In this document: positions 1 to 63,066 of the stretch, piece after piece
How the letters are laid out: the number at the start of each line of letters is the position of its first letter
Position numbering within the stretch: position 1 is the first letter of the stretch
Assembly (NCBI GenBank): GCA_028824555.1
Contig: JAPPDJ010000011.1
Span: 1-63,066, forward strand
Length of the DNA: 63,066 bases
From: Gammaproteobacteria bacterium
Lineage (GTDB): Bacteria > Pseudomonadota > Gammaproteobacteria > Pseudomonadales > Azotimanducaceae
Direction: 5' to 3'
Translations under genes and position numbers: made by a program
Notes under the pieces: model-generated
What the model was told of the DNA's origin: nothing
Seen by the model: only the letters and a program-made list of their open reading frames with translations
Database searches by the model: none

Positions 1-34
1 CCCCTACACTTCCCTGCAAGCGCGCGTCCCCTTG

Positions 35-99
35 GCGGCCCCCCCACCGAGAAAGGCCGAGGACGGCCTTTCTCGACTCCCCCGCGAGGGGGGAGTGAC
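35..99. repeat. Palindromic repeat, family A (inverse orientation)
   Basis: Double-hairpin repeat read on the + strand as the reverse complement of the family core: an inner hairpin GAGAAAGGCC...GGCCTTTCTC followed by the hairpin ACTCCCCC/GGGGGGAGT and ending in GTGAC. It lies just downstream of the 3' end of the cupin gene. The same unit recurs at about 19.5, 36.7, 46.4, 54.1-54.5, 58.0-58.2 and 62.6-63.1 kb. Confidence 0.85.
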
Positions 100-128
100 G
101 GGATGTGGGAACAGCACGACTTGGCCGC

Positions 129-521
129 CTAGACCTTCCACCCCTCGATGTCGAGGTCGTCTGGGAGGGGGATGAAGAACATCCGCACCGGGCCTTGGAT
201 GACCTCGCTCGTGTGCCCCTTGCCTTCTACCGTGTCCGGCATGAAGACCTCGCCCGGGCCCCAGCGCCGCCGTTCGCCGCCCGTGATGCCGATTTCCCAG
301 ATGCCTTGCATCATCACGCAGATTTGGCGGCAGGGGGCGTTGTGCCAGCCCTGGAACATGCCAATCGGGGCCTCGAACACGCGCACCGCTGGCGAGGCGA
401 AGGTGTCCGAGAACGTGAGGGCGTTGCCGAAGCCGTCGGTGGAGGCGTTCTCGACCGGGAGGTCCACCTCGTCGAAGGCGGAGTTGCCGTTCGCAAGGGT
501 GTAGAAGCGGGTGATTCGCAT
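129..521 (-). CDS. Small cupin-domain protein
   Basis: A 130-residue protein with the look of a single cupin barrel: an N-terminal strand region, then a central stretch around residues 55-75 (GMFQGWHNAPCRQICVMMQG), then GPGEVFMPDTVEGKGHTS, a typical second cupin motif with a late His. The metal ligands are only partly recognisable, so catalytic activity is uncertain. It starts 12 bases after the TRAP-type binding protein on the same strand, so the two are probably co-transcribed. The substrate cannot be told from sequence. Many such cupins act as small-molecule binding or isomerase-like accessory proteins to catabolic or transport genes. The family call is fairly secure and the function is not. 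Confidence 0.75.
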   Translation of the reverse strand: MRITRFYTLANGNSAFDEVDLPVENASTDGFGNALTFSDTFASPAVRVFEAPIGMFQGWHNAPCRQICVMMQGIWEIGITGGERRRWGPGEVFMPDTVEGKGHTSEVIQGPVRMFFIPLPDDLDIEGWKV

Positions 522-533
522 GGGTGCCTCCGC

Positions 534-1667
534 TCAGCCCGCCTCGTCGGTGGTGCCGGCATTCGGGCCGGTCGCAGTGCGGGCGTTGATGTAGGCCTGT
601 TCCGAGATCGCGTGATAGGACTGCACCTCGTCATGGAAGGTGCGGTAGGAATCGAGGATGCGCCTGGAGATCTCGTCGGTGGCGACCCCTTCGAGCACCG
701 CTTCCGAGCCCTCGCGCAGCCTTGCGAGCACGTCGTCGGGCAGGCGCCGCAACTGGACGTTGTGCTCGCGCACCAAGGTCGTGAGAGCTGCGTTGTTGCG
801 GGCGGTGAACTCGTCGAGCGTGTCCTGATTCACGGCTCGCGTCGCGGTGACCAGAATGGCGCGCAAGTCCGGTGGCAGCGAATCGTATGCTTCCTTGTTG
901 ACGATGGCTTCGAGCATGGCGCCGGGCTCGTGCCAGCCTGGGTAGTAATAGTAGGTGCCGGCCTCGTGCAGTCCGAAGGCGAGATCGTTGTAGGGCCCCA
1001 CCCACTCGGTGGCGTCGATCACCCCCGTTTGCAGCGAGGTGAAGATCTCGCTGCCGGGCATCGTCACCGCCGCTGCCCCCAGGCCGTCGATGACCGCCCC
1101 GCCGAGGCCGGGCATCCGCATCTTCAGCCCCTGCATGTCCGTCACGTCGTTGATTTCGTGGTTGAACCAGCCCGCCATCTGGACGCCCGAATTCCCCGCC
1201 GCCATGGGCACGAGGTTGAACGGCGCATAGAGCTCCTGCCACAGTTCCAGGCCGCCGCCGTAATGGAGCCAAGCGTTCATCTCCTGCGCCGTCATGCCGA
1301 AGGGAACGGTGGTGAAGAGCGCCGCGACCGGTAGCTTGCCGCGCCAGTAGTAGGCCGCGCCATGACCCATCTCGGCATTGCCGGCACTAACCGCATCGAA
1401 GACGCCGAAAGCGGGCACCAGCTCGCCATCGCCATAGACCTTGATGCTGAGCCGCCCCGCCGACATCTCGCGCACCAGCACCGCCAGCTTCTCCGGCGCC
1501 GTGCCGAGGGCCGGCAGGTTCTTCGGCCAAGTGGTGACGAGGGTCCATTCGAATGTCTGCGCCGGTGGGGTAGCCTCCTCAGCCGACTCGTCCGCAGGTT
1601 GGCTGCAACCGGCGAGCGCAAGGCCAAACGCCGCCAGCCATGCCGTTGCCCACTTGCGGTGCACCAT
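534..1667 (-). CDS. TRAP transporter substrate-binding lipoprotein (DctP family)
   Basis: A 377-residue extracytoplasmic solute receptor. I chose the ATG at 1667 because it opens a clean lipoprotein signal, MVHRKWATAWLAAFGLALAGC, with the lipobox LAGC at about residue 21. A longer frame reaches 1712 but would bury the signal. The mature part has the DctP-family fold landmarks: TTWPKN near the start, SLQTGVIDATEWVGPYND around residues 210-230, then YYYYPGWHEPG. This combination is typical of the TakP/lactate-type branch that binds 2-oxo or hydroxy acids; that substrate is inference. No DctQ/DctM membrane subunits are visible on either side, so it is an orphan receptor here. uvrD lies 41 bases upstream and the cupin follows. 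Confidence 0.85.
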   Translation of the reverse strand: MVHRKWATAWLAAFGLALAGCSQPADESAEEATPPAQTFEWTLVTTWPKNLPALGTAPEKLAVLVREMSAGRLSIKVYGDGELVPAFGVFDAVSAGNAEMGHGAAYYWRGKLPVAALFTTVPFGMTAQEMNAWLHYGGGLELWQELYAPFNLVPMAAGNSGVQMAGWFNHEINDVTDMQGLKMRMPGLGGAVIDGLGAAAVTMPGSEIFTSLQTGVIDATEWVGPYNDLAFGLHEAGTYYYYPGWHEPGAMLEAIVNKEAYDSLPPDLRAILVTATRAVNQDTLDEFTARNNAALTTLVREHNVQLRRLPDDVLARLREGSEAVLEGVATDEISRRILDSYRTFHDEVQSYHAISEQAYINARTATGPNAGTTDEAG

Positions 1668-1708
1668 CGTCTCGAGCCCTCCCACCCAGGCTTCGCCGCC
1701 CGAGCGGG

Positions 1709-3910
1709 TCATTGTCCCACGACTTCAAGCTGCGCATAGGACAGCATCAGCCATTTCGCGCCGACGTGGCGGGCGAAGTTCACCTGCACCCGGGTGCGGT
1801 CGCCGCCGCCTTCGCTTTGCAGCACCACCCCTTCACCGAACTTGGGATGCCGCACCATTGCGCCGATGCGAATGCCACGGGCGTCCGATTCCGCCGCCGG
1901 TGCACGGCCTTGCCGCACTCCCGGCCGAAAGCGCTGCGCCACTTCGCCGCGCAGCCGCACTTCCTCCACCGTCTCCTTTGGCACTTCCTGCAGAAAGCGC
2001 GACGGCCGGTTGTGCGTTTCCATGCCGCGCATCCGCCGCGACTCGGCATGGGTGAGATAGAGCTGCTTCATGGCGCGGGTGATGCCCACATAGGCGAGAC
2101 GCCGTTCCTCCTCCATGCGCCCCGGCTCTTCGGCACTGCGCATGTTGGGAAAGAGCCCCTCTTCCATTCCGGCCATGAACACCAGCGGGAACTCCAAGCC
2201 CTTGGCGGAATGCAGGGTCATCATCTGCACCGCCGGGCCGTCCTCTTGATGGTCGCCGCTCTCGAGTGCAGCCTGGTCTAGGAACTCCTCAAGCGACGAA
2301 CGCTGGTCTGCTTCCTCACCCGATTCGGTGAGTGGAAACACCACCCCACCCTCGAACTGGCGGCAGGCGGTAACGAGCTCCTCCAGATTCTCCCGACGCG
2401 CAATGCCGCGCTCGCCGCGCTCCTTGGCGTGGTATTCGAGCAACCCCGTAACATCCAGACAGTGCTCGCAAATCTCCCACAACGGCGCACCCTCCACCTG
2501 CTCCGCCATGGCGTCGATCAGCTCCATGAACGCACGCAGCGCGTTCGCCGCTCGCCCGCGCAAACCGCCGCCGGCGATGGCTTCCTTGCACGCCTGCCAC
2601 ATGGACCTTTGCGCCCCTCGCGCCACGGCGCGCACGCTCTCGACGGTGCGGTCGCCAATCCCTCTCGGCGGTGTGTTGACGACACGCTCGAAAGCCACGT
2701 CGGAGTGGCGGTCATGCAGCAGGCGCATGTAGGCGAGCGCGTTGCGGATTTCCATGCGCTCGAAGAACCGCATCCCGCCATATATGCGATAGGGAATGTC
2801 GCGGCGCAGGAACGCTTCCTCGACCACCCGCGACTGGGCGTTTGAGCGATAGAGCACGGCAACCTCGGTGGGGCTGGCGCCGCCATCGATCCAGCTCTGA
2901 GCGCGGTCGGCGATGAAGCGGGCTTCTTCCAGGTCGTTGAAGGCGGAATAGACGAGGATGGGGTCGCCTTGGTTGGCAGCCGTCCACAGTTCCTTGCCGA
3001 GCCGGCCCATGTTGTTGTCGATGAGGCCGTTGGCCGCCTTCAGGATCGTGCCGGTGGAGCGGTAGTTCTGCTCCAAGCGGATGATGCGCACGTCCGGCAA
3101 GTCTTGGGTATAGGCGTGGATGTTCTCGATCTTCGCGCCGCGCCAGCCGTAGATGGATTGATCGTCGTCGCCCACCGCCATCACATGGCCGCCCTGCCCG
3201 GCCAGCGCCTTCAGCCAGCGGTACTGGATGGCGTTGGTGTCCTGAAACTCGTCCACCAACAGGTGGCGGAAGCGGCGCTGGTAGTGGTCCAGCAATTCGG
3301 CGTTGTCGCGCCACAGCTCGTAGCTGCGCAGCAGAAGCTCGGCGAAGTCCACCAGCCCGCCTTGGTGGCAAAGCTCCTCGTAGGCTTCGTACACCTTTTT
3401 GTGGGTGACGACGAACAGATCATCGGAGAGCGGCAAATCGCCTGCCCGCAGCCCTTCGTCCTTCTGCGCGTTGATGAACCAGGCCGCCTGTCGCGGCGGC
3501 CAGCGCTTCTCGTCCAGATCCATCGACCGCATCACGCGCTTCACCAACCGAAGCTGGTCGTCCGCATCGAGAATCTGGAAGTTGTCCGGCAGCCCGGCCT
3601 CGCGCGAGTTGATACGCAGGAGGCGGTGGGCGATGCCGTGAAACGTGCCAACCCACATGGCGCGCGCCGGTATGTTCAAGAGCCGCTCGGCGCGCCCCCG
3701 CATCTCTGCCGCCGCCTTGTTGGTGAAGGTGACGGCCATGACGCCTCCCGGCGACACCCCTTCCGCCTCCACGAGCCAAGCGATGCGATGCACCAACACT
3801 CGGGTCTTGCCGCTGCCCGCGCCAGCAACCACCAGCAGGTTGCCAACGGGTGCTGTCACCGCCTCGCGCTGAGGGTCGTTGAGACCATCGATGATGTGGG
3901 TGACATCCAC
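1709..3910 (-). CDS. uvrD: DNA helicase II (UvrD/Rep superfamily 1)
   Basis: ATP-dependent 3'-5' helicase used in nucleotide excision and mismatch repair. All SF1A motifs are present: AGAGSGKT (Walker A), LLVDEFQDTN (motif II), VGDDDQSIYGWRGA (III), EQNYRST (IV), MTLHSAKGLEF (V) and VGITRA (VI). I chose the GTG at 3908-3910 because the protein then begins VDVTHIIDGLNDPQREAV, aligning with the MDVSYLLDSLNDKQREAV start of E. coli UvrD, with a GGAG about ten bases upstream. The frame is open further upstream to 4024 but that stretch has no family similarity. The result is 733 residues, close to the usual 720. The C-terminal tail contains the HPKFGEGVV motif expected of UvrD/PcrA. Confidence 0.95.
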   Translation of the reverse strand: MDVTHIIDGLNDPQREAVTAPVGNLLVVAGAGSGKTRVLVHRIAWLVEAEGVSPGGVMAVTFTNKAAAEMRGRAERLLNIPARAMWVGTFHGIAHRLLRINSREAGLPDNFQILDADDQLRLVKRVMRSMDLDEKRWPPRQAAWFINAQKDEGLRAGDLPLSDDLFVVTHKKVYEAYEELCHQGGLVDFAELLLRSYELWRDNAELLDHYQRRFRHLLVDEFQDTNAIQYRWLKALAGQGGHVMAVGDDDQSIYGWRGAKIENIHAYTQDLPDVRIIRLEQNYRSTGTILKAANGLIDNNMGRLGKELWTAANQGDPILVYSAFNDLEEARFIADRAQSWIDGGASPTEVAVLYRSNAQSRVVEEAFLRRDIPYRIYGGMRFFERMEIRNALAYMRLLHDRHSDVAFERVVNTPPRGIGDRTVESVRAVARGAQRSMWQACKEAIAGGGLRGRAANALRAFMELIDAMAEQVEGAPLWEICEHCLDVTGLLEYHAKERGERGIARRENLEELVTACRQFEGGVVFPLTESGEEADQRSSLEEFLDQAALESGDHQEDGPAVQMMTLHSAKGLEFPLVFMAGMEEGLFPNMRSAEEPGRMEEERRLAYVGITRAMKQLYLTHAESRRMRGMETHNRPSRFLQEVPKETVEEVRLRGEVAQRFRPGVRQGRAPAAESDARGIRIGAMVRHPKFGEGVVLQSEGGGDRTRVQVNFARHVGAKWLMLSYAQLEVVGQ

Positions 3911-4207
3911 CCTTGGCGTGCTCCGAGCGCAATCGTCAGCGAGTCCATCAATTGTGGCACGGATGTCGTCGGCCCCGGCCGCAAAAGCGGACCGAAGGGC
4001 CGCTTGGCCGACCATTGCGGACACCGAGGGCCGGCTTGGCCCCGCCGGCAGAGCCCTCAGCGCGGGGGAGCGCGAGGGGGCCTCCCCTCGCTAGAGGAGC
4101 CCTCAGCGCGGGGGAGCGCGAGGGGCCTCCCCTCGCTAGAGGAGCCCCTTGCCCCGCTCCCTCACAAGCGGTAATGCTTGGGGTGTCGCTCTAATCAAGT
4201 CCGCGCC
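3911..4207. other. Intergenic gap between uvrD and the ABC importer operon
   Basis: This gap of about 300 bases separates divergently transcribed uvrD (minus) and the importer operon (plus), so promoters for both are expected here. It is dominated by two tandem 45-bp repeats (annotated separately). I see no convincing sigma70 hexamer pair. Confidence 0.5.
4051..4141. repeat. Tandem 45-46 bp direct repeat (family C), two units
   Basis: Two nearly identical units (4051-4096 and 4097-4141) each read GAGCCCTCAGCGCGGGGGAG, then GCGAGGGG, CCTCCCCTCGC and TAGAG. Within each unit GCGAGGGG pairs with CCCCTCGC to form a hairpin. A third, diverged copy lies at 38650-38692 across the rsmG/parA junction. 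Confidence 0.85.
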
Positions 4208-5254
4208 GTGACCAGCTACTTCATCCGCCGCTTCCTGCTCATCGTGCCCACCTTCATCGGCGTGACGATTCTGGTGTTCGCCGTGACGAGGCTCGTGCCA
4301 GGCGGCCCGATCGAGCGCATGCTGCAGGAGGCAGCGATGGCCGGCTCGGACGTCGCGGCCTCCACGAGCGGTTTCGCGGGCCACGGCGCAAGCTCGCTGT
4401 CCGATGCACAGATCGACCAGCTAAAGGCCTATTACGGCTTCGACAAGCCGGTGATCGTGGGCTATGCGGAGTGGCTGGGCAAAGTCGTTAGGCTCGATCT
4501 CGGCACGTCAACGCGCTACTCGGAACCCGTTTGGGACACGATCAAGGATCGGTTCCCGATCTCGATCTTCTACGGGATCACGACGCTGATACTCACCTAC
4601 AGCGTGTGCATCCCGCTTGGCATCGTCAAGGCGATCCGCCACAAGACGACATTCGACAACCTGACATCGGCGGTGGTGTTTTTTGGCTACGCAATTCCAG
4701 GCTACGTCGTCGCAATCGCGCTCTTGACCGTCTTTGCCGGCAACCTCGGGTGGTTCCCCTTGAGCGGCTTCGTCAGCGACGACTTCGACGACCTCGGCAC
4801 GCTCGGCAAAGCAGCCGATGTCGCCTACCACGCGGTCCTGCCTTTGATCGCCTACCTCGCCGGCAGCTTCGCCGTGACCACGATGCTGATGAAGAACTCG
4901 CTCATGGACAACTTGGCGGCGGAGTACGTGCGCACCGCCATAGCCAAGGGCATGGCGTTCCGCCGCGCCGTGTTCGCACACGCCTTTCGCAACAGCCTGG
5001 TGCCGATCGCCACCTCCTTCGGGAACAACATCACGTTGATCGTGACCGGGTCCTTCCTGATCGAGCAGATATTCAACATCGACGGCTTTGGCCTGCTCGG
5101 CTGGGAGTCGTTGGTCGAGCGTGACTATCCGGTGGTGATGGGCATCCTCGTGATCTCGTCGATATTGTTCATGGTCGGCAACATCCTTTCCGACATCTGC
5201 GTGGCGTTCGTCGATCCCCGCGTGAAGTTCGGCAGCGGCGAGTCCTCGCAATGA
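4208..5254 (+). CDS. Peptide ABC importer, permease 1 (DppB/OppB/YejB type)
   Basis: Inner-membrane permease of a peptide/oligopeptide importer, 348 residues from the GTG at 4208. This start gives VTSYFIRRFLLIVPTFIGVTILVFAVTRLVPGGPIE, the classic N-terminal helix of this family. Six helices are expected. The cytoplasmic EAA loop is seen as EYVRTAIAKGMAFRRAVFAHAFRNSLVP (residues about 235-262). An insertion of some 40 residues with KAYYGFDKPVIVGYAEWLG follows helix 1, as in YejB. It is the first gene of a five-gene operon and its stop overlaps the next start (ATGA). The ribosome site is weak, and the GTG choice rests on protein similarity. YejB-type systems take up peptides and microcin C; the actual substrate here is unknown. 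Confidence 0.9.
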   Translation: MTSYFIRRFLLIVPTFIGVTILVFAVTRLVPGGPIERMLQEAAMAGSDVAASTSGFAGHGASSLSDAQIDQLKAYYGFDKPVIVGYAEWLGKVVRLDLGTSTRYSEPVWDTIKDRFPISIFYGITTLILTYSVCIPLGIVKAIRHKTTFDNLTSAVVFFGYAIPGYVVAIALLTVFAGNLGWFPLSGFVSDDFDDLGTLGKAADVAYHAVLPLIAYLAGSFAVTTMLMKNSLMDNLAAEYVRTAIAKGMAFRRAVFAHAFRNSLVPIATSFGNNITLIVTGSFLIEQIFNIDGFGLLGWESLVERDYPVVMGILVISSILFMVGNILSDICVAFVDPRVKFGSGESSQ

Positions 5255-6309
5255 TCGGCAAGGATCTGGCCCTCAACCCACTGACCCTCAAGCAGTGGCA
5301 GCGGTTCAAGTCGATCCGTCGGGGCTACTGGTCGGCCATCGCGCTCGTCGTCGCGCTCTTGCTGTCCGCGGGGGCGGAGCTTCTGGTGAACAGCCGGGCG
5401 CTCGTCGTTTCCTACCAGGGCGAGTGGCATTTCCCAACCTACGGGGACTTCATCCCGGGGCGGACATTCGGACTCGACTACGACTACGAGACGAACTACC
5501 GGGACCTCAAGCGCACGTTCTCGGGGCAGGGCGCCGGCGACTGGGTGCTGATGCCGCCGGTGCCATACGACGCCTTCGAGAACGACCTCAAGGTCGGCGT
5601 CTATCCGCCGTATGCACCATCGATCACAAGCCGCCACTTCCTCGGCACAGACACGACCGGTCGAGACATCGTCGCTCGCCTCGTGTACGGCTTCCGGCTC
5701 GCCTTCGCATTCGCGGCGATCCTTTTGGCCTGCAATTTCGCCATCGGCATCGCCGTTGGCTGCGCGATGGGGTTCTGGGGCGGCGCGTTCGATCTTTTGT
5801 TCCAGCGCGTGATCGAGATCCTGAACAATGTGCCTTTCCTGTACGTCATCATGATCGTGGCCAGCGTCATCGTGCCGGGTTTCTGGACGCTGATGGCCGT
5901 GATGGTGTTCTTCGGCTGGACGGGCATGACCTGGTATATGCGCACGTCCACCTACAAGGAGAAATCGCGCGAGTACGTACTCGCAGTGCGCGCGCTCGGA
6001 GCGTCGAGCACGCGTCAGATCGCAAGTCACATCATCCCGAACACGATTTCGGTGATCGTCACGTTCATACCGTTTTCCATCGCGAGCGGGATCACTGCGC
6101 TCACGGCCATCGACTACCTGGGCTTTGGACTCCCCCCGCCAACGCCGAGCTGGGGCGAACTGCTCTCCCAGGGCACGCGCCACCTCGAATCGCCGTGGAT
6201 CGGCGGTTCGGTGGTCGTCGCGATGGTGCTGGTATTGTTGATGGTGACCTACGTCGGGGAGGCCGTCCGCGAGGCGTTCGACCCGAAACAGTTCACCTAC
6301 TACGAGTAA
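5251..6309 (+). CDS. Peptide ABC importer, permease 2 (DppC/OppC/YejE type)
   Basis: Second membrane subunit, 352 residues, with its ATG overlapping the stop of permease 1 by four bases. The N-terminal extension LTLKQWQRFKSIRRGYWSAIAL is the OppC_N segment. A periplasmic insert of about 100 residues follows (YEWHFPTYGDFIPGRTFGLDYDYETNY region), a feature of the YejE branch rather than of short DppC proteins. The segment HFLGTDTTGRDIVARLVYGFR marks the start of the transport domain. The EAA loop is seen at about residue 235 (EYVLAVRALGASSTRQIASHIIPNT). The C-terminal GFGLPPPTPSWGELLSQG stretch is typical of the family. It pairs with permease 1 to form the pore. Confidence 0.9.
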   Translation: MIGKDLALNPLTLKQWQRFKSIRRGYWSAIALVVALLLSAGAELLVNSRALVVSYQGEWHFPTYGDFIPGRTFGLDYDYETNYRDLKRTFSGQGAGDWVLMPPVPYDAFENDLKVGVYPPYAPSITSRHFLGTDTTGRDIVARLVYGFRLAFAFAAILLACNFAIGIAVGCAMGFWGGAFDLLFQRVIEILNNVPFLYVIMIVASVIVPGFWTLMAVMVFFGWTGMTWYMRTSTYKEKSREYVLAVRALGASSTRQIASHIIPNTISVIVTFIPFSIASGITALTAIDYLGFGLPPPTPSWGELLSQGTRHLESPWIGGSVVVAMVLVLLMVTYVGEAVREAFDPKQFTYYE

Positions 6310-6336
6310 GCACGAGTAAGGCGCACAGGAGCGAAA

Positions 6337-8253
6337 ATGCAGGCTGCTTCGTCGGGATACAAGGCAACGCTCGTTGCCGGGCTGGTTGCCCTCGCCGCCT
6401 GCCAAGGCGAGGTCGAGGAGGAAGTTTCTTCGGAGGCGGCTGCCGTGGCGACCGAACTGCCGCCGATCGAGGTTGCCGACGGCGACGGACTGCCGGCCGT
6501 GCTCCCCGCCGACCTCGTGTGGGAGACCAACGACACGGATCCGACATTCGCCTCGCCGGACGCCAAGCGCGGAGGGACATTCCGCACGTTCATGCTGACG
6601 TTTCCGCTCACCATCCGCCGCGTCGGGCCCGACTCGAACGGCTCCTTCGCTGGACCGCTCCGCTACAACCAGTTGAGCCCGGTGACCTTCCACCCGAACA
6701 CGCGCCGGCCGATCCCGTCGCTGGCAACGCATTGGGCGTACGGGCCAGACGGGCGCAGCCTCTACTATCGGTTGAATCCAAAGGCACGGTGGTCCGATGG
6801 CGTACCGGTCACCGCGGACGACTTCGTCTTCGCCGTCAAGTTCATGCGCTCCAAAGAGATCGTCGCGCCCTGGTACAGCAACTACTACACCGAGCGCATT
6901 CGCGACGCGAAACGCTACGACGACCACACCATCGGCATCCAGGGTGCGGATCCGAAACCGCTGCCGGAGATGCATTACGAATACGCATTCGGCCCGGTGC
7001 CTAGGCACTTCCATGAACCCCGCCTGACGGCCGACTGGGTGCAGGCGACGAACTGGGAAATCGAACCCAACACGGGCCCCTACCAGATCAGCAAGATCGA
7101 CAAGGGCAAGGCCATCGAGATGAGCCGCAAGGCCGACTGGTGGGCGAACGACGAGCGCTATGCGCGGCACCGTTTCAATCCCGACAAGATCCGCTACCGG
7201 GTGATCCGCGAAATGAACGTCGCCTACCAGCACTACGTCAAGGGCGAGCTCGACACCTTCGGCCTCGTGCTGCCGCTTTACTGGCACGAGAAGGCGAAGG
7301 GCACCGAATACGACGCCGGCTACATCGCGAAGTACTGGTTCTACAACGATCTCCCGGTGCCCTCGGCCGGCATGTTCCTAAACACCGACAATCCAATCCT
7401 CGCCGATGCCCGCGTCCGTTTCGGCCTCGCCCATGCGATGAACTTCGACCGCGTCATCGAAACTGTCCTCCGCGGCGACTACGACCGGCTGCCGACCTTC
7501 CAGCTTGGCTTCGGCGACTACGACAACCGGAGCATCGCGGCCCGTGAGTTCGATATCGACAAGGCCAACGCCTACTTCGACGACGCCGGATTCGCCGAAC
7601 GCGGCGGCGACGGCATCCGGGTGCGGGACGGACAGCGGCTGTCGCTGCGCGTGACCTACGGCGCACCGCACCACACCGAGCGACTGGTCATCCTGCGCGA
7701 GGAGGCGCGCAAGGCCGGCGTCGAGTTGGAACTGCAGTTGCTCGACGGCTCGAGTGCCTTCAAGACGATGCAGGAGAAGAAGCACGAGATCGCCTGGATG
7801 TCCTGGTCGTCGCAGGGCCTGTCGCCGCGCTACTGGGAACACTTCCACTCGGCGAACGCCGGGAAACCGCAGACCAACAACCTCGCCAACCACGCGAGCC
7901 CGGAGATGGACGAGCTCATCATGTCGTTCCGAGCGTCGTCCGACCTCGAGGAGCGGATCGCGCTCGCGCATCGCTTGGAGCAAATGGTCCACGACGCGGG
8001 GGTCGTGATCCCGACCTTCCAGGTGCCGTACACGCGCGAAGGCGCATGGCGCTGGGTCCATTTGCCCGAGTGGCTCGGGACACGCACGACCGGGTCGCTT
8101 TTCAACCCGCATCGGCTGTCCGCCGGCATCTTCTCGAGCGGGGGTCTTTTCTGGATCGATGAGGCGGAAAGGGAGCGCACGCTAAAGGCAATGGACGAGG
8201 GCGAGGCGTTTGAGCCCACCACGGTCATGAACACCGACTACCGCGCCGAGTAG
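6337..8253 (+). CDS. Peptide ABC importer, substrate-binding lipoprotein (SBP family 5, YejA-like)
   Basis: A 638-residue extracytoplasmic binding protein. Its N-terminus, MQAASSGYKATLVAGLVALAAC, is a lipoprotein signal with lipobox LAAC; an acidic linker (EVEEEVSSEAAA) follows. The family 5 hallmarks are seen at LYYRLNPKARWSDGVPVTADDFVFAVKF (residues about 145-172) and MFLNTDNPILADARVRFGLAHAMNFDRVI (about 345-373). The length and these sequences match the YejA branch rather than classic OppA/DppA. It stands between the permease and ATPase genes on the same strand with short gaps (27 and 9 bases), so it belongs to the same transcript. Confidence 0.9.
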   Translation: MQAASSGYKATLVAGLVALAACQGEVEEEVSSEAAAVATELPPIEVADGDGLPAVLPADLVWETNDTDPTFASPDAKRGGTFRTFMLTFPLTIRRVGPDSNGSFAGPLRYNQLSPVTFHPNTRRPIPSLATHWAYGPDGRSLYYRLNPKARWSDGVPVTADDFVFAVKFMRSKEIVAPWYSNYYTERIRDAKRYDDHTIGIQGADPKPLPEMHYEYAFGPVPRHFHEPRLTADWVQATNWEIEPNTGPYQISKIDKGKAIEMSRKADWWANDERYARHRFNPDKIRYRVIREMNVAYQHYVKGELDTFGLVLPLYWHEKAKGTEYDAGYIAKYWFYNDLPVPSAGMFLNTDNPILADARVRFGLAHAMNFDRVIETVLRGDYDRLPTFQLGFGDYDNRSIAAREFDIDKANAYFDDAGFAERGGDGIRVRDGQRLSLRVTYGAPHHTERLVILREEARKAGVELELQLLDGSSAFKTMQEKKHEIAWMSWSSQGLSPRYWEHFHSANAGKPQTNNLANHASPEMDELIMSFRASSDLEERIALAHRLEQMVHDAGVVIPTFQVPYTREGAWRWVHLPEWLGTRTTGSLFNPHRLSAGIFSSGGLFWIDEAERERTLKAMDEGEAFEPTTVMNTDYRAE

Positions 8254-8262
8254 CGTGCCTCG

Positions 8263-9344
<1,082 letters not shown>

Positions 9345-9348
<4 letters not shown>

Positions 9349-10367
9349 GCACCGAGGACCAGCCGTTGCTCCGCGTCCGCGGGCTCACCAAGCACTTCCC
9401 CGTGCGCGGCGGGGTGTTCGTGCGCACGGTCGGCCACGTGCATGCGGTGGACGGCGTTTCCTTCGACCTGGGCGCCGGGGAGACCCTGGGCCTCGTCGGC
9501 GAGTCCGGTTGCGGCAAGAGCACGGTCGGCAAAACCCTGCTCAGGCTCTACCAGCCGACGGCCGGCACGGTGCTGTTCGAAGGGCAAGACGTGGTGACCA
9601 TGAAACGGCCAGCGTTGCGGCAGCTGCGCCGCGACATCCAGATCGTGCTGCAGGATCCGTTCGAGTCGCTGAACGCGCGTCACACGGTCGGCAAGATCCT
9701 TGAGGAACCTTTTGTCATCCATCGGCTGGGAACGCCGGCCCTACGTCGCCGCTGGGCCGCAGAGTTGCTGGAACGCGTCGGGCTCGAAGCGGCAGCAGCG
9801 GGCCGATTCCCGCACGAGTTCTCAGGTGGCCAGCGCCAGCGCATCGGCATCGCCCGCGCGATTGCGCTCAGGCCCAAGCTCATCGTCTGCGACGAAGCGG
9901 TCTCCGCGCTCGACGTCTCGATCCAGTCCCAGATCCTCAACCTGCTCTTGGACCTGCAGCGCGAGATGCACCTGGCGTTGATCTTCATCGCCCACGATCT
10001 GGCCGTGGTCAAGCATGTTTCGGACCTCATCGCGGTGATGTATCTCGGCGAAGTGGTCGAGACCTCGACCGCAGCCGAGATATACGCCTCGCCGCGACAT
10101 CCATATACGCAAGCGCTGATCTCGGCGATTCCGGTTCCCGATCCGACAGCGCGGCTGGACCGCATCGTCCTCGAAGGCGACGTGCCGTCGCCAATCGATC
10201 CACCGCACGGTTGCCGCTTCCACACCCGCTGCCGATACGCCCGCGACGACTGCCGAAACATCAAGCCAGCGCTAGAGCCCGTGCGCGACGGCGCGTCGGT
10301 CGCCTGCCACCACTGGCGGAATCTTGAGAGTGGCCAACATGACCGCTTCCCGCTGGGAATCAAATAG
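9345..10367 (+). CDS. Peptide ABC importer, ATPase 2 (DppF/OppF)
   Basis: Partner ATPase of 340 residues, GTG start overlapping the preceding stop. It has [15 protein letters not shown] (Walker A), [14 protein letters not shown] (signature), [14 protein letters not shown] (Walker B) and IAHDLAVV (switch). The C-terminal Cys motif [17 protein letters not shown] is also conserved. DppF/OppF proteins differ from DppD by the HFPVRGG N-terminus, seen here as [15 protein letters not shown]. It is the last gene of the importer operon. The 14 codons after its stop remain open in frame up to a second stop at about 10410, which is probably coincidence. Confidence 0.9.
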
Positions 10368-10432
10368 CCGAACCGGGTCAAATCCAAGCACCAGGCGGGA
10401 TGGAACGCGTAGCTCAAGCAGGGAGACGAACG

Positions 10433-10834
10433 ATGCGCTATGTGTCCTTCATCCACCGGGACGACGCAGGCTACGGTGTCAGCTTTCCTGACTTCCCGGG
10501 TTGCGTCTCCGTCGGTGACAGCATCGACGAAGCCATTCGCCACGGCAGCGAAGCCCTCGCCTTTCACGTCGAAGGGCTGATCGACGACGGCGAGTCGATT
10601 CCGCGGCCCCGTTCGATCGACGCAATCAAGGCAGACCCCGAGTTGTCCGACTGGCGCCGAGAAGCCGATTTCGTGCTGATCCCCCTCCTGCTGGACCGAG
10701 GGACCTCGCGTCGGGTCAACATTTCTCTGGATCGTGGCTTGCTTGAAGCCATCGACAATGAGGCCAAGCTACGGCGGATGACCCGATCCGCTTTCCTGGC
10801 AACCGCGGCCCGGCGCGCGATCGAAACGACCTGA
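10433..10834 (+). CDS. HicB-family antitoxin-like protein, orphan
   Basis: A 133-residue protein. The N-terminal half MRYVSFIHRDDAGYGVSFPDFPGCVSVGDSIDEA is the HicB partial RNase H-like domain. The C-terminal half (VNISLDRGLLEAIDNEAKLRRMTRSAFLATAARRAIE) looks like a ribbon-helix-helix DNA-binding domain. I chose the ATG at 10433, preceded by GGGAG eight bases upstream, rather than the ATG at 10400. In the usual hicAB pair a roughly 60-residue HicA toxin precedes HicB. Here only 65 bases separate it from oppF and no HicA frame is visible on either side, so it is an orphan. It could act as a stand-alone repressor or be the remnant of a pair. Confidence 0.85.
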   Translation: MRYVSFIHRDDAGYGVSFPDFPGCVSVGDSIDEAIRHGSEALAFHVEGLIDDGESIPRPRSIDAIKADPELSDWRREADFVLIPLLLDRGTSRRVNISLDRGLLEAIDNEAKLRRMTRSAFLATAARRAIETT

Positions 10835-10938
10835 CATCGGCAGGAGCAGGTCGCGCATTGACCAACATGCCTGCGAAGGCCGTCGGCTGTGCCGTCGGGC
10901 CGGCTAGGGCAGGTTGCCCTCGTCCCAGCGCGTCGCGG

Positions 10939-13719
10939 TCATTCCTCGGCGTCGCTTTGCGCCGCTAGCTTGTTCGCGAAGTCTCCCCCTCGGAAGATGG
11001 AGATACCGTCCACGGAGATGTGCCGGCGCATGGCTTCCAAGATTGACTCTGGAGTCAGCTCGGCGATTTTGGCTTCGTGTTCTATGGTGAAGTCCATCGT
11101 TCGGTTGAAGTAGAGGTTGTTGGCCAGCGTTCCGGCGACTGAGGTGTCGTTGGCGCGTTGGTTGCGGGCGATGTCGAGGTAGCCGCTCTTGGCGGCGTCC
11201 ACTTCCTCTTGGGTGAAGCCTTCCTCGAGTGCCTTCGTGACCTCTTCGCGGAACGCGCTCACTACCCTGTCGCCGTTTTCTGGCGCGAAGATGGCGTAGG
11301 TGAGGAAGGTGCCCGACTCGTCAATGGGGTGGGCTTGGAACTGGGAGCCGACGCCGTAGGAGAGGCCCTCTTCCTGGCGGATGCGCTTGGCCAGGCGGGA
11401 GTTCAGGAAGCCGCCGCCGAGCATGAAGTTGCCCAAGGTCATGGCGGCGTAGTCGGGGTGGGAGTCGGACATCGGGAAGGTGGCGACGGCAAGCATGAAG
11501 GCGTTGGCCTTGTCGGGGGTTTCGATGTCGATGTTGACGGTTTCCACCGGAACGTGAGGGTCGGCGATTCGCACAAAGGGCTCGCCGGCGTCCCAGTCGC
11601 CGAACAGTTCTTCGAGCAGCGAGGCGATTTCGTCTGGGTCGAAGTCACCAACGAGGGAGAGGGTTGCGGCCTCGGCGCCATAGACGGCTGCGTGGAAGGC
11701 GCGGGCGTCTTCGACGGTGACGGAGTTCATGCGTTCGATCCGCTCGTCGAAGGTCGGTGTGTAGAGTGGGTGGTCTGTGTTGTCCCGAGGGCTCATGTGG
11801 CGCTGCATGGCGATCGAGACCAGCGCCTGCGGCTCGGAGCGTTGCGATTCGATGCCGGCGAGAATCTCTTGCCGCAGCGTGTCGAATTCCCCTTGGTCGA
11901 AGGCCGGTTGCTTTAGCACCTCGGCACCGAGCCGAAGCACGTCCGGCAGGCTCTCACGCACGGTCACCAGACTGCCGCCGGCGCCGAAAATGCTGCCCGA
12001 CAGGCTCGATTGGGTCTTGAGCCGATCCATCTCGTCGCTGATCTCTTGCCGAGAGCGATTCTCGGTGCCGCGCATGAGCATGGCGCCGGCGATCTGGGCG
12101 GCGGTGGCCTTGCCCATCAGCGCCTCCTCGTTGCCGCCCCGGAAGGTGAAACGAATGCTCACGGCGTCGCCGCGGTTCTCCTTGGCGAGCATGGCGACTT
12201 TCATGCCGCCGGAAAGCGTGATCTTGCGCGTGCGGGCTTCGATGTTTTGCGGGGTCGGGTCAAAGGCTTCGCCCTCGGCGACGGCTTCGCGACCCGTGTA
12301 GCCCTCGACCACCTCGGCAACGACTGGCGGTGGCGGCACTTCCGCGCGCACGGGCGTTTCTTCCGTAGGGTGGAAGAAGCCAAGAGTGCGGTTCGAAGGC
12401 AGGAAATAGGTTTGTGCCACGCGATGCACGTCTTCGGGCGTCACTTGTTCGAGGCGGTCGCGGTCGATGAAGACGAGCCGCCAGTCGCCCATTGCGGCCC
12501 ACTCGCTGAGGCGCAGGGCAATGAACTGCGGGTTGTTGAAGGCGAGTTCAATGCTCGCGCGGTAGTAGGTCTTGGCGCGCTCCACCTCCTCCTCGGTGGG
12601 CGGCTGGGCCGCGAGTTCGTCGAACGTTGCGAGCAGAGCTTCGGTGGCCCCATCGAGCGAGTCTTCGAGACGCACTTCGGCATCGCCCATCAAGAGCCCC
12701 GGCTCGCGCATTTGCATCGCGTAGGAGGAAACGCGAGCCGCGAGCCCGGGCTCCACCAGATTGGTGTAGAGCCGGCCTGCGGGTTCGTTGCCGAGAATGT
12801 GGTTCAGCACCTTGGCGGCGGCGAAGTCCTCGTGGCTGCCAGCGGGCACATGGAACGCGACCATCGCGATCTGCACATCGCCGACCCGACGCAGGCTCAC
12901 CGTACGCTCGCCGTCCTGGGCCGGCTCCGCCGTGTAGGTGGGGAAGAGCTGGTTGGCGCCGGAGCGGTCTGGCCGCGGGATGGGGCCGAACTCCTGCGCC
13001 ACCAGCTCGATCGCACGCTCGGGCTCGAACTTGCCGGCCACCACCAGCACGGCGTTGTCTGGCTGGTAATACTTGCGATAGAACGCTTGGAGACGGTCGA
13101 TCGGCACGTTCTCCACGTCGGAACGGGCACCGATGGTGGAGTTGCCGTAGTTGTGCCAGAGGTAGGCGGCAGACGCCACCCGCGCCGACAGTATCCGCGA
13201 CGGGTTGTTTTCGCCCGACTCCATCTCGTTGCGCACCACGGTCATCTCGGATTCGAGATCCTCGGCGCTGATGAACGAGTTGATCATGCGGTCGGCTTCG
13301 AGGTCCAGCGCCCAGGCGAGGTTGTCTTCGTTGGCCGGGAAGGTCTCGAAGTAGTTCGTGCGGTCGAGCCAAGTGGTGCCGTTGGGGAAGGCGCCGCGCT
13401 CGGTGAGTTCGTCGTCGATGTTGGGGTGATCCGGCGTGCCCTTGAAGACGAGGTGCTCAAGCAGGTGCGCCATGCCGGTTTCGCCGTAGGCCTCGTGGCG
13501 CGAGCCGACGAGGTAGGTGATGTTCACCGTGATCTGCTGCTTGCTCTGATCGGGGAAGAGCAGAAACTTGAGGCCGTTGTCGAGTTCGTACTCGGTAATG
13601 CCCTCGACCGAGGCGACCTTGGTGACCCCTTCCGGGAGTTCATCGGCAACTGCCGCCTGACCAATCCAAGCGGCGCAGACGAACGCAATGGCGGCAAGAA
13701 AGGCGACGGGCTTTCGCAT
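10939..13719 (-). CDS. M16-family zinc peptidase, periplasmic (pitrilysin/insulinase-like)
   Basis: A 926-residue protease with two fused M16 repeats. The ATG at 13719 is preceded by GAGGAG and starts an export signal, MRKPVAFLAAIAFVCAAWIGQAAVA. The first repeat holds the inverted zinc motif HxxEH as HLLEHLVFKGT, with the downstream Glu in ENNPSRILSARV or nearby. The second repeat (from about residue 480, MKVAMLAKENRGDAVSIRFTFRGGNEEAL) lacks HxxEH, as is usual for the inactive half that closes the clamshell. YRASIELAFNNPQ and RIRQEEGLSYGVGSQF are also family features. It probably degrades peptides in the periplasm. It is a single-gene unit, convergent with the HicB gene. Confidence 0.92.
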   Translation of the reverse strand: MRKPVAFLAAIAFVCAAWIGQAAVADELPEGVTKVASVEGITEYELDNGLKFLLFPDQSKQQITVNITYLVGSRHEAYGETGMAHLLEHLVFKGTPDHPNIDDELTERGAFPNGTTWLDRTNYFETFPANEDNLAWALDLEADRMINSFISAEDLESEMTVVRNEMESGENNPSRILSARVASAAYLWHNYGNSTIGARSDVENVPIDRLQAFYRKYYQPDNAVLVVAGKFEPERAIELVAQEFGPIPRPDRSGANQLFPTYTAEPAQDGERTVSLRRVGDVQIAMVAFHVPAGSHEDFAAAKVLNHILGNEPAGRLYTNLVEPGLAARVSSYAMQMREPGLLMGDAEVRLEDSLDGATEALLATFDELAAQPPTEEEVERAKTYYRASIELAFNNPQFIALRLSEWAAMGDWRLVFIDRDRLEQVTPEDVHRVAQTYFLPSNRTLGFFHPTEETPVRAEVPPPPVVAEVVEGYTGREAVAEGEAFDPTPQNIEARTRKITLSGGMKVAMLAKENRGDAVSIRFTFRGGNEEALMGKATAAQIAGAMLMRGTENRSRQEISDEMDRLKTQSSLSGSIFGAGGSLVTVRESLPDVLRLGAEVLKQPAFDQGEFDTLRQEILAGIESQRSEPQALVSIAMQRHMSPRDNTDHPLYTPTFDERIERMNSVTVEDARAFHAAVYGAEAATLSLVGDFDPDEIASLLEELFGDWDAGEPFVRIADPHVPVETVNIDIETPDKANAFMLAVATFPMSDSHPDYAAMTLGNFMLGGGFLNSRLAKRIRQEEGLSYGVGSQFQAHPIDESGTFLTYAIFAPENGDRVVSAFREEVTKALEEGFTQEEVDAAKSGYLDIARNQRANDTSVAGTLANNLYFNRTMDFTIEHEAKIAELTPESILEAMRRHISVDGISIFRGGDFANKLAAQSDAEE

Positions 13720-13794
13720 GGATTCGCTCCTCGTGAGGGATGCCAGCGGGGACAAACGGGCGCGAACCTTATCACAGGGCAGGCTTGCGCCAGC

Positions 13795-15072
13795 TCAATC
13801 TGTCCCTTCGAGTTCCTCTGCTCGCGCAGTGTTGCCGTCAGGCGGAACGCCGCTTCCGTGGTGCCGATTCAGCGTTCGCGCGAGCACCGTGACGGCGGCG
13901 AAGGTGAGGACGCCGGCCAGGGCGAAGGCGGCGCCGGGGAAGTACACCGGGGCGGCGGGGGAGGAGTAGTAGGCGAAGAGTTGCGTCATCACCACCGGGC
14001 TGATGACGAAGGTGCTGCTCGCGACGCTGCCGAGGAGCCCCTGCAGTTCGCCTTGGGCGTTGGGCGGGATTTGCTCCGACATGATGCCGTTCACGGCCGG
14101 CATGACGAGGCCCGAGCCCGCGCCGATGACGATCCAGACGTACATCCACCACCCTGTCGGTGAGAGGGCATAGCCAAAGAAGCTCAAGGCGGACACCGAG
14201 AGGCCGAAGTAGGCGGCCCGGTGCGCGCCCCAGAGCGGGATGACCTTGCGGATGAGGCCGCCCTGCACGATCAACATGCACACGCCCACCACGCCCAGCG
14301 AGAAGCCGACCTCGCGCGGGCCCCAGCCGTAGCGTTCCATGGTGTAGAAGGCCCATGTGGCGGGGAGGGAGTCGTGCGCCAGCATGTAGAGGAAGTAGGC
14401 GCCGAGCATGCCTGTCACCACCGGGAAGCGGCGCATTTGCAGGTAGGCGCCGACGGGATTGGCGCGTTCGACCTTGAAGGGCCGGCGGTTCTCCGGAGCA
14501 AGCGTCTCGGGCAGCGCGATGAAGCCGAAGACGACGTTGGCGAAGGCAAGGCCGGCGGTGACGAAAAAAGGCGTACGCGGCCCGAATTCGCCCAGGAAGC
14601 CGCCGATGACAGGGCCCAGGACGAAGCCTGAGCCGAACGCCGCGCCGATCAGGCCGAAGTTCTGTGCCCGCTTGTCCGGCGGGAAGAGGTCGGCAATGAA
14701 AGCGTTGGCAATGCCGAAGCTGCTCGCCGACATGCCGGCGATGATGCGGCCCAGAAACAGCCAGCCAATCGTCGGCGCGAAGCCCATGACGAGATAGTCG
14801 ATGCTGAAGATCGCGAGCGATGCCAGGAGGATTGGCCGCCGGCCGAAGCGATCCGACAGATTCCCTACCACCGGCGAGAAGACGAACTGCATCAGGGCAT
14901 AGGCAAACGCCAACCAGCCGCCGTAGCGAGCGGCTTCGTGCAGGGGCTCGCCGCTGACATCGACGATCAACTCCGGCAGCACCGGCAGAATGATGCCGAA
15001 GCCGACCGAGTTCAGCAGCACCGTGACGAAGATGAACGCGAGAGCGCGATTTACGCTGGTGACTTTGCGCAC
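13795..15072 (-). CDS. MFS transporter, tetracycline/multidrug exporter type (DHA1/TCR)
   Basis: A twelve-helix major facilitator of about 425 residues. It has motif A GNLSDRFGRRPILL after helix 2, and GLIGAAFGSGFVLGPVIGG resembles the antiporter motif C in helix 5. Together these place it in the drug:H+ antiporter family next to TetA-like proteins. Similarity starts at about NRALAFIFVTVLLNSVGFGIILPVLP. The nearest usable start is a GTG at 15070-15072, six codons upstream of that point. A TTG at 15126 is the alternative, but a TTGGCA...TATGCT pair (possible promoter, spacing 15) overlaps that stretch. The substrate is unknown, and the generic call is firm. Confidence 0.88.
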   Translation of the reverse strand: MRKVTSVNRALAFIFVTVLLNSVGFGIILPVLPELIVDVSGEPLHEAARYGGWLAFAYALMQFVFSPVVGNLSDRFGRRPILLASLAIFSIDYLVMGFAPTIGWLFLGRIIAGMSASSFGIANAFIADLFPPDKRAQNFGLIGAAFGSGFVLGPVIGGFLGEFGPRTPFFVTAGLAFANVVFGFIALPETLAPENRRPFKVERANPVGAYLQMRRFPVVTGMLGAYFLYMLAHDSLPATWAFYTMERYGWGPREVGFSLGVVGVCMLIVQGGLIRKVIPLWGAHRAAYFGLSVSALSFFGYALSPTGWWMYVWIVIGAGSGLVMPAVNGIMSEQIPPNAQGELQGLLGSVASSTFVISPVVMTQLFAYYSSPAAPVYFPGAAFALAGVLTFAAVTVLARTLNRHHGSGVPPDGNTARAEELEGTD

Positions 15073-15179
15073 GCTTGGCCGATGCCGTACGGGACGTGCA
15101 GCATAGCAGTGCGCTGCCGCTGCCAACGTTTCGGAAGCGCTAGGAGCTGCGCGCCCGCCAGGGCAGCCAGCAGGTTACG

Positions 15180-15932
15180 ATGCGCCCGATGAACGCACCC
15201 GCGGGGCACGCCTCCACGATCGACCCGGAGGCCATGAAGGCGCATTACGAACGCGAGATCGAGGCGGCAGCGGGTTTCGGTCGGGGCGACGACCGACATT
15301 CGCATCGGACGTTTCGGGCCATGCTCAAGGCGTCGCGCCGGCTACCGGCGCGGAGCTTAGCGGATGACGAGGGCGTTTGGGTCTGGTCAGACCTGCATCT
15401 CGGGCACGGCAACATCATTCGCTACACGGATCGGCCGTTTGCGGATGTCGCGGCGATGAATGCGACGCTCTACGGCAACTGGGAAGAGACCGTAGGAGAG
15501 ACGGACACGTTGGTGTTCGTGGGCGACCTCGCGATGCGCGATGCGGTTAGCGAGCCGACTTGGCAGCGCATTCGAGACGGCCGCGGCTCGAGCAAGTGGC
15601 TGGTTTTCGGCAACCACGATCTCACGGGCGGCGGCGATCTGCGCGTCGATGGCTTTGATGACATCTGTGCCGTGCTTTGCCTGGACGGCGACCCGCCGCT
15701 CGTATGTACGCACCTGCCGCTCAAGGAGGTGCCGGCCGGCTGCGTCAACGTCCACGGCCACACCCACAACGAACCACCCCGCGAGACAGCGCACATCAAT
15801 GTGTCGGTGGAACAGCTCGACTACCGCCCGGTGGCCGCCTCACGCCTGCGCGCCTTGGCGCGGGAGCTTCTGGCGGGCCGGATTCCGCCGGGCAACACGA
15901 CACTCGAACGCTTGGCAACGGCCGGCCTGTAG
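15180..15932 (+). CDS. Calcineurin-like metallophosphoesterase
   Basis: A 250-residue protein with the five blocks of the metallophosphoesterase active site in order: SDLHLGH (residues about 69-75), VGDLA, FGNHD, CTHLPL and VHGHTH. The spacing matches the small phosphoesterases often annotated as phosphatase/phosphodiesterase of unknown substrate. The first 60 residues are predicted to be a variable lead with no clear domain. It starts at ATG 15180 (a second ATG is at 15189) and is divergent from the MFS gene. A palindromic repeat follows its stop, after which glmS ends on the other strand. Confidence 0.85.
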   Translation: MRPMNAPAGHASTIDPEAMKAHYEREIEAAAGFGRGDDRHSHRTFRAMLKASRRLPARSLADDEGVWVWSDLHLGHGNIIRYTDRPFADVAAMNATLYGNWEETVGETDTLVFVGDLAMRDAVSEPTWQRIRDGRGSSKWLVFGNHDLTGGGDLRVDGFDDICAVLCLDGDPPLVCTHLPLKEVPAGCVNVHGHTHNEPPRETAHINVSVEQLDYRPVAASRLRALARELLAGRIPPGNTTLERLATAGL

Positions 15933-15942
15933 AGCTCTCTCC

Positions 15943-15986
15943 GGAGGGAGGGCATCTTGCCCTCCAACGCGCCGGATACGCGCGCG
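15943..15986. repeat. Two-hairpin repeat, family B (between convergent gene ends)
   Basis: First hairpin GAGGGCATCTTGCCCTC, second CGCGCCGGATACGCGCG. It lies between the stop of the metallophosphoesterase gene (plus) and the stop of glmS (minus), where a bidirectional terminator would fit, although no T-tract is present. The same layout occurs at 22076-22110 and in both arms at 33574-33720. Confidence 0.7.
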
Positions 15987-15997
15987 GACAGTTCCGC

Positions 15998-17836
15998 TTA
16001 CTCGACCGTTACGGATTTGGCTAGGTTGCGGGGGCGGTCTGCATCCGTGCCCTTGAGGACAGCGGTGTGGTAGGCAAGGAGTTGTAGCGGGATGGTGTAC
16101 ACGATGGGGGCCAAGAGCTCGTGGACTCGGGGGACTTCCACCACCGTCACCCCTTCGCCCTCCACTATGCCGGAGTCGGCGTCGGCGAAGACGTAGAGGC
16201 GGCCGCTCCGAGAGCGCACCTCCTCCAGATTCGCGCGCACCTTCTCCACCAGTTCGTTGCCGGGAGCCACCGCCACTACGGGCATGTCGTCGTCCACCAA
16301 TGCCAGCGGGCCGTGCTTGAGTTCGCCGGCCGGGTAGCCCTCGGCGTGGATGTAGGAGATTTCCTTGAGCTTGAGTGCGCCTTCCAGGGCCACTGGATAT
16401 TGCAACCCGCGGCCCAGGAACAGGGCGTGGTGGCAGTCCATGAACTGCTCCGCCAACGCACGAATGCGAGGTTCGAGCGCGAGTGCCTGCGCCACCACCT
16501 CCGGTAGTTGCCGCAACGCCGCCACGAGTTCCGCTTCACGCTCGGCGGTGAGACCCGCCCGACGCGCAAGCAGGATGGTGAGCAGCATCAATGCCACGAA
16601 CTGCGCGGTGGTGGCCTTGGTGGAAGCCACCGCCACTTCCGTGCCGGCATGCAGCATGAACGCGAGCTCCGATTCACGCACCAGCGAACTCACGGGCACG
16701 TTGCAGAGCGTGAGGCTGTGCTCGAAGCCAGTCTCCTGGGCAATGCGCAGGGCGGCCAAGGTGTCGGCGGTCTCGCCGGACTGGGAGATCGTAACGAACA
16801 GGCTCCCGTCCGGCACCACGAACTTCCGATAGCGGAACTCGGAGGCGATCTCAACGTTGCAGGGAATGCCAGCGAGTTCTTCGATCCAGTACCGGGCGAC
16901 ACAGCCGGTGTAGTACGACGTGCCGCAGGCGGCGATGGTGACGGCGCGGGTTCCGTCGAGCACCGCGCTGGCGTTGACGCCGAATGCCGGCTCGAGCACG
17001 CGGGCACGGCCCACCCGACCTTCCAGGGCATCGCGCACGGTTTGCGGCTGTTCGTGAATTTCCTTGTGCATGTAGTGGCGGTAGTTGCCGCGGTCGGCAT
17101 CGCCGGTGTCGGTGGTGATGCGAAGGGTGGTGCGAACGGCGGTTTCGTCCTGGAAATCCCACACAGTGATGCCGGCTGCCGTGAGTTCGACGAGGTCTCC
17201 CTCCTCCAGGATGAGGAAGCGGTCGGTGACAGGTCGCAGCGCCGGCACGTCCGAGGCGACGAAGTTCTCGCCAATGCCGAGGCCAACCACGAGCGGGCTG
17301 CCGACGCGCATGGCGACGATGCGGCTTGGGTCATTGGCGGAAATCACGGCTAGCGCGAAAGCGCCTTCAAGTCGGCGAGCCGCCTCGCGCACCGCGTCGC
17401 GCAGCTCCATCTCAGGGTTGCGGCGGAGACACTCGTCCAACAGATGGGCGATCACTTCGGAGTCCGTGTCCGACTCGAACCGGCACCCTCCCTGCTTGAG
17501 CTCTTCACGCAGGCGCTCGTAGTTTTCGATGATGCCGTTGTGGACGAGCGCAATGCGACCGTCGCCGGCGACGTGCGGGTGGGCATTGCTGACCGCAGGG
17601 ACGCCGTGGGTGGCCCAGCGCGTGTGCGCGATACCGGTGACGCCGGCAAGCGGCGCGGCCATGAGGGCATCGTCGAGTTCCTGCACGTTGCCAACCGTTC
17701 GCCGACGTTCGATGCCGTTTTCGCCGACGATGGCCATGCCGGCCGAGTCGTAGCCGCGATACTCAAGCCGGTGCAGCCCGGCAAGGAGAATCGCTTGCGC
17801 TTGGCGACTGGTGACTGCGCCGACTATCCCGCACAT
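15998..17836 (-). CDS. glmS: Glucosamine-fructose-6-phosphate aminotransferase
   Basis: Makes glucosamine-6-phosphate from fructose-6-phosphate and glutamine, the first step to UDP-GlcNAc for peptidoglycan and LPS. The start at 17836 gives MCGIVGAVTSRQ, with the catalytic N-terminal Cys exposed after Met removal. The frame is open upstream to 17956 but that part is spurious. The class II glutaminase domain covers about residues 1-240 (THGVPAVSNAHPH). Two SIS isomerase domains follow, with CGTSYYTG and SQSGETADTLAALR. The C-terminus PRNLAKSVTVE is the family ending. The length of 612 compares with 609 in E. coli. It lies 37 bases downstream of glmU, as an operon. No sign of a glmS ribozyme or GlmZ-type site is apparent. 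Confidence 0.97.
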   Translation of the reverse strand: MCGIVGAVTSRQAQAILLAGLHRLEYRGYDSAGMAIVGENGIERRRTVGNVQELDDALMAAPLAGVTGIAHTRWATHGVPAVSNAHPHVAGDGRIALVHNGIIENYERLREELKQGGCRFESDTDSEVIAHLLDECLRRNPEMELRDAVREAARRLEGAFALAVISANDPSRIVAMRVGSPLVVGLGIGENFVASDVPALRPVTDRFLILEEGDLVELTAAGITVWDFQDETAVRTTLRITTDTGDADRGNYRHYMHKEIHEQPQTVRDALEGRVGRARVLEPAFGVNASAVLDGTRAVTIAACGTSYYTGCVARYWIEELAGIPCNVEIASEFRYRKFVVPDGSLFVTISQSGETADTLAALRIAQETGFEHSLTLCNVPVSSLVRESELAFMLHAGTEVAVASTKATTAQFVALMLLTILLARRAGLTAEREAELVAALRQLPEVVAQALALEPRIRALAEQFMDCHHALFLGRGLQYPVALEGALKLKEISYIHAEGYPAGELKHGPLALVDDDMPVVAVAPGNELVEKVRANLEEVRSRSGRLYVFADADSGIVEGEGVTVVEVPRVHELLAPIVYTIPLQLLAYHTAVLKGTDADRPRNLAKSVTVE

Positions 17837-17873
17837 GGCAAGTCCAAGGCAGGGACGGGCGAGATGCGTTCCA

Positions 17874-19265
17874 TCACGCCGGCTTCTTCCGCGCCTTGCG
17901 CTTGGCTGGCGGGGACCAACCGGAGATGTTGCGCTGGCGAGCCCGGCCGACGGCAAGACCCTCCTTGGGAACGCGGGTGGTGACGGTTGACCCGGCGGCG
18001 ATGTATGCCTGGTCTTCGATGGTGAGGGGCGCTACAAGGGTCGAGTTGGTGCCGATGAATGCGCCTTCCCCCACTTGCGTCTCGTGCTTGTCGACGCCGT
18101 CATAGTTGCAGGTGATGGTGCCGGCGCCAACGTTGCTGTCCTTGCCAATCGCGGCATCGCCGAGATAGGCGAGGTGGCTCGCCTTCACGCCGTCGCCTAG
18201 CCGCGCCTTCTTCGTCTCCACAAAGTTGCCGATGCGAACCGCTTCACCGAGCTCCGTGCCTGGGCGCAGCCGGGCGAAGGGACCGATTTCCGAGCGGCGG
18301 CCGATCACGGCGCCGTCGATGACGCTGTGGGGCTTGATGTGGGCGCCATCGCCGACCGTGGCGTCGCGGATTACGCAGCCTGCCTCCACCACCACGTCGT
18401 CGCCGAGCGTGACCTCCCCCTCGAAAACGACGTTGATGTCGATGAAGCAGTCACGCCCGGCAGTGAGGTGGCCACGGATGTCCAATCGGGTGGGGTCGGC
18501 GATGGTAGTACCGCCGGCCATCAGTCGCTCCGCCTGCGCACGCTGCCAATGCCGTTCCGCTTGCGCCAACTGGCGACGGTCATTGACGCCGAGGGCTTCC
18601 GTCGCTCCTCCCTCCACCGCGCGGATGGAGATGCCGCGATGCGCCGCAAGGCCCACGACATCGGTGAGGTAATGCTCGCCCTGGGCGTTGTCGGCACCCA
18701 CTTCGCCAAGCAGTTCGCCCAGCAGGGCGGCGGGCGCGGCGAGGATGCCGGTGTTGATCTCGCGGATGGCCTTCTGTTCGGGAGTGGCGTCGCGTTCCTC
18801 AACGATGCCGGTGACGCGACCATCCGCCGAGCGCTCGATGCGACCGAGGCCAGCCGGTTGCCCGACATGCGCCGTAACCAGCGCCAAGCCAGAGACGGCC
18901 CCGGCCACGCATCGCTCGAGCACCTCTGTCCGAACCAGCGGCACATCGCCGGCGAGCACGAGCACCGTGGCGTCGTCGGCCACGTCCGGCAGCGCCTGCA
19001 TCGCCGCATGACCCGAGCCCTTGCGTTCGCGCTGCAAAGTCCAGTGGACGTCGGTTCGAGACGAAAACGCTGCCCGCACCGCCTCAGCTCCCTCGCCAAC
19101 CACTACCCGCAAGGCCGCCGGCTGCAAAACCCCCGCCGCATCTAGCACATGCCCAAGCAAGGGCCGCCCGCCAACACGATGCAGCATCTTCGGCAGCCGA
19201 GAACGCATCCGCGTGCCAGCTCCAGCCGCAAGCACTATCACTTCCAGTGAAGTTTCCCGCTCCAT
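17874..19265 (-). CDS. glmU: Bifunctional UDP-GlcNAc pyrophosphorylase / glucosamine-1-phosphate acetyltransferase
   Basis: Catalyses the last two steps to UDP-GlcNAc. The N-terminal uridyltransferase begins VIVLAAGAGTRMRSRLPKMLH, and continues with GEGAEAVRAAF and VLAGDVPLV. The C-terminal half is a left-handed beta-helix of hexapeptide repeats (residues about 250-430). The acetyl-transfer region is GNFVETKKARLGDGVKASHLAYLGDAAIG, followed by NVGAGTITCNYDGVDKHET, all conserved. I chose the ATG at 19265 (463 residues; E. coli 456). A GTG at 19283 is possible. A TATAAT at 19301-19306 sits just upstream. In most gammaproteobacteria glmU directly follows atpC; here about 10 kb has been inserted between them. 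Confidence 0.96.
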   Translation of the reverse strand: MERETSLEVIVLAAGAGTRMRSRLPKMLHRVGGRPLLGHVLDAAGVLQPAALRVVVGEGAEAVRAAFSSRTDVHWTLQRERKGSGHAAMQALPDVADDATVLVLAGDVPLVRTEVLERCVAGAVSGLALVTAHVGQPAGLGRIERSADGRVTGIVEERDATPEQKAIREINTGILAAPAALLGELLGEVGADNAQGEHYLTDVVGLAAHRGISIRAVEGGATEALGVNDRRQLAQAERHWQRAQAERLMAGGTTIADPTRLDIRGHLTAGRDCFIDINVVFEGEVTLGDDVVVEAGCVIRDATVGDGAHIKPHSVIDGAVIGRRSEIGPFARLRPGTELGEAVRIGNFVETKKARLGDGVKASHLAYLGDAAIGKDSNVGAGTITCNYDGVDKHETQVGEGAFIGTNSTLVAPLTIEDQAYIAAGSTVTTRVPKEGLAVGRARQRNISGWSPPAKRKARKKPA

Positions 19266-19300
19266 GCGTCTCCATGCCTTCACGCGAAGGGCAGCGGCAG

Positions 19301-19306
19301 ATTATA
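19301..19306 (-). promoter_or_regulatory. Candidate -10 box for glmU-glmS
   Basis: A perfect TATAAT on the minus strand, 36 bases before the chosen glmU start. The hexamer 17 bases upstream is only a poor -35 (ACATCC). It is consistent with the need for an own promoter after separation from the atp operon. Confidence 0.4.
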
Positions 19307-19448
19307 GGAGCCACCCTGCAACCGGATGTTTCCGCAATGCGTCGCCTTTGCGGCAGGTGCGCGCAACAACTTGGCAGCCTTCAAGAAAGGCTGTTCGACG
19401 CTAGTGCCTCTGCACGCCGCGGCGCCCCTCACACCCTCAACAACGGTC

Positions 19449-19579
19449 GTGGCGTGCACTTTCCTGTCACTCCCCCCTCGCGGGGGAGTCGAGAAAAGCG
19501 TCCCGCTTTTCTCGGAGGGGGGGCCGCCGACCCAACGCCCGTTTACGCCACAATCTCCGAACGAAGCCCCTCCTGTCAT
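19449..19579. repeat. Palindromic repeat, family A (long form)
   Basis: Direct-orientation copy: lead GTGGCGTGCACTTTCCTGTC, hairpin CTCCCCCCTCGCGGGGGAG, hairpin GAGAAAAGCG...CGCTTTTCTC, then GGAGGGGGGGCCGCCGACCC and the linker ACAATCTCCGAACGAAGCCC. The whole long unit is shared with 36691-36829 at high identity. Confidence 0.85.
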
Positions 19580-19625
19580 CCCCTTTCGCGTCAGCCGTTT
19601 TCAACGGCGCAGCCTCTAGGAGCTT

Positions 19626-19662
19626 GCGCCGTAGAAAGCCACGCAGTGGCATTCTGCGGCGC
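19626..19662. repeat. Strong hairpin
   Basis: An inverted repeat with a stem of about 17 bp: GCGCCG pairs with CGGCGC and AGAAAGCCAC pairs with GTGGCATTCT (one mismatch) around the loop GCA. It lies downstream of the phhB stop. It lacks a T-run, so a terminator role is uncertain. Confidence 0.6.
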
Positions 19663-19757
19663 GAGGTCATAGTGAGGCGGGGGCTGGGGCCAGACGCCTA
19701 GCGTAGCGAGGGGTTTGGCGGCGCTAGTGCGCGCAAGAAGCCCCGTGGGGCTGACCG

Positions 19758-20108
19758 TCAGCGGCCCGCCTGTGTGGTGCGGGCAGCCATGATGAAGTCG
19801 TTGCGGTGCAAGCCGCCGATGCTGTGCGTCCACCAGCTTACGGTGGCGGCACCCCATTCGATGGTGATTTCCGGGTGATGGTCCGCGGCATCCGCCAGTT
19901 CGCCGACGCGGTTCGCAAATGCAAGGGCCCCGGCGAAGTTCGGGAACGCAAAGCGGCACGTCAAGCGGTCTATGCCAGCGACCGACGCGACCGTCCATTC
20001 CGGAAGATCGGCCAAGAGACTCGCGGCCTCTTCCGCCGCCACCTTCGGACTGCCCGGGCGACACGCCACGCAGTCTTCCCGCGCGAGTTCCGAGGCCGGC
20101 TCATCCAT
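19758..20108 (-). CDS. phhB: Pterin-4a-carbinolamine dehydratase
   Basis: A 116-residue PCD/DCoH family enzyme that dehydrates 4a-hydroxytetrahydropterin, recycling the cofactor of phenylalanine hydroxylase. The signature [E/D]xxxHHPE is seen as ADHHPEITIEWGAATVSWWT, followed by HSIGGLHRNDFIMA, which matches the usual LTxxDFxxA end. The N-terminus LAREDCVACRPGSPKVAAEEAASLL is the form found in free-standing bacterial PhhB proteins. No phenylalanine hydroxylase gene is in the window, so its partner is elsewhere or it has another pterin role. It lies downstream of the TehB-N-like gene on the same strand. Confidence 0.93.
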   Translation of the reverse strand: MDEPASELAREDCVACRPGSPKVAAEEAASLLADLPEWTVASVAGIDRLTCRFAFPNFAGALAFANRVGELADAADHHPEITIEWGAATVSWWTHSIGGLHRNDFIMAARTTQAGR

Positions 20109-20177
20109 TGGGCGACTTTACCAGGACGCAGCCCTCGGGGGCGAGGGATCCAACTTCCACACCCCCGTCCGGCCACT

Positions 20178-20456
20178 TCAGCGATAGAACTCGACGTGAA
20201 ACCTCACCTTCCCCAACGGTTCCACCTCGTGCTCGACCCCTGGCTCGACGATGCCGGGGTTGCCGGCAGCCAGCGTGAACTCGCCCCCCCGTGAGCCGAG
20301 AACGCGATACAAGAGCCGACCTCGCGAAACGACGATCCGGCCCCAGACGCCAGACTTTGTCCGATGCGCCTTCGTGAGCCCAACGGGGATCGTCCCTTCG
20401 GTGAACTCCGGGGTCTGCCGATAGAAAGAAACGGACGGCGGAAGAGTCTTCACCAA
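20178..20456 (-). CDS. DUF1971 / TehB N-terminal-like small beta-barrel protein
   Basis: A 92-residue protein starting at GTG 20456. The whole sequence matches the N-terminal domain found in some TehB tellurite-resistance proteins and in stand-alone DUF1971 proteins: LPPSVSFYRQTPEFTEGTIPVGLTKAHRTKSGVWGRI, a central GRLLYRV, then GNPGIVEPGVEHEVEPLGKVRFHVEFYR. No methyltransferase domain follows, so it is the free-standing form. These are cupin-like, and their molecular role is not established. It is 69 bases upstream of phhB on the same strand and may be co-transcribed. Confidence 0.85.
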   Translation of the reverse strand: MVKTLPPSVSFYRQTPEFTEGTIPVGLTKAHRTKSGVWGRIVVSRGRLLYRVLGSRGGEFTLAAGNPGIVEPGVEHEVEPLGKVRFHVEFYR

Positions 20457-20720
20457 GCGCCCGAAGGTGTTCGGGTTCGCGAAGCCTCCCGGTTCGACCT
20501 GCAGTCGTCAATGCCAACGTAACCAGCGGGACGGCCTGGTCCTGGAGCGCCTCGGAGCGAGGGCCTTGGGAGGCGAGCATCCTGCCCTCGCAATGCGCCC
20601 AACGCGCGCGCCGCTACGCAAACGCACGTCCATGCACGCGCCTCGCGCATAATTGGCCGGCTACGACGGTGCTGGCTCCCTGCCGAGCGTTGGGCGATGG
20701 TTGCGCGAGGAGGCGGCTCC
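20457..20720. other. Divergent intergenic region between the DUF1971 gene and the AlbA_2 gene
   Basis: About 264 bases that should hold promoters for both flanking genes. A diverged family B repeat (hairpin arms GAGGGCC...ATCCTGCCCTC around 20558-20590) is visible. A CATAAT near 20647 could be a -10 for the plus-strand gene, but no matching -35 is clear. Confidence 0.4.
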
Positions 20721-21959
20721 ATGCAGGAACCAAAGAGCTATTCCGAGGCGGAACTGGCCTCGCTGATGGTCGATGCAGAGCCCGATCTCGTCGAGCGCAA
20801 GGCCGCCTTCGCCGGCGACGCGCCGAATTCGGTGCGCGAGGCCATTTGTGCTTTCGCCAACGACTTGCCGGGGCACGCCCGGCCCGGTGTTGTCTTCATC
20901 GGTGCCGGCGACGACGGCACGCCGAGTGGCCTCGAAATCAACGATGCGTTGCTGTTGAAGCTGGCGCAGTGCCGATCCGACGGCAACATTCTGCCGCCAC
21001 CGACCATGACCGTGGCGAAGCACAGGCTGCACGGCAAGGACGTGGCCGTGGTGACGGTCGAGCCAGCGGATGCGCCGCCCGTCCGTTATCGGGGTCGCAT
21101 CTGGATCCGCATCGGGCCCTCCCGAGCGCTGGCTTCGGCACAAGATGAACGCATCCTCAACGAGCGGCGCCGCCACGGCGACGCACCTTTCGACGCACGA
21201 CCTGTGTACAGCGCAACCCTTACGGACCTAGACCTACCCCGATTTCAATACCTGTATCTGCCAAGTGCCTTCGACCCCGAAGTGCTTGCGGCCAACGATC
21301 GCACGTTGGAGGAGCGGCTGGCAGCCACGAAGATGATCGTCGCCGCAGAAGAACCGACTCCAACCGTGCTCGGCATTCTGATGCTGAGCCCGAAGCCGAC
21401 GCGCTTCCTGCCCGGCGCCTATGTGCAGTTTCTTCGCTTTAACGGCACCGAGCGCCATGATCCCATTGAAGACAACCTGCGATGCGATGCCCCTTTGCCG
21501 GACATCATTCGCGACCTTGACGCCACCATGCGCGCCCACATTCGCACTTCCGTAGAGGTCGGCACCGGAACCACCGAGGTGCGTCGCGCCACCTACGCGC
21601 TGACTGCCTTGCAGGAACTGGTTCGCAACGCCGCCATGCACCGTACCTACGAAAGCACGAACAGCCCAATCCACGTGAGCTGGTTCGAGGACCGCGTCGA
21701 GATCATCAGTCCTGGCGGCCCCTACGGCGACGTTTCCGCGGCCAACTTCGGCCAGCCCGGCATCGTCAGCTACCGCAACCCCAACCTCGCCGACGCGATG
21801 CGTGTGAGCGGCCTGGTGCAACGCTACGGCGTCGGCATCCCCCTCGCCCGCCAAGCGCTACGAGAGAACAACCAGCCGGGACCGACCTTCGAGGTGGACA
21901 CGAACCACGTCCGCTGCACCGTAACCATCCGCCCCGACTGGCGTCCACGCCAAACCTAA
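20721..21959 (+). CDS. AlbA_2 / HATPase_c_4 domain protein (Schlafen-like putative regulator)
   Basis: A 412-residue protein starting at the ATG 20721 behind GAGGAGGCGG. The N-terminal Schlafen/AlbA_2 domain spans about residues 10-130, with VERKAAFAGDAPNSVREAICAFANDLPG and VVFIGAGDDGTPSGLEI. The C-terminal half has the HATPase_c_4 pattern: LQELVRNAAMHRTYEST, SWFEDRVEIISPGGP, then QRYGVGIPLARQAL. The family is commonly annotated as RecG-like or as a transcriptional regulator and is frequent in defence and mobile regions. It is the only plus-strand gene of the island and converges on the TOPRIM-like gene. Its biochemical role is unproven, and a sensor or regulator function is inference. Confidence 0.85.
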   Translation: MQEPKSYSEAELASLMVDAEPDLVERKAAFAGDAPNSVREAICAFANDLPGHARPGVVFIGAGDDGTPSGLEINDALLLKLAQCRSDGNILPPPTMTVAKHRLHGKDVAVVTVEPADAPPVRYRGRIWIRIGPSRALASAQDERILNERRRHGDAPFDARPVYSATLTDLDLPRFQYLYLPSAFDPEVLAANDRTLEERLAATKMIVAAEEPTPTVLGILMLSPKPTRFLPGAYVQFLRFNGTERHDPIEDNLRCDAPLPDIIRDLDATMRAHIRTSVEVGTGTTEVRRATYALTALQELVRNAAMHRTYESTNSPIHVSWFEDRVEIISPGGPYGDVSAANFGQPGIVSYRNPNLADAMRVSGLVQRYGVGIPLARQALRENNQPGPTFEVDTNHVRCTVTIRPDWRPRQT

Positions 21960-22075
21960 AGGCCTACCTGCCTATCGGCGCGTGCGAAGGCAAGATGCCC
22001 TCGCACCCAAAAGGCCCATCACATCTCTCCGGCCCAAGGGCACGCCTGCAACGGCAGCAGGACCGGACCTTGGGG

Positions 22076-22110
22076 GGAGGGCGTCTCGCCCTCCCTGCGC
22101 CGACAGGCGC
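22076..22110. repeat. Two-hairpin repeat, family B
   Basis: Perfect hairpin GGAGGGCGTCTCGCCCTCC followed by GCGCCGACAGGCGC. Its first hairpin is identical to the hairpin at the outer ends of the inverted element at 33574-33720 in the atp operon. Confidence 0.8.
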
Positions 22111-22199
22111 GGTCCTTTTCGCCTACGCGAGAAACGGCATAAACCACCAATGTCAGACAACAAGGCCAAGTCGCGAGGGTGCCTGCTTCGATGAGGGCC

Positions 22200-22290
22200 C
22201 CGTAGGGGCGAGGCTTGTCCTCGCCCGTGCTCGGGTAACGAATAGCCACGGTTCGCCATCCACGGGCGACCACGAGGGTCGCCCCTACGG
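22200..22290. repeat. Inverted repeat pair (family D), MITE-like
   Basis: Left arm 22200-22229 begins CCGTAGGGGCGAGGCTTGTC and ends CTCGCCCGTG. Right arm 22261-22290 is its near reverse complement, CACGGGCGACCACGAGGGTC ending CCCCTACGG. A related single arm occurs at 31914-31940 in the atpA-atpG gap. The 30-base spacer has no coding content. Confidence 0.75.
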
Positions 22291-22328
22291 TTGCGCCGTT
22301 GCCCCACAGAAGCCGCCCGTCGGAGTCA

Positions 22329-22387
22329 GTTAGCCACAGTTAGCCAACGAAGGACAAATCACCCTTTGATGGCTAACACTGGCCAAC
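22329..22387. promoter_or_regulatory. Operator-like array of four TTAGCCA boxes
   Basis: GTTAGCCA occurs at 22329 and again at 22339, a spacing of one helical turn. Then TGGCTAAC at 22370 and TGGCCAAC (one mismatch) at 22380 repeat the box in inverted orientation with the same 10-bp spacing. The two 20-bp halves form an imperfect inverted repeat around a 19-bp centre. Such a geometry suits a dimer-of-dimers DNA-binding protein. It is placed between two convergent stops, so promoter control is not obvious. Confidence 0.5.
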
Positions 22388-22501
22388 CAAGTCCCGAACC
22401 ACGCCTCGGACCGGTCTGCTGCCTCCATCGACGCGCCTTACGGCGCGCTGCGAGCGCAGGAAGCCCTCGCCCCGAAGCGTTCCTCGCTAAGGCCCACGGC
22501 C

Positions 22502-23071
22502 TCAAGGATTAGCGAGTTCCGACTCGATCAGGCGTGCTAGTCGGCCGAAGTCCTCTGGGCACTTTTGGCGTATCGCCGACAGTCGACGCGCAGCCTGCTC
22601 ACCTAGCCGCTTGCGGCCACCACCGGGGCCTGCCGCCACGCCGAGTCGCCGGGCCAACTCGTCAAAGTAAACACCCTTGACGTTGACTTCGGCTCGAACG
22701 GCGGACCACGACCATTCCTTGGGGAGGTCCAATCCAGCCAACGCCCACGTTTCGACCTCCTCCCATGCGTTCTCCGCAAGAAACGCCTCGTGTTCGCCGA
22801 ATTCCGTTTCGATCTGGTCGAGCCGATGCCGCCGACCAACCACGCCATCTCGGTCCACGCACAGGATGAACATGTCGGCCATGGGATATCGCTCCACGAC
22901 CTCCTCGATCCGTTCGCTCTTCAGCGCCTCGCCGACGCCGCCAAGCAGAGGGTCCTGGCAGACGGTGACACGAGCCTGCGCGCTACCCAACGAACGTAAA
23001 AGCTGACGGAAGATTGGCGCGAGGATGTACTGATCCTTGCGGAAGTCCTCCGGAATCACGACCACTCGCAC
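22502..23071 (-). CDS. TOPRIM-like protein (DUF4276-type), partner of the AAA ATPase
   Basis: A 189-residue protein that begins two bases after the AAA ATPase gene ends, so the two are certainly co-transcribed. It shows a TOPRIM-like set of acidic residues: E8-D9 in VVVIPEDFRKDQY after the first strand, the D73-R-D75-G motif in FILCVDRDG, and a Glu cluster in NAWEEVETWALAG (104-107). This resembles DUF4276/DUF4435-type proteins that act in trans to an SMC-like ATPase, as AriB does for AriA in PARIS. Whether it cleaves nucleic acid is inference; the metal-binding acids are present. No better family match is recognised. Confidence 0.65.
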   Translation of the reverse strand: MRVVVIPEDFRKDQYILAPIFRQLLRSLGSAQARVTVCQDPLLGGVGEALKSERIEEVVERYPMADMFILCVDRDGVVGRRHRLDQIETEFGEHEAFLAENAWEEVETWALAGLDLPKEWSWSAVRAEVNVKGVYFDELARRLGVAAGPGGGRKRLGEQAARRLSAIRQKCPEDFGRLARLIESELANP

Positions 23072-23073
23072 CT

Positions 23074-24363
23074 TTATTCTTCCTCGAAGTAAACGGCGTC
23101 CTCAAGCCAACCGGACATGTGCAGCCTGTTCAAGCCTTGCGTACGCCGCAGCTCTTCTGCGTTCGGCAGGTCGGCGATACGCCGGATCACCGCATCGCCT
23201 CTATCTGGCCGACGACACACGACGGAGGTGTTTCCAAAAGTGCTGTCGTTCACCATCGCCAGCAGTTCCGGGGAGTGTGTGGTCGTAACTACCTGAATGT
23301 CCTTCTCTTTGGTCCTGCTCTCGATGAGATCAACGAGCAGGCGCAGGCGCGACGGGTGGATACCGTTATCGATTTCCTCGAAGAAATGCAGCCCGGAGGT
23401 GTCGTCGTCAAGCAAGGTGGCAAGCATGGCAAGGAAGCGCAGAGTTCCATCCGACGCCGAGTAGGCAGATACCGTCCTCCCGTCACGTTCCTTGATGGCT
23501 AGCTGAACCCACCCCGTAGTGGGGTCGATGGGGAAGTCGAAGTCTGCGACATCCATCGGCGTGAGCTCCCGGGTCCACTCAAGCAACGTCTCCCTTCGGG
23601 CGGGGTCTTCGCACAGTTTGCGCAACACGGTCGGAAGATTGTCGCCGCTGTCTCCTAGTACCGTCTGGCCAGGGAAGGCAGGTTGACGCATTCGATCTGG
23701 AGCGGGCTCAAGGAAACGCATGTCTCCAAGCACTTTCACTACCTTGCTGGCTTCTTCCTTATGCCGACGCAATGCGCGCTTGTGCTCGCCGAGCTGCGTG
23801 ATGGCCGGCTGCGCCGGCCTGACGGCAAGACGGTGGCCAAACTTGCGCTGATTGCGCGCCTTCTCCATTCGCAGAAGCAAGTGCGTCTCATCGCCTTGCG
23901 CGCGAACAGGGTCCCCTTCGGCGGGATGACTTGTGTAGGTGGCCTGGGCATTCCTGAAGCCCATCACAGTCAGTGCTTCACCGGTGACCACGAACCCGGC
24001 TTCATTCGTCGAAGCCATCCAGAGCCGGTACCAAAAGTCGTGGGTGGGCCAAGGTTCATCGGCCGAGCGAAGGCGAACTTGCATCCCCATCGCGGGCTGT
24101 TCGAAACGCATGATTTCGTCCGCGGCGCCGCGGATGCCATTCCATTCGGCTTGACCACCAGCCCCGTACCGTCCCCCCAAGATCTCCGCCAACGTGTAGC
24201 CGCGACCGATCCCGTGGAGGAACCGAAACGCATCGCGTATGTTGCTCTTGCCACTCGCGTTTGCACCGACTATGACAGTGAACGGCCCAACGACCAGACT
24301 CTCGTCGGCGAAGTTCTTAAAATTGGCGAGCCGTAGGTTGGTAATCACCGCCTGTAGGCCCAA
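23074..24363 (-). CDS. AAA ATPase, SMC/ABC-like (AAA_21, RecF/OLD type)
   Basis: A 429-residue ATPase with a split ABC/SMC head. N-terminal ITNLRLANFKNFADESLVVGPFTVIVGANASGKSNIRDAF contains Walker A (residues about 33-40). The C-terminal part has SASDGTLRFLAMLATLLDD (signature-like), FFEEIDNGIHPSRLRLLVDLI (Walker B) and VVTTTHSPELLAMV (switch His). No zinc-hook coiled coil is present. Translation may start at TTG 24363 or GTG 24348; both have poor ribosome sites. It pairs with the small TOPRIM-like gene two bases downstream. Such ATPase plus TOPRIM pairs occur in phage defence (OLD, PARIS, Gabija-like logic), so a defence role is likely but not shown. Confidence 0.85.
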   Translation of the reverse strand: MGLQAVITNLRLANFKNFADESLVVGPFTVIVGANASGKSNIRDAFRFLHGIGRGYTLAEILGGRYGAGGQAEWNGIRGAADEIMRFEQPAMGMQVRLRSADEPWPTHDFWYRLWMASTNEAGFVVTGEALTVMGFRNAQATYTSHPAEGDPVRAQGDETHLLLRMEKARNQRKFGHRLAVRPAQPAITQLGEHKRALRRHKEEASKVVKVLGDMRFLEPAPDRMRQPAFPGQTVLGDSGDNLPTVLRKLCEDPARRETLLEWTRELTPMDVADFDFPIDPTTGWVQLAIKERDGRTVSAYSASDGTLRFLAMLATLLDDDTSGLHFFEEIDNGIHPSRLRLLVDLIESRTKEKDIQVVTTTHSPELLAMVNDSTFGNTSVVCRRPDRGDAVIRRIADLPNAEELRRTQGLNRLHMSGWLEDAVYFEEE

Positions 24364-24496
24364 TCTGACCGAGCAACAACTTTGGCTGACAACGGGACGT
24401 CCCCTCGGCGGGCAGAGGGGCTAGACGCCCTCCCAGCGTGCGAAACCCACCCGTCGCGGGTGACATGACGTGGTTGTGTGGCGCATACTCTCATCT
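24364..24496. other. Gap between the two island operons with a hairpin
   Basis: A spacing of 133 bases separates the DUF6339-like gene from the AAA gene on the same strand. A hairpin CACCCG/CGGGTG lies at 24448-24462; read on the minus strand it is followed by GGTTTCG, a weak terminator-like context. A diverged family B arm (AGAGGGGCTAGACGCCCTCC) is at about 24414-24433. Confidence 0.45.
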
Positions 24497-25246
24497 CTAG
24501 TCGCCCAGCGCCTTGTCCGCCTGCTCTAGAACCATGCCTTCCAGCTGGGTGTCCGACAAAGCATCTATAAGGCGCATCCCACCTTGCCGGTTGAGCCGCT
24601 TCATCCAATCGCGGAAGATGTCCCTCTCAAACAAGCGTCGCTCTCTCGTCCGGAAGTCCTTCTCCATTGCGTTATACACGCACCTCAGCACACGATAGTT
24701 GCGAGAGACCGACGGGCGCTCGATTAGCGCAGATCTCGGATCCTGCCGATAAAGCACGACTTGTAGAAAACGGCCAGGATCCTCCGGTACGACATTGTGC
24801 GCTATATGGCCGAGCCACCACAACCTCGAAACCCCATTGTCGCGAATCAGGCCCCGGTTCCCGTTCACGAAGAAATGATTGCGAACTCGATCAATCAGTC
24901 GCGCGTCATCCCCGCCATTGAGCCATCGCCTAGCAATATATCCAGCACATTCGTTATGCGCCAAGTAGGTCCAAAGGCGTTCGTCAGATGCCTGATAGGG
25001 GGTTAGCTGATCCAACGCACGATAGACCACCAAGGCATTATCTCCGTCGTGCTTACCCGGGGATCTACCACGAGTTTTTAGGACACTAGCCAGCCCGCCC
25101 ATCGTGATTCGCGTCTCCCGCGTCGGACGTGGCGACGTCAGGGAAATAGCTTCGGGACCTCCGCTAAGATACCACTCAACGCGAGAGCCGATTCCATCGC
25201 GGAGCTCGTCAACTGCCTCCATCGTGTAGTAAATCACCACGCTCAT
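24497..25246 (-). CDS. DUF6339-like protein
   Basis: A 249-residue protein whose ATG overlaps the stop of the upstream gene by four bases (ATGA). Landmarks are YQASDERLWTYLAHNECAGYIARRWL (about residues 83-108), RVRNHFFVNGNRGLIRDNGVSRLWWLGHIA (about 119-148) and a Lys/Arg-rich C-terminal part. This pattern resembles the DUF6339 family, which I recall accompanying cytosine methyltransferases and GHKL ATPases in defence-like operons; that match is from memory and not verified. No nuclease motif is evident. It is the last gene of the four-gene coupled operon. A DNA- or RNA-acting effector role would be inference from context only. Confidence 0.6.
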   Translation of the reverse strand: MSVVIYYTMEAVDELRDGIGSRVEWYLSGGPEAISLTSPRPTRETRITMGGLASVLKTRGRSPGKHDGDNALVVYRALDQLTPYQASDERLWTYLAHNECAGYIARRWLNGGDDARLIDRVRNHFFVNGNRGLIRDNGVSRLWWLGHIAHNVVPEDPGRFLQVVLYRQDPRSALIERPSVSRNYRVLRCVYNAMEKDFRTRERRLFERDIFRDWMKRLNRQGGMRLIDALSDTQLEGMVLEQADKALGD

Positions 25247-26109
25247 TGCTGCGTTGCCTCCTCAACCGCGAGGAAGGGCAGCTCACCAAACGGGTCGTTG
25301 AGGATTTTCTGCGCATCCTCGAGCCGGTCATTCTCATCGCCGTCGCCAATGGCCCTGAGCTCACACCGCGCCAATGCCTCCTGTAGCGCACTATACCAAC
25401 GGAATTCCTCGTAGTCCTCCGAAGGACCCTTGTCGGCTTCCGCCAACACCCACGCCAGCGCCGGAAGATAGACGCTATTCATGATGTACGCTTTAGTTCC
25501 GCTAACGTCGGCTCTGCGACGCGCCTCCCTAAACCGATCGTAGTCCTCACGACTGAAAACAATCGTAACTTTGTCACCCGATATCGAGCATCTCCATTCG
25601 TTGGGGGGCTGCTCTTCGTTGTAGGACGTGCGGAACACGCTCTCCGGGGTCAGTTCCTCAGACGGCCGTATCCAAAACACGTCCGGAGGCTCCATTGCCA
25701 AGACCGAACCGGGACTCAAAGAATACGTCCTTCCCTCGTAGTCCTCATGCCAGTTCCGCGAGACAAACTCCTCCACGGTTTCTGTCGCGATCACATAGGC
25801 CTTCACTTCAACCTTGTCCCCGAGAAGGCCGTTCTCCGCCACCCACTCGATACTCGGTGTCCGGCTAGGGATCAGCTTACGAAAATGGGTGCTTGGGCAG
25901 CTCACCAACATGGCGTACGAGGCCCGTCCGGATTCAATCAGCTGCAGAATGGCCTCATCGCTGAGATCGAAATCCGCTACAAACGTCACCTCGGTGGAGC
26001 GCTCTTGCGACTCGGCATCCACCTCTACTTGGAACTCGCATCGCTCGTAGTCAGAACTTCCCGCCCGCAGCACTGGCCACGGCCAAGACTTCGACGAGAC
26101 GAAATTCAT
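25243..26109 (-). CDS. Unrecognised island protein, operon partner of GHKL ATPase
   Basis: A 288-residue soluble protein of no family I recognise. The ATG at 26109 overlaps the stop of the ATPase gene (ATGA), and its own stop overlaps the next start in the same way, so it is translated as part of the unit. The N-terminal two-thirds are beta-rich with alternating hydrophobics (YERCEFQVEVDAESQERSTEVTFVADF). The C-terminal third is helical (YDRFREARRRADVSGTKAYIMNSVYLPALAWVLAEA). A short motif GDKVEVKAYVI at about residues 107-117 has an ExK spacing as in some PD-(D/E)xK folds, but without a clear preceding Asp motif. It is a candidate for a missing effector or adaptor, and the function is unknown. 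Confidence 0.6.
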   Translation of the reverse strand: MNFVSSKSWPWPVLRAGSSDYERCEFQVEVDAESQERSTEVTFVADFDLSDEAILQLIESGRASYAMLVSCPSTHFRKLIPSRTPSIEWVAENGLLGDKVEVKAYVIATETVEEFVSRNWHEDYEGRTYSLSPGSVLAMEPPDVFWIRPSEELTPESVFRTSYNEEQPPNEWRCSISGDKVTIVFSREDYDRFREARRRADVSGTKAYIMNSVYLPALAWVLAEADKGPSEDYEEFRWYSALQEALARCELRAIGDGDENDRLEDAQKILNDPFGELPFLAVEEATQQ

Positions 26110-28061
26110 CCTTCCGACTCCTTCGCGTATGCACGGATCTGCCACGCGGCATTGAGGTCAGCTTCGCCCTCCAAGCGAAGCGTGTGTCGCCTGCCCGTCA
26201 CCAAGCCTACCTCGGCAACTTCAGCGCCCTCATCATCCAAGAGAAGGACGTCCTCCCGCTTAATGGCCGAGGAGTCACCGACTTCCTCCGCCAACACTGT
26301 GCCGACAACAGATTCCGTCGCCGTGAAAGCAACACGGGCTCGCGTGGTATCGGCTGGATCAACGATCACGCGTACGTCAGTCAGTTCGATAGGCCTTCGG
26401 CCACCCTTGGAGCCTCCCTTGGGTCCAGATCCGCCCGTACCCAAGCCATCCCCGGTTCCGCGGGTCCCTCCCGTTCCAGGTACATTCCCCCCTTCACCTT
26501 TGCCGTCGTCACCGCCACCCGCGTCGCCACCGTCGTCGCCCGCATCACCCTCGTGCTCACCCTCCTCAATGGCCAACGGGGACGCGACCCTCACCCTCGT
26601 TCTTGGCGGTTTGCGCCTAATCCCGCCAACCTCGCCGAAACTTGGTTGACCGTCCCTCGACGTATCATCGTCAAACGCACCGGGTTGGTCGGTATAGAGG
26701 AAATCGACCAATTCCTCTACATCGTCACTAACTTCCGCCAACTTCTGGGACGCATGCTGTCGTAGCATTTCCCTGATCCATCTGCGAAGACGGTCAAGAG
26801 CGCGCCGCCCCCTCCTCTTCTCATCGTCGGTATGCAATCGAGAATACTCGAACTGATTGTGGGACGGGTTCTCCATGCGTCGCAGAAGCTCGTTGCCTTC
26901 CTCGTCATCGAAGACGCACACGGCCACATAGTCGCGCAAGCCTCGGAATCGGTGTCCCTGTTGCTCATCCGTAATAAGCATCCCCGTCCTCCGGATCAGC
27001 GCCGTGCGGTTCGGAAAGCTATCGACATCGGGGAAGTCGTCCTCTGTCCCAATCCATAGCTTCACCGAGCCGAGGTCTTCGTCGTTCCACACCTCGACCG
27101 GGTCCAGTTTCGTCAAGTTCCAGTATAGGCTCGAGCGACGTACCAACTCGTCGTCCTCGTTGACCAGCTTCGCAAACTGATGCCCGATCGTCGTACCCTT
27201 GATCTCCCAATCGCTGTCGGACCCGTCACCCTCGTCCGGTTCCAGCAGAACCTCAAGGTCGCCCTTTTCGATGGCATAGAAGAAGTTGACGATGACACTT
27301 CGCGCGATTGCCTGTTGCCACCTTGCGCCCGCTTGGCTTGGCTCAAAGGCCATCACCCAAACTGCGGTCCCCGCCTCGCCGGGTTTAGAGGTTGGTCGCA
27401 GGCTCACTGGAATCTGATTACCCGCCAACGCCTCGCAGTCCGGCACCGTTCCGAAGAAGCCGGTAGCCTGCGTCATCTCGGGGCCGTTGCCGAAATCATG
27501 GTCATGCGACACCAAGACTGCTTTGCCCTGCAGCCTTTCGACCGTCGCGCCATCCTGCTCAAATGAGGACCAGTAGAACACCGTACGGAGCGGTGACAGC
27601 GTGAATGGCGCCGCCTTGCCAACCCCAAACGACCCACCCGCGAACTCGGAGGACTTGAAGCTCGCACCGGTTGTCTTGACTAGGCCGCGCCACGCATCTC
27701 CGGCCAAGCCTGTTGTGTTGCTGTCGATTATCCCGAGCACAGGCACGGTTTCGCTCTTTAGGACCTCGCGCGCTCGGTCGAACGTCCGCGCAGCCTTTGC
27801 ATCATGCTGCCAAGCAGTGGCGCAACTCTCAATGTGCTCCGCCAGGATGGCACCCCCGAAATCGGATCGCGCGACCTCCCGGATCTCGAACGTAACGTGC
27901 ACCGACCTATCCGCACTTGCACGCGCATCCACAGAGTTCTGCAGCACCTCACGCGCCAGGCTCGCCAATGGGGCCCCATCGAATGTAACGATGCCTGCAT
28001 CGTTGATCCCCGCCTCTACGCCGCCACCGGTCGGGGGAAAGCGCCAATCGATCTTAGTCAT
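26106..28061 (-). CDS. GHKL (Hsp90/MutL-like) ATPase of a methyltransferase-linked system
   Basis: A 651-residue protein starting at ATG 28061 and overlapping the methyltransferase stop by eight bases. The Bergerat ATP fold is clear: N box REVLQNSVDARA (general base Glu about residue 38, Asn 42), G1 box LGIIDSNTTGLAG (Asp113...Gly118), and G2-like GGSFGVGKAAPFTLS (about 142-156). A middle domain follows up to about residue 480. A low-complexity Gly/Asp/Glu linker (about 515-580) then leads to a C-terminal beta domain beginning RRPIELTDVRVIVDP. GHKL ATPases of MutL/MORC type are known in restriction-modification-like operons. The active site looks intact, unlike that of the neighbouring methyltransferase. 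Confidence 0.82.
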   Translation of the reverse strand: MTKIDWRFPPTGGGVEAGINDAGIVTFDGAPLASLAREVLQNSVDARASADRSVHVTFEIREVARSDFGGAILAEHIESCATAWQHDAKAARTFDRAREVLKSETVPVLGIIDSNTTGLAGDAWRGLVKTTGASFKSSEFAGGSFGVGKAAPFTLSPLRTVFYWSSFEQDGATVERLQGKAVLVSHDHDFGNGPEMTQATGFFGTVPDCEALAGNQIPVSLRPTSKPGEAGTAVWVMAFEPSQAGARWQQAIARSVIVNFFYAIEKGDLEVLLEPDEGDGSDSDWEIKGTTIGHQFAKLVNEDDELVRRSSLYWNLTKLDPVEVWNDEDLGSVKLWIGTEDDFPDVDSFPNRTALIRRTGMLITDEQQGHRFRGLRDYVAVCVFDDEEGNELLRRMENPSHNQFEYSRLHTDDEKRRGRRALDRLRRWIREMLRQHASQKLAEVSDDVEELVDFLYTDQPGAFDDDTSRDGQPSFGEVGGIRRKPPRTRVRVASPLAIEEGEHEGDAGDDGGDAGGGDDGKGEGGNVPGTGGTRGTGDGLGTGGSGPKGGSKGGRRPIELTDVRVIVDPADTTRARVAFTATESVVGTVLAEEVGDSSAIKREDVLLLDDEGAEVAEVGLVTGRRHTLRLEGEADLNAAWQIRAYAKESEG

Positions 28062-29127
28062 GGCGACCCCCAATTGCCGCGATGCACTGACGCGCCACAA
28101 CTTCAACCAGTGCGGGACAGGCCGCATTCCCAATCAAGCGGTATTGCTCGTGGATCGGAACCTCCTCCGGAAAGAGCCGCTCACAACAACCGAAACCTTG
28201 AAGCGCCGCCACTTCTTCCACGCGAAGCCTCCGCACGCCCCAAGTGTCCCTCACGAATGGGATGTTGTGGCCGCCGATACCCATGTTGGCTGTGAGGGTT
28301 GGACAAAGGCCGCCCTTCTTCTCCCTGACGTAGTTCCTTCGAAGTTGGTAGAGGTTCTTGGGCGATTCGCCCTTGGCAATTGCCGCCTCGATCATTTCCA
28401 AGTACTGATTGCCAGCCGGCAAATAGTCTTCCGGCGCCGCCCGCTGGCTTGAGTCCACTATGTCCAGCACCGTTCGTCTTGGCGCGCTGACGTCCGGTTC
28501 AACCACCGGAGCAGCGAATGGGTTGTACGAGAAGAAGTACTTCGATGCCGCCACCAAGAACAGGCGCTCTCGGTCTTGGGGGATGTCCGTGTACTCTCGG
28601 ACGTTCCCTATCCAGCAATGGGATTCGCGAAACCAATAGCCCGCTTGGCGAAGGGCCCTACGAATACGAACGAACCAGTCGCCGTCGGCCCCGTACAGAA
28701 GGTGGGGCACGTTTTCGAGCACGACGAACTTCGGTCGCTCGGCCGGGGTCCACTCCTTCAGCAACCGTGGAATCTCGAAAAACAGACTGCCCCTAGGATC
28801 GTCGAATCCCTTTCGGGCGCCAGCTTGGGAGAAGCTCTGGCTGGGGAATCCGCCAGCCAAGATGTCCACTGGCGTTAGCTGTCGCACGCCTAGGCATTTA
28901 ACGTCGGTCTCAATGAACGGAACCTCCGCGAACCTGTGTCGGAAAGTGCGCGAAGCGAATGGGTCGTTGTCGGTTGCCCAGTCGACTCGGAGGCCCGCGC
29001 TACGAAGACCGGTCGCAAATCCACCCATCCCACTGAAGAGGCAGCCCGCTGACAGTTCTTCTTGTTCGCGGCTTCCGGTCAACGCGATCTCTCGGCAGTC
29101 GGTCCCTTGCTCGATCTCGCGCAACAT
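28054..29127 (-). CDS. DNA cytosine-5 methyltransferase homologue with catalytic Cys replaced by Ser
   Basis: A 357-residue Dcm-family protein from ATG 29127, eleven bases after the atpC stop. Motif I is CLFSGMGGFATGL and motif VI FVVLENVPHLL. Motif VIII is DIPQDRERLFLV. The target-recognition region follows (about 205-300), then RRLRVEEVAALQGF and motif X LIGNAACPALVEVV. Motif IV, normally GGFPCQ with the nucleophile Cys, reads AGGFPSQSFS: codon 96 (bases 28840-28842, minus strand) is AGC instead of TGC, one base change. Without the Cys the known reaction cannot proceed, so it is either inactivated or a non-catalytic DNA-binding subunit. The frame is otherwise complete. It heads the coupled four-gene operon. 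Confidence 0.9.
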   Translation of the reverse strand: MLREIEQGTDCREIALTGSREQEELSAGCLFSGMGGFATGLRSAGLRVDWATDNDPFASRTFRHRFAEVPFIETDVKCLGVRQLTPVDILAGGFPSQSFSQAGARKGFDDPRGSLFFEIPRLLKEWTPAERPKFVVLENVPHLLYGADGDWFVRIRRALRQAGYWFRESHCWIGNVREYTDIPQDRERLFLVAASKYFFSYNPFAAPVVEPDVSAPRRTVLDIVDSSQRAAPEDYLPAGNQYLEMIEAAIAKGESPKNLYQLRRNYVREKKGGLCPTLTANMGIGGHNIPFVRDTWGVRRLRVEEVAALQGFGCCERLFPEEVPIHEQYRLIGNAACPALVEVVARQCIAAIGGRHD

Positions 29128-29137
29128 ACCACGATGG

Positions 29138-29560
29138 CTACCGCCGACGCTTTCGCAGCTCTTCCAGCGTTCGTTGCTGCGCCGTAGCCGCCGCCAGTTG
29201 GGCGGCGGCGGCGCCGTATTCGATTTCGGCCGCCGCGTTCTCCAGAGCATTTTCGGCTTGGCGCTGGGCTTCTAGGGCGGCGGCTTCGTCGATGTCTTCG
29301 GCTCTGAGGGCCGTGTCGGCGAGCACGGTGACGATTCCTGGCTGGACTTCCAGGTAGCCGCCTGAGGCGTAAAAGACTTCCTCTTCGCCGTCCGACTGGG
29401 TCAGGCGAACTACGCCTGGGAGGATGCCGGTCAGGAGGGGGGTATGGCCAGGGAGGATGCCTAGTTCACCCAGGGAGCCCTTGAGGGACACCATCGTCAC
29501 TTCGCCGGAGAAGATTTCCTGCTCGGCGCTGACGATGTGGCAGTGCATGGTGATGGCCAT
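29138..29560 (-). CDS. atpC: F1Fo ATP synthase epsilon subunit
   Basis: Central-stalk subunit of 140 residues that regulates ATP hydrolysis. The N-terminal beta sandwich [41 protein letters not shown] is typical. The C-terminal helical hairpin is rich in Ala/Gln/Glu ([37 protein letters not shown]), longer and more acidic than in E. coli. It is the last atp gene, 33 bases after atpD. The accessory methyltransferase operon follows 11 bases after its stop on the same strand, where glmU would usually be found. Confidence 0.96.
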
Positions 29561-29593
29561 TGGTTTGGGCTCCTCCCTCTCTGGCCTCGCCGC

Positions 29594-31021
<1,428 letters not shown>

Positions 31022-31882
31022 TCAGACCGCCGCGGCACCGCCGACGATCTCGGCGATTTCCTGCGTGATGGCGGCCTGACGGGCGTTGTTGTAGAGAAGA
31101 TTGAGTTCCGTGACGATCTCTTCGGCGTTGTCGGTGGCGTTTTTCATCGCGATCATCCGCGCCGCCTGCTCGCAGGCCGTGTTCTCCACCACCGCCTGAT
31201 ACACCTGCGACTCGACGTAACGCTGCACCAGCCCCTCGATGAGGGCGCGGGCGTCCGGCTCGTAGAGATAGTCCCAGGCGTGCTTGAACTCGTCGCCGTC
31301 GGCTGGCGCCAAGGGCAGCAACTGGCGGAGAAAGGGGCGCTGGGTCATGGTGTTGACGAATTCGTTGCTGGCGATCTCGAGCCGGTCGATGCGACCCTGC
31401 TCAAAGGCATCGAACATCACCTTGACGCCGCCGATGAGGTCAGCGACTTCCGGCGTTTCGCCCACGTCCGCCACCGTGGCCGACACTGTGCCGCCCACCG
31501 AGCGGAAAAACTGCAGCGCCTTGTTGCCGACGAGCGCCATTTCGGCCTCGACGCCGCGCTCGCTCCAAGACTGCATCTCGCGCAGCAGCAGCCGGAACAG
31601 GTTGACGTTGAGGCCGCCGCAGAGGCCGCGATCGGTGGAGACGACGATGTAGCCGATGCGCTTCACCTCGCGCTCGTCCATGTACGTATGGCGGTGTTCC
31701 GGGCGGGCGTTGGCGAGGTGGCCGATCACTTCGGCGATGCGGCGCGAATACGGGCGACCTTCGCGCATCTTGTCCTGGGTGCGACGCATCCGGCTCGCCG
31801 CCACCATCTGCATGGCGCGCGTGCTCTTCTGCGTCGTCTGGACGCTGCCGATCTTCTTCTTGATTTCCTGGCCTGCCGCCAT
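31022..31882 (-). CDS. atpG: F1Fo ATP synthase gamma subunit
   Basis: Rotor shaft subunit of 286 residues (E. coli 287). The N-terminal helix [34 protein letters not shown] and the C-terminal helix [40 protein letters not shown] form the coiled coil inserted into the alpha3beta3 ring. The middle [16 protein letters not shown] stretch is the Rossmann-like globular part. The gap to atpA (75 bases) contains a family D repeat arm. Confidence 0.97.
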
Positions 31883-31913
31883 GATGTCGTTTCCGCTTTT
31901 GGTTTCGCCATGC

Positions 31914-31940
31914 GGGCGGGGACAAGCCCCGTCCCTACGG
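31914..31940. repeat. Family D repeat arm in the atpA-atpG gap
   Basis: The sequence GGGCGGGGACAAGCCCCGTC followed by CCTACGG is nearly the reverse complement of the left arm at 22200-22229. It can fold as GGGGACAAGCCCC-type hairpins. It lies between atpA and atpG and could affect mRNA processing or stability. Confidence 0.6.
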
Positions 31941-31957
31941 TTGCGCGCTAGGGCGCT

Positions 31958-33520
31958 CTATTCGTAGCTGTGGCCTTGCTTGAACGCCTCGATGGCGTTC
32001 TTCATGTACTCGACTATCTCGTCCGAATGGTCGCCGGTGGCGGTGATGTTCGCCATCCATTCGCCGTGCTCGGCATTCATGTAGGCGAGCAAGTCACGCT
32101 CGAAGTCGAGCACACCCTCCACCGGCACGTCTTCGAGGTAGCCTTCCGATGCCGCGAACAGCACCAGCCCCATCTCTGCCACCGACATGGGCGAATACTG
32201 GTTCTGCTTCATCAGCTCTTCGACGCGGGCACCGTGGTCGAGCTGGCGACGGGTGGCTTCGTCGAGGTCGGAGGCAAACTGCGAGAACGCCGCGAGCTCA
32301 CGGTACTGCGCGAGGGCGAGCTTGATGCCCCCGGAGATCTTCTTGATAAACGGCACCTGCGCCGAGCCGCCCACCCGGGAGACGGAGATGCCGGGGCTCA
32401 TGGCGGGGCGGATGCCGGAGTTGAAACGGTCGAGCTCGAGGTAAATCTGCCCATCGGTGATGGAGATGACGTTGGTGGGCACGAAGGCCGACATGTCACC
32501 GGCTTGCGTCTCGATGATGGGCAGCGCCGTGAGCGAGCCCGTCTGGCCCTTCACTTCGCCGTTCGTCTGCTGCTCGACGTAATCGGCGTTGACTCGCGAT
32601 GCGCGTTCGAGCAGCCGGGAGTGCAGGTAGAAGACATCGCCCGGATACGCCTCGCGCCCCGGCGGGCGGCGCAGCAGCAGGGAGATTTGCCGGTATGCCC
32701 ATGCCTGCTTCGTGAGGTCGTCGTAGATGATGAGGCAGTCTTCGCCGTGGTCGCGGAAGAACTCGCCCATGGCGCAGCCGGAATAGGGCGAGATGTACTG
32801 CATCGGCGCCGGCTCCGAAGCGGAGGCGGCGACGACGATGGTGTGCTCCATGGCGCCGTTCTCCTCGAACGTGCGCACGATGTTGGCGATGGTGGACATC
32901 TTCTGGCCGATGGCGACGTAAACGCACTTGATGCCGGTGCCTTTCTGGTTGATCACCGCGTCCACGGCGATGGCGGTCTTGCCGATCTGCCGGTCGCCGA
33001 TGATGAGCTCGCGCTGGCCGCGGCCGATGGGCACCATGGAGTCGATGCACTTGATGCCCATCTGCACCGGTTGGTCCACCGACTGCCGGGCGATGACGCC
33101 AGGCGCCACCTTCTCGATGGGCGCCGTTTCGGTGGCGGCGATGGGGCCCTTGCCGTCCACGGGTTCGCCTAGGGCATTGACCACGCGGCCGAGCAGTTCC
33201 CGCCCCACCGGCACTTCGAGAATGCGCTTGGTGCAGCGCGCCGTCATGCCTTCCGAGAGGCCCTCGTAGTCGCCGAGCACCACAACGCCCACCGAGTCGC
33301 GCTCGAGGTTGAGCGCCATGCCGGTGACGACTCCGCCACCCTCGGCGCCGGGGAATTCGATCATCTCGCCGTATTGCGCTTCGGCGAGGCCGTGCACGCG
33401 GACGATGCCGTCGGACACGCTGACGATGGTGCCCTCGTTCTGCGCCTGTGCGGTGACATCCAGATTGTGGATGCGGCTCTTGATGATGTCGCTGATTTCC
33501 GAAGGATTCAGTTGCTGCAT
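31958..33520 (-). CDS. atpA: F1Fo ATP synthase alpha subunit
   Basis: Non-catalytic nucleotide-binding subunit, 520 residues (E. coli 513). It starts [17 protein letters not shown]. The P-loop is [20 protein letters not shown], the Walker B region [46 protein letters not shown], and the [37 protein letters not shown] stretch carries the conserved Arg-finger area. It is separated from atpH by an unusually long gap of 233 bases that contains an inverted-repeat element. Confidence 0.98.
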
Positions 33521-33573
33521 GGTCGTTGTGCCCTGTCCTTGCGTTGGTGCCGGCTATGGGAGGCGAACTTCCC

Positions 33574-33720
33574 GGAGGGAGGGCGTCTCGCCCTCCATAC
33601 GCGCCCCAAGGCGCGCAATCGTGACTCCGAACTGGAAGAAGCTGCGAGCTGCGTTCAAGTACTCATTCCTTGCGGAAGGCGCGCCTATCGGCGCGATGGA
33701 GGGCGAGACGCCCTCCCTCC
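33574..33720. repeat. MITE-like inverted-repeat element inside the atp operon
   Basis: The outer 25 bases (33574-33598 and 33696-33720) are perfect reverse complements; each starts or ends with GGAGGGAGGGCGTCTCGCCC or its complement. The arms continue with imperfect GC-rich pairing (ACGCGCC...GGCGCGC) to about 45 bp each. About 60 bases lie between the arms, with no coding signal. Each arm is itself a family B two-hairpin repeat. It occupies most of the 233-base atpH-atpA gap. Confidence 0.8.
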
Positions 33721-33753
33721 ACGGAGGCACTTGATCAGAGGCTTGCCCAGTGG

Positions 33754-34293
33754 TCATGTTCTGAGGAGCGCCTCGGTGAGCTTGGCGATGCGGCCGCGCA
33801 CGCTGCCGTCGATCACGGTGTCGCCGGCGCGGATGATGGCGCCGCCGACGACGGCCTCGTCCACTCTCGTCGCCACCTCGATCTCCTGGCCGAAGCGTTG
33901 CGTAAGGCCTTCGACAAAGCCGGCGAGTTGGCTTTCGGTGAGTTCCACGGCGCTGACGATCTCGACGTCCAAGGTGCGTTCCGCCGCGGCCTTCAAGGCT
34001 TCAAACTGGCTCGCGATCTCGCCCAAGATGTCGAGCCGCTTGTTGTCTGCCAGCACATGCACGAAGCGGCGGGCATCGGTGCCGAGCTCATCGCCAAGCA
34101 GGTCGATGATCCGCTGTGCCTTGACCGGCTCCGGCAGCGACGGCAAGGCGATGAACTCCTGCACCTCGTCCACATCGGCGGCCGCGGCCAGGCTCGCAAG
34201 CTGGCGCGACCATTGGTCGAGCCGATCCGCCTCGTGGGCGATATCGAACGCCGCCCCGGCGTAGGGGCGGGCGAGGGTCGCGGTCTCTGCCAC
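33754..34293 (-). CDS. atpH: F1Fo ATP synthase delta subunit
   Basis: Peripheral-stalk subunit of 179 residues (E. coli 177) linking F1 to subunit b. N-terminal helical bundle TLARPYAGAAFDIAHEADRLDQWSRQLASLAAAA; C-terminal VVGGAIIRAGDTVIDGSVRGRIAKLTEAL is the conserved family ending. Its start directly abuts the atpF stop. The distance to the downstream atpA gene is exceptional (repeat element). Confidence 0.96.
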   Translation of the reverse strand: MAETATLARPYAGAAFDIAHEADRLDQWSRQLASLAAAADVDEVQEFIALPSLPEPVKAQRIIDLLGDELGTDARRFVHVLADNKRLDILGEIASQFEALKAAAERTLDVEIVSAVELTESQLAGFVEGLTQRFGQEIEVATRVDEAVVGGAIIRAGDTVIDGSVRGRIAKLTEALLRT

Positions 34294-34764
34294 CTAGAGT
34301 TCCGTCGCCAGCTTGTCGAGCAAGGCGTCGTGCCGGGAGCGGTCGAGGTCCGCCGAGACGATGCGCGAGGCGCCAGCGATGGCGAGTTCGGCCACGCGGC
34401 CCCTGAGGGCTTCGCGGGCACGGTTCATCTCCTGCTCGATGTCCGCTTGCGCGGCTTCCAGGATGCGTTCCCGTTCAGCCTGCGCCACAGACTTCGCTTC
34501 CTCCACCATTTCGGCGGCTTGGCCGCGAGCCTGCTCGACGATCTGGCGTGCTTCGGCGCGAGCGCCGCTCAGGTGCTCTTCGGCGCGGGCTTCGGCGTGC
34601 TCAAGGTCACGCTGCGCCTTGTCGGCAGCCTCCAGCCCGTCTGCGATGGTCTTCTGCCGCTCCCGCATGGCGGAAATCAGCACCGGCCAGATGAACTTCC
34701 AGCAGGTCCAGACGAACACGGCGAAGGCCAGCGTCTGGCCGATGAGCGTCGCCGTGATGTTCAT
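34294..34764 (-). CDS. atpF: F1Fo ATP synthase subunit b
   Basis: Stator subunit of 156 residues, the same as E. coli. One N-terminal membrane helix ([36 protein letters not shown]) is followed by a long charged helix rich in Ala, Glu and Arg, expected to dimerise as a right-handed coiled coil. The C-terminal [25 protein letters not shown] matches the delta-binding end. atpH follows without a gap. Confidence 0.96.
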
Positions 34765-34828
34765 GTCGTCTCCTCCTTAAGCGCGGGTGCCGCCGTGGCG
34801 GCGGCGAGGGGAAAGAGGTGCCCTTGCG

Positions 34829-35998
<1,170 letters not shown>

Positions 35999-36069
35999 TT
36001 ACGCTCCCGATCGACGCCCCGGACTTCCCCGCGGCCTTGTTCTTGCGAGGGGCGCGCCCATTGCGCTCC

Positions 36070-36441
36070 TCACTCTCCCGCTCTGCCCCGGCCAATCAGC
36101 GCTGGTGCGAGCAATTGCCCCACCAGCGCGGCGACGAATCCGCCGAGAAATGCCGCTGCCTGCACGCCGACCAAGAATCCCGCCACCGCGAGAGCCGAGA
36201 TCAGCGCCACCTTGGCAAACCAGCGCGCCAAGAGGCCGTATGCCTCGGCAGTCGCGTTGGCGGCCTTGGTGCGGCCAACCGCCCATGCGTACCAAGCTTG
36301 AGGCAGCACCACCGCCGCCCCGCCGAGCATCGCGCTGACGGCACCGTAACCGGCCGTTCCCGCCGAAGCGCCCGCCGCAATTGCGGCAGCAACCCCGGTC
36401 AACCCTGCCTGGACGAGCACAACCAGCCAAGGTGCCTGCAC
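36070..36441 (-). CDS. atpI: ATP synthase assembly protein I
   Basis: Small hydrophobic protein of 123 residues with four predicted membrane helices. AtpI homologues help c-ring assembly or Mg2+ supply. The sequence AVSAMLGGAAVVLPQAWYAWAVGR is the best-conserved part, matching the family's GGLIFLLPNAYFAWRA-like block. It starts at GTG 36441 about 130 bases after a strong promoter, as the first gene of the atp operon. Sequence conservation in this family is low, but the position makes the call secure. Confidence 0.88.
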   Translation of the reverse strand: MQAPWLVVLVQAGLTGVAAAIAAGASAGTAGYGAVSAMLGGAAVVLPQAWYAWAVGRTKAANATAEAYGLLARWFAKVALISALAVAGFLVGVQAAAFLGGFVAALVGQLLAPALIGRGRAGE

Positions 36442-36579
36442 TTAACCGGTCTGCCTGCGGATGGACCCGGCACCAACCGACCCCTGCGCGACCTCGCCCC
36501 AAGGGAGGGCGCGCCAGGAGAGGATCGATGTGGACGAAGTTCGGTAGATCAGGCCGAACCGGTGTGCGAAGCGGCGCGC

Positions 36580-36608
36580 ATTATACGGACGGGCTTTGCC
36601 TGCTTCAA
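36580..36608 (-). promoter_or_regulatory. Sigma70-type promoter of the atp operon
   Basis: On the minus strand TTGAAG (36603-36608) and a perfect TATAAT (36580-36585) are separated by 17 bases, an almost ideal housekeeping promoter. Transcription would begin near 36573, giving a leader of about 130 bases before the atpI GTG. Confidence 0.75.
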
Positions 36609-36690
36609 CGCTTTTGGCGAGGAAGTCGTAGGAGGTCGGACGGTGGTGGTGACCTTCCCTAGCACGCCCTGCCCTTGTACGCCCAACAAC

Positions 36691-36829
36691 GGTGGTGGCG
36701 CGCACTTTCCTGTCACTCCCCCCTCGAGGGGGAGTCGAGAAAAGCGTCCCCGCTTTTCTCGGAGGGGGGGCCGCCGACCCAAAAAACCCCGTACCCCACA
36801 ATCCCCGAACGAAGCCCCTCCTGTCACTC
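36691..36829. repeat. Palindromic repeat, family A (long form)
   Basis: Same layout as the copy at 19449-19579: GCGCGCACTTTCCTGTCACT lead, hairpin CTCCCCCCTCGAGGGGGAG, hairpin GAGAAAAGCG...CGCTTTTCTC, GGGGGGCCGCCGACCC, and the linker CACAATCCCCGAACGAAGCC ending in CTGTCACTC. Confidence 0.85.
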
Positions 36830-36886
36830 ACCTTTCGCGCCAGCGCCGTTTTCTACACGAGGGCCTGGTAAGAAATGCCCGCTAGG

Positions 36887-37825
36887 TCAGTCTCGCCTTG
36901 TGCGAGCGTCGTCGAGAGAGCGTCCTGGTTTGCTCCGTGCGGAGTTGCGCAGTCGGCTCAGGATGGCATCGAGCTCGTCCATGCTCGTGTAGCGGATCAC
37001 GACGCGGCCGGCGCCGGTTCGGCGATTGAAGCCGATGGAGACGGGGGCACCCAGGCGTTCGCCGAGTTCGCGCTCTAGGCGTTGGGTGTCGGCGTCCGGC
37101 TCGACGGGCCGTTTCGAGGTGCGTTTGTCGGCGAGCAGCGTTCGCACCAAGGCTTCGGTTTCGCGTACCGACATTTTTCGCTTGACTACTTGGGCCGCTG
37201 CGCTGGCTTGGCTTGCGAGCGGCAACGGCAGCAGGGCGCGGGCATGGCCCATCTCCAGATTGCCGGCGAGCAGCAGCTCGCGCACTTGTGGCGCGAGCTT
37301 CAGCAGGCGCAGGAGGTTCGCCACGGCGGTGCGAGATTTGCCAACCGCGTCCGCAACTTCCTGCTGCGTAAGGGCGTGCTCTTCGATCAAGCGCTTGAGC
37401 GCTTCGGCTTCCTCCAGTGCGTTCAAGTCCTCGCGCTGGATGTTCTCGATCAGCGCCACCGCCATCGCGTCGCGGTCGCTGATGCTGCGCACCACCGCGG
37501 GTATGGTTTCAAGGCCCGCGAGCTGGGCAGCGCGCCAGCGACGCTCGCCAGCGACGATCTCGTAGCCGCCGGATTCGCGGGGCCGGACGATGATCGGCTC
37601 GATCACGCCCTGGGCGCGAATCGATTGCGCCAACTCCTCCAGGGCTTGCGGATCCACCGCTCGGCGCGGTTGGTGCGGACCGGAGTACACGGTGTCGAGC
37701 GGCAGGTTCGGGTACAGCCCGCTGGCGACAGCATGCCCGCCTTCGCCCTCAGGCCGGGCGAGCAGCGCTTCAAGGCCTCGGTTCAGCCCGCGCCGGCGAA
37801 CCACGGGCCGTTCCGGCGGCTTCAT
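36887..37825 (-). CDS. parB: Chromosome partitioning protein ParB
   Basis: CTP-dependent clamp that binds parS and spreads. 312 residues. The N-terminal CTPase/ParB domain contains LPLDTVYSGPHQPRRAVDPQALEELAQSIRAQGVIEPIIVRP and the GERRWRAAQLAGL motif (residues about 92-104). The helix-turn-helix region for parS is TQQEVADAVGKSRTAVANLLRLLKL and GHARALLPL. The C-terminal dimerisation part ends RVVIRYTSMDELDAILSRL. The start overlaps the parA stop by four bases. Matching parS sites are found in recF about 13 kb away. Confidence 0.96.
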   Translation of the reverse strand: MKPPERPVVRRRGLNRGLEALLARPEGEGGHAVASGLYPNLPLDTVYSGPHQPRRAVDPQALEELAQSIRAQGVIEPIIVRPRESGGYEIVAGERRWRAAQLAGLETIPAVVRSISDRDAMAVALIENIQREDLNALEEAEALKRLIEEHALTQQEVADAVGKSRTAVANLLRLLKLAPQVRELLLAGNLEMGHARALLPLPLASQASAAAQVVKRKMSVRETEALVRTLLADKRTSKRPVEPDADTQRLERELGERLGAPVSIGFNRRTGAGRVVIRYTSMDELDAILSRLRNSARSKPGRSLDDARTRRD

Positions 37826-38643
37826 GACGCCTCCTTCATGCCGCCTTCGCGCCGCCGTCGCAGTTCCGCCGCCAAGGCGAGGTAGGCAATCGCGCCGCGG
37901 CAGTGGCGGTCGTAGAGGATCGCGGGCAGGCCGTGACTGGGCGCTTCGGCAAGCCGAACATTGCGGGGAATGACCGTGCGGTACACGCTGTCGCCGAAGT
38001 ACTCGATGAGCTGACGCGAGACATCGCGCGTGAGGCTGTTGCGGGGGTCGTACATGGTGCGCAGGATGCCCTCCACCGCCAGCGCGGAGTTGCCGCTTTG
38101 GCGCACGCCGTCGATTGTGTCGAGCAGGGCCGAAAGACCTTCAAGGGCGTAATACTCGCATTGCATCGGAATCAGCACCGCATCGGCTGCCATCAGGGCG
38201 TTCAGCGTCAGCAGGCTGAGGGACGGCGGGCAGTCGATGAGCACATAGTCGAAGGCTTCGCCCGATGCGTCGAGACGCTCGCGCAGCCGGTGCGCTCGCT
38301 GTTCCTGTTCGTGCAGCCGAACCTCCGCCGCGGTGAGGTCGCCGTTGGCCGGCACAAGCCGAAAGCCCGTCGCGCATTCTCGGTACACGTCACGGTCTGC
38401 GGCGGCGTCCATGAGCCACTCGTATGCGCCGGCGTCGAGCATGTTCTTGTCCACCCCAGCACCCATGGTGGCATTGCCCTGGGGGTCCATGTCCACCAGC
38501 AATGTGCGGGCACCGGTCAGGGTAAGGGAGGCGGCGAGATTGACGCTGGTGGTGGTCTTGCCGACGCCGCCCTTCTGGTTCGCGACGGCGATGCGGTGGG
38601 GGCGGGCCGGCGCCTTGGCAGACGGGGTCGCGCTGTTGGTCAC
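37822..38643 (-). CDS. parA: Chromosome partitioning ATPase ParA
   Basis: Deviant Walker A ATPase of 273 residues that moves ParB-parS complexes. The signature is NQKGGVGKTTTSVNLAASL (residues about 23-41). The Asp in LLVDMDPQGNATMG and the DCPPSLSLLTLNALMAAD stretch complete the nucleotide site. It starts at GTG 38643, sharing four bases with the end of rsmG; parB overlaps its 3' end. The rsmG-parA-parB order is the usual chromosomal arrangement. Confidence 0.97.
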   Translation of the reverse strand: MTNSATPSAKAPARPHRIAVANQKGGVGKTTTSVNLAASLTLTGARTLLVDMDPQGNATMGAGVDKNMLDAGAYEWLMDAAADRDVYRECATGFRLVPANGDLTAAEVRLHEQEQRAHRLRERLDASGEAFDYVLIDCPPSLSLLTLNALMAADAVLIPMQCEYYALEGLSALLDTIDGVRQSGNSALAVEGILRTMYDPRNSLTRDVSRQLIEYFGDSVYRTVIPRNVRLAEAPSHGLPAILYDRHCRGAIAYLALAAELRRRREGGMKEAS

Positions 38644-39305
38644 GGCCCAGAGCCCTCAGCCCGGGGGAGCGCGAGGGGCTTCCCCTCGAAGCAAGAGCTC
38701 GGTGCGTCGTCGCGGCAGACTGCAGCGATGTGCGACTCGCCGACTTGGGTCGCTTTGACAATGCGTCCGTCCGGGAATAGCGAAGGCGGCAGCGCGCGCC
38801 CCGCCTGCAGGAGCGCCACGCCATCGGGCCGCAGCAGGCGCCTGAGCAGGGGCCACGCCTTGGGCGGCGGCGCTACGGCACGTGCCGTGGCAACGTGGAA
38901 GGTGCCGGATGCGATCGCGTTGGCATCGGCGACGCAAACTGTCGCGTTTGTGAGACCGAGTTCGATCACTGCCTGGCGCAGGAAACGCCCCTTCCCCTCG
39001 CTGCGCTCGACCAGCGTGACGCGCAGGTCGGGGCAAGCGATCGCAAGCGGTATGCCCGGAAATCCTGCGCCGGCGCCTACGTCCACAAGTTGCCAGCGAC
39101 AGCCGTCCTCAACCACGACATCGGGCAGAGGCGGCGATCGAAGGAAGGCCTGAAGCAAGAGGCTGTCTTGGATGTGGCGCCTCTCCAGCCTGTCGAGGTC
39201 GCGAGGGCTGACGAGGTTCCGCACCTTGCTCCAGCGCCGCACCAGGCTCGCGTGTTGCGCGAGCAAGGCGTCCACCCGGTCGATGTTGGGGGCCACGACG
39301 GCCAC
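38640..39305 (-). CDS. rsmG: 16S rRNA (guanine-527-N7) methyltransferase RsmG
   Basis: SAM-dependent rRNA methyltransferase (GidB), 221 residues (E. coli 207). The SAM motif is LVDVGAGAGFPGIPLAIACPDLRVTLVERSEGKGRFLRQ (about residues 70-110); the N-terminal part LVRRWSKVRNLVSPRDLDRLERRHIQDSLLL is the family signature (normally NLT...HI.DSL). The C-terminal tail CFEGKPLALPRAEGSGP is encoded by a family C repeat and is unlike normal RsmG ends. Its start lies five bases after mnmG, as is usual for gidAB. Confidence 0.94.
   Translation of the reverse strand: MAVVAPNIDRVDALLAQHASLVRRWSKVRNLVSPRDLDRLERRHIQDSLLLQAFLRSPPLPDVVVEDGCRWQLVDVGAGAGFPGIPLAIACPDLRVTLVERSEGKGRFLRQAVIELGLTNATVCVADANAIASGTFHVATARAVAPPPKAWPLLRRLLRPDGVALLQAGRALPPSLFPDGRIVKATQVGESHIAAVCRDDAPSSCFEGKPLALPRAEGSGP
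38650..38692. repeat. Family C repeat within the rsmG 3' end
   Basis: Reads GAGCCCTCAGCCCGGGGGAG, GCGAGGGG, CTTCCCCTCG, a diverged copy of the tandem units at 4051-4141. It provides the last residues of RsmG in antisense reading and leaves the rsmG-parA four-base overlap intact. Confidence 0.8.
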
Positions 39306-39310
39306 TGCCG

Positions 39311-41212
39311 TTAAGCCCGCTGCGCTTGATCGTCGACCGTGTTGTCCGCCTCGGCGTGACGGCGCGAATGCACCCGCAGCAGCGAAAGCGCCGCCGGGGT
39401 GATCCCCGGCACGCGTGACGCCTGCGCCACCGTGGCTGGCAGTCGCTCCCGCAGCCGTTCGCGCAACTCGTTCGACAGCCCAGCTACCGATGCGTAGTCG
39501 AAGTCCGACGGCAGTGGCGCGTTGTCGTCTTCCTGGCTCTGTTCGATCTCTTCGTCCTGGCGGCGGATGTAGCCGGCGTATTTGGCATCGATCTCCACTT
39601 GGACGAGCGCTGCCTCGTCCGCCGCTACGCCCGCCTCAAGCAGCGCGGCGGCGGTGATGCTCGGTCGCTTGAGCAAGTCAAGCAGCGTCGAGTCCTTCGC
39701 CAAGGCTGCACCGCTCTCCCGTTCGAGGGCGCGCGCAAGGTCGCTGCCAGGGTGAACGCGCTGGCCGTGAAGCTCGCGCCGCAAGCGGTCGATTCGCGCT
39801 CGCCGATCGGTGAACACCTGCCAGCGCGCGTCGTCCACGACCCCGAGTTCGCGCCCGACCGGCGTCAGGCGGAAGTCGGCGTTGTCCTGGCGTAGCCGGA
39901 GCCTGTACTCGGCACGACTGGTGAACATTCGGTATGGCTCGCTGGCGCCGAGGTTAATGAGGTCGTCCACCAAGACACCGATGTAGGCCTCGTGTCGCGC
40001 CGGGCACCATGCCGGTTCGCCGGCCGCGGCCCGGGCGGCATTGATGCCGGCGAGCAGCCCTTGTGCAGCCGCTTCTTCGTAGCCCGTGGTGCCGTTGATT
40101 TGCCCGGCGAAGTAGAGCCCTTCGATGACCTTGGTCTCGAGGGACGGAGCCAGGTCGCGGGGGTCGAAGAAGTCGTACTCGATGGCGTAGCCGGGGCGGG
40201 TGACGCTCGCGTTCTCGAAGCCGCGAATGCTGCGCACGGCGCGAAGCTGGACGTCGAACGGCAGGCTGGTGGAGATGCCGTTGGGATAGAGCTCGGGCGT
40301 GTCGAGCCCTTCCGGCTCGACGAACACCTGATGGCTCTGGCGGTCGGCAAAGCGCACCACCTTGTCCTCGATGGAGGGGCAGTAGCGTGGCCCCACGCCT
40401 TCGATGGCACCGCTGAACATGGGCGAGCGATCGAGCGCCGCGCGGATGATCTCGTGCGTCGCCGGATTGGTGTGGGTGATGTGGCACGGCACCTGCCGCG
40501 GATGGTCGGCGGCGCTTGTCAGGAACGAAAGCGTCGGCCGCGGCTCGGCGCTCGGCTGCACCTCCATGACCGAGAAGTCGACGCTGCGACCGTCGATGCG
40601 CGGCGGCGTGCCGGTCTTCAGCCTGCCGACGCGCAAGGGGAGTTGGCGCAGGCGTTCGGCAAGGCGATTCGACGGGGCATCGCCAGCACGCCCTCCGGGC
40701 GCCGTTTCAAGGCCAACGTGAATGCGCCCGCCGAGGAACGTGCCGGTAGCAAGCACGACGCGGTTCGTCATGAACCGAAGCCCCATCGCCGTATCGACGC
40801 CGCGCACCCGGTCGTCTTCCACCCAGAGGTCCACTACCGGCTGCTGGAACAGCGACAGGTTCGGCTGCGACTCGACAATGCGACGCACTTCGCCGCGATA
40901 CAGGCTGCGATCGGCCTGTGCACGGGTGGCGCGCACTGCCGCACCCTTGCTCTCGTTCAGCGTGCGGAACTGGATGCCGGCACGGTCGCCGGCCACGGCC
41001 ATCGCCCCGCCCAAGGCATCGATCTCGCGCACCAGATGCGACTTGCCAATGCCGCCGATGGCAGGATTGCAGGACATTTGACCGATAGTTTCGATGCTTT
41101 GCGTGAGCAGCAAAGTCGAGGCGCCCGCCCGCGCGCTCGCGAGCGCCGCCTCGACGCCGGCATGGCCGCCGCCGATCACGACGACATCGAACCGTTCCGG
41201 GTGGATGATCAC
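39311..41212 (-). CDS. mnmG: tRNA uridine 5-carboxymethylaminomethyl modification enzyme MnmG
   Basis: FAD-dependent partner of MnmE in making (c)mnm5U34 in tRNA. 633 residues (E. coli 629). N-terminal dinucleotide fold [22 protein letters not shown]; GidA signature [21 protein letters not shown] with the first conserved Cys in [10 protein letters not shown]. The second conserved Cys lies in VPCHITHTN. The C-terminal helical domain ([14 protein letters not shown]) binds MnmE. It starts at GTG 41212. A possible promoter with TTCCTT-17-TATAGT lies just upstream. Confidence 0.97.
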
Positions 41213-41241
41213 GCTCGTTCCGCCAAGCTCGCAAAGCGAAC

Positions 41242-41270
41242 GAGCAACTATACGGCTAGAGGGGACTGTA
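41242..41270 (-). promoter_or_regulatory. Candidate promoter for mnmG-rsmG-parAB
   Basis: On the minus strand TTCCTT and TATAGT separated by 17 bases, about 30 bases before the mnmG GTG. The -35 element is poor (three matches to TTGACA), so the call is tentative. Confidence 0.35.
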
Positions 41271-41351
41271 AGGAACTTGGTTCATGGTCAATCGGCGCCA
41301 ATGCCTCGTCTCCATCAGGGGGCGTGCTACATTGCCGGGCCTTAGCATTTC

Positions 41352-42929
41352 TTGAGATTCGGCTTGTCGGTCGCGAGGGTGGGGCGGCGCGGGGTTTCCC
41401 GACGGACGGCGGTGAAAGCCGTTCCCGCGCTTGTTGGGCCGTTCCTTGCGCTGGCAGGTCGGCGAGCGCATTCCGAGGTAGACGAGGCCGCGAACATGGC
41501 GAACCCGATGGATTCTCCTGCGCATCTTTCGACGACGGCGCAGGCGGCGCTGATTCGCTCTGGCGAGCTTGCCAGCCAGGAGTTGGTGGCGCTGTATCTC
41601 GATCGGATCCAGCGCTTCAACCCGGCGCTGAATGCGGTGGTGGCGTTGGCCGAGGATGCGCGCGAGCGGGCGAAGGATGCCGATCAAGCGGTCGCGGATG
41701 GCGGTTCGCTGGGGCCGCTGCATGGCGTGCCGATGACCATCAAGGACTGCTTCGACACGGCTGGCACGGTTTCCACTTGGGGAACCCTTGGGCGCAAGGA
41801 TTTCGTGCCTGGGGCAGATGCGACGGTCGTGGGGCGGCTGAAGGACGCCGGCGCGATTCTGCTCGGCAAGACCAATACGCCCGAGTTCACACTCTCGTTC
41901 GAGACGCACAACCGGATGCATGGGTTCACGAACAATCCCTTCGACCTCGGCCGCTCACCGGGTGGGAGCAGTGGTGGCGCCGCGGCTGCCATCGCCGCCG
42001 GGCTCACGTCGTTCGACATTGGCACAGATTATGGCGGCAGCATCCGCGTGCCGTCGCACGCCTGCGGCACGGTCGGGATCAAGCCCACCAGCGGTAGTGT
42101 CCCGCGCACCGGGCTGTGCTTGCCGCCGGGGATGTTGACCGACTTCCTCAGCCACGCTGGGCCGATGGCGAGGAGCGTGGCGGACCTGGAGCTGATCCTG
42201 TCGGTGATCTGGGGGCCGGACGGCCTGGACACCCGCATCGCGCCGGTTCCGCTCGCGGATTCGAGTGCCGTGGCGCTGAGAGGGCTTCGCTGCGCCGTGA
42301 TGATGGACAATGGCATCGCGAGGCCCGATGACGAGACCTTGGCGGTGGTGGAGCGGGCTGAAGGGATTCTCGGGGAAGCGGGGCTGAAGACGCAGCGCGA
42401 CCGCCTCGACGGGGTTGAGGAAACCACCTCCGTTGGCAGCGATTTCTGGGCCGTGGGCGCGCATGCGGGGGTGCGGGCGCTGCTCGAGGAGGCGGGCACC
42501 GGGGTCGAAGACTATGCGAACAATTGGTTCCGGTCGTTTGCAAAAGCCCCGGGGAGCGGTGACATCGACGGCGGGGCGCTCACGCGGCAGCTTGCACGGT
42601 TCGAGGGCTATCGCCGTCGGATGCAGCAGCACATGGCGCAATACGACGTGCTCATCTCGCCGGTCAACGCGCATCCGGCGCCGCTGCATCCGGCCCCGGG
42701 CGATTCGCCGTTTCCCTCGACGGACGCGAGCTATACGGAGGCGTATGACCTGACTGGATGGCCGGCGGGGGTGGTGCGGGGCGGAACCGCTTCGTCCGGG
42801 GTGCCGATTGGGGTGCAGGTGGTGGCGAATCCTTGGCGTGAAGATGTCGTGTTGGCGGTGATGAGGCATCTGGAAGGCGCACTGCCGGCGTTTGCCGGGC
42901 CGGATGAGTCGGGCTGGCGGGAGGCCTGA
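41352..42929 (+). CDS. Amidase (amidase signature family), possibly exported
   Basis: Ser-cisSer-Lys amidase. The catalytic Lys is in GVPMTIKDCFDTAGTVSTWGT. The Gly/Ser-rich signature SPGGSSGGAAAAIAAGLTSF holds the cis-Ser, and IGTDYGGSIRVPSHACGTVGIKPT holds the nucleophile Ser. With the first start (TTG 41352, 525 residues) the N-terminus has GRRGVSRRTAVKAVPALVGPF, a Tat-like twin-arginine signal; with the ATG at 41496, which has GAGG eight bases upstream, it would be cytosolic (477 residues). Sequence alone does not decide. It is the only plus-strand gene between mnmG and mnmE. The substrate is unknown; it is not GatA, because gatBC are absent and the C-terminus differs. Confidence 0.85.
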   Translation: MRFGLSVARVGRRGVSRRTAVKAVPALVGPFLALAGRRAHSEVDEAANMANPMDSPAHLSTTAQAALIRSGELASQELVALYLDRIQRFNPALNAVVALAEDARERAKDADQAVADGGSLGPLHGVPMTIKDCFDTAGTVSTWGTLGRKDFVPGADATVVGRLKDAGAILLGKTNTPEFTLSFETHNRMHGFTNNPFDLGRSPGGSSGGAAAAIAAGLTSFDIGTDYGGSIRVPSHACGTVGIKPTSGSVPRTGLCLPPGMLTDFLSHAGPMARSVADLELILSVIWGPDGLDTRIAPVPLADSSAVALRGLRCAVMMDNGIARPDDETLAVVERAEGILGEAGLKTQRDRLDGVEETTSVGSDFWAVGAHAGVRALLEEAGTGVEDYANNWFRSFAKAPGSGDIDGGALTRQLARFEGYRRRMQQHMAQYDVLISPVNAHPAPLHPAPGDSPFPSTDASYTEAYDLTGWPAGVVRGGTASSGVPIGVQVVANPWREDVVLAVMRHLEGALPAFAGPDESGWREA

Positions 42930-42939
42930 AGCGCGACAT

Positions 42940-44277
42940 TCATTTGCCGATGCAAAAGGCGCTGAAGATGTCGCCCAAGAGTTCATCGGTGGTCGTGGTG
43001 CCGACGATAGTGCCCAAGGCTTCGTGGGCGAGGCGGAGTTCCTCCGCGGCGAGTTCGCCGGCGCCATCGCCGGTGCGCCGCAATGCTCGGCGGGCGCAGG
43101 CTTGGGCCGCTTCCAGGGCTTGGAGGTGGCGGCGCCGGGCCAGGTAGGTGCTTTCTGTTGGCGCGATGCCGGCCAGCTCGGCTATGCGACGCTTTAAGTC
43201 GTCGATGCCAGCGCCGGTGCGGGCGGATATACGGAGGGTTTCCCCGGCCTGACCTGCGCTTTCGCCGGTTAGGTCGATCTTGTTGACCACGAGAATGGTC
43301 GTGCCTTGGGCCCTCTCGCACTCCCTTAGGTTGGCATCGGCGTCGACGGTTGGGGCGGCGGCGTCGGTCACCGCGAGCACGAGGTCAGCGCCAGCGATGG
43401 CGGCGCGGGCGCGGTCTATGCCGATGGATTCCACGTCGTCGCTCGTTTGCCTGAGCCCGGCGGTGTCGGTGAGGCGGACGGGGATGCCTTGCACTTCGAT
43501 CTCAGCGTGCACCGCGTCGCGGGTGGTGCCGGGGGTGGCGGTGACGATGGCTCGTTCTTCAGCCGCCAGACGGTTCAGGAGGCTGGATTTGCCTACATTT
43601 GGGGCACCGGCGATCACGACATCGAGACCGTCGCGCAATACCTGACCGCGGCCGGACTCCTCGAGCAGGTCGCCCAAGCCGGTCAGCACGCCTTCAAGCC
43701 GGGCTTTCAGTTCCGAGTCGCCGAGGAAGTCGATCTCCTCCTCGGCGAAGTCGATGGCCGCCTCTACGTGCATTCGCGCTTCGCGCACGCGACTGTCCAA
43801 GGCGAGGATCTGTGCGGAAAACTCTCCGGCAAGGGAACGCATCGCTGCCTGGGCTGCCCGGCGGGAGGCACTGTCGATGAGGTCGGCAACCGCTTCCGCC
43901 TGGGCAAGGTCCATGCGTTTGTTGAGGAAGGCTCGTTCGGTGAACTCGCCGGGTCTGGCGAGGCGAGCGCCGAGTTCGACCATGCGGCCCAGCAGGCGAT
44001 CCATCACCACCGGCCCACCGTGCCCGTGAAACTCGGCCACATCCTCGCCGGTGAAGGAGTTGGGCGTGGGGAAAAAGAGGCAGATGCCGGTGTCGATGGG
44101 GATTTGGTTAGCGTCCAGAAAGTCCGCGTACACGGCTTGGCGGGGCGGGGTCGGGCGGTGCACGACCCCTTCCACGAGGTCGGCCACCCCTGAACCCGAC
44201 ACGCGGACGATGCCGATCCCGCCGCGGCCGGGCGGGGTGGCGATGGCGGCAATGGTGTCGCGTTTCACGGCTGGCAT
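42940..44277 (-). CDS. mnmE: tRNA modification GTPase MnmE
   Basis: GTPase (TrmE) acting with MnmG on tRNA U34. 445 residues (E. coli 454). The N-terminal tetrahydrofolate-binding domain begins TIAAIATPPGRGGIGIVRVSGSG. The G domain, within the helical domain, has GAPNVGKSSLLNRL, DTAGLRQTSDDVE and NKID. The invariant C-terminal CIGK motif is present as FCIGK. It lies downstream of yidC in the usual origin order, with a gap of about 135 bases holding a diverged GC-rich repeat. Confidence 0.97.
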   Translation of the reverse strand: MPAVKRDTIAAIATPPGRGGIGIVRVSGSGVADLVEGVVHRPTPPRQAVYADFLDANQIPIDTGICLFFPTPNSFTGEDVAEFHGHGGPVVMDRLLGRMVELGARLARPGEFTERAFLNKRMDLAQAEAVADLIDSASRRAAQAAMRSLAGEFSAQILALDSRVREARMHVEAAIDFAEEEIDFLGDSELKARLEGVLTGLGDLLEESGRGQVLRDGLDVVIAGAPNVGKSSLLNRLAAEERAIVTATPGTTRDAVHAEIEVQGIPVRLTDTAGLRQTSDDVESIGIDRARAAIAGADLVLAVTDAAAPTVDADANLRECERAQGTTILVVNKIDLTGESAGQAGETLRISARTGAGIDDLKRRIAELAGIAPTESTYLARRRHLQALEAAQACARRALRRTGDGAGELAAEELRLAHEALGTIVGTTTTDELLGDIFSAFCIGK

Positions 44278-44412
44278 CTAACGCGCGTCACCGAGCGGTC
44301 GGGTAGCGGCCCATCGGCAGGTTCGGCGGACGCGCCCTTCGGCGCAGGAACGGCAGGATGCCTTGCCTCCGTAGCCCCGTCCACGCCTAGGAAGCCGGGC
44401 AACGCGAGTGCG

Positions 44413-46113
44413 TCAAGCAGCGGCTTCGCGGTCTGCCTGGCGCGTTACGTACCACTGCTGGAGGAGGGAGAGGAGATTGTTGGCAAGCCAGTAGAGCACG
44501 AGGCCGGCGGGGAAGAACAGCGAGAAGGCCGTGAACAGGAACGGCATCATCTTCATCATGCGCGCCTGCATGGGGTCGGGCATGGGGGGGTTCAGCATCT
44601 GCATCAGGTACATGGAGCCACCCATCAGAATAGGCAGGACGAAGAACGGATCCATCACCGACAGGTCCTCGATCCAGAGGAAGAACGGCGCTTGCCGCAG
44701 CTCCACGCTTTCGTAGAGCACCCAGTAGAGCGCGAAGAACACCGGCATCTGCAACAGCATTGGCAGGCAGCCGCCGAAGGGGTTGGCGCCTTCGCGCCGG
44801 TAGAGCTCCATCATCTCCGCCGACAGCTTGCGGCGGTCGTCCGCGTGGCGCTCCTGCAGGCGCTTGAGCTGCGGCGCCACCCGCCGCATTTTCGCCCCGG
44901 AGCGATAGGCGATCGCCGAGAGCGGATACAGCACGAGCTTAATCGCCAGCGTCAGCAGCAGGATGGCAACGCCCCAGTTGATGACCCACGACTGGATATA
45001 GGCCAGCGCCTGGAACAACGGCACCGCCAGCCACCAAAGAATCCCGTAGTCCACCGTCAAGCTCAGGTTTTCGGCGATGGCTTCGAGGCGATCCTGATGC
45101 TTTGGTCCCGCATAGAGCTTGGCGGAAACCACCTGCCTCGCTCCCGGTACGACCCGGAACTCCGGCGCGACGTAGCCGAAGGCATAGAGCGGGCGACCGA
45201 GCCCTGCAAGCCGGCGCCCCGTATAGGCATTGAGTTCCTCAGAATTCGCCACCCAAGCAACGACGAAATAGTGCTGCAGCATGGCCACCCAGCCGCCGGT
45301 GACGTCGGCGCGAAACTCCGTCTCGTCCACGTCGTCGAAATCGACCTTGTTGTAGCGATCTTCTGGGGTGGTCAGCGCTGCGCCCACGTAGGGCCGAGGC
45401 CCAATCTGGAAGCCTTCCTCCTCGGGCGTCGAGTCGTCTCGCTTGAGCTGGGCAAAGAGACGCGCTTGGACATCCGCCACGCTGCCGTTACGCACCTCAT
45501 GCTCAACATCGAACGCGTAGCTGCCGGCCCGGAAGCGAAAGCGCTTGATGACCTCGACACCCGCGACCGTTTCGTGACGAAGCTCAATGGCTAGTTCGGC
45601 ATCGTCCTCGCCCATGCGGTACTCGCTACGCGGCGCGGTGTAGAGCGGTCGCTCCCCGTTGCTGTCCACGCCGTCGGGGCCAATCAGCCCGCTTTGGGCG
45701 ACATACGTGTGCTGGCCGTCCTGCGCCAGGAGCCGGAACGGCGTAGCGTTCTCGGTGCTGCGGGGGTACTTCGGCAACGCCAAGGCGACCACATCGCCGC
45801 CGAGTCGGTCGATGGTGAGTTGCAGTTCTGGCGTCGTCACTTGCACCTGGCGGGGGGCGCTGTCCTGCGGTGCTTGGGGCACGGGTTCTTCCACCGTTTC
45901 CGGTACGGCAGCGGCGCCGATGGAGGCGTCGGGAAGGTCGTCTGCAGGTGCCGGAACCACGGGTGCGTCAGCGCCAGCGACCGGCGTCGGCGCCTCGCTT
46001 GGCGGCGGGTCGGAACCGACGCCGTAGTCCTCGTTCCAGGCCAAGAGCAGCAGGTAGCTGATGGCGGCCAGCGCCACCATCAGGGCGATGCGACGAATCT
46101 CGGGGGAAAACAT
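44413..46113 (-). CDS. yidC: Membrane protein insertase YidC
   Basis: Insertase/Oxa1 family, 566 residues from ATG 46113; an open frame runs upstream but belongs to yidD and intergenic DNA. N-terminal signal anchor [26 protein letters not shown], an acidic/Pro-rich linker, and a large periplasmic beta domain (about residues 90-335). Five C-terminal membrane helices follow, with the conserved positive Arg in YPLSAIAYRSGAKMRRVAPQLKRLQERH. The hallmark GGCLPMLLQMPVFFALYWVLYESVELRQAPFFLWIEDLS is present. Its start shares one base with the yidD stop (TGATG). Confidence 0.97.
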   Translation of the reverse strand: MFSPEIRRIALMVALAAISYLLLLAWNEDYGVGSDPPPSEAPTPVAGADAPVVPAPADDLPDASIGAAAVPETVEEPVPQAPQDSAPRQVQVTTPELQLTIDRLGGDVVALALPKYPRSTENATPFRLLAQDGQHTYVAQSGLIGPDGVDSNGERPLYTAPRSEYRMGEDDAELAIELRHETVAGVEVIKRFRFRAGSYAFDVEHEVRNGSVADVQARLFAQLKRDDSTPEEEGFQIGPRPYVGAALTTPEDRYNKVDFDDVDETEFRADVTGGWVAMLQHYFVVAWVANSEELNAYTGRRLAGLGRPLYAFGYVAPEFRVVPGARQVVSAKLYAGPKHQDRLEAIAENLSLTVDYGILWWLAVPLFQALAYIQSWVINWGVAILLLTLAIKLVLYPLSAIAYRSGAKMRRVAPQLKRLQERHADDRRKLSAEMMELYRREGANPFGGCLPMLLQMPVFFALYWVLYESVELRQAPFFLWIEDLSVMDPFFVLPILMGGSMYLMQMLNPPMPDPMQARMMKMMPFLFTAFSLFFPAGLVLYWLANNLLSLLQQWYVTRQADREAAA

Positions 46114-46544
46114 CAGCGCTCGGCTTGCCGCTCTGGGACGGGATCGAGGCCACCCGGATGCCAAGGGTGGCAGCGACCGAGGCGGCGAGCCGCCATCCAC
46201 CCGCCGCGGAGCGCGCCAAAACGCTGCACCGCCTCGAGGGCGTAGGCGGAGCAGGTGGGGTGGAAGCGGCAGTGCATTCCAAAGAAGGGGCTCAGCGTGA
46301 AGCGATAGATTTGGATTAAGGCGATGAGGCAAAGGGCGGGGAGACTGGCGCGCGGTCGATGGCCGGGTTCACCGGGGGCGTTGGCTCGCGTTTCGGGGAG
46401 CGCGTTGCTTTGGGTCGGCGGCCCCCCCTCCGAGAAAAGGCGAGGAACGCCTTTTCTCGACTCCCCCGCGAGGGGGGAGTGACGTTCGGGGGCGCACGAT
46501 GTGTTGGGGGCAAGTCCATGTGTGTCTTGGTCTGCGCTCGTCAC
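46113..46544 (-). CDS. yidD: Membrane protein insertion efficiency factor YidD with repeat-encoded N-terminal extension
   Basis: The conserved YidD part [38 protein letters not shown]...[14 protein letters not shown] is complete, with its Cys residues. The closest in-frame start is GTG 46544, which overlaps the rnpA stop (GTGA), as coupling between rnpA and yidD would predict. Between this start and the YidD domain lie about 65 residues, most of them encoded by a family A palindromic repeat ([20 protein letters not shown]). No ATG, GTG or TTG is found nearer to the domain. The product would have 143 residues instead of the usual 70-85. Either the extension is tolerated or an unusual start is used. 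Confidence 0.85.
46412..46483. repeat. Palindromic repeat, family A, inside the yidD reading frame
   Basis: Inverse-orientation copy: GGGTCGGCGGCCCCCCCTCC, hairpin GAGAAAAGGCG...CGCCTTTTCTC, hairpin ACTCCCCCGCGAGGGGGGAG and GTGAC. It lies between the rnpA stop and the conserved part of yidD and keeps the yidD frame open on the minus strand. Confidence 0.85.
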
Positions 46545-46903
46545 GGGGATGTCCCCCAAGCGCCGAGGCGTAGCCAGAGTGCGTTCAGGGGTTCCTGCGG
46601 CAAGGTTTCGCGAATGTCGGAAACCGGGGTTGCCAAGCGGATGACCACGTCTACTGCGGGCAGGTCGTTCATTGCCGTGCGGAACGTCTCGCGGATACAA
46701 CGCTTGACGCGGTTGCGGTCCACCGAGTGGCGGATGACGCGCTTGGCCACCACGAGGCCGAGCCGGGCAAAGCCGGCGCGGTTTCTGCGCGCCACCAGGC
46801 GGAAGGGGCCGCTCGCCATGCGTACGTGGGGGCGCCTTAGCACCGCATCGAATTGCTCCCGCGCGAGCACGCGGCGCTGGCGTCCAAAACGCCTGTCAGT
46901 CAT
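46541..46903 (-). CDS. rnpA: Ribonuclease P protein component
   Basis: Protein subunit of RNase P, 120 residues. Conserved RNR motif is in [17 protein letters not shown] (residues about 60-76), with [14 protein letters not shown] before it. The start [22 protein letters not shown] resembles FPRERRLLTPxQFxxVF of relatives. It follows rpmH by 29 bases and overlaps yidD by four, the canonical rpmH-rnpA-yidD order. Confidence 0.96.
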
Positions 46904-46932
46904 GGCGAGAGCCCGAGAGCCGGTCCTTAGCT

Positions 46933-47067
46933 TCAGACCGCCAGACGCTTGCGTCCCTTGGCCCGCCGCGCATTGAGGACGCGACGTCCTGCCCGCGTAG
47001 CCATGCGGCTGCGGAAACCGTGCGTGCGCTTGCGCTTGACGACGCTCGGCTGAAAGGTCCGTTTCAT
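46933..47067 (-). CDS. rpmH: 50S ribosomal protein L34
   Basis: Basic 44-residue protein reading [20 protein letters not shown], then [24 protein letters not shown], a textbook L34. The ATG at 47067 has AAGGAG six bases upstream. It is transcribed away from dnaA, as in most gammaproteobacteria. Confidence 0.98.
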
Positions 47068-47104
47068 GCGTCGCTCCTTGGGGCCCCGATGCGAAAGGCG
47101 CGCG

Positions 47105-47110
47105 ATTCTA
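47105..47110 (-). promoter_or_regulatory. Extended -10 promoter of rpmH-rnpA
   Basis: On the minus strand TGCTAGAAT forms an extended -10 (TGn plus TAGAAT), 38 bases before the rpmH ATG. No clear -35 is seen, which is common for extended -10 promoters. Confidence 0.55.
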
Positions 47111-47252
47111 GCAGGTAAGCCGGGGCTTCGTGGGGTGGTGGCTTTTTGGGGGTTCGCTTTTGGTCCCAGCGAGAAGCGGCGTGTTCAGCCTATGTGGTGC
47201 AGGCCAATCTCCGCCGCATGGAGGCGCGATGACAACGCGGCAAGTTCCTCAA

Positions 47253-47271
47253 TCCTTCTTTCATAGAAGGA
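47253..47271. repeat. Small hairpin in the origin region
   Basis: TCCTTCT, loop TTCAT, AGAAGGA: a perfect 7-bp stem. No T-run follows on either strand. It may be a protein site or a structural element of the rpmH-dnaA gap. Confidence 0.45.
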
Positions 47272-47450
47272 AGAGATTGTCGTTGTTGTAGGAGATGTCT
47301 CACAGTGGATTGGGCAGATAACTTACGGGTTTCATGGCGGTTTTCTCGCGGGAGAAGTCGGGCGCAATGCGTGGCGGAACCTCTTGGTAGGTGGGGGACA
47401 AGCTCTCCGGCGGGGTTCTCTCGCCAAAACAAGCACCGTTGATGCTCCGG

Positions 47451-47470
47451 TTATGCACGGATTATCCACA
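47451..47470 (+). promoter_or_regulatory. Two DnaA boxes
   Basis: TTATGCACG (47451-47459, one mismatch to TTATNCACA) and a perfect TTATCCACA (47462-47470), 11 bases apart and in the same orientation. They lie about 255 bases before the dnaA start. Confidence 0.8.
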
Positions 47471-47725
47471 TTTTCGAGCCTTCCCTCGGCCGCGAAAGGT
47501 GGAGTGCAACCCTTTGATCAAGCGGCTGAATCCGAAAGATCGCCGGTGACGGTGCGCCGGCGATGGAAATCTGGGCGACTGTGACAGTACGATTTACGGC
47601 GAGCACCCGCTGATTGCCACGAGGAAGGAAGCGCTGCGGCGGTTCTTGGCGAGACAAGGCGCGCGATGAGACGCGCCAAATGGCGGGGCTTGAGGGGCCA
47701 GCGCTAGGCAGAGAGGGAGGCAAGC

Positions 47726-49057
47726 TTGGAGCCCGCGCATGTTTGGACCGAGTGCAGCGCAAGACTGCAGGAGGAACTTCCGTCGGAGGAGTTCACCACG
47801 TGGATCGGCCCGCTCCAGGCGGGCCTCAGGGGCGAGGTCTTGGTCGTCTTGGCGCCCAACACCTATGTCCGTGACACCGTTCGCAAGAGCTACCGCACCC
47901 AGATCGCCAAGGTCGTCGAGGGCATGGGTGACGACGTCGGCGTCGATCGGATCGAGTTCGAGGTAGGAGAACTCGAAGCCGGGCCGCCGGTGCCGTTGAA
48001 GGCGGGCCGTCGGGAAAGCCCTCGGCGCCGCTACAACGGCGCCGATCTCAATCCCGGCTATCACTTCAACTCGTTCGTGGTGGGCAAGAACAACCGCATC
48101 GCGGAGGCCGCCGCGAGGCACGTGGCCGAGGCGCCGGGAACGTCGTACAGCCCGCTTCTGCTCTACGGCGACGTGGGCCTCGGCAAGACGCACTTGATGC
48201 AGGCGGTGGGAAAGGAAATCCTGCTCAACGATCCGGGCACCCGGGTTCGCTATCTCAACTCGCACCGGTTCGTCAACGACATGGTCGAGGCGCTCAAGGG
48301 CGGCTCCATGGGCGAGATGACGAACGGCTATCGCGAGGTGGATGTCCTGCTCCTCGACGATATCCAGTTCTTCGGTGAGAAGGTCCGCTCTCAAGAGGAA
48401 TTCTTCCATATTTTCAATTTGTTGCAGGAGACAGGCAGTCAGATCGTGCTAACCAGCGACCGCTACCCTTCGGAGATCGAGGGGCTGGAGGAACGGCTGA
48501 AGTCCCGCTTCGCCGGGGGGATGACGGCGGAGATGGGACACCCGGATCTTGAGACCCGGGCGGCGATCCTGCGCAAAAAGGCGGAGCACGCGGGCGTCGT
48601 GCTGACGAACGAGGTGGCGTTCTACGTGGCAGAGCGCATCCGTTCCAACGTGCGCGAGCTCGAGGGTGCCCTGCAGCGTGTGATTGCCGGCGCGAAGTTC
48701 AACGGCACCCCGGTTACGCGTGACAGCGTGGACGATGCCTTGGGAGACCTGTTCGCTCGTCGGGCGCGACAGCTTTCGGTGGACGAGATCCAGAAGGTGG
48801 TTGCCACCTACTACAACATCAAGCGATCGGACCTGCTTGCCCATCGGCGCACGCGGACGGTGGCGCGGCCGCGCCAGATCGCGATGTTCCTGGCGCGCGA
48901 GTTCACCAGTCATTCGCTGCTTGAGATCGGCACGCAGTTCAACGGCCGCGACCACTCCACCGTGCTGCACGCGTGCCGCCGCGTCGCCGAATTGCGGCAA
49001 GAGTTCGCGGACGTGGACGAGGACTGCGCCAACCTCATCCGGCAGTTGTCGAAATAG
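47726..49057 (+). CDS. dnaA: Chromosomal replication initiator DnaA
   Basis: 443 residues. The start is TTG 47726 with GGGAGG upstream. Domain I covers about residues 1-85 (WTECSARLQEELPSEEFTTWIGPLQ), and the domain II linker is short. Domain III, from NPGYHFNSFVVGKNNRIAEAAA, contains Walker A GDVGLGKTHL and Walker B DVLLLDDIQFF. The C-terminal DNA-binding domain carries the DnaA signature GRDHSTVLHACRRV. The Walker A has Asp where E. coli has Gly-Thr (GGTGLGKTH), a position that varies among species. It is followed by dnaN, recF and gyrB on the same strand. Confidence 0.98.
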   Translation: MEPAHVWTECSARLQEELPSEEFTTWIGPLQAGLRGEVLVVLAPNTYVRDTVRKSYRTQIAKVVEGMGDDVGVDRIEFEVGELEAGPPVPLKAGRRESPRRRYNGADLNPGYHFNSFVVGKNNRIAEAAARHVAEAPGTSYSPLLLYGDVGLGKTHLMQAVGKEILLNDPGTRVRYLNSHRFVNDMVEALKGGSMGEMTNGYREVDVLLLDDIQFFGEKVRSQEEFFHIFNLLQETGSQIVLTSDRYPSEIEGLEERLKSRFAGGMTAEMGHPDLETRAAILRKKAEHAGVVLTNEVAFYVAERIRSNVRELEGALQRVIAGAKFNGTPVTRDSVDDALGDLFARRARQLSVDEIQKVVATYYNIKRSDLLAHRRTRTVARPRQIAMFLAREFTSHSLLEIGTQFNGRDHSTVLHACRRVAELRQEFADVDEDCANLIRQLSK

Positions 49058-49168
49058 CAAACGCGCAAAGCGCTCGCACCTAGTAGGCTTCGCCTTCTCG
49101 CTTGGGGCGCAAAGACGATGGGGCGAGATCGCCTTGCGGCGCATGCAACGGAAAGGGATTGGTAGCCA

Positions 49169-50275
49169 ATGAAGTTCACCACGAATCGAGACAACCTGCT
49201 GAAACCCCTGCAGCTCGTGACCGGCGTGGTCGAACGCCGGCAGACGCTGCCGGTGCTGCAGAACATCCTCGTCTCAGCGGACGACAACGGTCTGTCGCTG
49301 AGGGGTACAGACATGGAAGTCGAGATGGTGGCGCAGGCGAACGAGGGCGTGACCGTGGTGCGCCCGGGGGAGACGACCATCTCTGCGCGCAAGCTGTCGG
49401 ACATCTGGCGGGCGTTGCCGGACGGTGCTGAGGTTTCGATCGAAGTTCACGACGACCGCGCGGTGGTGCGTTCCGGACGCAGCCGATTCACGCTGTCGAC
49501 ACTGCCGGCGAGCGATTTTCCTGGGCTTGACAGCACTGCCGCGGACACCGAGTTCAACATCGCGCGCGGCGACATGCAGCGCTTGGTGCGCCAGACCAGC
49601 TTCGCCATGGCGCAGCAAGACGTTCGCTTCTATCTCAACGGCATGTTGCTTGAGGTGACGGACCAGCACATTCGCAGCGTCGCCACCGATGCCTACCGAC
49701 TGGCGATGTGCACTTTGAGTCAGGGTGTCGCCGGGGTCGAGCGCATCCGCGCGGTGGTGCCGCGCAAAGGCGTCCTGGAGCTCGCTCGCATGGTGGCGGA
49801 CAACGACGAGGACGTGCATTGCGCCATTGGCAAGAATTATCTGCGGGCGCGTCAGGGCCCGTTCTCGCTCGGCACTCGGCTGCTCGACGCGACCTATCCC
49901 GACTACGAGAACGTGATTCCGCCTATGCCGGACAACCGCTTTGTGGCCGATCGAGAGACGCTGCGGTCGGTGTTCGGCCGGGTGGGGATCCTGTCGAACG
50001 AGAAGTACCCAGGAGTGCGCCTCGGCATGGAGGCGGACGTCCTGACGGTGCAGGCGAACAACCCGGAGCAGGAGGAAGCGGAGGAGGAAGTGGCCGTCGA
50101 GTACGGCGGCGAGAAGGTGGAGATCGGCTTCAATGTCGCGTATCTGCAAGACATCCTCGGCGTCCTCGACACGGACTCGGTACGCATCGCCGTGTCCGAC
50201 TCGGAGAGCAGCGCCCTGATTGATGGCCCCGGCGCAGAACATTCCGTTTACGTCTTGATGCCCATGAACCTTTGA
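49169..50275 (+). CDS. dnaN: DNA polymerase III beta sliding clamp
   Basis: 368 residues (E. coli 366), forming the dimeric clamp of three-domain protomers. Characteristic starts and ends: MKFTTNRDNLLKPLQLVTGVVERRQTLPVLQNIL and SALIDGPGAEHSVYVLMPMNL. An acidic insertion EQEEAEEEVAVEY lies in domain III. It lies 111 bases after dnaA, the standard arrangement. Confidence 0.98.
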   Translation: MKFTTNRDNLLKPLQLVTGVVERRQTLPVLQNILVSADDNGLSLRGTDMEVEMVAQANEGVTVVRPGETTISARKLSDIWRALPDGAEVSIEVHDDRAVVRSGRSRFTLSTLPASDFPGLDSTAADTEFNIARGDMQRLVRQTSFAMAQQDVRFYLNGMLLEVTDQHIRSVATDAYRLAMCTLSQGVAGVERIRAVVPRKGVLELARMVADNDEDVHCAIGKNYLRARQGPFSLGTRLLDATYPDYENVIPPMPDNRFVADRETLRSVFGRVGILSNEKYPGVRLGMEADVLTVQANNPEQEEAEEEVAVEYGGEKVEIGFNVAYLQDILGVLDTDSVRIAVSDSESSALIDGPGAEHSVYVLMPMNL

Positions 50276-50391
50276 CCGAGGGAAGGTCGTGAGGCGGCAG
50301 TGAACGGCTCCCACCAGTTTTGCGAACGCCCGCCATGAGTAATCCCGGTTAAGTGCACGGCCTCAGGCCAATCGCACTCGTGTAGCGAGTC

Positions 50392-51534
50392 GTGATCGTC
50401 GAGCGACTGCGGCTGGCCAACGTTCGCAACATCGAGTCGGCGACGATTGAGCTTGGGCAAGGCGTCAACTTGCTCGTTGGCGCCAATGGTGCCGGCAAGA
50501 CGGCGGTGCTTGAGGCCGTGCACCTGCTGCTGCGTCGTCGCTCCTTCCGAACCCCGCGCGCTCGCGAGGTGATCCGCCGGGGCGCACCACACATGGGCGT
50601 GTCGATGGAGGGAACGGATCCGGCGCGCGGCGAACTCCGGGTCAGCACGGTCCATGACGCGAGCGGCAAAGTGGAACTGCGTCGCAATGGCGAGCGTGTG
50701 CGCCAGGCATCGGCGGTGGCAGCGCTGTTGCCGGTGCAGCTCATGTTGCCGGATCTTCCTGACCTCGTTTTCGGTGGGCCTGCCGGACGCCGGCAGTGGC
50801 TCGATTGGGGTGCGTTTCACGTGAAACAGTCCTACGCGGATGTTCAGCGGGACTACGGCCGGGCGCTTCGGCAGCGCAACGCGGCCTTGCGGGCGATGGC
50901 TGGCCAAGGCGCTGGGAACGCGGCGCTGGGGGCTTGGACAGACCAAGTGGCCGAGCTAGGCGAGGCGCTGAGCGAGGGGCGGCGCCAATACCTAGCGGAG
51001 GTGACCACCCCGGTGGCGGAATGCCTTGAGCGGCTTGCCCCGGAGCTCAAGGTCTCGTTCGCGCTGCAGCAAGGCTGGAACGGTGAATCTTTGGCATCCG
51101 ATTTGGCCGCTGGGTTGGCGCGCGATGTAAAATCAGGCCTTACGCGCGTCGGGCCACATCGCGCCGATGTTCAGGTTCACTTTGAGGGGCAGGCCGCGTC
51201 GACCGTGCTTTCCCGAGGCCAAGGCAAAGTGCTTGCCAGTGCTCTGCGGATTGGCCAGGCGCTGGACTTGGGGCGAAGGGACGTTTCGGAACGTGCGGCG
51301 GGAGACGGAGTGGCGCAACCGACGCCGGTGGGCCGGCAGACGCTGTTCCTTGTGGACGATATGGGAGCGGAACTCGACGAGGTGCATGGCGAGCGGTTCT
51401 TCGACCTGCTGAGCGACATCGGCTGCCAGATCCTCGCCACGACGGTGCGGCCGGACTCGTGGTTCCCGGGCGTCTCGCGCGGAGCCGCGGTGATGTTTCA
51501 CGTGGAACAAGGGCGCATCTCCAAGGCGGAATGA
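50392..51534 (+). CDS. recF: DNA replication and repair protein RecF
   Basis: SMC-like ATPase that loads RecA at gaps, 380 residues from GTG 50392. Walker A GANGAGKTAVLEAVHLLL; ABC signature SRGQGKVLASALRIGQAL; Walker B LFLVDDMGAELDEVHGERFFDLL. The C-terminal VMFHVEQGRISKAE is the usual ending. Two parS-like sites lie within the coding sequence at 50813 and 51494, encoding the FHVKQ and FHVEQ stretches. Confidence 0.96.
   Translation: MIVERLRLANVRNIESATIELGQGVNLLVGANGAGKTAVLEAVHLLLRRRSFRTPRAREVIRRGAPHMGVSMEGTDPARGELRVSTVHDASGKVELRRNGERVRQASAVAALLPVQLMLPDLPDLVFGGPAGRRQWLDWGAFHVKQSYADVQRDYGRALRQRNAALRAMAGQGAGNAALGAWTDQVAELGEALSEGRRQYLAEVTTPVAECLERLAPELKVSFALQQGWNGESLASDLAAGLARDVKSGLTRVGPHRADVQVHFEGQAASTVLSRGQGKVLASALRIGQALDLGRRDVSERAAGDGVAQPTPVGRQTLFLVDDMGAELDEVHGERFFDLLSDIGCQILATTVRPDSWFPGVSRGAAVMFHVEQGRISKAE
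50813..50828. promoter_or_regulatory. parS site 1 (ParB binding), inside recF
   Basis: CGTTTCACGTGAAACA matches the consensus TGTTTCACGTGAAACA in 15 of 16 positions and includes the full palindromic core GTTTCACGTGAAAC. Confidence 0.88.
51494..51509. promoter_or_regulatory. parS site 2 (ParB binding), inside recF
   Basis: TGTTTCACGTGGAACA matches the parS consensus in 15 of 16 positions (one change in the right half). It overlaps the last codons of recF, 25 bases before its stop. Confidence 0.85.
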
Positions 51535-51548
51535 ACGGCGACCACTGA

Positions 51549-54035
<2,487 letters not shown>

Positions 54036-54061
54036 GGGGCCTCAGAACAAGGCCCTCCCCC

Positions 54062-54365
54062 ACCCCTAGAACAGAGCCCCCCTGTCACTCCCCCCTCGCG
54101 GGGGAGTCGAGAAAGGCCGTCCTCGGCCTTTCTCGGAGGGGGGGCCGCCGACCCAAGCGCGCGCCCTCCCCCACCCCCAGAACAGAGCCCCCCTGTCGCT
54201 CCCCCCTCGCGGGGGAGCCGAGAAACCGTCCCCGGTTTCTCGGAGGGGGGCCGCCGACCCAACTCCACGTCTTCCCCCCAACCCAAGAACAAGCGCCCCC
54301 TCCCATGTCGCTCCCCCCTCGCGGGGGAGCCGAAAGGCGTCCTCGCCTTTCGGAGCGGGGGCTTC
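54062..54365. repeat. Tandem family A palindromic repeats, three copies
   Basis: Units have the core CTCCCCCCTCGCGGGGGAG, a second hairpin of varying sequence (GAGAAAGGCC/GGCCTTTCTC, GAGAAACCG/CGGTTTCTC, GAAAGGCG/CGCCTTTC) and GGAGGGGGGCCGCCGACCC. The varying stems keep pairing although their bases differ, so the structure is conserved rather than the sequence. Confidence 0.85.
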
Positions 54366-54473
54366 GTTTGAGCCCGACAGGATCCGCCGGGTCTCGCCTG
54401 TGGCTTGTGCCCGGCCGTTAGGGAAGTGACGCGGGAGGGGCTCTGTGCCGAGTTTGGAGGTGGACGCCGGTTT

Positions 54474-54544
54474 GGGTCGGCGGCCCCCCCTCCGAGAAAG
54501 GCCGAGGACGGCCTTTCTCGACTCCCCCGCGAGGGGGGAGTGAC
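54474..54544. repeat. Palindromic repeat, family A (inverse)
   Basis: Inverse copy, starting GGGTCGGCGGCCCCCCCTCC and ending GGGGGGAGTGAC, followed by GGGGGCTCTGTTCTGGGG, the complement of the lead found before the direct copies. Its inner hairpin is the same as that of the first direct copy (GAGAAAGGCCG...CGGCCTTTCTC). Confidence 0.85.
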
Positions 54545-54602
54545 AAGGGGGCTCTGTTCTGGGGTCGGCGGCTCGCCGGGAAATCCCGCCCGCGGGTCTT
54601 GC

Positions 54603-55319
54603 CTACGGCTCTAGCCTAGCCATCATCTCGTTCATCCGATCCGAGCATATCTCCATGATTTCGTTCGTCTTTTTACCTCTAGTCGGGATCGGGTCGGCGA
54701 TTTCCACGTCGATGGTGCCTGGTTGTTTGATGAGCTTTCGGGGCGGCCATCGATGGCCGGCGTTGTGCGCGATCAGGACGATGGGGGCGCCGGACTTGAC
54801 GGCGAGGGCCGCGACGCCGCGGTGGAACCTGCCGGTTTGTCCTGGCGGAATGCGGGTTCCTTCGGGGAAGAGCGTCACGTCGGCGCCGTCGGCGAGGCGA
54901 TCGGTGCCGCCGTCCACCAATTGGCGGAGGGCTTGGCGTGGATTGCCGCGGTCGATGGCGATGGAGCGCAGCAGGCTGTAGGCCCAGCCCCAGAACGGGA
55001 TGCGGAGTAGTTCGCGCTTCACCAGCGTCACCTGGGGGCTGCGCAACGTTTGCACCCACAGGGTTTCCCAGGTGCTTTGGTGCTTGACGAAAAAGATGCA
55101 GGGCACCTCCGGGATGTTCTCGATGCCATGGGCATTGACGCGGATTCCGCACGTGACGCGAAGCCACCAGAGCACGAACCGCGTCCAGAGGCCAACGACG
55201 AACCAATGCCGCATGGGCAGGGGCATCATCCAGCACACCAGCATCGCGAGGGTGGCCCAGACCACGGTGGAGAAGGCGTACGCCGCGTAGAACAGCACGG
55301 CACGCAGGGCAAGCATCAT
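54603..55319 (-). CDS. 1-acyl-sn-glycerol-3-phosphate acyltransferase (PlsC family)
   Basis: Membrane acyltransferase of phospholipid synthesis, 238 residues. An N-terminal hydrophobic helix (LRAVLFYAAYAFSTVVWATLAMLVCWMM) is followed by the active-site motif, here HQSTWE (HX4E) in FFVKHQSTWETLW; the HX4D motif of E. coli PlsC has Glu in this subgroup. Motif III is FPEGTRIPPGQTGRF, and PIVLIAHNAGHRW the later motif. It follows gmhB by two bases. PlsC next to GmhB near gyrB is a common gammaproteobacterial arrangement. The exact substrate (lysophosphatidate or a lyso-lipid) cannot be told. Confidence 0.9.
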   Translation of the reverse strand: MMLALRAVLFYAAYAFSTVVWATLAMLVCWMMPLPMRHWFVVGLWTRFVLWWLRVTCGIRVNAHGIENIPEVPCIFFVKHQSTWETLWVQTLRSPQVTLVKRELLRIPFWGWAYSLLRSIAIDRGNPRQALRQLVDGGTDRLADGADVTLFPEGTRIPPGQTGRFHRGVAALAVKSGAPIVLIAHNAGHRWPPRKLIKQPGTIDVEIADPIPTRGKKTNEIMEICSDRMNEMMARLEP

Positions 55320-55321
55320 CG

Positions 55322-55909
55322 CTAGCGCACCCTTGCGGGCGTGCCTACGGGTTCGCTAGCGCTCACGCCTCCCGCGAGGAGCCAGGACGTGGCGGCGGCG
55401 AGGTCGTCGAGCACGACCGCCGGGGCGATGGGAGTGGACTTGAGCGCCGCTTCCGCCTGAGCCCCGTGGCCGGTGCGAACGAGCACTCCGGCGCAGCCAG
55501 CTCGCCAAGCCGCTCCCATGTCGGAGGCGGAATCGCCGACGAAGCAGGTTTCCTTCGGCGCAACACAGAAGCGCGCCATCGCCCGCAGCAGCATTCCCGG
55601 CGCCGGCTTGCGGCAGGCGCAGCGCGAGTGCCGGTGGTGTGGGCAGCAGAGCACGAGGTCAATGTGGCCTTCGTGGGACTCCAGCGCGCACCTCATGCGC
55701 CTGTGGATGGCATCGAGCGCTCTAGGGCAAAGCTCGCGCCGGGCGAGGGCGGACTGGTTGGTGCAGACGGCGACGTGCACTCCGGCTTGGTTGAGCGTCG
55801 CGATTGCTTCGAGGCTGCCTGGAATGGGCGTCCAGTCCGCGGGCGAAGCCACGAACGGTTCGGTGTTCACGTTGATCACGCCGTCGCGGTCAAGCAAAAC
55901 GAGCTTCAA
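55322..55909 (-). CDS. gmhB: D-glycero-D-manno-heptose 1,7-bisphosphate 7-phosphatase
   Basis: HAD-superfamily phosphatase in ADP-heptose synthesis for LPS, 195 residues. Motif I LLDRDGVINVN has both catalytic Asp residues; motif II VCTNQSA; the structural zinc site appears as CCPHHRHSRCACRKPAPGMLLRA; motif IV FVGDSASDMGAAW. The His/Cys zinc set is complete. It is divergent from tag and co-transcribed with plsC. Confidence 0.93.
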   Translation of the reverse strand: MKLVLLDRDGVINVNTEPFVASPADWTPIPGSLEAIATLNQAGVHVAVCTNQSALARRELCPRALDAIHRRMRCALESHEGHIDLVLCCPHHRHSRCACRKPAPGMLLRAMARFCVAPKETCFVGDSASDMGAAWRAGCAGVLVRTGHGAQAEAALKSTPIAPAVVLDDLAAATSWLLAGGVSASEPVGTPARVR

Positions 55910-55987
55910 GCGCAGCCTCTTTTTGGGGGCGTATGTGTGGGCACGGACACGATCATAATGCGGCTCGCAATTCGCAGTGGCCCGAAC

Positions 55988-56545
55988 ATGAACGACTCAT
56001 CGCAAGTGATCCGATGTCCGTGGGCCGAAGGCGACCCGCTCATGCAGGACTATCACGACAACGAGTGGGGCATTCCGGTATGGGACGCCCACGCGCTTTT
56101 CGAGCGGTTGATTCTCGAAGGGATGCAGGCCGGGTTGAGTTGGCGCTTGGTGCTTAAGCGCCGCCCGGCGATGAGACGGGCCTTCTTTGCCTTCGATGCG
56201 GAGCGGCTTGCTCGCGCCACCGAAGACGATCAGCGCCGCTGGTTGAATGACTTAAGCCTCATCCGCAATCGCGCCAAGATCGCGTCCGTCATCGCCAACG
56301 CGCGGGCGTATCTCGCGCTCGAAGACCCGGTGGCGTATTTCTGGTCCTTCGTCGATGGCACGCCCATCCTGGGCGAGTGGCGCTCCGCCAGCGAGGTGCC
56401 TAGCCAAACCGACGAATCTCGAGCCATGTCGAAAGCGCTCAAGGGGCGAGGCTTCAAGTTTGTGGGGCCGACGATTTGCTATGCGTTGATGCAAAGCGCA
56501 GGGCTCGTCAACGACCACCTGCTCGATTGTCAGTTCCGCCAATAG
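55988..56545 (+). CDS. tag: DNA-3-methyladenine glycosylase I
   Basis: Base-excision repair enzyme, 185 residues from ATG 55988. The sequence RCPWAEGDPLMQDYHDNEWGIPVWDAHALFERLILEGMQAGLSW follows E. coli Tag closely. The zinc ligands are Cys10, His23 and the C-terminal His and Cys of LVNDHLLDCQF. The catalytic Glu in the LILEGMQAGLSW helix is present. A CATAAT 33 bases upstream may be a -10. Its 3' end overlaps trkH by 16 bases (convergent genes). Confidence 0.95.
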   Translation: MNDSSQVIRCPWAEGDPLMQDYHDNEWGIPVWDAHALFERLILEGMQAGLSWRLVLKRRPAMRRAFFAFDAERLARATEDDQRRWLNDLSLIRNRAKIASVIANARAYLALEDPVAYFWSFVDGTPILGEWRSASEVPSQTDESRAMSKALKGRGFKFVGPTICYALMQSAGLVNDHLLDCQFRQ

Positions 56546-57978
56546 GCCGGCGTCAGGAGCACCAGCAAGGTGAAGATCTCCAGTCGGCCGAGGAGCATTG
56601 CCACCACCAGCAGCCACTTGCCGGCGTCGGGCACCGAGCGGTAGTTGAGTGCCACTTCGCCAAGGCCCGGGCCCAGATTGTTGAGATTCGCCGCCACCGC
56701 CGAGAATCCGGTAACGAAATCGAGTTCCGAAACGGCGAGCAGCACGCACAGCAGGAACAGGAACGCGACCACGTACACCGCAAAGAACCCCCACACGGCA
56801 TCGACGATGCGATCCGGCACGAACTGCTGGCCGAGCTTGATGTGGAACACGCCGTTCGGGTGGATCAGCCGCCGCACCTCGCGTAGGCCCTGGCGGCAGA
56901 TGAGCAGCACGCGGTATTGCTTGAGACCCCCGGCGGTAGAGCCGGCGCAGCCCCCGGCGAAGGCTGCAAACAACAGCAGCACCGGGGCGAGGGCGGGCCA
57001 GAGACTGAAATCGGCGGTGGTGAACCCGGTGGTGGTGGCGACGGACACCACTTGAAAGAGGCCCTCGCGAACCGGGTTGTCGCTGGCGCCAGGGTGCAGA
57101 AGCAGCGTGGCGATCACGGCAACGGCGACGGTGGCGAGCACTGCCAGATAGAAGCGCAGCTCTTCATCGCGCGCGTAGAGGCGCAGGCTGCGCTGGGTCA
57201 TGGCAGCAAAATGAAGCGCAAAGTTGACGCCCGAGAGTGTCATGAAGACGATCGCCACACCCTCGATCGCCACGCTGTCGAAATGTCCCATGCTCGCGTC
57301 GTGGGTCGAAAAGCCGCCGATGGCAACGGTGGAAAGGGCGTGGCAGACGGCATCGAAGAGTCCCATCCCGGCCACCGCGTAGCAAGCGGCACAGATCGCC
57401 GTGAGGCCGATGTAGATGTACCAGAGCGTCTTGGCCGTCTCGGCAATGCGCGGCGTGAGCTTGGTGTCCTTGGCGTAGCTCGGCGCCTCGCTGCGGTATA
57501 GCTGCATCCCGCCCACGCCCAGCATCGGCAGCACGGCCACCGCCAGGACGATGATCCCCATGCCCCCTAGCCACTGCAGCAGATGTCGATACAAGAGGAT
57601 CGAGCGCGGCATGTCGTCGAGGCCGATCAGCACGGTTGCGCCGGTGGTGGTGAGGCCGGAAAGCGACTCGAAGGCAGCGTCCGTGAACGACACCGTCGGG
57701 CTCGGCGCGAGCCAAAACGGCAAAGCGCCGACGAGCCCAAGACCGAGATAGAACAGCACAGTCACCAGAAATCCGTCCCTGGCGCGCAGTTCGCCTCGGC
57801 CCCGTCCCACAAGCCAAAGGGTGCCGCCGATGCCGATGCTGGCGACAAAGGCGACCAGGAAGGCGAACCAAGTCGGCTCCCCTAACGGCACTGCCAGCGC
57901 GACCGGCACCAGCAACAGCACGCTGAAGAGCATCAGCAGGACCCCGATCACGCGGGCAACGATCGCGGCACGCCTCAT
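56530..57978 (-). CDS. trkH: Trk potassium uptake channel TrkH
   Basis: K+-translocating subunit, 482 residues, with ten to twelve membrane helices in four MPM repeats. Selectivity-filter glycines are found in LSGLTTTGATVLIGLDDMP, STVAIGGFSTHDASMG, VATTTGFTTADFSLWP and VAANLNNLGPGLGEV. The TMH between repeats LQWLGGMGIIVLAVAVLPMLGVGGMQLYRSEAP is also a family mark. It follows trkA on the same strand at a distance of about 325 bases, filled with repeats; the start lies only 12 bases from one of them. Confidence 0.95.
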   Translation of the reverse strand: MRRAAIVARVIGVLLMLFSVLLLVPVALAVPLGEPTWFAFLVAFVASIGIGGTLWLVGRGRGELRARDGFLVTVLFYLGLGLVGALPFWLAPSPTVSFTDAAFESLSGLTTTGATVLIGLDDMPRSILLYRHLLQWLGGMGIIVLAVAVLPMLGVGGMQLYRSEAPSYAKDTKLTPRIAETAKTLWYIYIGLTAICAACYAVAGMGLFDAVCHALSTVAIGGFSTHDASMGHFDSVAIEGVAIVFMTLSGVNFALHFAAMTQRSLRLYARDEELRFYLAVLATVAVAVIATLLLHPGASDNPVREGLFQVVSVATTTGFTTADFSLWPALAPVLLLFAAFAGGCAGSTAGGLKQYRVLLICRQGLREVRRLIHPNGVFHIKLGQQFVPDRIVDAVWGFFAVYVVAFLFLLCVLLAVSELDFVTGFSAVAANLNNLGPGLGEVALNYRSVPDAGKWLLVVAMLLGRLEIFTLLVLLTPAYWRN

Positions 57979-57990
57979 CTGGCGCTCACC

Positions 57991-58057
57991 CGGCGGCCCC
58001 CCCTTCGAGAAATGCCGAGGACGGCCTTTCTCGACTCCCCCGCGAGGGGGGAGTGAC
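57991..58057. repeat. Palindromic repeat, family A, in the trkH 5' leader
   Basis: Inverse copy GGCGGCCCCCCCTTCGAGAA to GGGGGGAGTGACG, followed by the linker GGCTCCGTTCGGGGATTGCG. It ends 12 bases before the trkH ATG, so transcripts entering trkH contain its hairpins. Confidence 0.85.
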
Positions 58058-58175
58058 GAGAAGGGGCTCCGTTCGGGGATTGCGGCATGTGCGAGGGGTG
58101 TCGCCGAAGGTGTCCGTGGGAGGGGCGACGGGTGGCAGGATGGGGGCGGTCTGGGGTTGGGGCGCTTCCTTTCCT

Positions 58176-58229
58176 GTCACTCCCCCCTTGCGGGGGAGTC
58201 GAAAGCGTCCTCGCTTTCGGAGGGGGGGC
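58176..58229. repeat. Palindromic repeat, family A (short form)
   Basis: CACTCCCCCCTTGCGGGGGAG, then GAAAGCG...CGCTTTC, then GGAGGGGGGGCTT. It is the shorter second-hairpin form also seen in the tandem array before def. Confidence 0.8.
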
Positions 58230-58304
58230 TTGGGGGACTGGCGGCCGATTCCAGCCCAAGGGGGATTGGAGGCTTGTCGGGCTGTTGGCGCGACGTGCAT
58301 TGGC

Positions 58305-59696
58305 TCAGAAGTAGCTGAGGCCAACGCCGAAGAGGTTCTCCACCGCGCGGCTCTGGCGGCGGTCTGCGAGAAAGACAATGACGGTGTCGCCGGTGGCCAG
58401 GTGGTGCTCGCTGTTGCCGCCGAGCATCACTTCGCCCTCGTGCACCACGGCGCCGATGGTCGTGTCGGCCGGCAGGCGGATGCCGTTCACGGGGCGTCCC
58501 ACCACCCGGCTGTAACGCGCCTCGCCCGTGACCGTCACCTCCATCGCCTCGGCGATGCCCCGCCGTAGTCGCTGCACGCTTTGGACGTGGCCGCGGCGAA
58601 CGTGCGTGAGGATGGCACTGGCGGTGGCGAGCTGAGGCGAGATGGCGATGTCCACCTCGGTGGCATGCACGAGGTCGGCATAGGCTGGCTTCGCGATCAG
58701 CGACATGGCCTGTTTGGCGCCGAGCCGCTTGGCTAGAAGCGCAGACATGATGTTGACTTCGTTGTCATTGGTGAGAGCGCAGAAGACATCGGTGCGCTCG
58801 ATGTTCTCGTTCGCTAGAAGCTCGGCGTCGGTAGCGTCCCCGTGGATCACCAAGCCGTTGATCTGGCGGCTGATTTGCTCTGCTCGGTCGTGATCGAACT
58901 CGATCACCCGGACGGCGAACCGAGACTCGACGTTCTGCGCTAGCTGGAAGCCGATGTTGCCGCCGCCGGCGATGGTGATGCGCTTTAGCGGCGACACCGG
59001 CCGCAGTTCGGCAAGCGTGTGGGCAATCTGGTCGCGCTCGCCCAGGAAGCAGATTTCGTCGCCCGGCTCCACAGTCGTCAGGCGGTCTGGCAGGAACGGT
59101 TGGCCGCGGCGGAAGATGGCCGCTGGATGCACGCGCACACCCGGCAGCCGTTCGGACAGCGACCCGAGCGGCGCGTCCACCAACGGGTCGCTGCGGTCGA
59201 TGGCGACGGCCACGAGTTGCAGGCGACCGCCTCCGAAATCGAGCACCTGCAACGCGCCGGGATGGTCCAGCAGTTGCTCGATTTGCTCGGTCACCAGCCT
59301 TTCTGGATTGACGATGACGTCGATGGGCATGTGATCGGAGTCGAAGAACTCGCTGTCGCGCTTGGTTTCGTCGGAGCGCTGGGTGTAGGCCATGGCGCGG
59401 ATGCGGGCGACCTTTTGGTGCGTTTGGAACAGCGAGTAGCACACTTGGCACGCCACCATGTTCACTTCGTCGCTGCTGGTAACGGCGATGAGCATGTCGG
59501 CGTCTTCGGCGCCGGCTTGCCGCAATACGTCGGGTTGCGAGGCGTGTCCGGTGACGGTTTGGATGTCGAGCCGGCCCCGGAGCTCTGTCAGGCGGCGTTC
59601 GTCCCGGTCCACGAGTGTGACGTCGAACTCCTCGCTCGCGAGCTGCTCGGCGAGGGTGCCACCGGTGCGGCCAGCGCCGAGAATGAGAATGTTCAT
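58305..59696 (-). CDS. trkA: Trk system potassium regulatory protein TrkA
   Basis: Cytoplasmic NAD(H)-binding gating ring of the Trk uptake system, 463 residues (E. coli 458). Two TrkA_N Rossmann folds, MNILILGAGRTGGTLAEQLASEEFDVTLVDRDE and KRITIAGGGNIGFQLAQNVESRFAVRVIEFDHDRAEQ, each followed by a TrkA_C domain (residues about 140-225 and 370-455). It belongs to the same system as trkH. rsmB lies 51 bases upstream. Confidence 0.96.
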   Translation of the reverse strand: MNILILGAGRTGGTLAEQLASEEFDVTLVDRDERRLTELRGRLDIQTVTGHASQPDVLRQAGAEDADMLIAVTSSDEVNMVACQVCYSLFQTHQKVARIRAMAYTQRSDETKRDSEFFDSDHMPIDVIVNPERLVTEQIEQLLDHPGALQVLDFGGGRLQLVAVAIDRSDPLVDAPLGSLSERLPGVRVHPAAIFRRGQPFLPDRLTTVEPGDEICFLGERDQIAHTLAELRPVSPLKRITIAGGGNIGFQLAQNVESRFAVRVIEFDHDRAEQISRQINGLVIHGDATDAELLANENIERTDVFCALTNDNEVNIMSALLAKRLGAKQAMSLIAKPAYADLVHATEVDIAISPQLATASAILTHVRRGHVQSVQRLRRGIAEAMEVTVTGEARYSRVVGRPVNGIRLPADTTIGAVVHEGEVMLGGNSEHHLATGDTVIVFLADRRQSRAVENLFGVGLSYF

Positions 59697-59747
59697 GGTG
59701 GGGTTTGGGTGGTCATGGGCGTCTTGGCCACTGGTGGCCGGAGGAGC

Positions 59748-61043
59748 TTACGCATCAACTTTCACCAAGCGGGAGAAGTAGAAGCCGTCGCCCTTGCCGG
59801 GCGCGGGAAGTGTCTGGCGACCGTGGCTGGTTGGCAAGCCCCAGGCGGCGTCGATGGCGAAGGCCGTGGCGGTCGATGTGCGGTGCAGAAAGGCGGCAAC
59901 AACATCGTCGTTTTCCTCGGCGAGGATCGAGCAGGTGCAGTAGATGAGCGTACCGCCGGGGCGCAGCGTTGGCCACACGGCATCGAGCATGGCGCCTTGC
60001 TGCGTCGCGTGCGCGCGCACGTCGGCGGCGGTGCGGTGCAGCTTGATGTCTGGGCGGCGGCGCAGGGTTCCGGTGCCGGAGCAGGGCGCATCGACGAGGA
60101 TGCGGTCGAACGGCGCGCCTTCCCACCAATCCCGCTTGGTTGCATCCCCTTGCAGGAAGCGAACTTGATGGCCGAGCCGTTCTGCCTCCGTACGGGCGAA
60201 GGCGAGGCGGGTCTCGTCGGAGTCGATGGCCGTCAGTTGGCACGACGGCGCCTGTTCGGCTAGATGGAACGCCTTGCCGCCGGGTGCCGCGCACGCATCG
60301 AGGATTCGCTCGGCGGCGTGGGGCGCGACCAAATGTGCCGCGATTTGTGCGCTCTCGTCCTGAATGGAGACGAGGCCGTCGGCAAAGCCGGGCAGCGTGC
60401 TGCGCGGGCTCGGGCGGGCGAGGATGAGCGTCTCGGCGAAGGCGCCGGGGCGAGAGTCCATCTTGGCGGCGTTCAGCAGTGCGGCGTATTCGATCGTGGA
60501 CACTTTGCGCACGTTGATCCTGAGGGCCATCGGTGCCCGACCGATGTTGGCGCTCATGATCTGCTCGGCTCTTTCGCCCCAGTCTTTCTCAATGCGCTCA
60601 GCGAGCCAAGTTGGGTGATCGCCAGCGCCCGCAGGCGAGGCGGAGGCGCACCGCGGCGAACGCACGAGCGACCGCAAGACGGCGTTGACCAGTCCACTTG
60701 CCGAGGACTTGCCGAGTTTGCGGACGCCATCGACACAGGCTGACACCGCCGCATAGGGCTTCACCCGGGTGTGCAAAAGCTGATACGCGCCCACGAGCAG
60801 CCCCGCCTCCACCTCGACGTCCTTAATCGCACGGTGCAGGTGCGGCTTCAAGGCATCCGATAGCGACAGATAATGTCGCAAAGAGCCATGCACAAGCTCG
60901 AACACGAGGGCACGGTCCGGATGGGTGCGCACTGTGTCGAGGGCCGTGTCAAGCGAGCGCCCGCGCAGGACGCGTGCCACTGCGAGCATCGCTTCAAGGC
61001 GAGCATCGCGATGCACTCGATCAGAGCGTTTCTTGGTCGACAT
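59748..61043 (-). CDS. rsmB: 16S rRNA (cytosine-967-C5) methyltransferase RsmB
   Basis: 431 residues. The N-terminal NusB-like domain (to about 145, YQLLHTRVKPYAAVSACVDGVRKLG) is followed by the SAM fold: LDACAAPGGKAFHLAE, LTAIDSDETRLAF, and ILVDAPCSGTGTLRRRPDIK with the PC motif Cys. CTCSILAEENDDVV carries the catalytic Cys. Both Cys residues are present, unlike the DNA methyltransferase in the island. Its start overlaps the end of fmt by 23 bases. Confidence 0.96.
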   Translation of the reverse strand: MSTKKRSDRVHRDARLEAMLAVARVLRGRSLDTALDTVRTHPDRALVFELVHGSLRHYLSLSDALKPHLHRAIKDVEVEAGLLVGAYQLLHTRVKPYAAVSACVDGVRKLGKSSASGLVNAVLRSLVRSPRCASASPAGAGDHPTWLAERIEKDWGERAEQIMSANIGRAPMALRINVRKVSTIEYAALLNAAKMDSRPGAFAETLILARPSPRSTLPGFADGLVSIQDESAQIAAHLVAPHAAERILDACAAPGGKAFHLAEQAPSCQLTAIDSDETRLAFARTEAERLGHQVRFLQGDATKRDWWEGAPFDRILVDAPCSGTGTLRRRPDIKLHRTAADVRAHATQQGAMLDAVWPTLRPGGTLIYCTCSILAEENDDVVAAFLHRTSTATAFAIDAAWGLPTSHGRQTLPAPGKGDGFYFSRLVKVDA

Positions 61044-62010
61044 CGTTCACGACGTCAAAGGTCGCGTCGGGGGTGAAGATCGAGGGATAGCCTCGTGCGG
61101 CGTCCGCGGCCGACAGCGGCGTGCCCTTGCCTCGATTGAGTTGCACGGTGGTGAGTTCGAGTTCGCCGCTCCCACAGGTGATTCGCCAGGCGTCGTCGTG
61201 CTGGACCAGGGTGCCGGGGGCGGCCTTGCCTGTGCTTGCGTGTGTACGTGCGGAGAGGACTCTCATGCGGATCCGCCCGCGTGCGTCGGATTGCGTCGCG
61301 AATGCCGGCATGCGACCGGTCAATGCCTGCACCTGTCGGACGATGGACCCGGCATCGCGGCGCCAGTCGATGACGGCGTCGGCGGGGGTGAGCTTTGGTG
61401 CCAGGGTGGCTTCGGCGTCGCACTGCGGCTCGGGCGTCGATTCCGGTAGCGCCGCAATGGTGTCGAGGAGTGCCTCGGCGCCGAGTTCAGCGAGTGCCGC
61501 AGTCACTTCCTCGCCGCCGGCGTCGTTGATGGCGAGCGAGCGCCGCGTGTAAACAGGGCCGGTATCGAGCCCGGCGTCCATTTGCATGATGGAGACGCCG
61601 GTCACGCGGTCGCCGGCCATGATGGCTCGTTCCACCGGGGCGGCGCCGCGCCAGCGTGGCAGCAAGGAGGCGTGGACGTTGATGCAGCCGTGTTTGGGCG
61701 CTGCCAGCACCGCCGGCGACAGCAGCAGGCCGTATGCGGCGACGACGAGGCAGTCGAGCTCTGCGAGGGTGTCAAGTTCGGCGTCGAGACTGCTCGGAGT
61801 GCGCGCGGGAATGCCGAGGGCTTTGGCCTCGCGACGTGCCGGGCATGGGGTCAGCTTGCGTCCGCGGCCGGCGCGTCTGTCTGGCTGGGTGAAGGCGATC
61901 GCGACTTCGTGCGTCGAGGTTGCGAGCGCCCGCAGCACCGTGGCGGCGAAGTCGGGCGAGCCGGCGAAACCGAGCCGCCAGGCTTTTGCGGTGGGAGCAG
62001 GCTGTGCCAC
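61021..62010 (-). CDS. fmt: Methionyl-tRNA formyltransferase
   Basis: 329 residues from GTG 62010 (E. coli 315); the frame is open upstream but runs antisense-like over def. N-terminal WRLGFAGSPDFAATVLRAL, the CINVHASLLPRWRGAAPVERAIMAGD signature with the catalytic Asn-His, and GVSIMQMDAGLDTGPVYTRR with the catalytic Asp of the NHD triad. The C-terminal OB-like domain begins about residue 205. It lies 19 bases after def. Confidence 0.95.
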   Translation of the reverse strand: MAQPAPTAKAWRLGFAGSPDFAATVLRALATSTHEVAIAFTQPDRRAGRGRKLTPCPARREAKALGIPARTPSSLDAELDTLAELDCLVVAAYGLLLSPAVLAAPKHGCINVHASLLPRWRGAAPVERAIMAGDRVTGVSIMQMDAGLDTGPVYTRRSLAINDAGGEEVTAALAELGAEALLDTIAALPESTPEPQCDAEATLAPKLTPADAVIDWRRDAGSIVRQVQALTGRMPAFATQSDARGRIRMRVLSARTHASTGKAAPGTLVQHDDAWRITCGSGELELTTVQLNRGKGTPLSAADAARGYPSIFTPDATFDVVNDVDQETL

Positions 62011-62029
62011 GGGACTTGTTCCGAAGGTG

Positions 62030-62530
62030 TCAGCTTGCCTTGGGCAGCTTGGCGAGTTTCTTGCGGATGCGCTGGCGCTTGAGGTTCGAGAGGTAGTCGA
62101 CGAAGAGCTTGCCTTCAAGGTGGTCGCACTCGTGCTGGATGCACAGCGCGAGCAGGCCATCCGCCTCCTTCTCGAAGCCTTCGCCGTCGCGGTTCAGCGC
62201 CCGCACGCGGATGCGTTCGGCACGCTCTACCGTCTCGTAGAAACCCGGCACCGAAAGGCAGCCCTCCTCGCGCTCCTGCATCCCTTCGGCGACTTCTATG
62301 ACGGGATTCACCAAAACCAGCGGCTGGTCGTGCTCGGCGGACACATCGATGACGATGATGCGTCGGTGCACGTTCACTTGACTCGCGGCGAGACCGATGC
62401 CTGGTGCTGCGTACATCGTCTCAAGCATGTCGTCGATGAGCTGCCGCACCTTGTCATCCACCCGTGCCACGGGCCGCGCCTTGGTACGCAGACGCGGATC
62501 CGGGAAAGTGAGAATCGGTAGCTGTGCCAT
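62030..62530 (-). CDS. def: Peptide deformylase
   Basis: Fe2+/Zn2+ deformylase, 166 residues from ATG 62530. The three motifs are [20 protein letters not shown] and [17 protein letters not shown], with the HExxH form HECDH and the metal Cys. Begins [22 protein letters not shown] candidate -10 TATCAT is only a few bases from the start; that is weak evidence. The upstream region is a repeat array. Confidence 0.97.
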
Positions 62531-62578
62531 GGGGTTGCATGATACGACTGCGGGCGATTGGGTGCATCCTAAGGGCAT

Positions 62579-62642
62579 GCGGCCCCCCCACCGAGAAAAC
62601 GCGAGGACGCGTTTTCTCGACTCCCCCGCGAGGGGGGAGTGA
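62579..62642. repeat. Palindromic repeat, family A (inverse)
   Basis: GCGGCCCCCCCACCGAGAAA, inner hairpin AAAACGCGAGGACGCGTTTT, then CTCGACTCCCCCGCGAGGGG and GGAGTGAC. Confidence 0.85.
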
Positions 62643-62673
62643 CAGGAGGGCCTTCCCGTCCCCGACCGCAGTG

Positions 62674-63066
62674 GCGCCGCGCACTTTCCTGTCACTCCCC
62701 CTCGCGGGGGAGTCGAAAGGCGTCCGCCTTTCGGAGGGGGGGCTTCCCCGGTCACTCCCCCGACAGTGGCGCCGCGCACTTTCCTGTCACTCCCCCCTCG
62801 CGGGGGAGTCGAAAGGCGTCCGCCTTTTCGGAGGGGGGCTTCCCCGTCATTCCCCCGACGGTGCGCCGCGCACTTTCCTGTCACTCCCCCCTCGCGGGGG
62901 AGTCGGAAGGCGTCCGCCTTTCGGAGGGGGGCTTCCCCGTCATTCCCCCGACGGTGCGCCGCGCACTTTCCTGTCACTCCCCCCTCGCGGGGGAGTCGGA
63001 AGGCGTCCGCCTTTCGGAGGGGGGCTTCCCCGTCATTCCCCCGACGGTGCGCCGCGCACTTTCCTG
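62674..63066. repeat. Tandem array of 93-95 bp family A units, at least four copies
   Basis: Units start with GCGCCGCGCACTTTCCTGTC at 62674, 62769, 62863, 62956 and 63049, the last cut by the window end. Each holds the hairpin CTCCCCCCTCGCGGGGGAG, a second hairpin GGAAGGCGTCCGCCTTTC, GGAGGGGGGCTTCCCCGTCA and TTCCCCCGACGGT. The later units are nearly identical, so amplification is recent. Confidence 0.9.

Follow-up and report, generated by a model that had tools for sequence, protein, structure and literature searches.

Serine at the catalytic cysteine position of a C5 cytosine methyltransferase in a PDC-M33-type candidate defence operon

The window analysed here, a 63,066-nucleotide stretch of gammaproteobacterial DNA, contains a four-gene operon whose C5 cytosine DNA methyltransferase carries Ser at the catalytic position of motif IV. 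The three genes that follow, A, B and C, belong to the PDC-M33 (paraMORC2-like) type. We consider it probable that the methyltransferase of this candidate defence operon has recently lost, or nearly lost, catalysis, and that this was tolerated since A, B and C do not amount to a free toxic nuclease.

The methyltransferase gene (28054-29127, minus strand) starts with ATG, ends with TAA and comprises 357 codons with no internal stop. The 357-residue protein matches PF00145 (E 5.3e-46; 158 bits against a curated cut-off of 22) and TIGR00675 (dcm; 168.6 bits against a cut-off of 100.65), and it is the single PF00145 match in the genome assembly. Codon 96 (28840-28842, minus strand) is AGC, which places Ser in the context GGFPSQSF where every readable homologue has Cys. 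When the protein was compared with PDB sequences using phmmer, the best chains were those of M.HhaI and S96 aligned with position 81. We take this position to be C81, the catalytic nucleophile of M.HhaI; the best chain itself carries Ala there. The catalytic Cys of motif IV is absent from the window enzyme, with Ser 96 found instead, and the remaining motifs are present as FSGMGGF, ENV (138-140), QDRER (184-188) and GN (333-334). The original prediction had read AGC at this codon as turning GGFPCQ into GGFPSQ, in an uninterrupted frame with the other motifs recognisable. Both parts are borne out, the first by the codon and the M.HhaI alignment, the second by the open frame and by the invariant positions discussed below. 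The source assembly is a draft of 182 contigs that is 96% complete; at assembly level the Ser codon is genuine.

The genes of the operon run in the order methyltransferase, A, B, C, and successive genes overlap: A overlaps the end of the methyltransferase gene by 8 bases, B overlaps A by 4 and C overlaps B by 4. PDC-M33A (26106-28061, minus strand; 651 aa) is a GHKL ATPase with an ExxxH motif, resembling paraMORC2 (PADLOC PDLC04582, 6.3e-96). Its GHKL motifs are invariant in 21 aligned rows (E39, N43 and D46; D114, T117 and G119; G144-S-F-G147, G149 and K150), as is ExxxH, which is E398-H402 in a numbering one above that of the ATG-based protein. PDC-M33B (25243-26109, minus strand; 288 aa) matches PDLC04583 (9.7e-50), and PDC-M33C (24497-25246, minus strand; 249 aa) is a DUF6339 protein (PF19866, 2.2e-42; PDLC04586, 1.7e-38). 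The Pfam and PADLOC matches agree with the GHKL and DUF6339 neighbours named beforehand. With split genes left out of the alignments (L051 and L057 from A, L048 from B, L033 from C), the window proteins keep all 46 invariant residues of A, 10 of 11 in B and all 18 in C.

The predicted structure of B (pLDDT 91.7, pTM 0.70) has a beta-rich N-terminal part and a helical C-terminal part; that of C (pLDDT 94.6, pTM 0.91) is mostly helical. At E <= 0.001, Foldseek matched neither of these confident models to a solved structure. Weaker matches of B begin with a glycoside hydrolase (2.5e-3), followed by cytokine-receptor/Fn3 chains. At the sequence level B found no relative among solved structures, and C found ferritin-type rows alone, all weak (best E 0.097). 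Scans of A, B and C with Pfam, PADLOC and NCBIfam recognised no nuclease family; a nuclease of new fold may be hidden among the three. Literature searches for 'PDC-M33' and 'DUF6339' found no paper, and B and C are described nowhere in the literature so searched.

The operon sits in an island between atpC (29138-29560, minus strand; PF02823, 4.5e-29), whose stop is 10 bases from the methyltransferase start, and a glmU-like gene (17874-19283, minus strand; Hexapep, NTP_transf_3). Adjoining the operon is an AAA_21 ATPase gene (23074-24363, minus strand; Pfam, and PDC-M07A in PADLOC), which is taken as a separate candidate system outside M33; its match to MADS MAD3 falls below cut-off. The gene after it encodes a 189 aa protein with no family match (22502-23071, minus strand), and the island also holds a Schlafen/AlbA_2 gene (20697-21959, plus strand). 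GC3 of the four operon genes (0.63-0.69) is below that of atpC (0.75), atpD (0.91) and atpA (0.88), which suggests that the operon was acquired. The distance from atpC to glmU is about 1.1 kb in one related genome (G015), where glmS follows. Another (G014) was considered as a sister genome for strain comparison of the operon and set aside: it has no A match and the operon is missing at that place. Its atpC is 99% identical to that of the window, the DNA only 89%. A PIN gene is found at the island site of G014, which also retains a piece of the Schlafen/AlbA_2 gene (L126:874-1346), 99% identical over 473 bases.

A is matched in four of 97 related genomes (strongly in the window genome and G004, weakly in G048 and G002), and the PDC-M33A profile matches six of 369 genomes of the class at E <= 1e-20. 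When genome contigs were scanned with four aligned A proteins, 147 relatives came up, and 80 of these were kept. The order A, B, C is matched at 79 of these 80 loci, the exception being L050, where B is unmatched. A PF00145-like gene lies directly upstream of A at 23 loci and elsewhere in the fetched DNA at 38; in 19 none is found there, these counts being by fetched DNA, where several contigs end early. Among the flanking genes, 53 of 160 listed neighbours and ten small flanking ORFs were scanned, PF00145 being matched by seven of the 53. Among the 25 of 80 families listed, no nuclease recurs as a constant neighbour of A-B-C. Vsr genes follow C in L040 and L086, and a neighbour in L034 is a Mrr_cat gene. 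We note that six Paenibacillaceae loci (L041, L042, L043, L045, L047 and L075) have a second, longer PF00145-type methyltransferase after C; L041 is from Paenibacillus taichungensis DSM 19942. In L004 and L005, distant GHKL relatives of A lie directly 3' of an aminotransferase class V gene that may encode a cysteine desulfurase; the arrangement is reminiscent of phosphorothioate systems. The idea from reading the sequence that a neighbour in L031 is DndC-like was dropped, as the gene has no Pfam match.

Motif IV was then compared across these loci. Cys is found in all 67 readable cases (66 of them distinct) among 71 methyltransferase-like ORFs; 63 were read by pattern and four by eye. The 71 ORFs, 69 of them distinct, come from 62 loci, with L006 (a repeat of L032) counted among them. 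Of the four unread ORFs, two are the same gene, listed twice, which has Cys in its other piece, and two are cut genes. Reading the residue in the closest homologues that directly precede A-B-C, a check proposed in the original prediction, gave Cys at 20 of 22 loci; the 21st (L032, the locus of G004) has its Cys on another contig and in the 22nd (L035) the methyltransferase gene is cut. For the 18 loci of the genus (L008-L025) the script read motif IV in eight, all Cys; the pattern missed ten, one of which (L019) was read separately and also has Cys. In viral contigs, the motif IV DNA pattern with a Cys codon finds methyltransferases in 119 of 120 cases among the matches listed, the pattern with AGY in none of 26 and that with TCN in none of 21. 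A search of viral contigs with the window protein gave no match, and the corresponding plasmid search gave 4776 records, every one below 60% identity. A Ser-bearing clade was ruled out, with no second Ser in the 67 readable of 71 related ORFs or in the viral pattern matches. Judged by the sequences compared here, the Ser is a lineage-specific singleton and not a family trait.

The age of the change was approached through an alignment of the window methyltransferase with 20 operon-type homologues, from which cut genes were left out (L006, L032 and L035, the first two being the same gene). The 20 homologues share 60 invariant positions; the window enzyme keeps 59 and loses only C96. A single departure is not unusual in number, since six of the 20 have at least one; what is unusual is that the residue is the nucleophile. 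In the tree the window enzyme groups with its G004 orthologue with support that is not strong (92/60), its end branch being 0.46 changes per column long. With 59 of 60 positions kept on such a branch, either Ser arose recently or constraint still acts on the protein. The lack of any other loss at the 59 positions bounds the time of free drift: at the mean rate of the gene itself, it would take up at most about 11% of the end branch, a rough figure.

The congener G004 (VXYL01000014.1, a gammaproteobacterial MAG) has the equivalent operon after atpC, with Cys in its methyltransferase (GGFPCQ). This gene is found in two pieces. The N-terminal piece follows atpC at the end of contig C5 (L019), and the C-terminal piece opens contig C21 (L003/L006), where A, B and C are open and 58, 52 and 62% identical to those of the window. 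The N-terminal piece stops 11 codons past the Cys, at the end of a repeat. The last 55 bases of contig C5 are also the last 55 of C20, and 24 bases from the start of C56 there is a 30-base core of this repeat end. Inverted ends TGAGGTGGTCCC/GGGACCACCTCA mark the junction of the two pieces, where 3 bases may be duplicated. From these ends of separate contigs, the G004 methyltransferase appears to be broken by a multi-copy insertion sequence. Single broken genes are also seen at other methyltransferase-linked loci (C in L033, B in L048, A in L051 and L057), which with L032 makes five of 22; sequencing error may account for the frameshifts seen in L048 and L051.

Genomes were tested for 11 of the 19 A-B-C loci whose fetched DNA lacks a PF00145-like gene. 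In eight of these genomes a PF00145 gene is located elsewhere; for L061 and L109 it is about 1.6 kb past the end of the fetched DNA, provided that contig numbers correspond. The other three (L069, L091 and L106) have A-B-C and no PF00145 match genome-wide. N6-type methyltransferases are matched in all three (strongly in two, weakly in one), so another mark may give protection; one of the three has an N6/N4-type match with six stops. As far as these genomes can be read, A-B-C occurs without a C5 methylase gene, which does not imply the absence of any DNA methylation. In L069 (1888-11421), from a genome without PF00145, McrBC-type genes and A-B-C occur with an adjoining GmrSD gene.

In the arrangement that we propose as the normal one, sites of the host would be marked by the methyltransferase, and A, the GHKL ATPase, would act on DNA together with B and C according to the mark. 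Replacement of the nucleophile by Ser would have removed catalysis, or nearly so, recently and in one lineage. A-B-C would not be a constitutive nuclease that kills unmethylated cells, and this would be the reason that loss of methylation is tolerated. The window operon would now either drift toward decay or work independently of methylation. The singleton Ser, the 59 of 60 positions kept, the break in G004, the genomes lacking PF00145 and the lack of a recognised nuclease together favour recent loss as far as sequence comparison goes. Against it is the conservation of the 59 other invariant positions and of all those in A and C, as in a working protein that is not catalytic. Recent loss or strong reduction is the simplest reading, followed by a weakly active enzyme and a non-catalytic subunit, and then by a consensus error. 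The original prediction had left three options: no active nuclease in the set, a non-catalytic reader, or a recent knock-out. The knock-out and the lack of a recognised nuclease are now favoured, and the reader is weakened.

The statement made there that methylation should be lost was too firm. To go by the title of Gabbara et al. 1995, an E. coli enzyme whose active-site Cys was replaced by Ser reportedly has partial activity. Ser could thus act as a weak nucleophile in the window enzyme, with low methylation being sufficient; the rest of the protein, which bears no sign of drift, is consistent with this. The Cys is, however, kept in all readable relatives, so reduced activity seems to be selected against, and only poor protection of a genome is to be expected from an enzyme that is much slower. 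We regard residual activity as unlikely. An error of assembly or consensus, or a minority strain variant, with Cys as the true codon, might be suspected in a draft of so many contigs. We judge this very improbable: the 357 codons are uninterrupted, all four operon genes read cleanly, and a random error at exactly codon 96 would be unlikely a priori.

It is also conceivable that the Ser protein is a non-catalytic reader, which binds SAM and its DNA site and flips the base, serving as a site-specific sensor for A-B-C or blocking methylation by invaders. The intact partners and the otherwise conserved methyltransferase would fit such a role. For another defence protein, DndH, an inactive methyltransferase domain (DAM) has been proposed to act as a dominant negative (in the part of PMC10853773 that deals with it), and tight DNA binding is possible for Cys mutants of the C5 methyltransferase family, as described for M.EcoRII-C186A in the relevant part of PMC4437897. 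The same part reports that tight complexes of the EcoRII Cys-to-Ala mutant block replication in E. coli, which speaks against a reader. So does the lack of a second Ser among the related ORFs, since a Ser not inherited by a clade weakens the idea. In G004, moreover, the methyltransferase seems broken altogether with A-B-C open, so a bound protein is seemingly not needed for A-B-C to persist. On balance we hold the reader to be improbable. A specific form, in which the Ser protein is a non-methylating subunit that searches for its DNA site and passes on to A-B-C any DNA that is unmodified or foreign, strikes us as highly doubtful. If true, it would mean that a methylation-based defence had become a methylation-free sequence sensor in the window lineage.

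Returning to recent loss, two congeners, the window genome and G004, appear to have lost the methyltransferase by different routes with A-B-C still open. The break in G004 hints that A-B-C can persist without the methyltransferase. The window operon offers a natural test of the dependence of paraMORC-type A-B-C defence on DNA methylation; if A-B-C works without it, it is not a classical restriction enzyme.

Compared with M.HhaI and Dcm-type C5 methyltransferases, the window enzyme shares the sequence around motif IV as well as motifs I, VI, VIII and X; they have the catalytic Cys where it has Ser. The window proteins A, B and C match all three proteins of PADLOC PDC-M33 in the order A-B-C. PDC-M33 is listed there as a candidate system, with models that carry no description, and the methyltransferase with its Ser is an extra gene in the window. 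In paraMORC2 GHKL ATPases the ExxxH motif comes late in the ATPase module, according to the paraMORC2 passages of Iyer, Abhiman and Aravind 2008 (PMC2292703). Likened by this motif description, window A shares the GHKL ATPase motifs, and its invariant ExxxH fits the one that paraMORC2 has in the S5 domain. The M33 loci share with the restriction-modification neighbourhoods of paraMORC2 described in those passages the link to Dcm-type methylases, and twice also Vsr. The window operon differs from them in having no SFII helicase or recognised endonuclease gene, and the passages contain no description of B or C. DndH, as presented in the part of PMC10853773 concerned with it, resembles the window protein as a dead methyltransferase in a defence setting, proposed to be a dominant negative. 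In that system the inactive domain is of the adenine-methylase type and is a feature of the system, whereas here it is a single cytosine-enzyme sequence.
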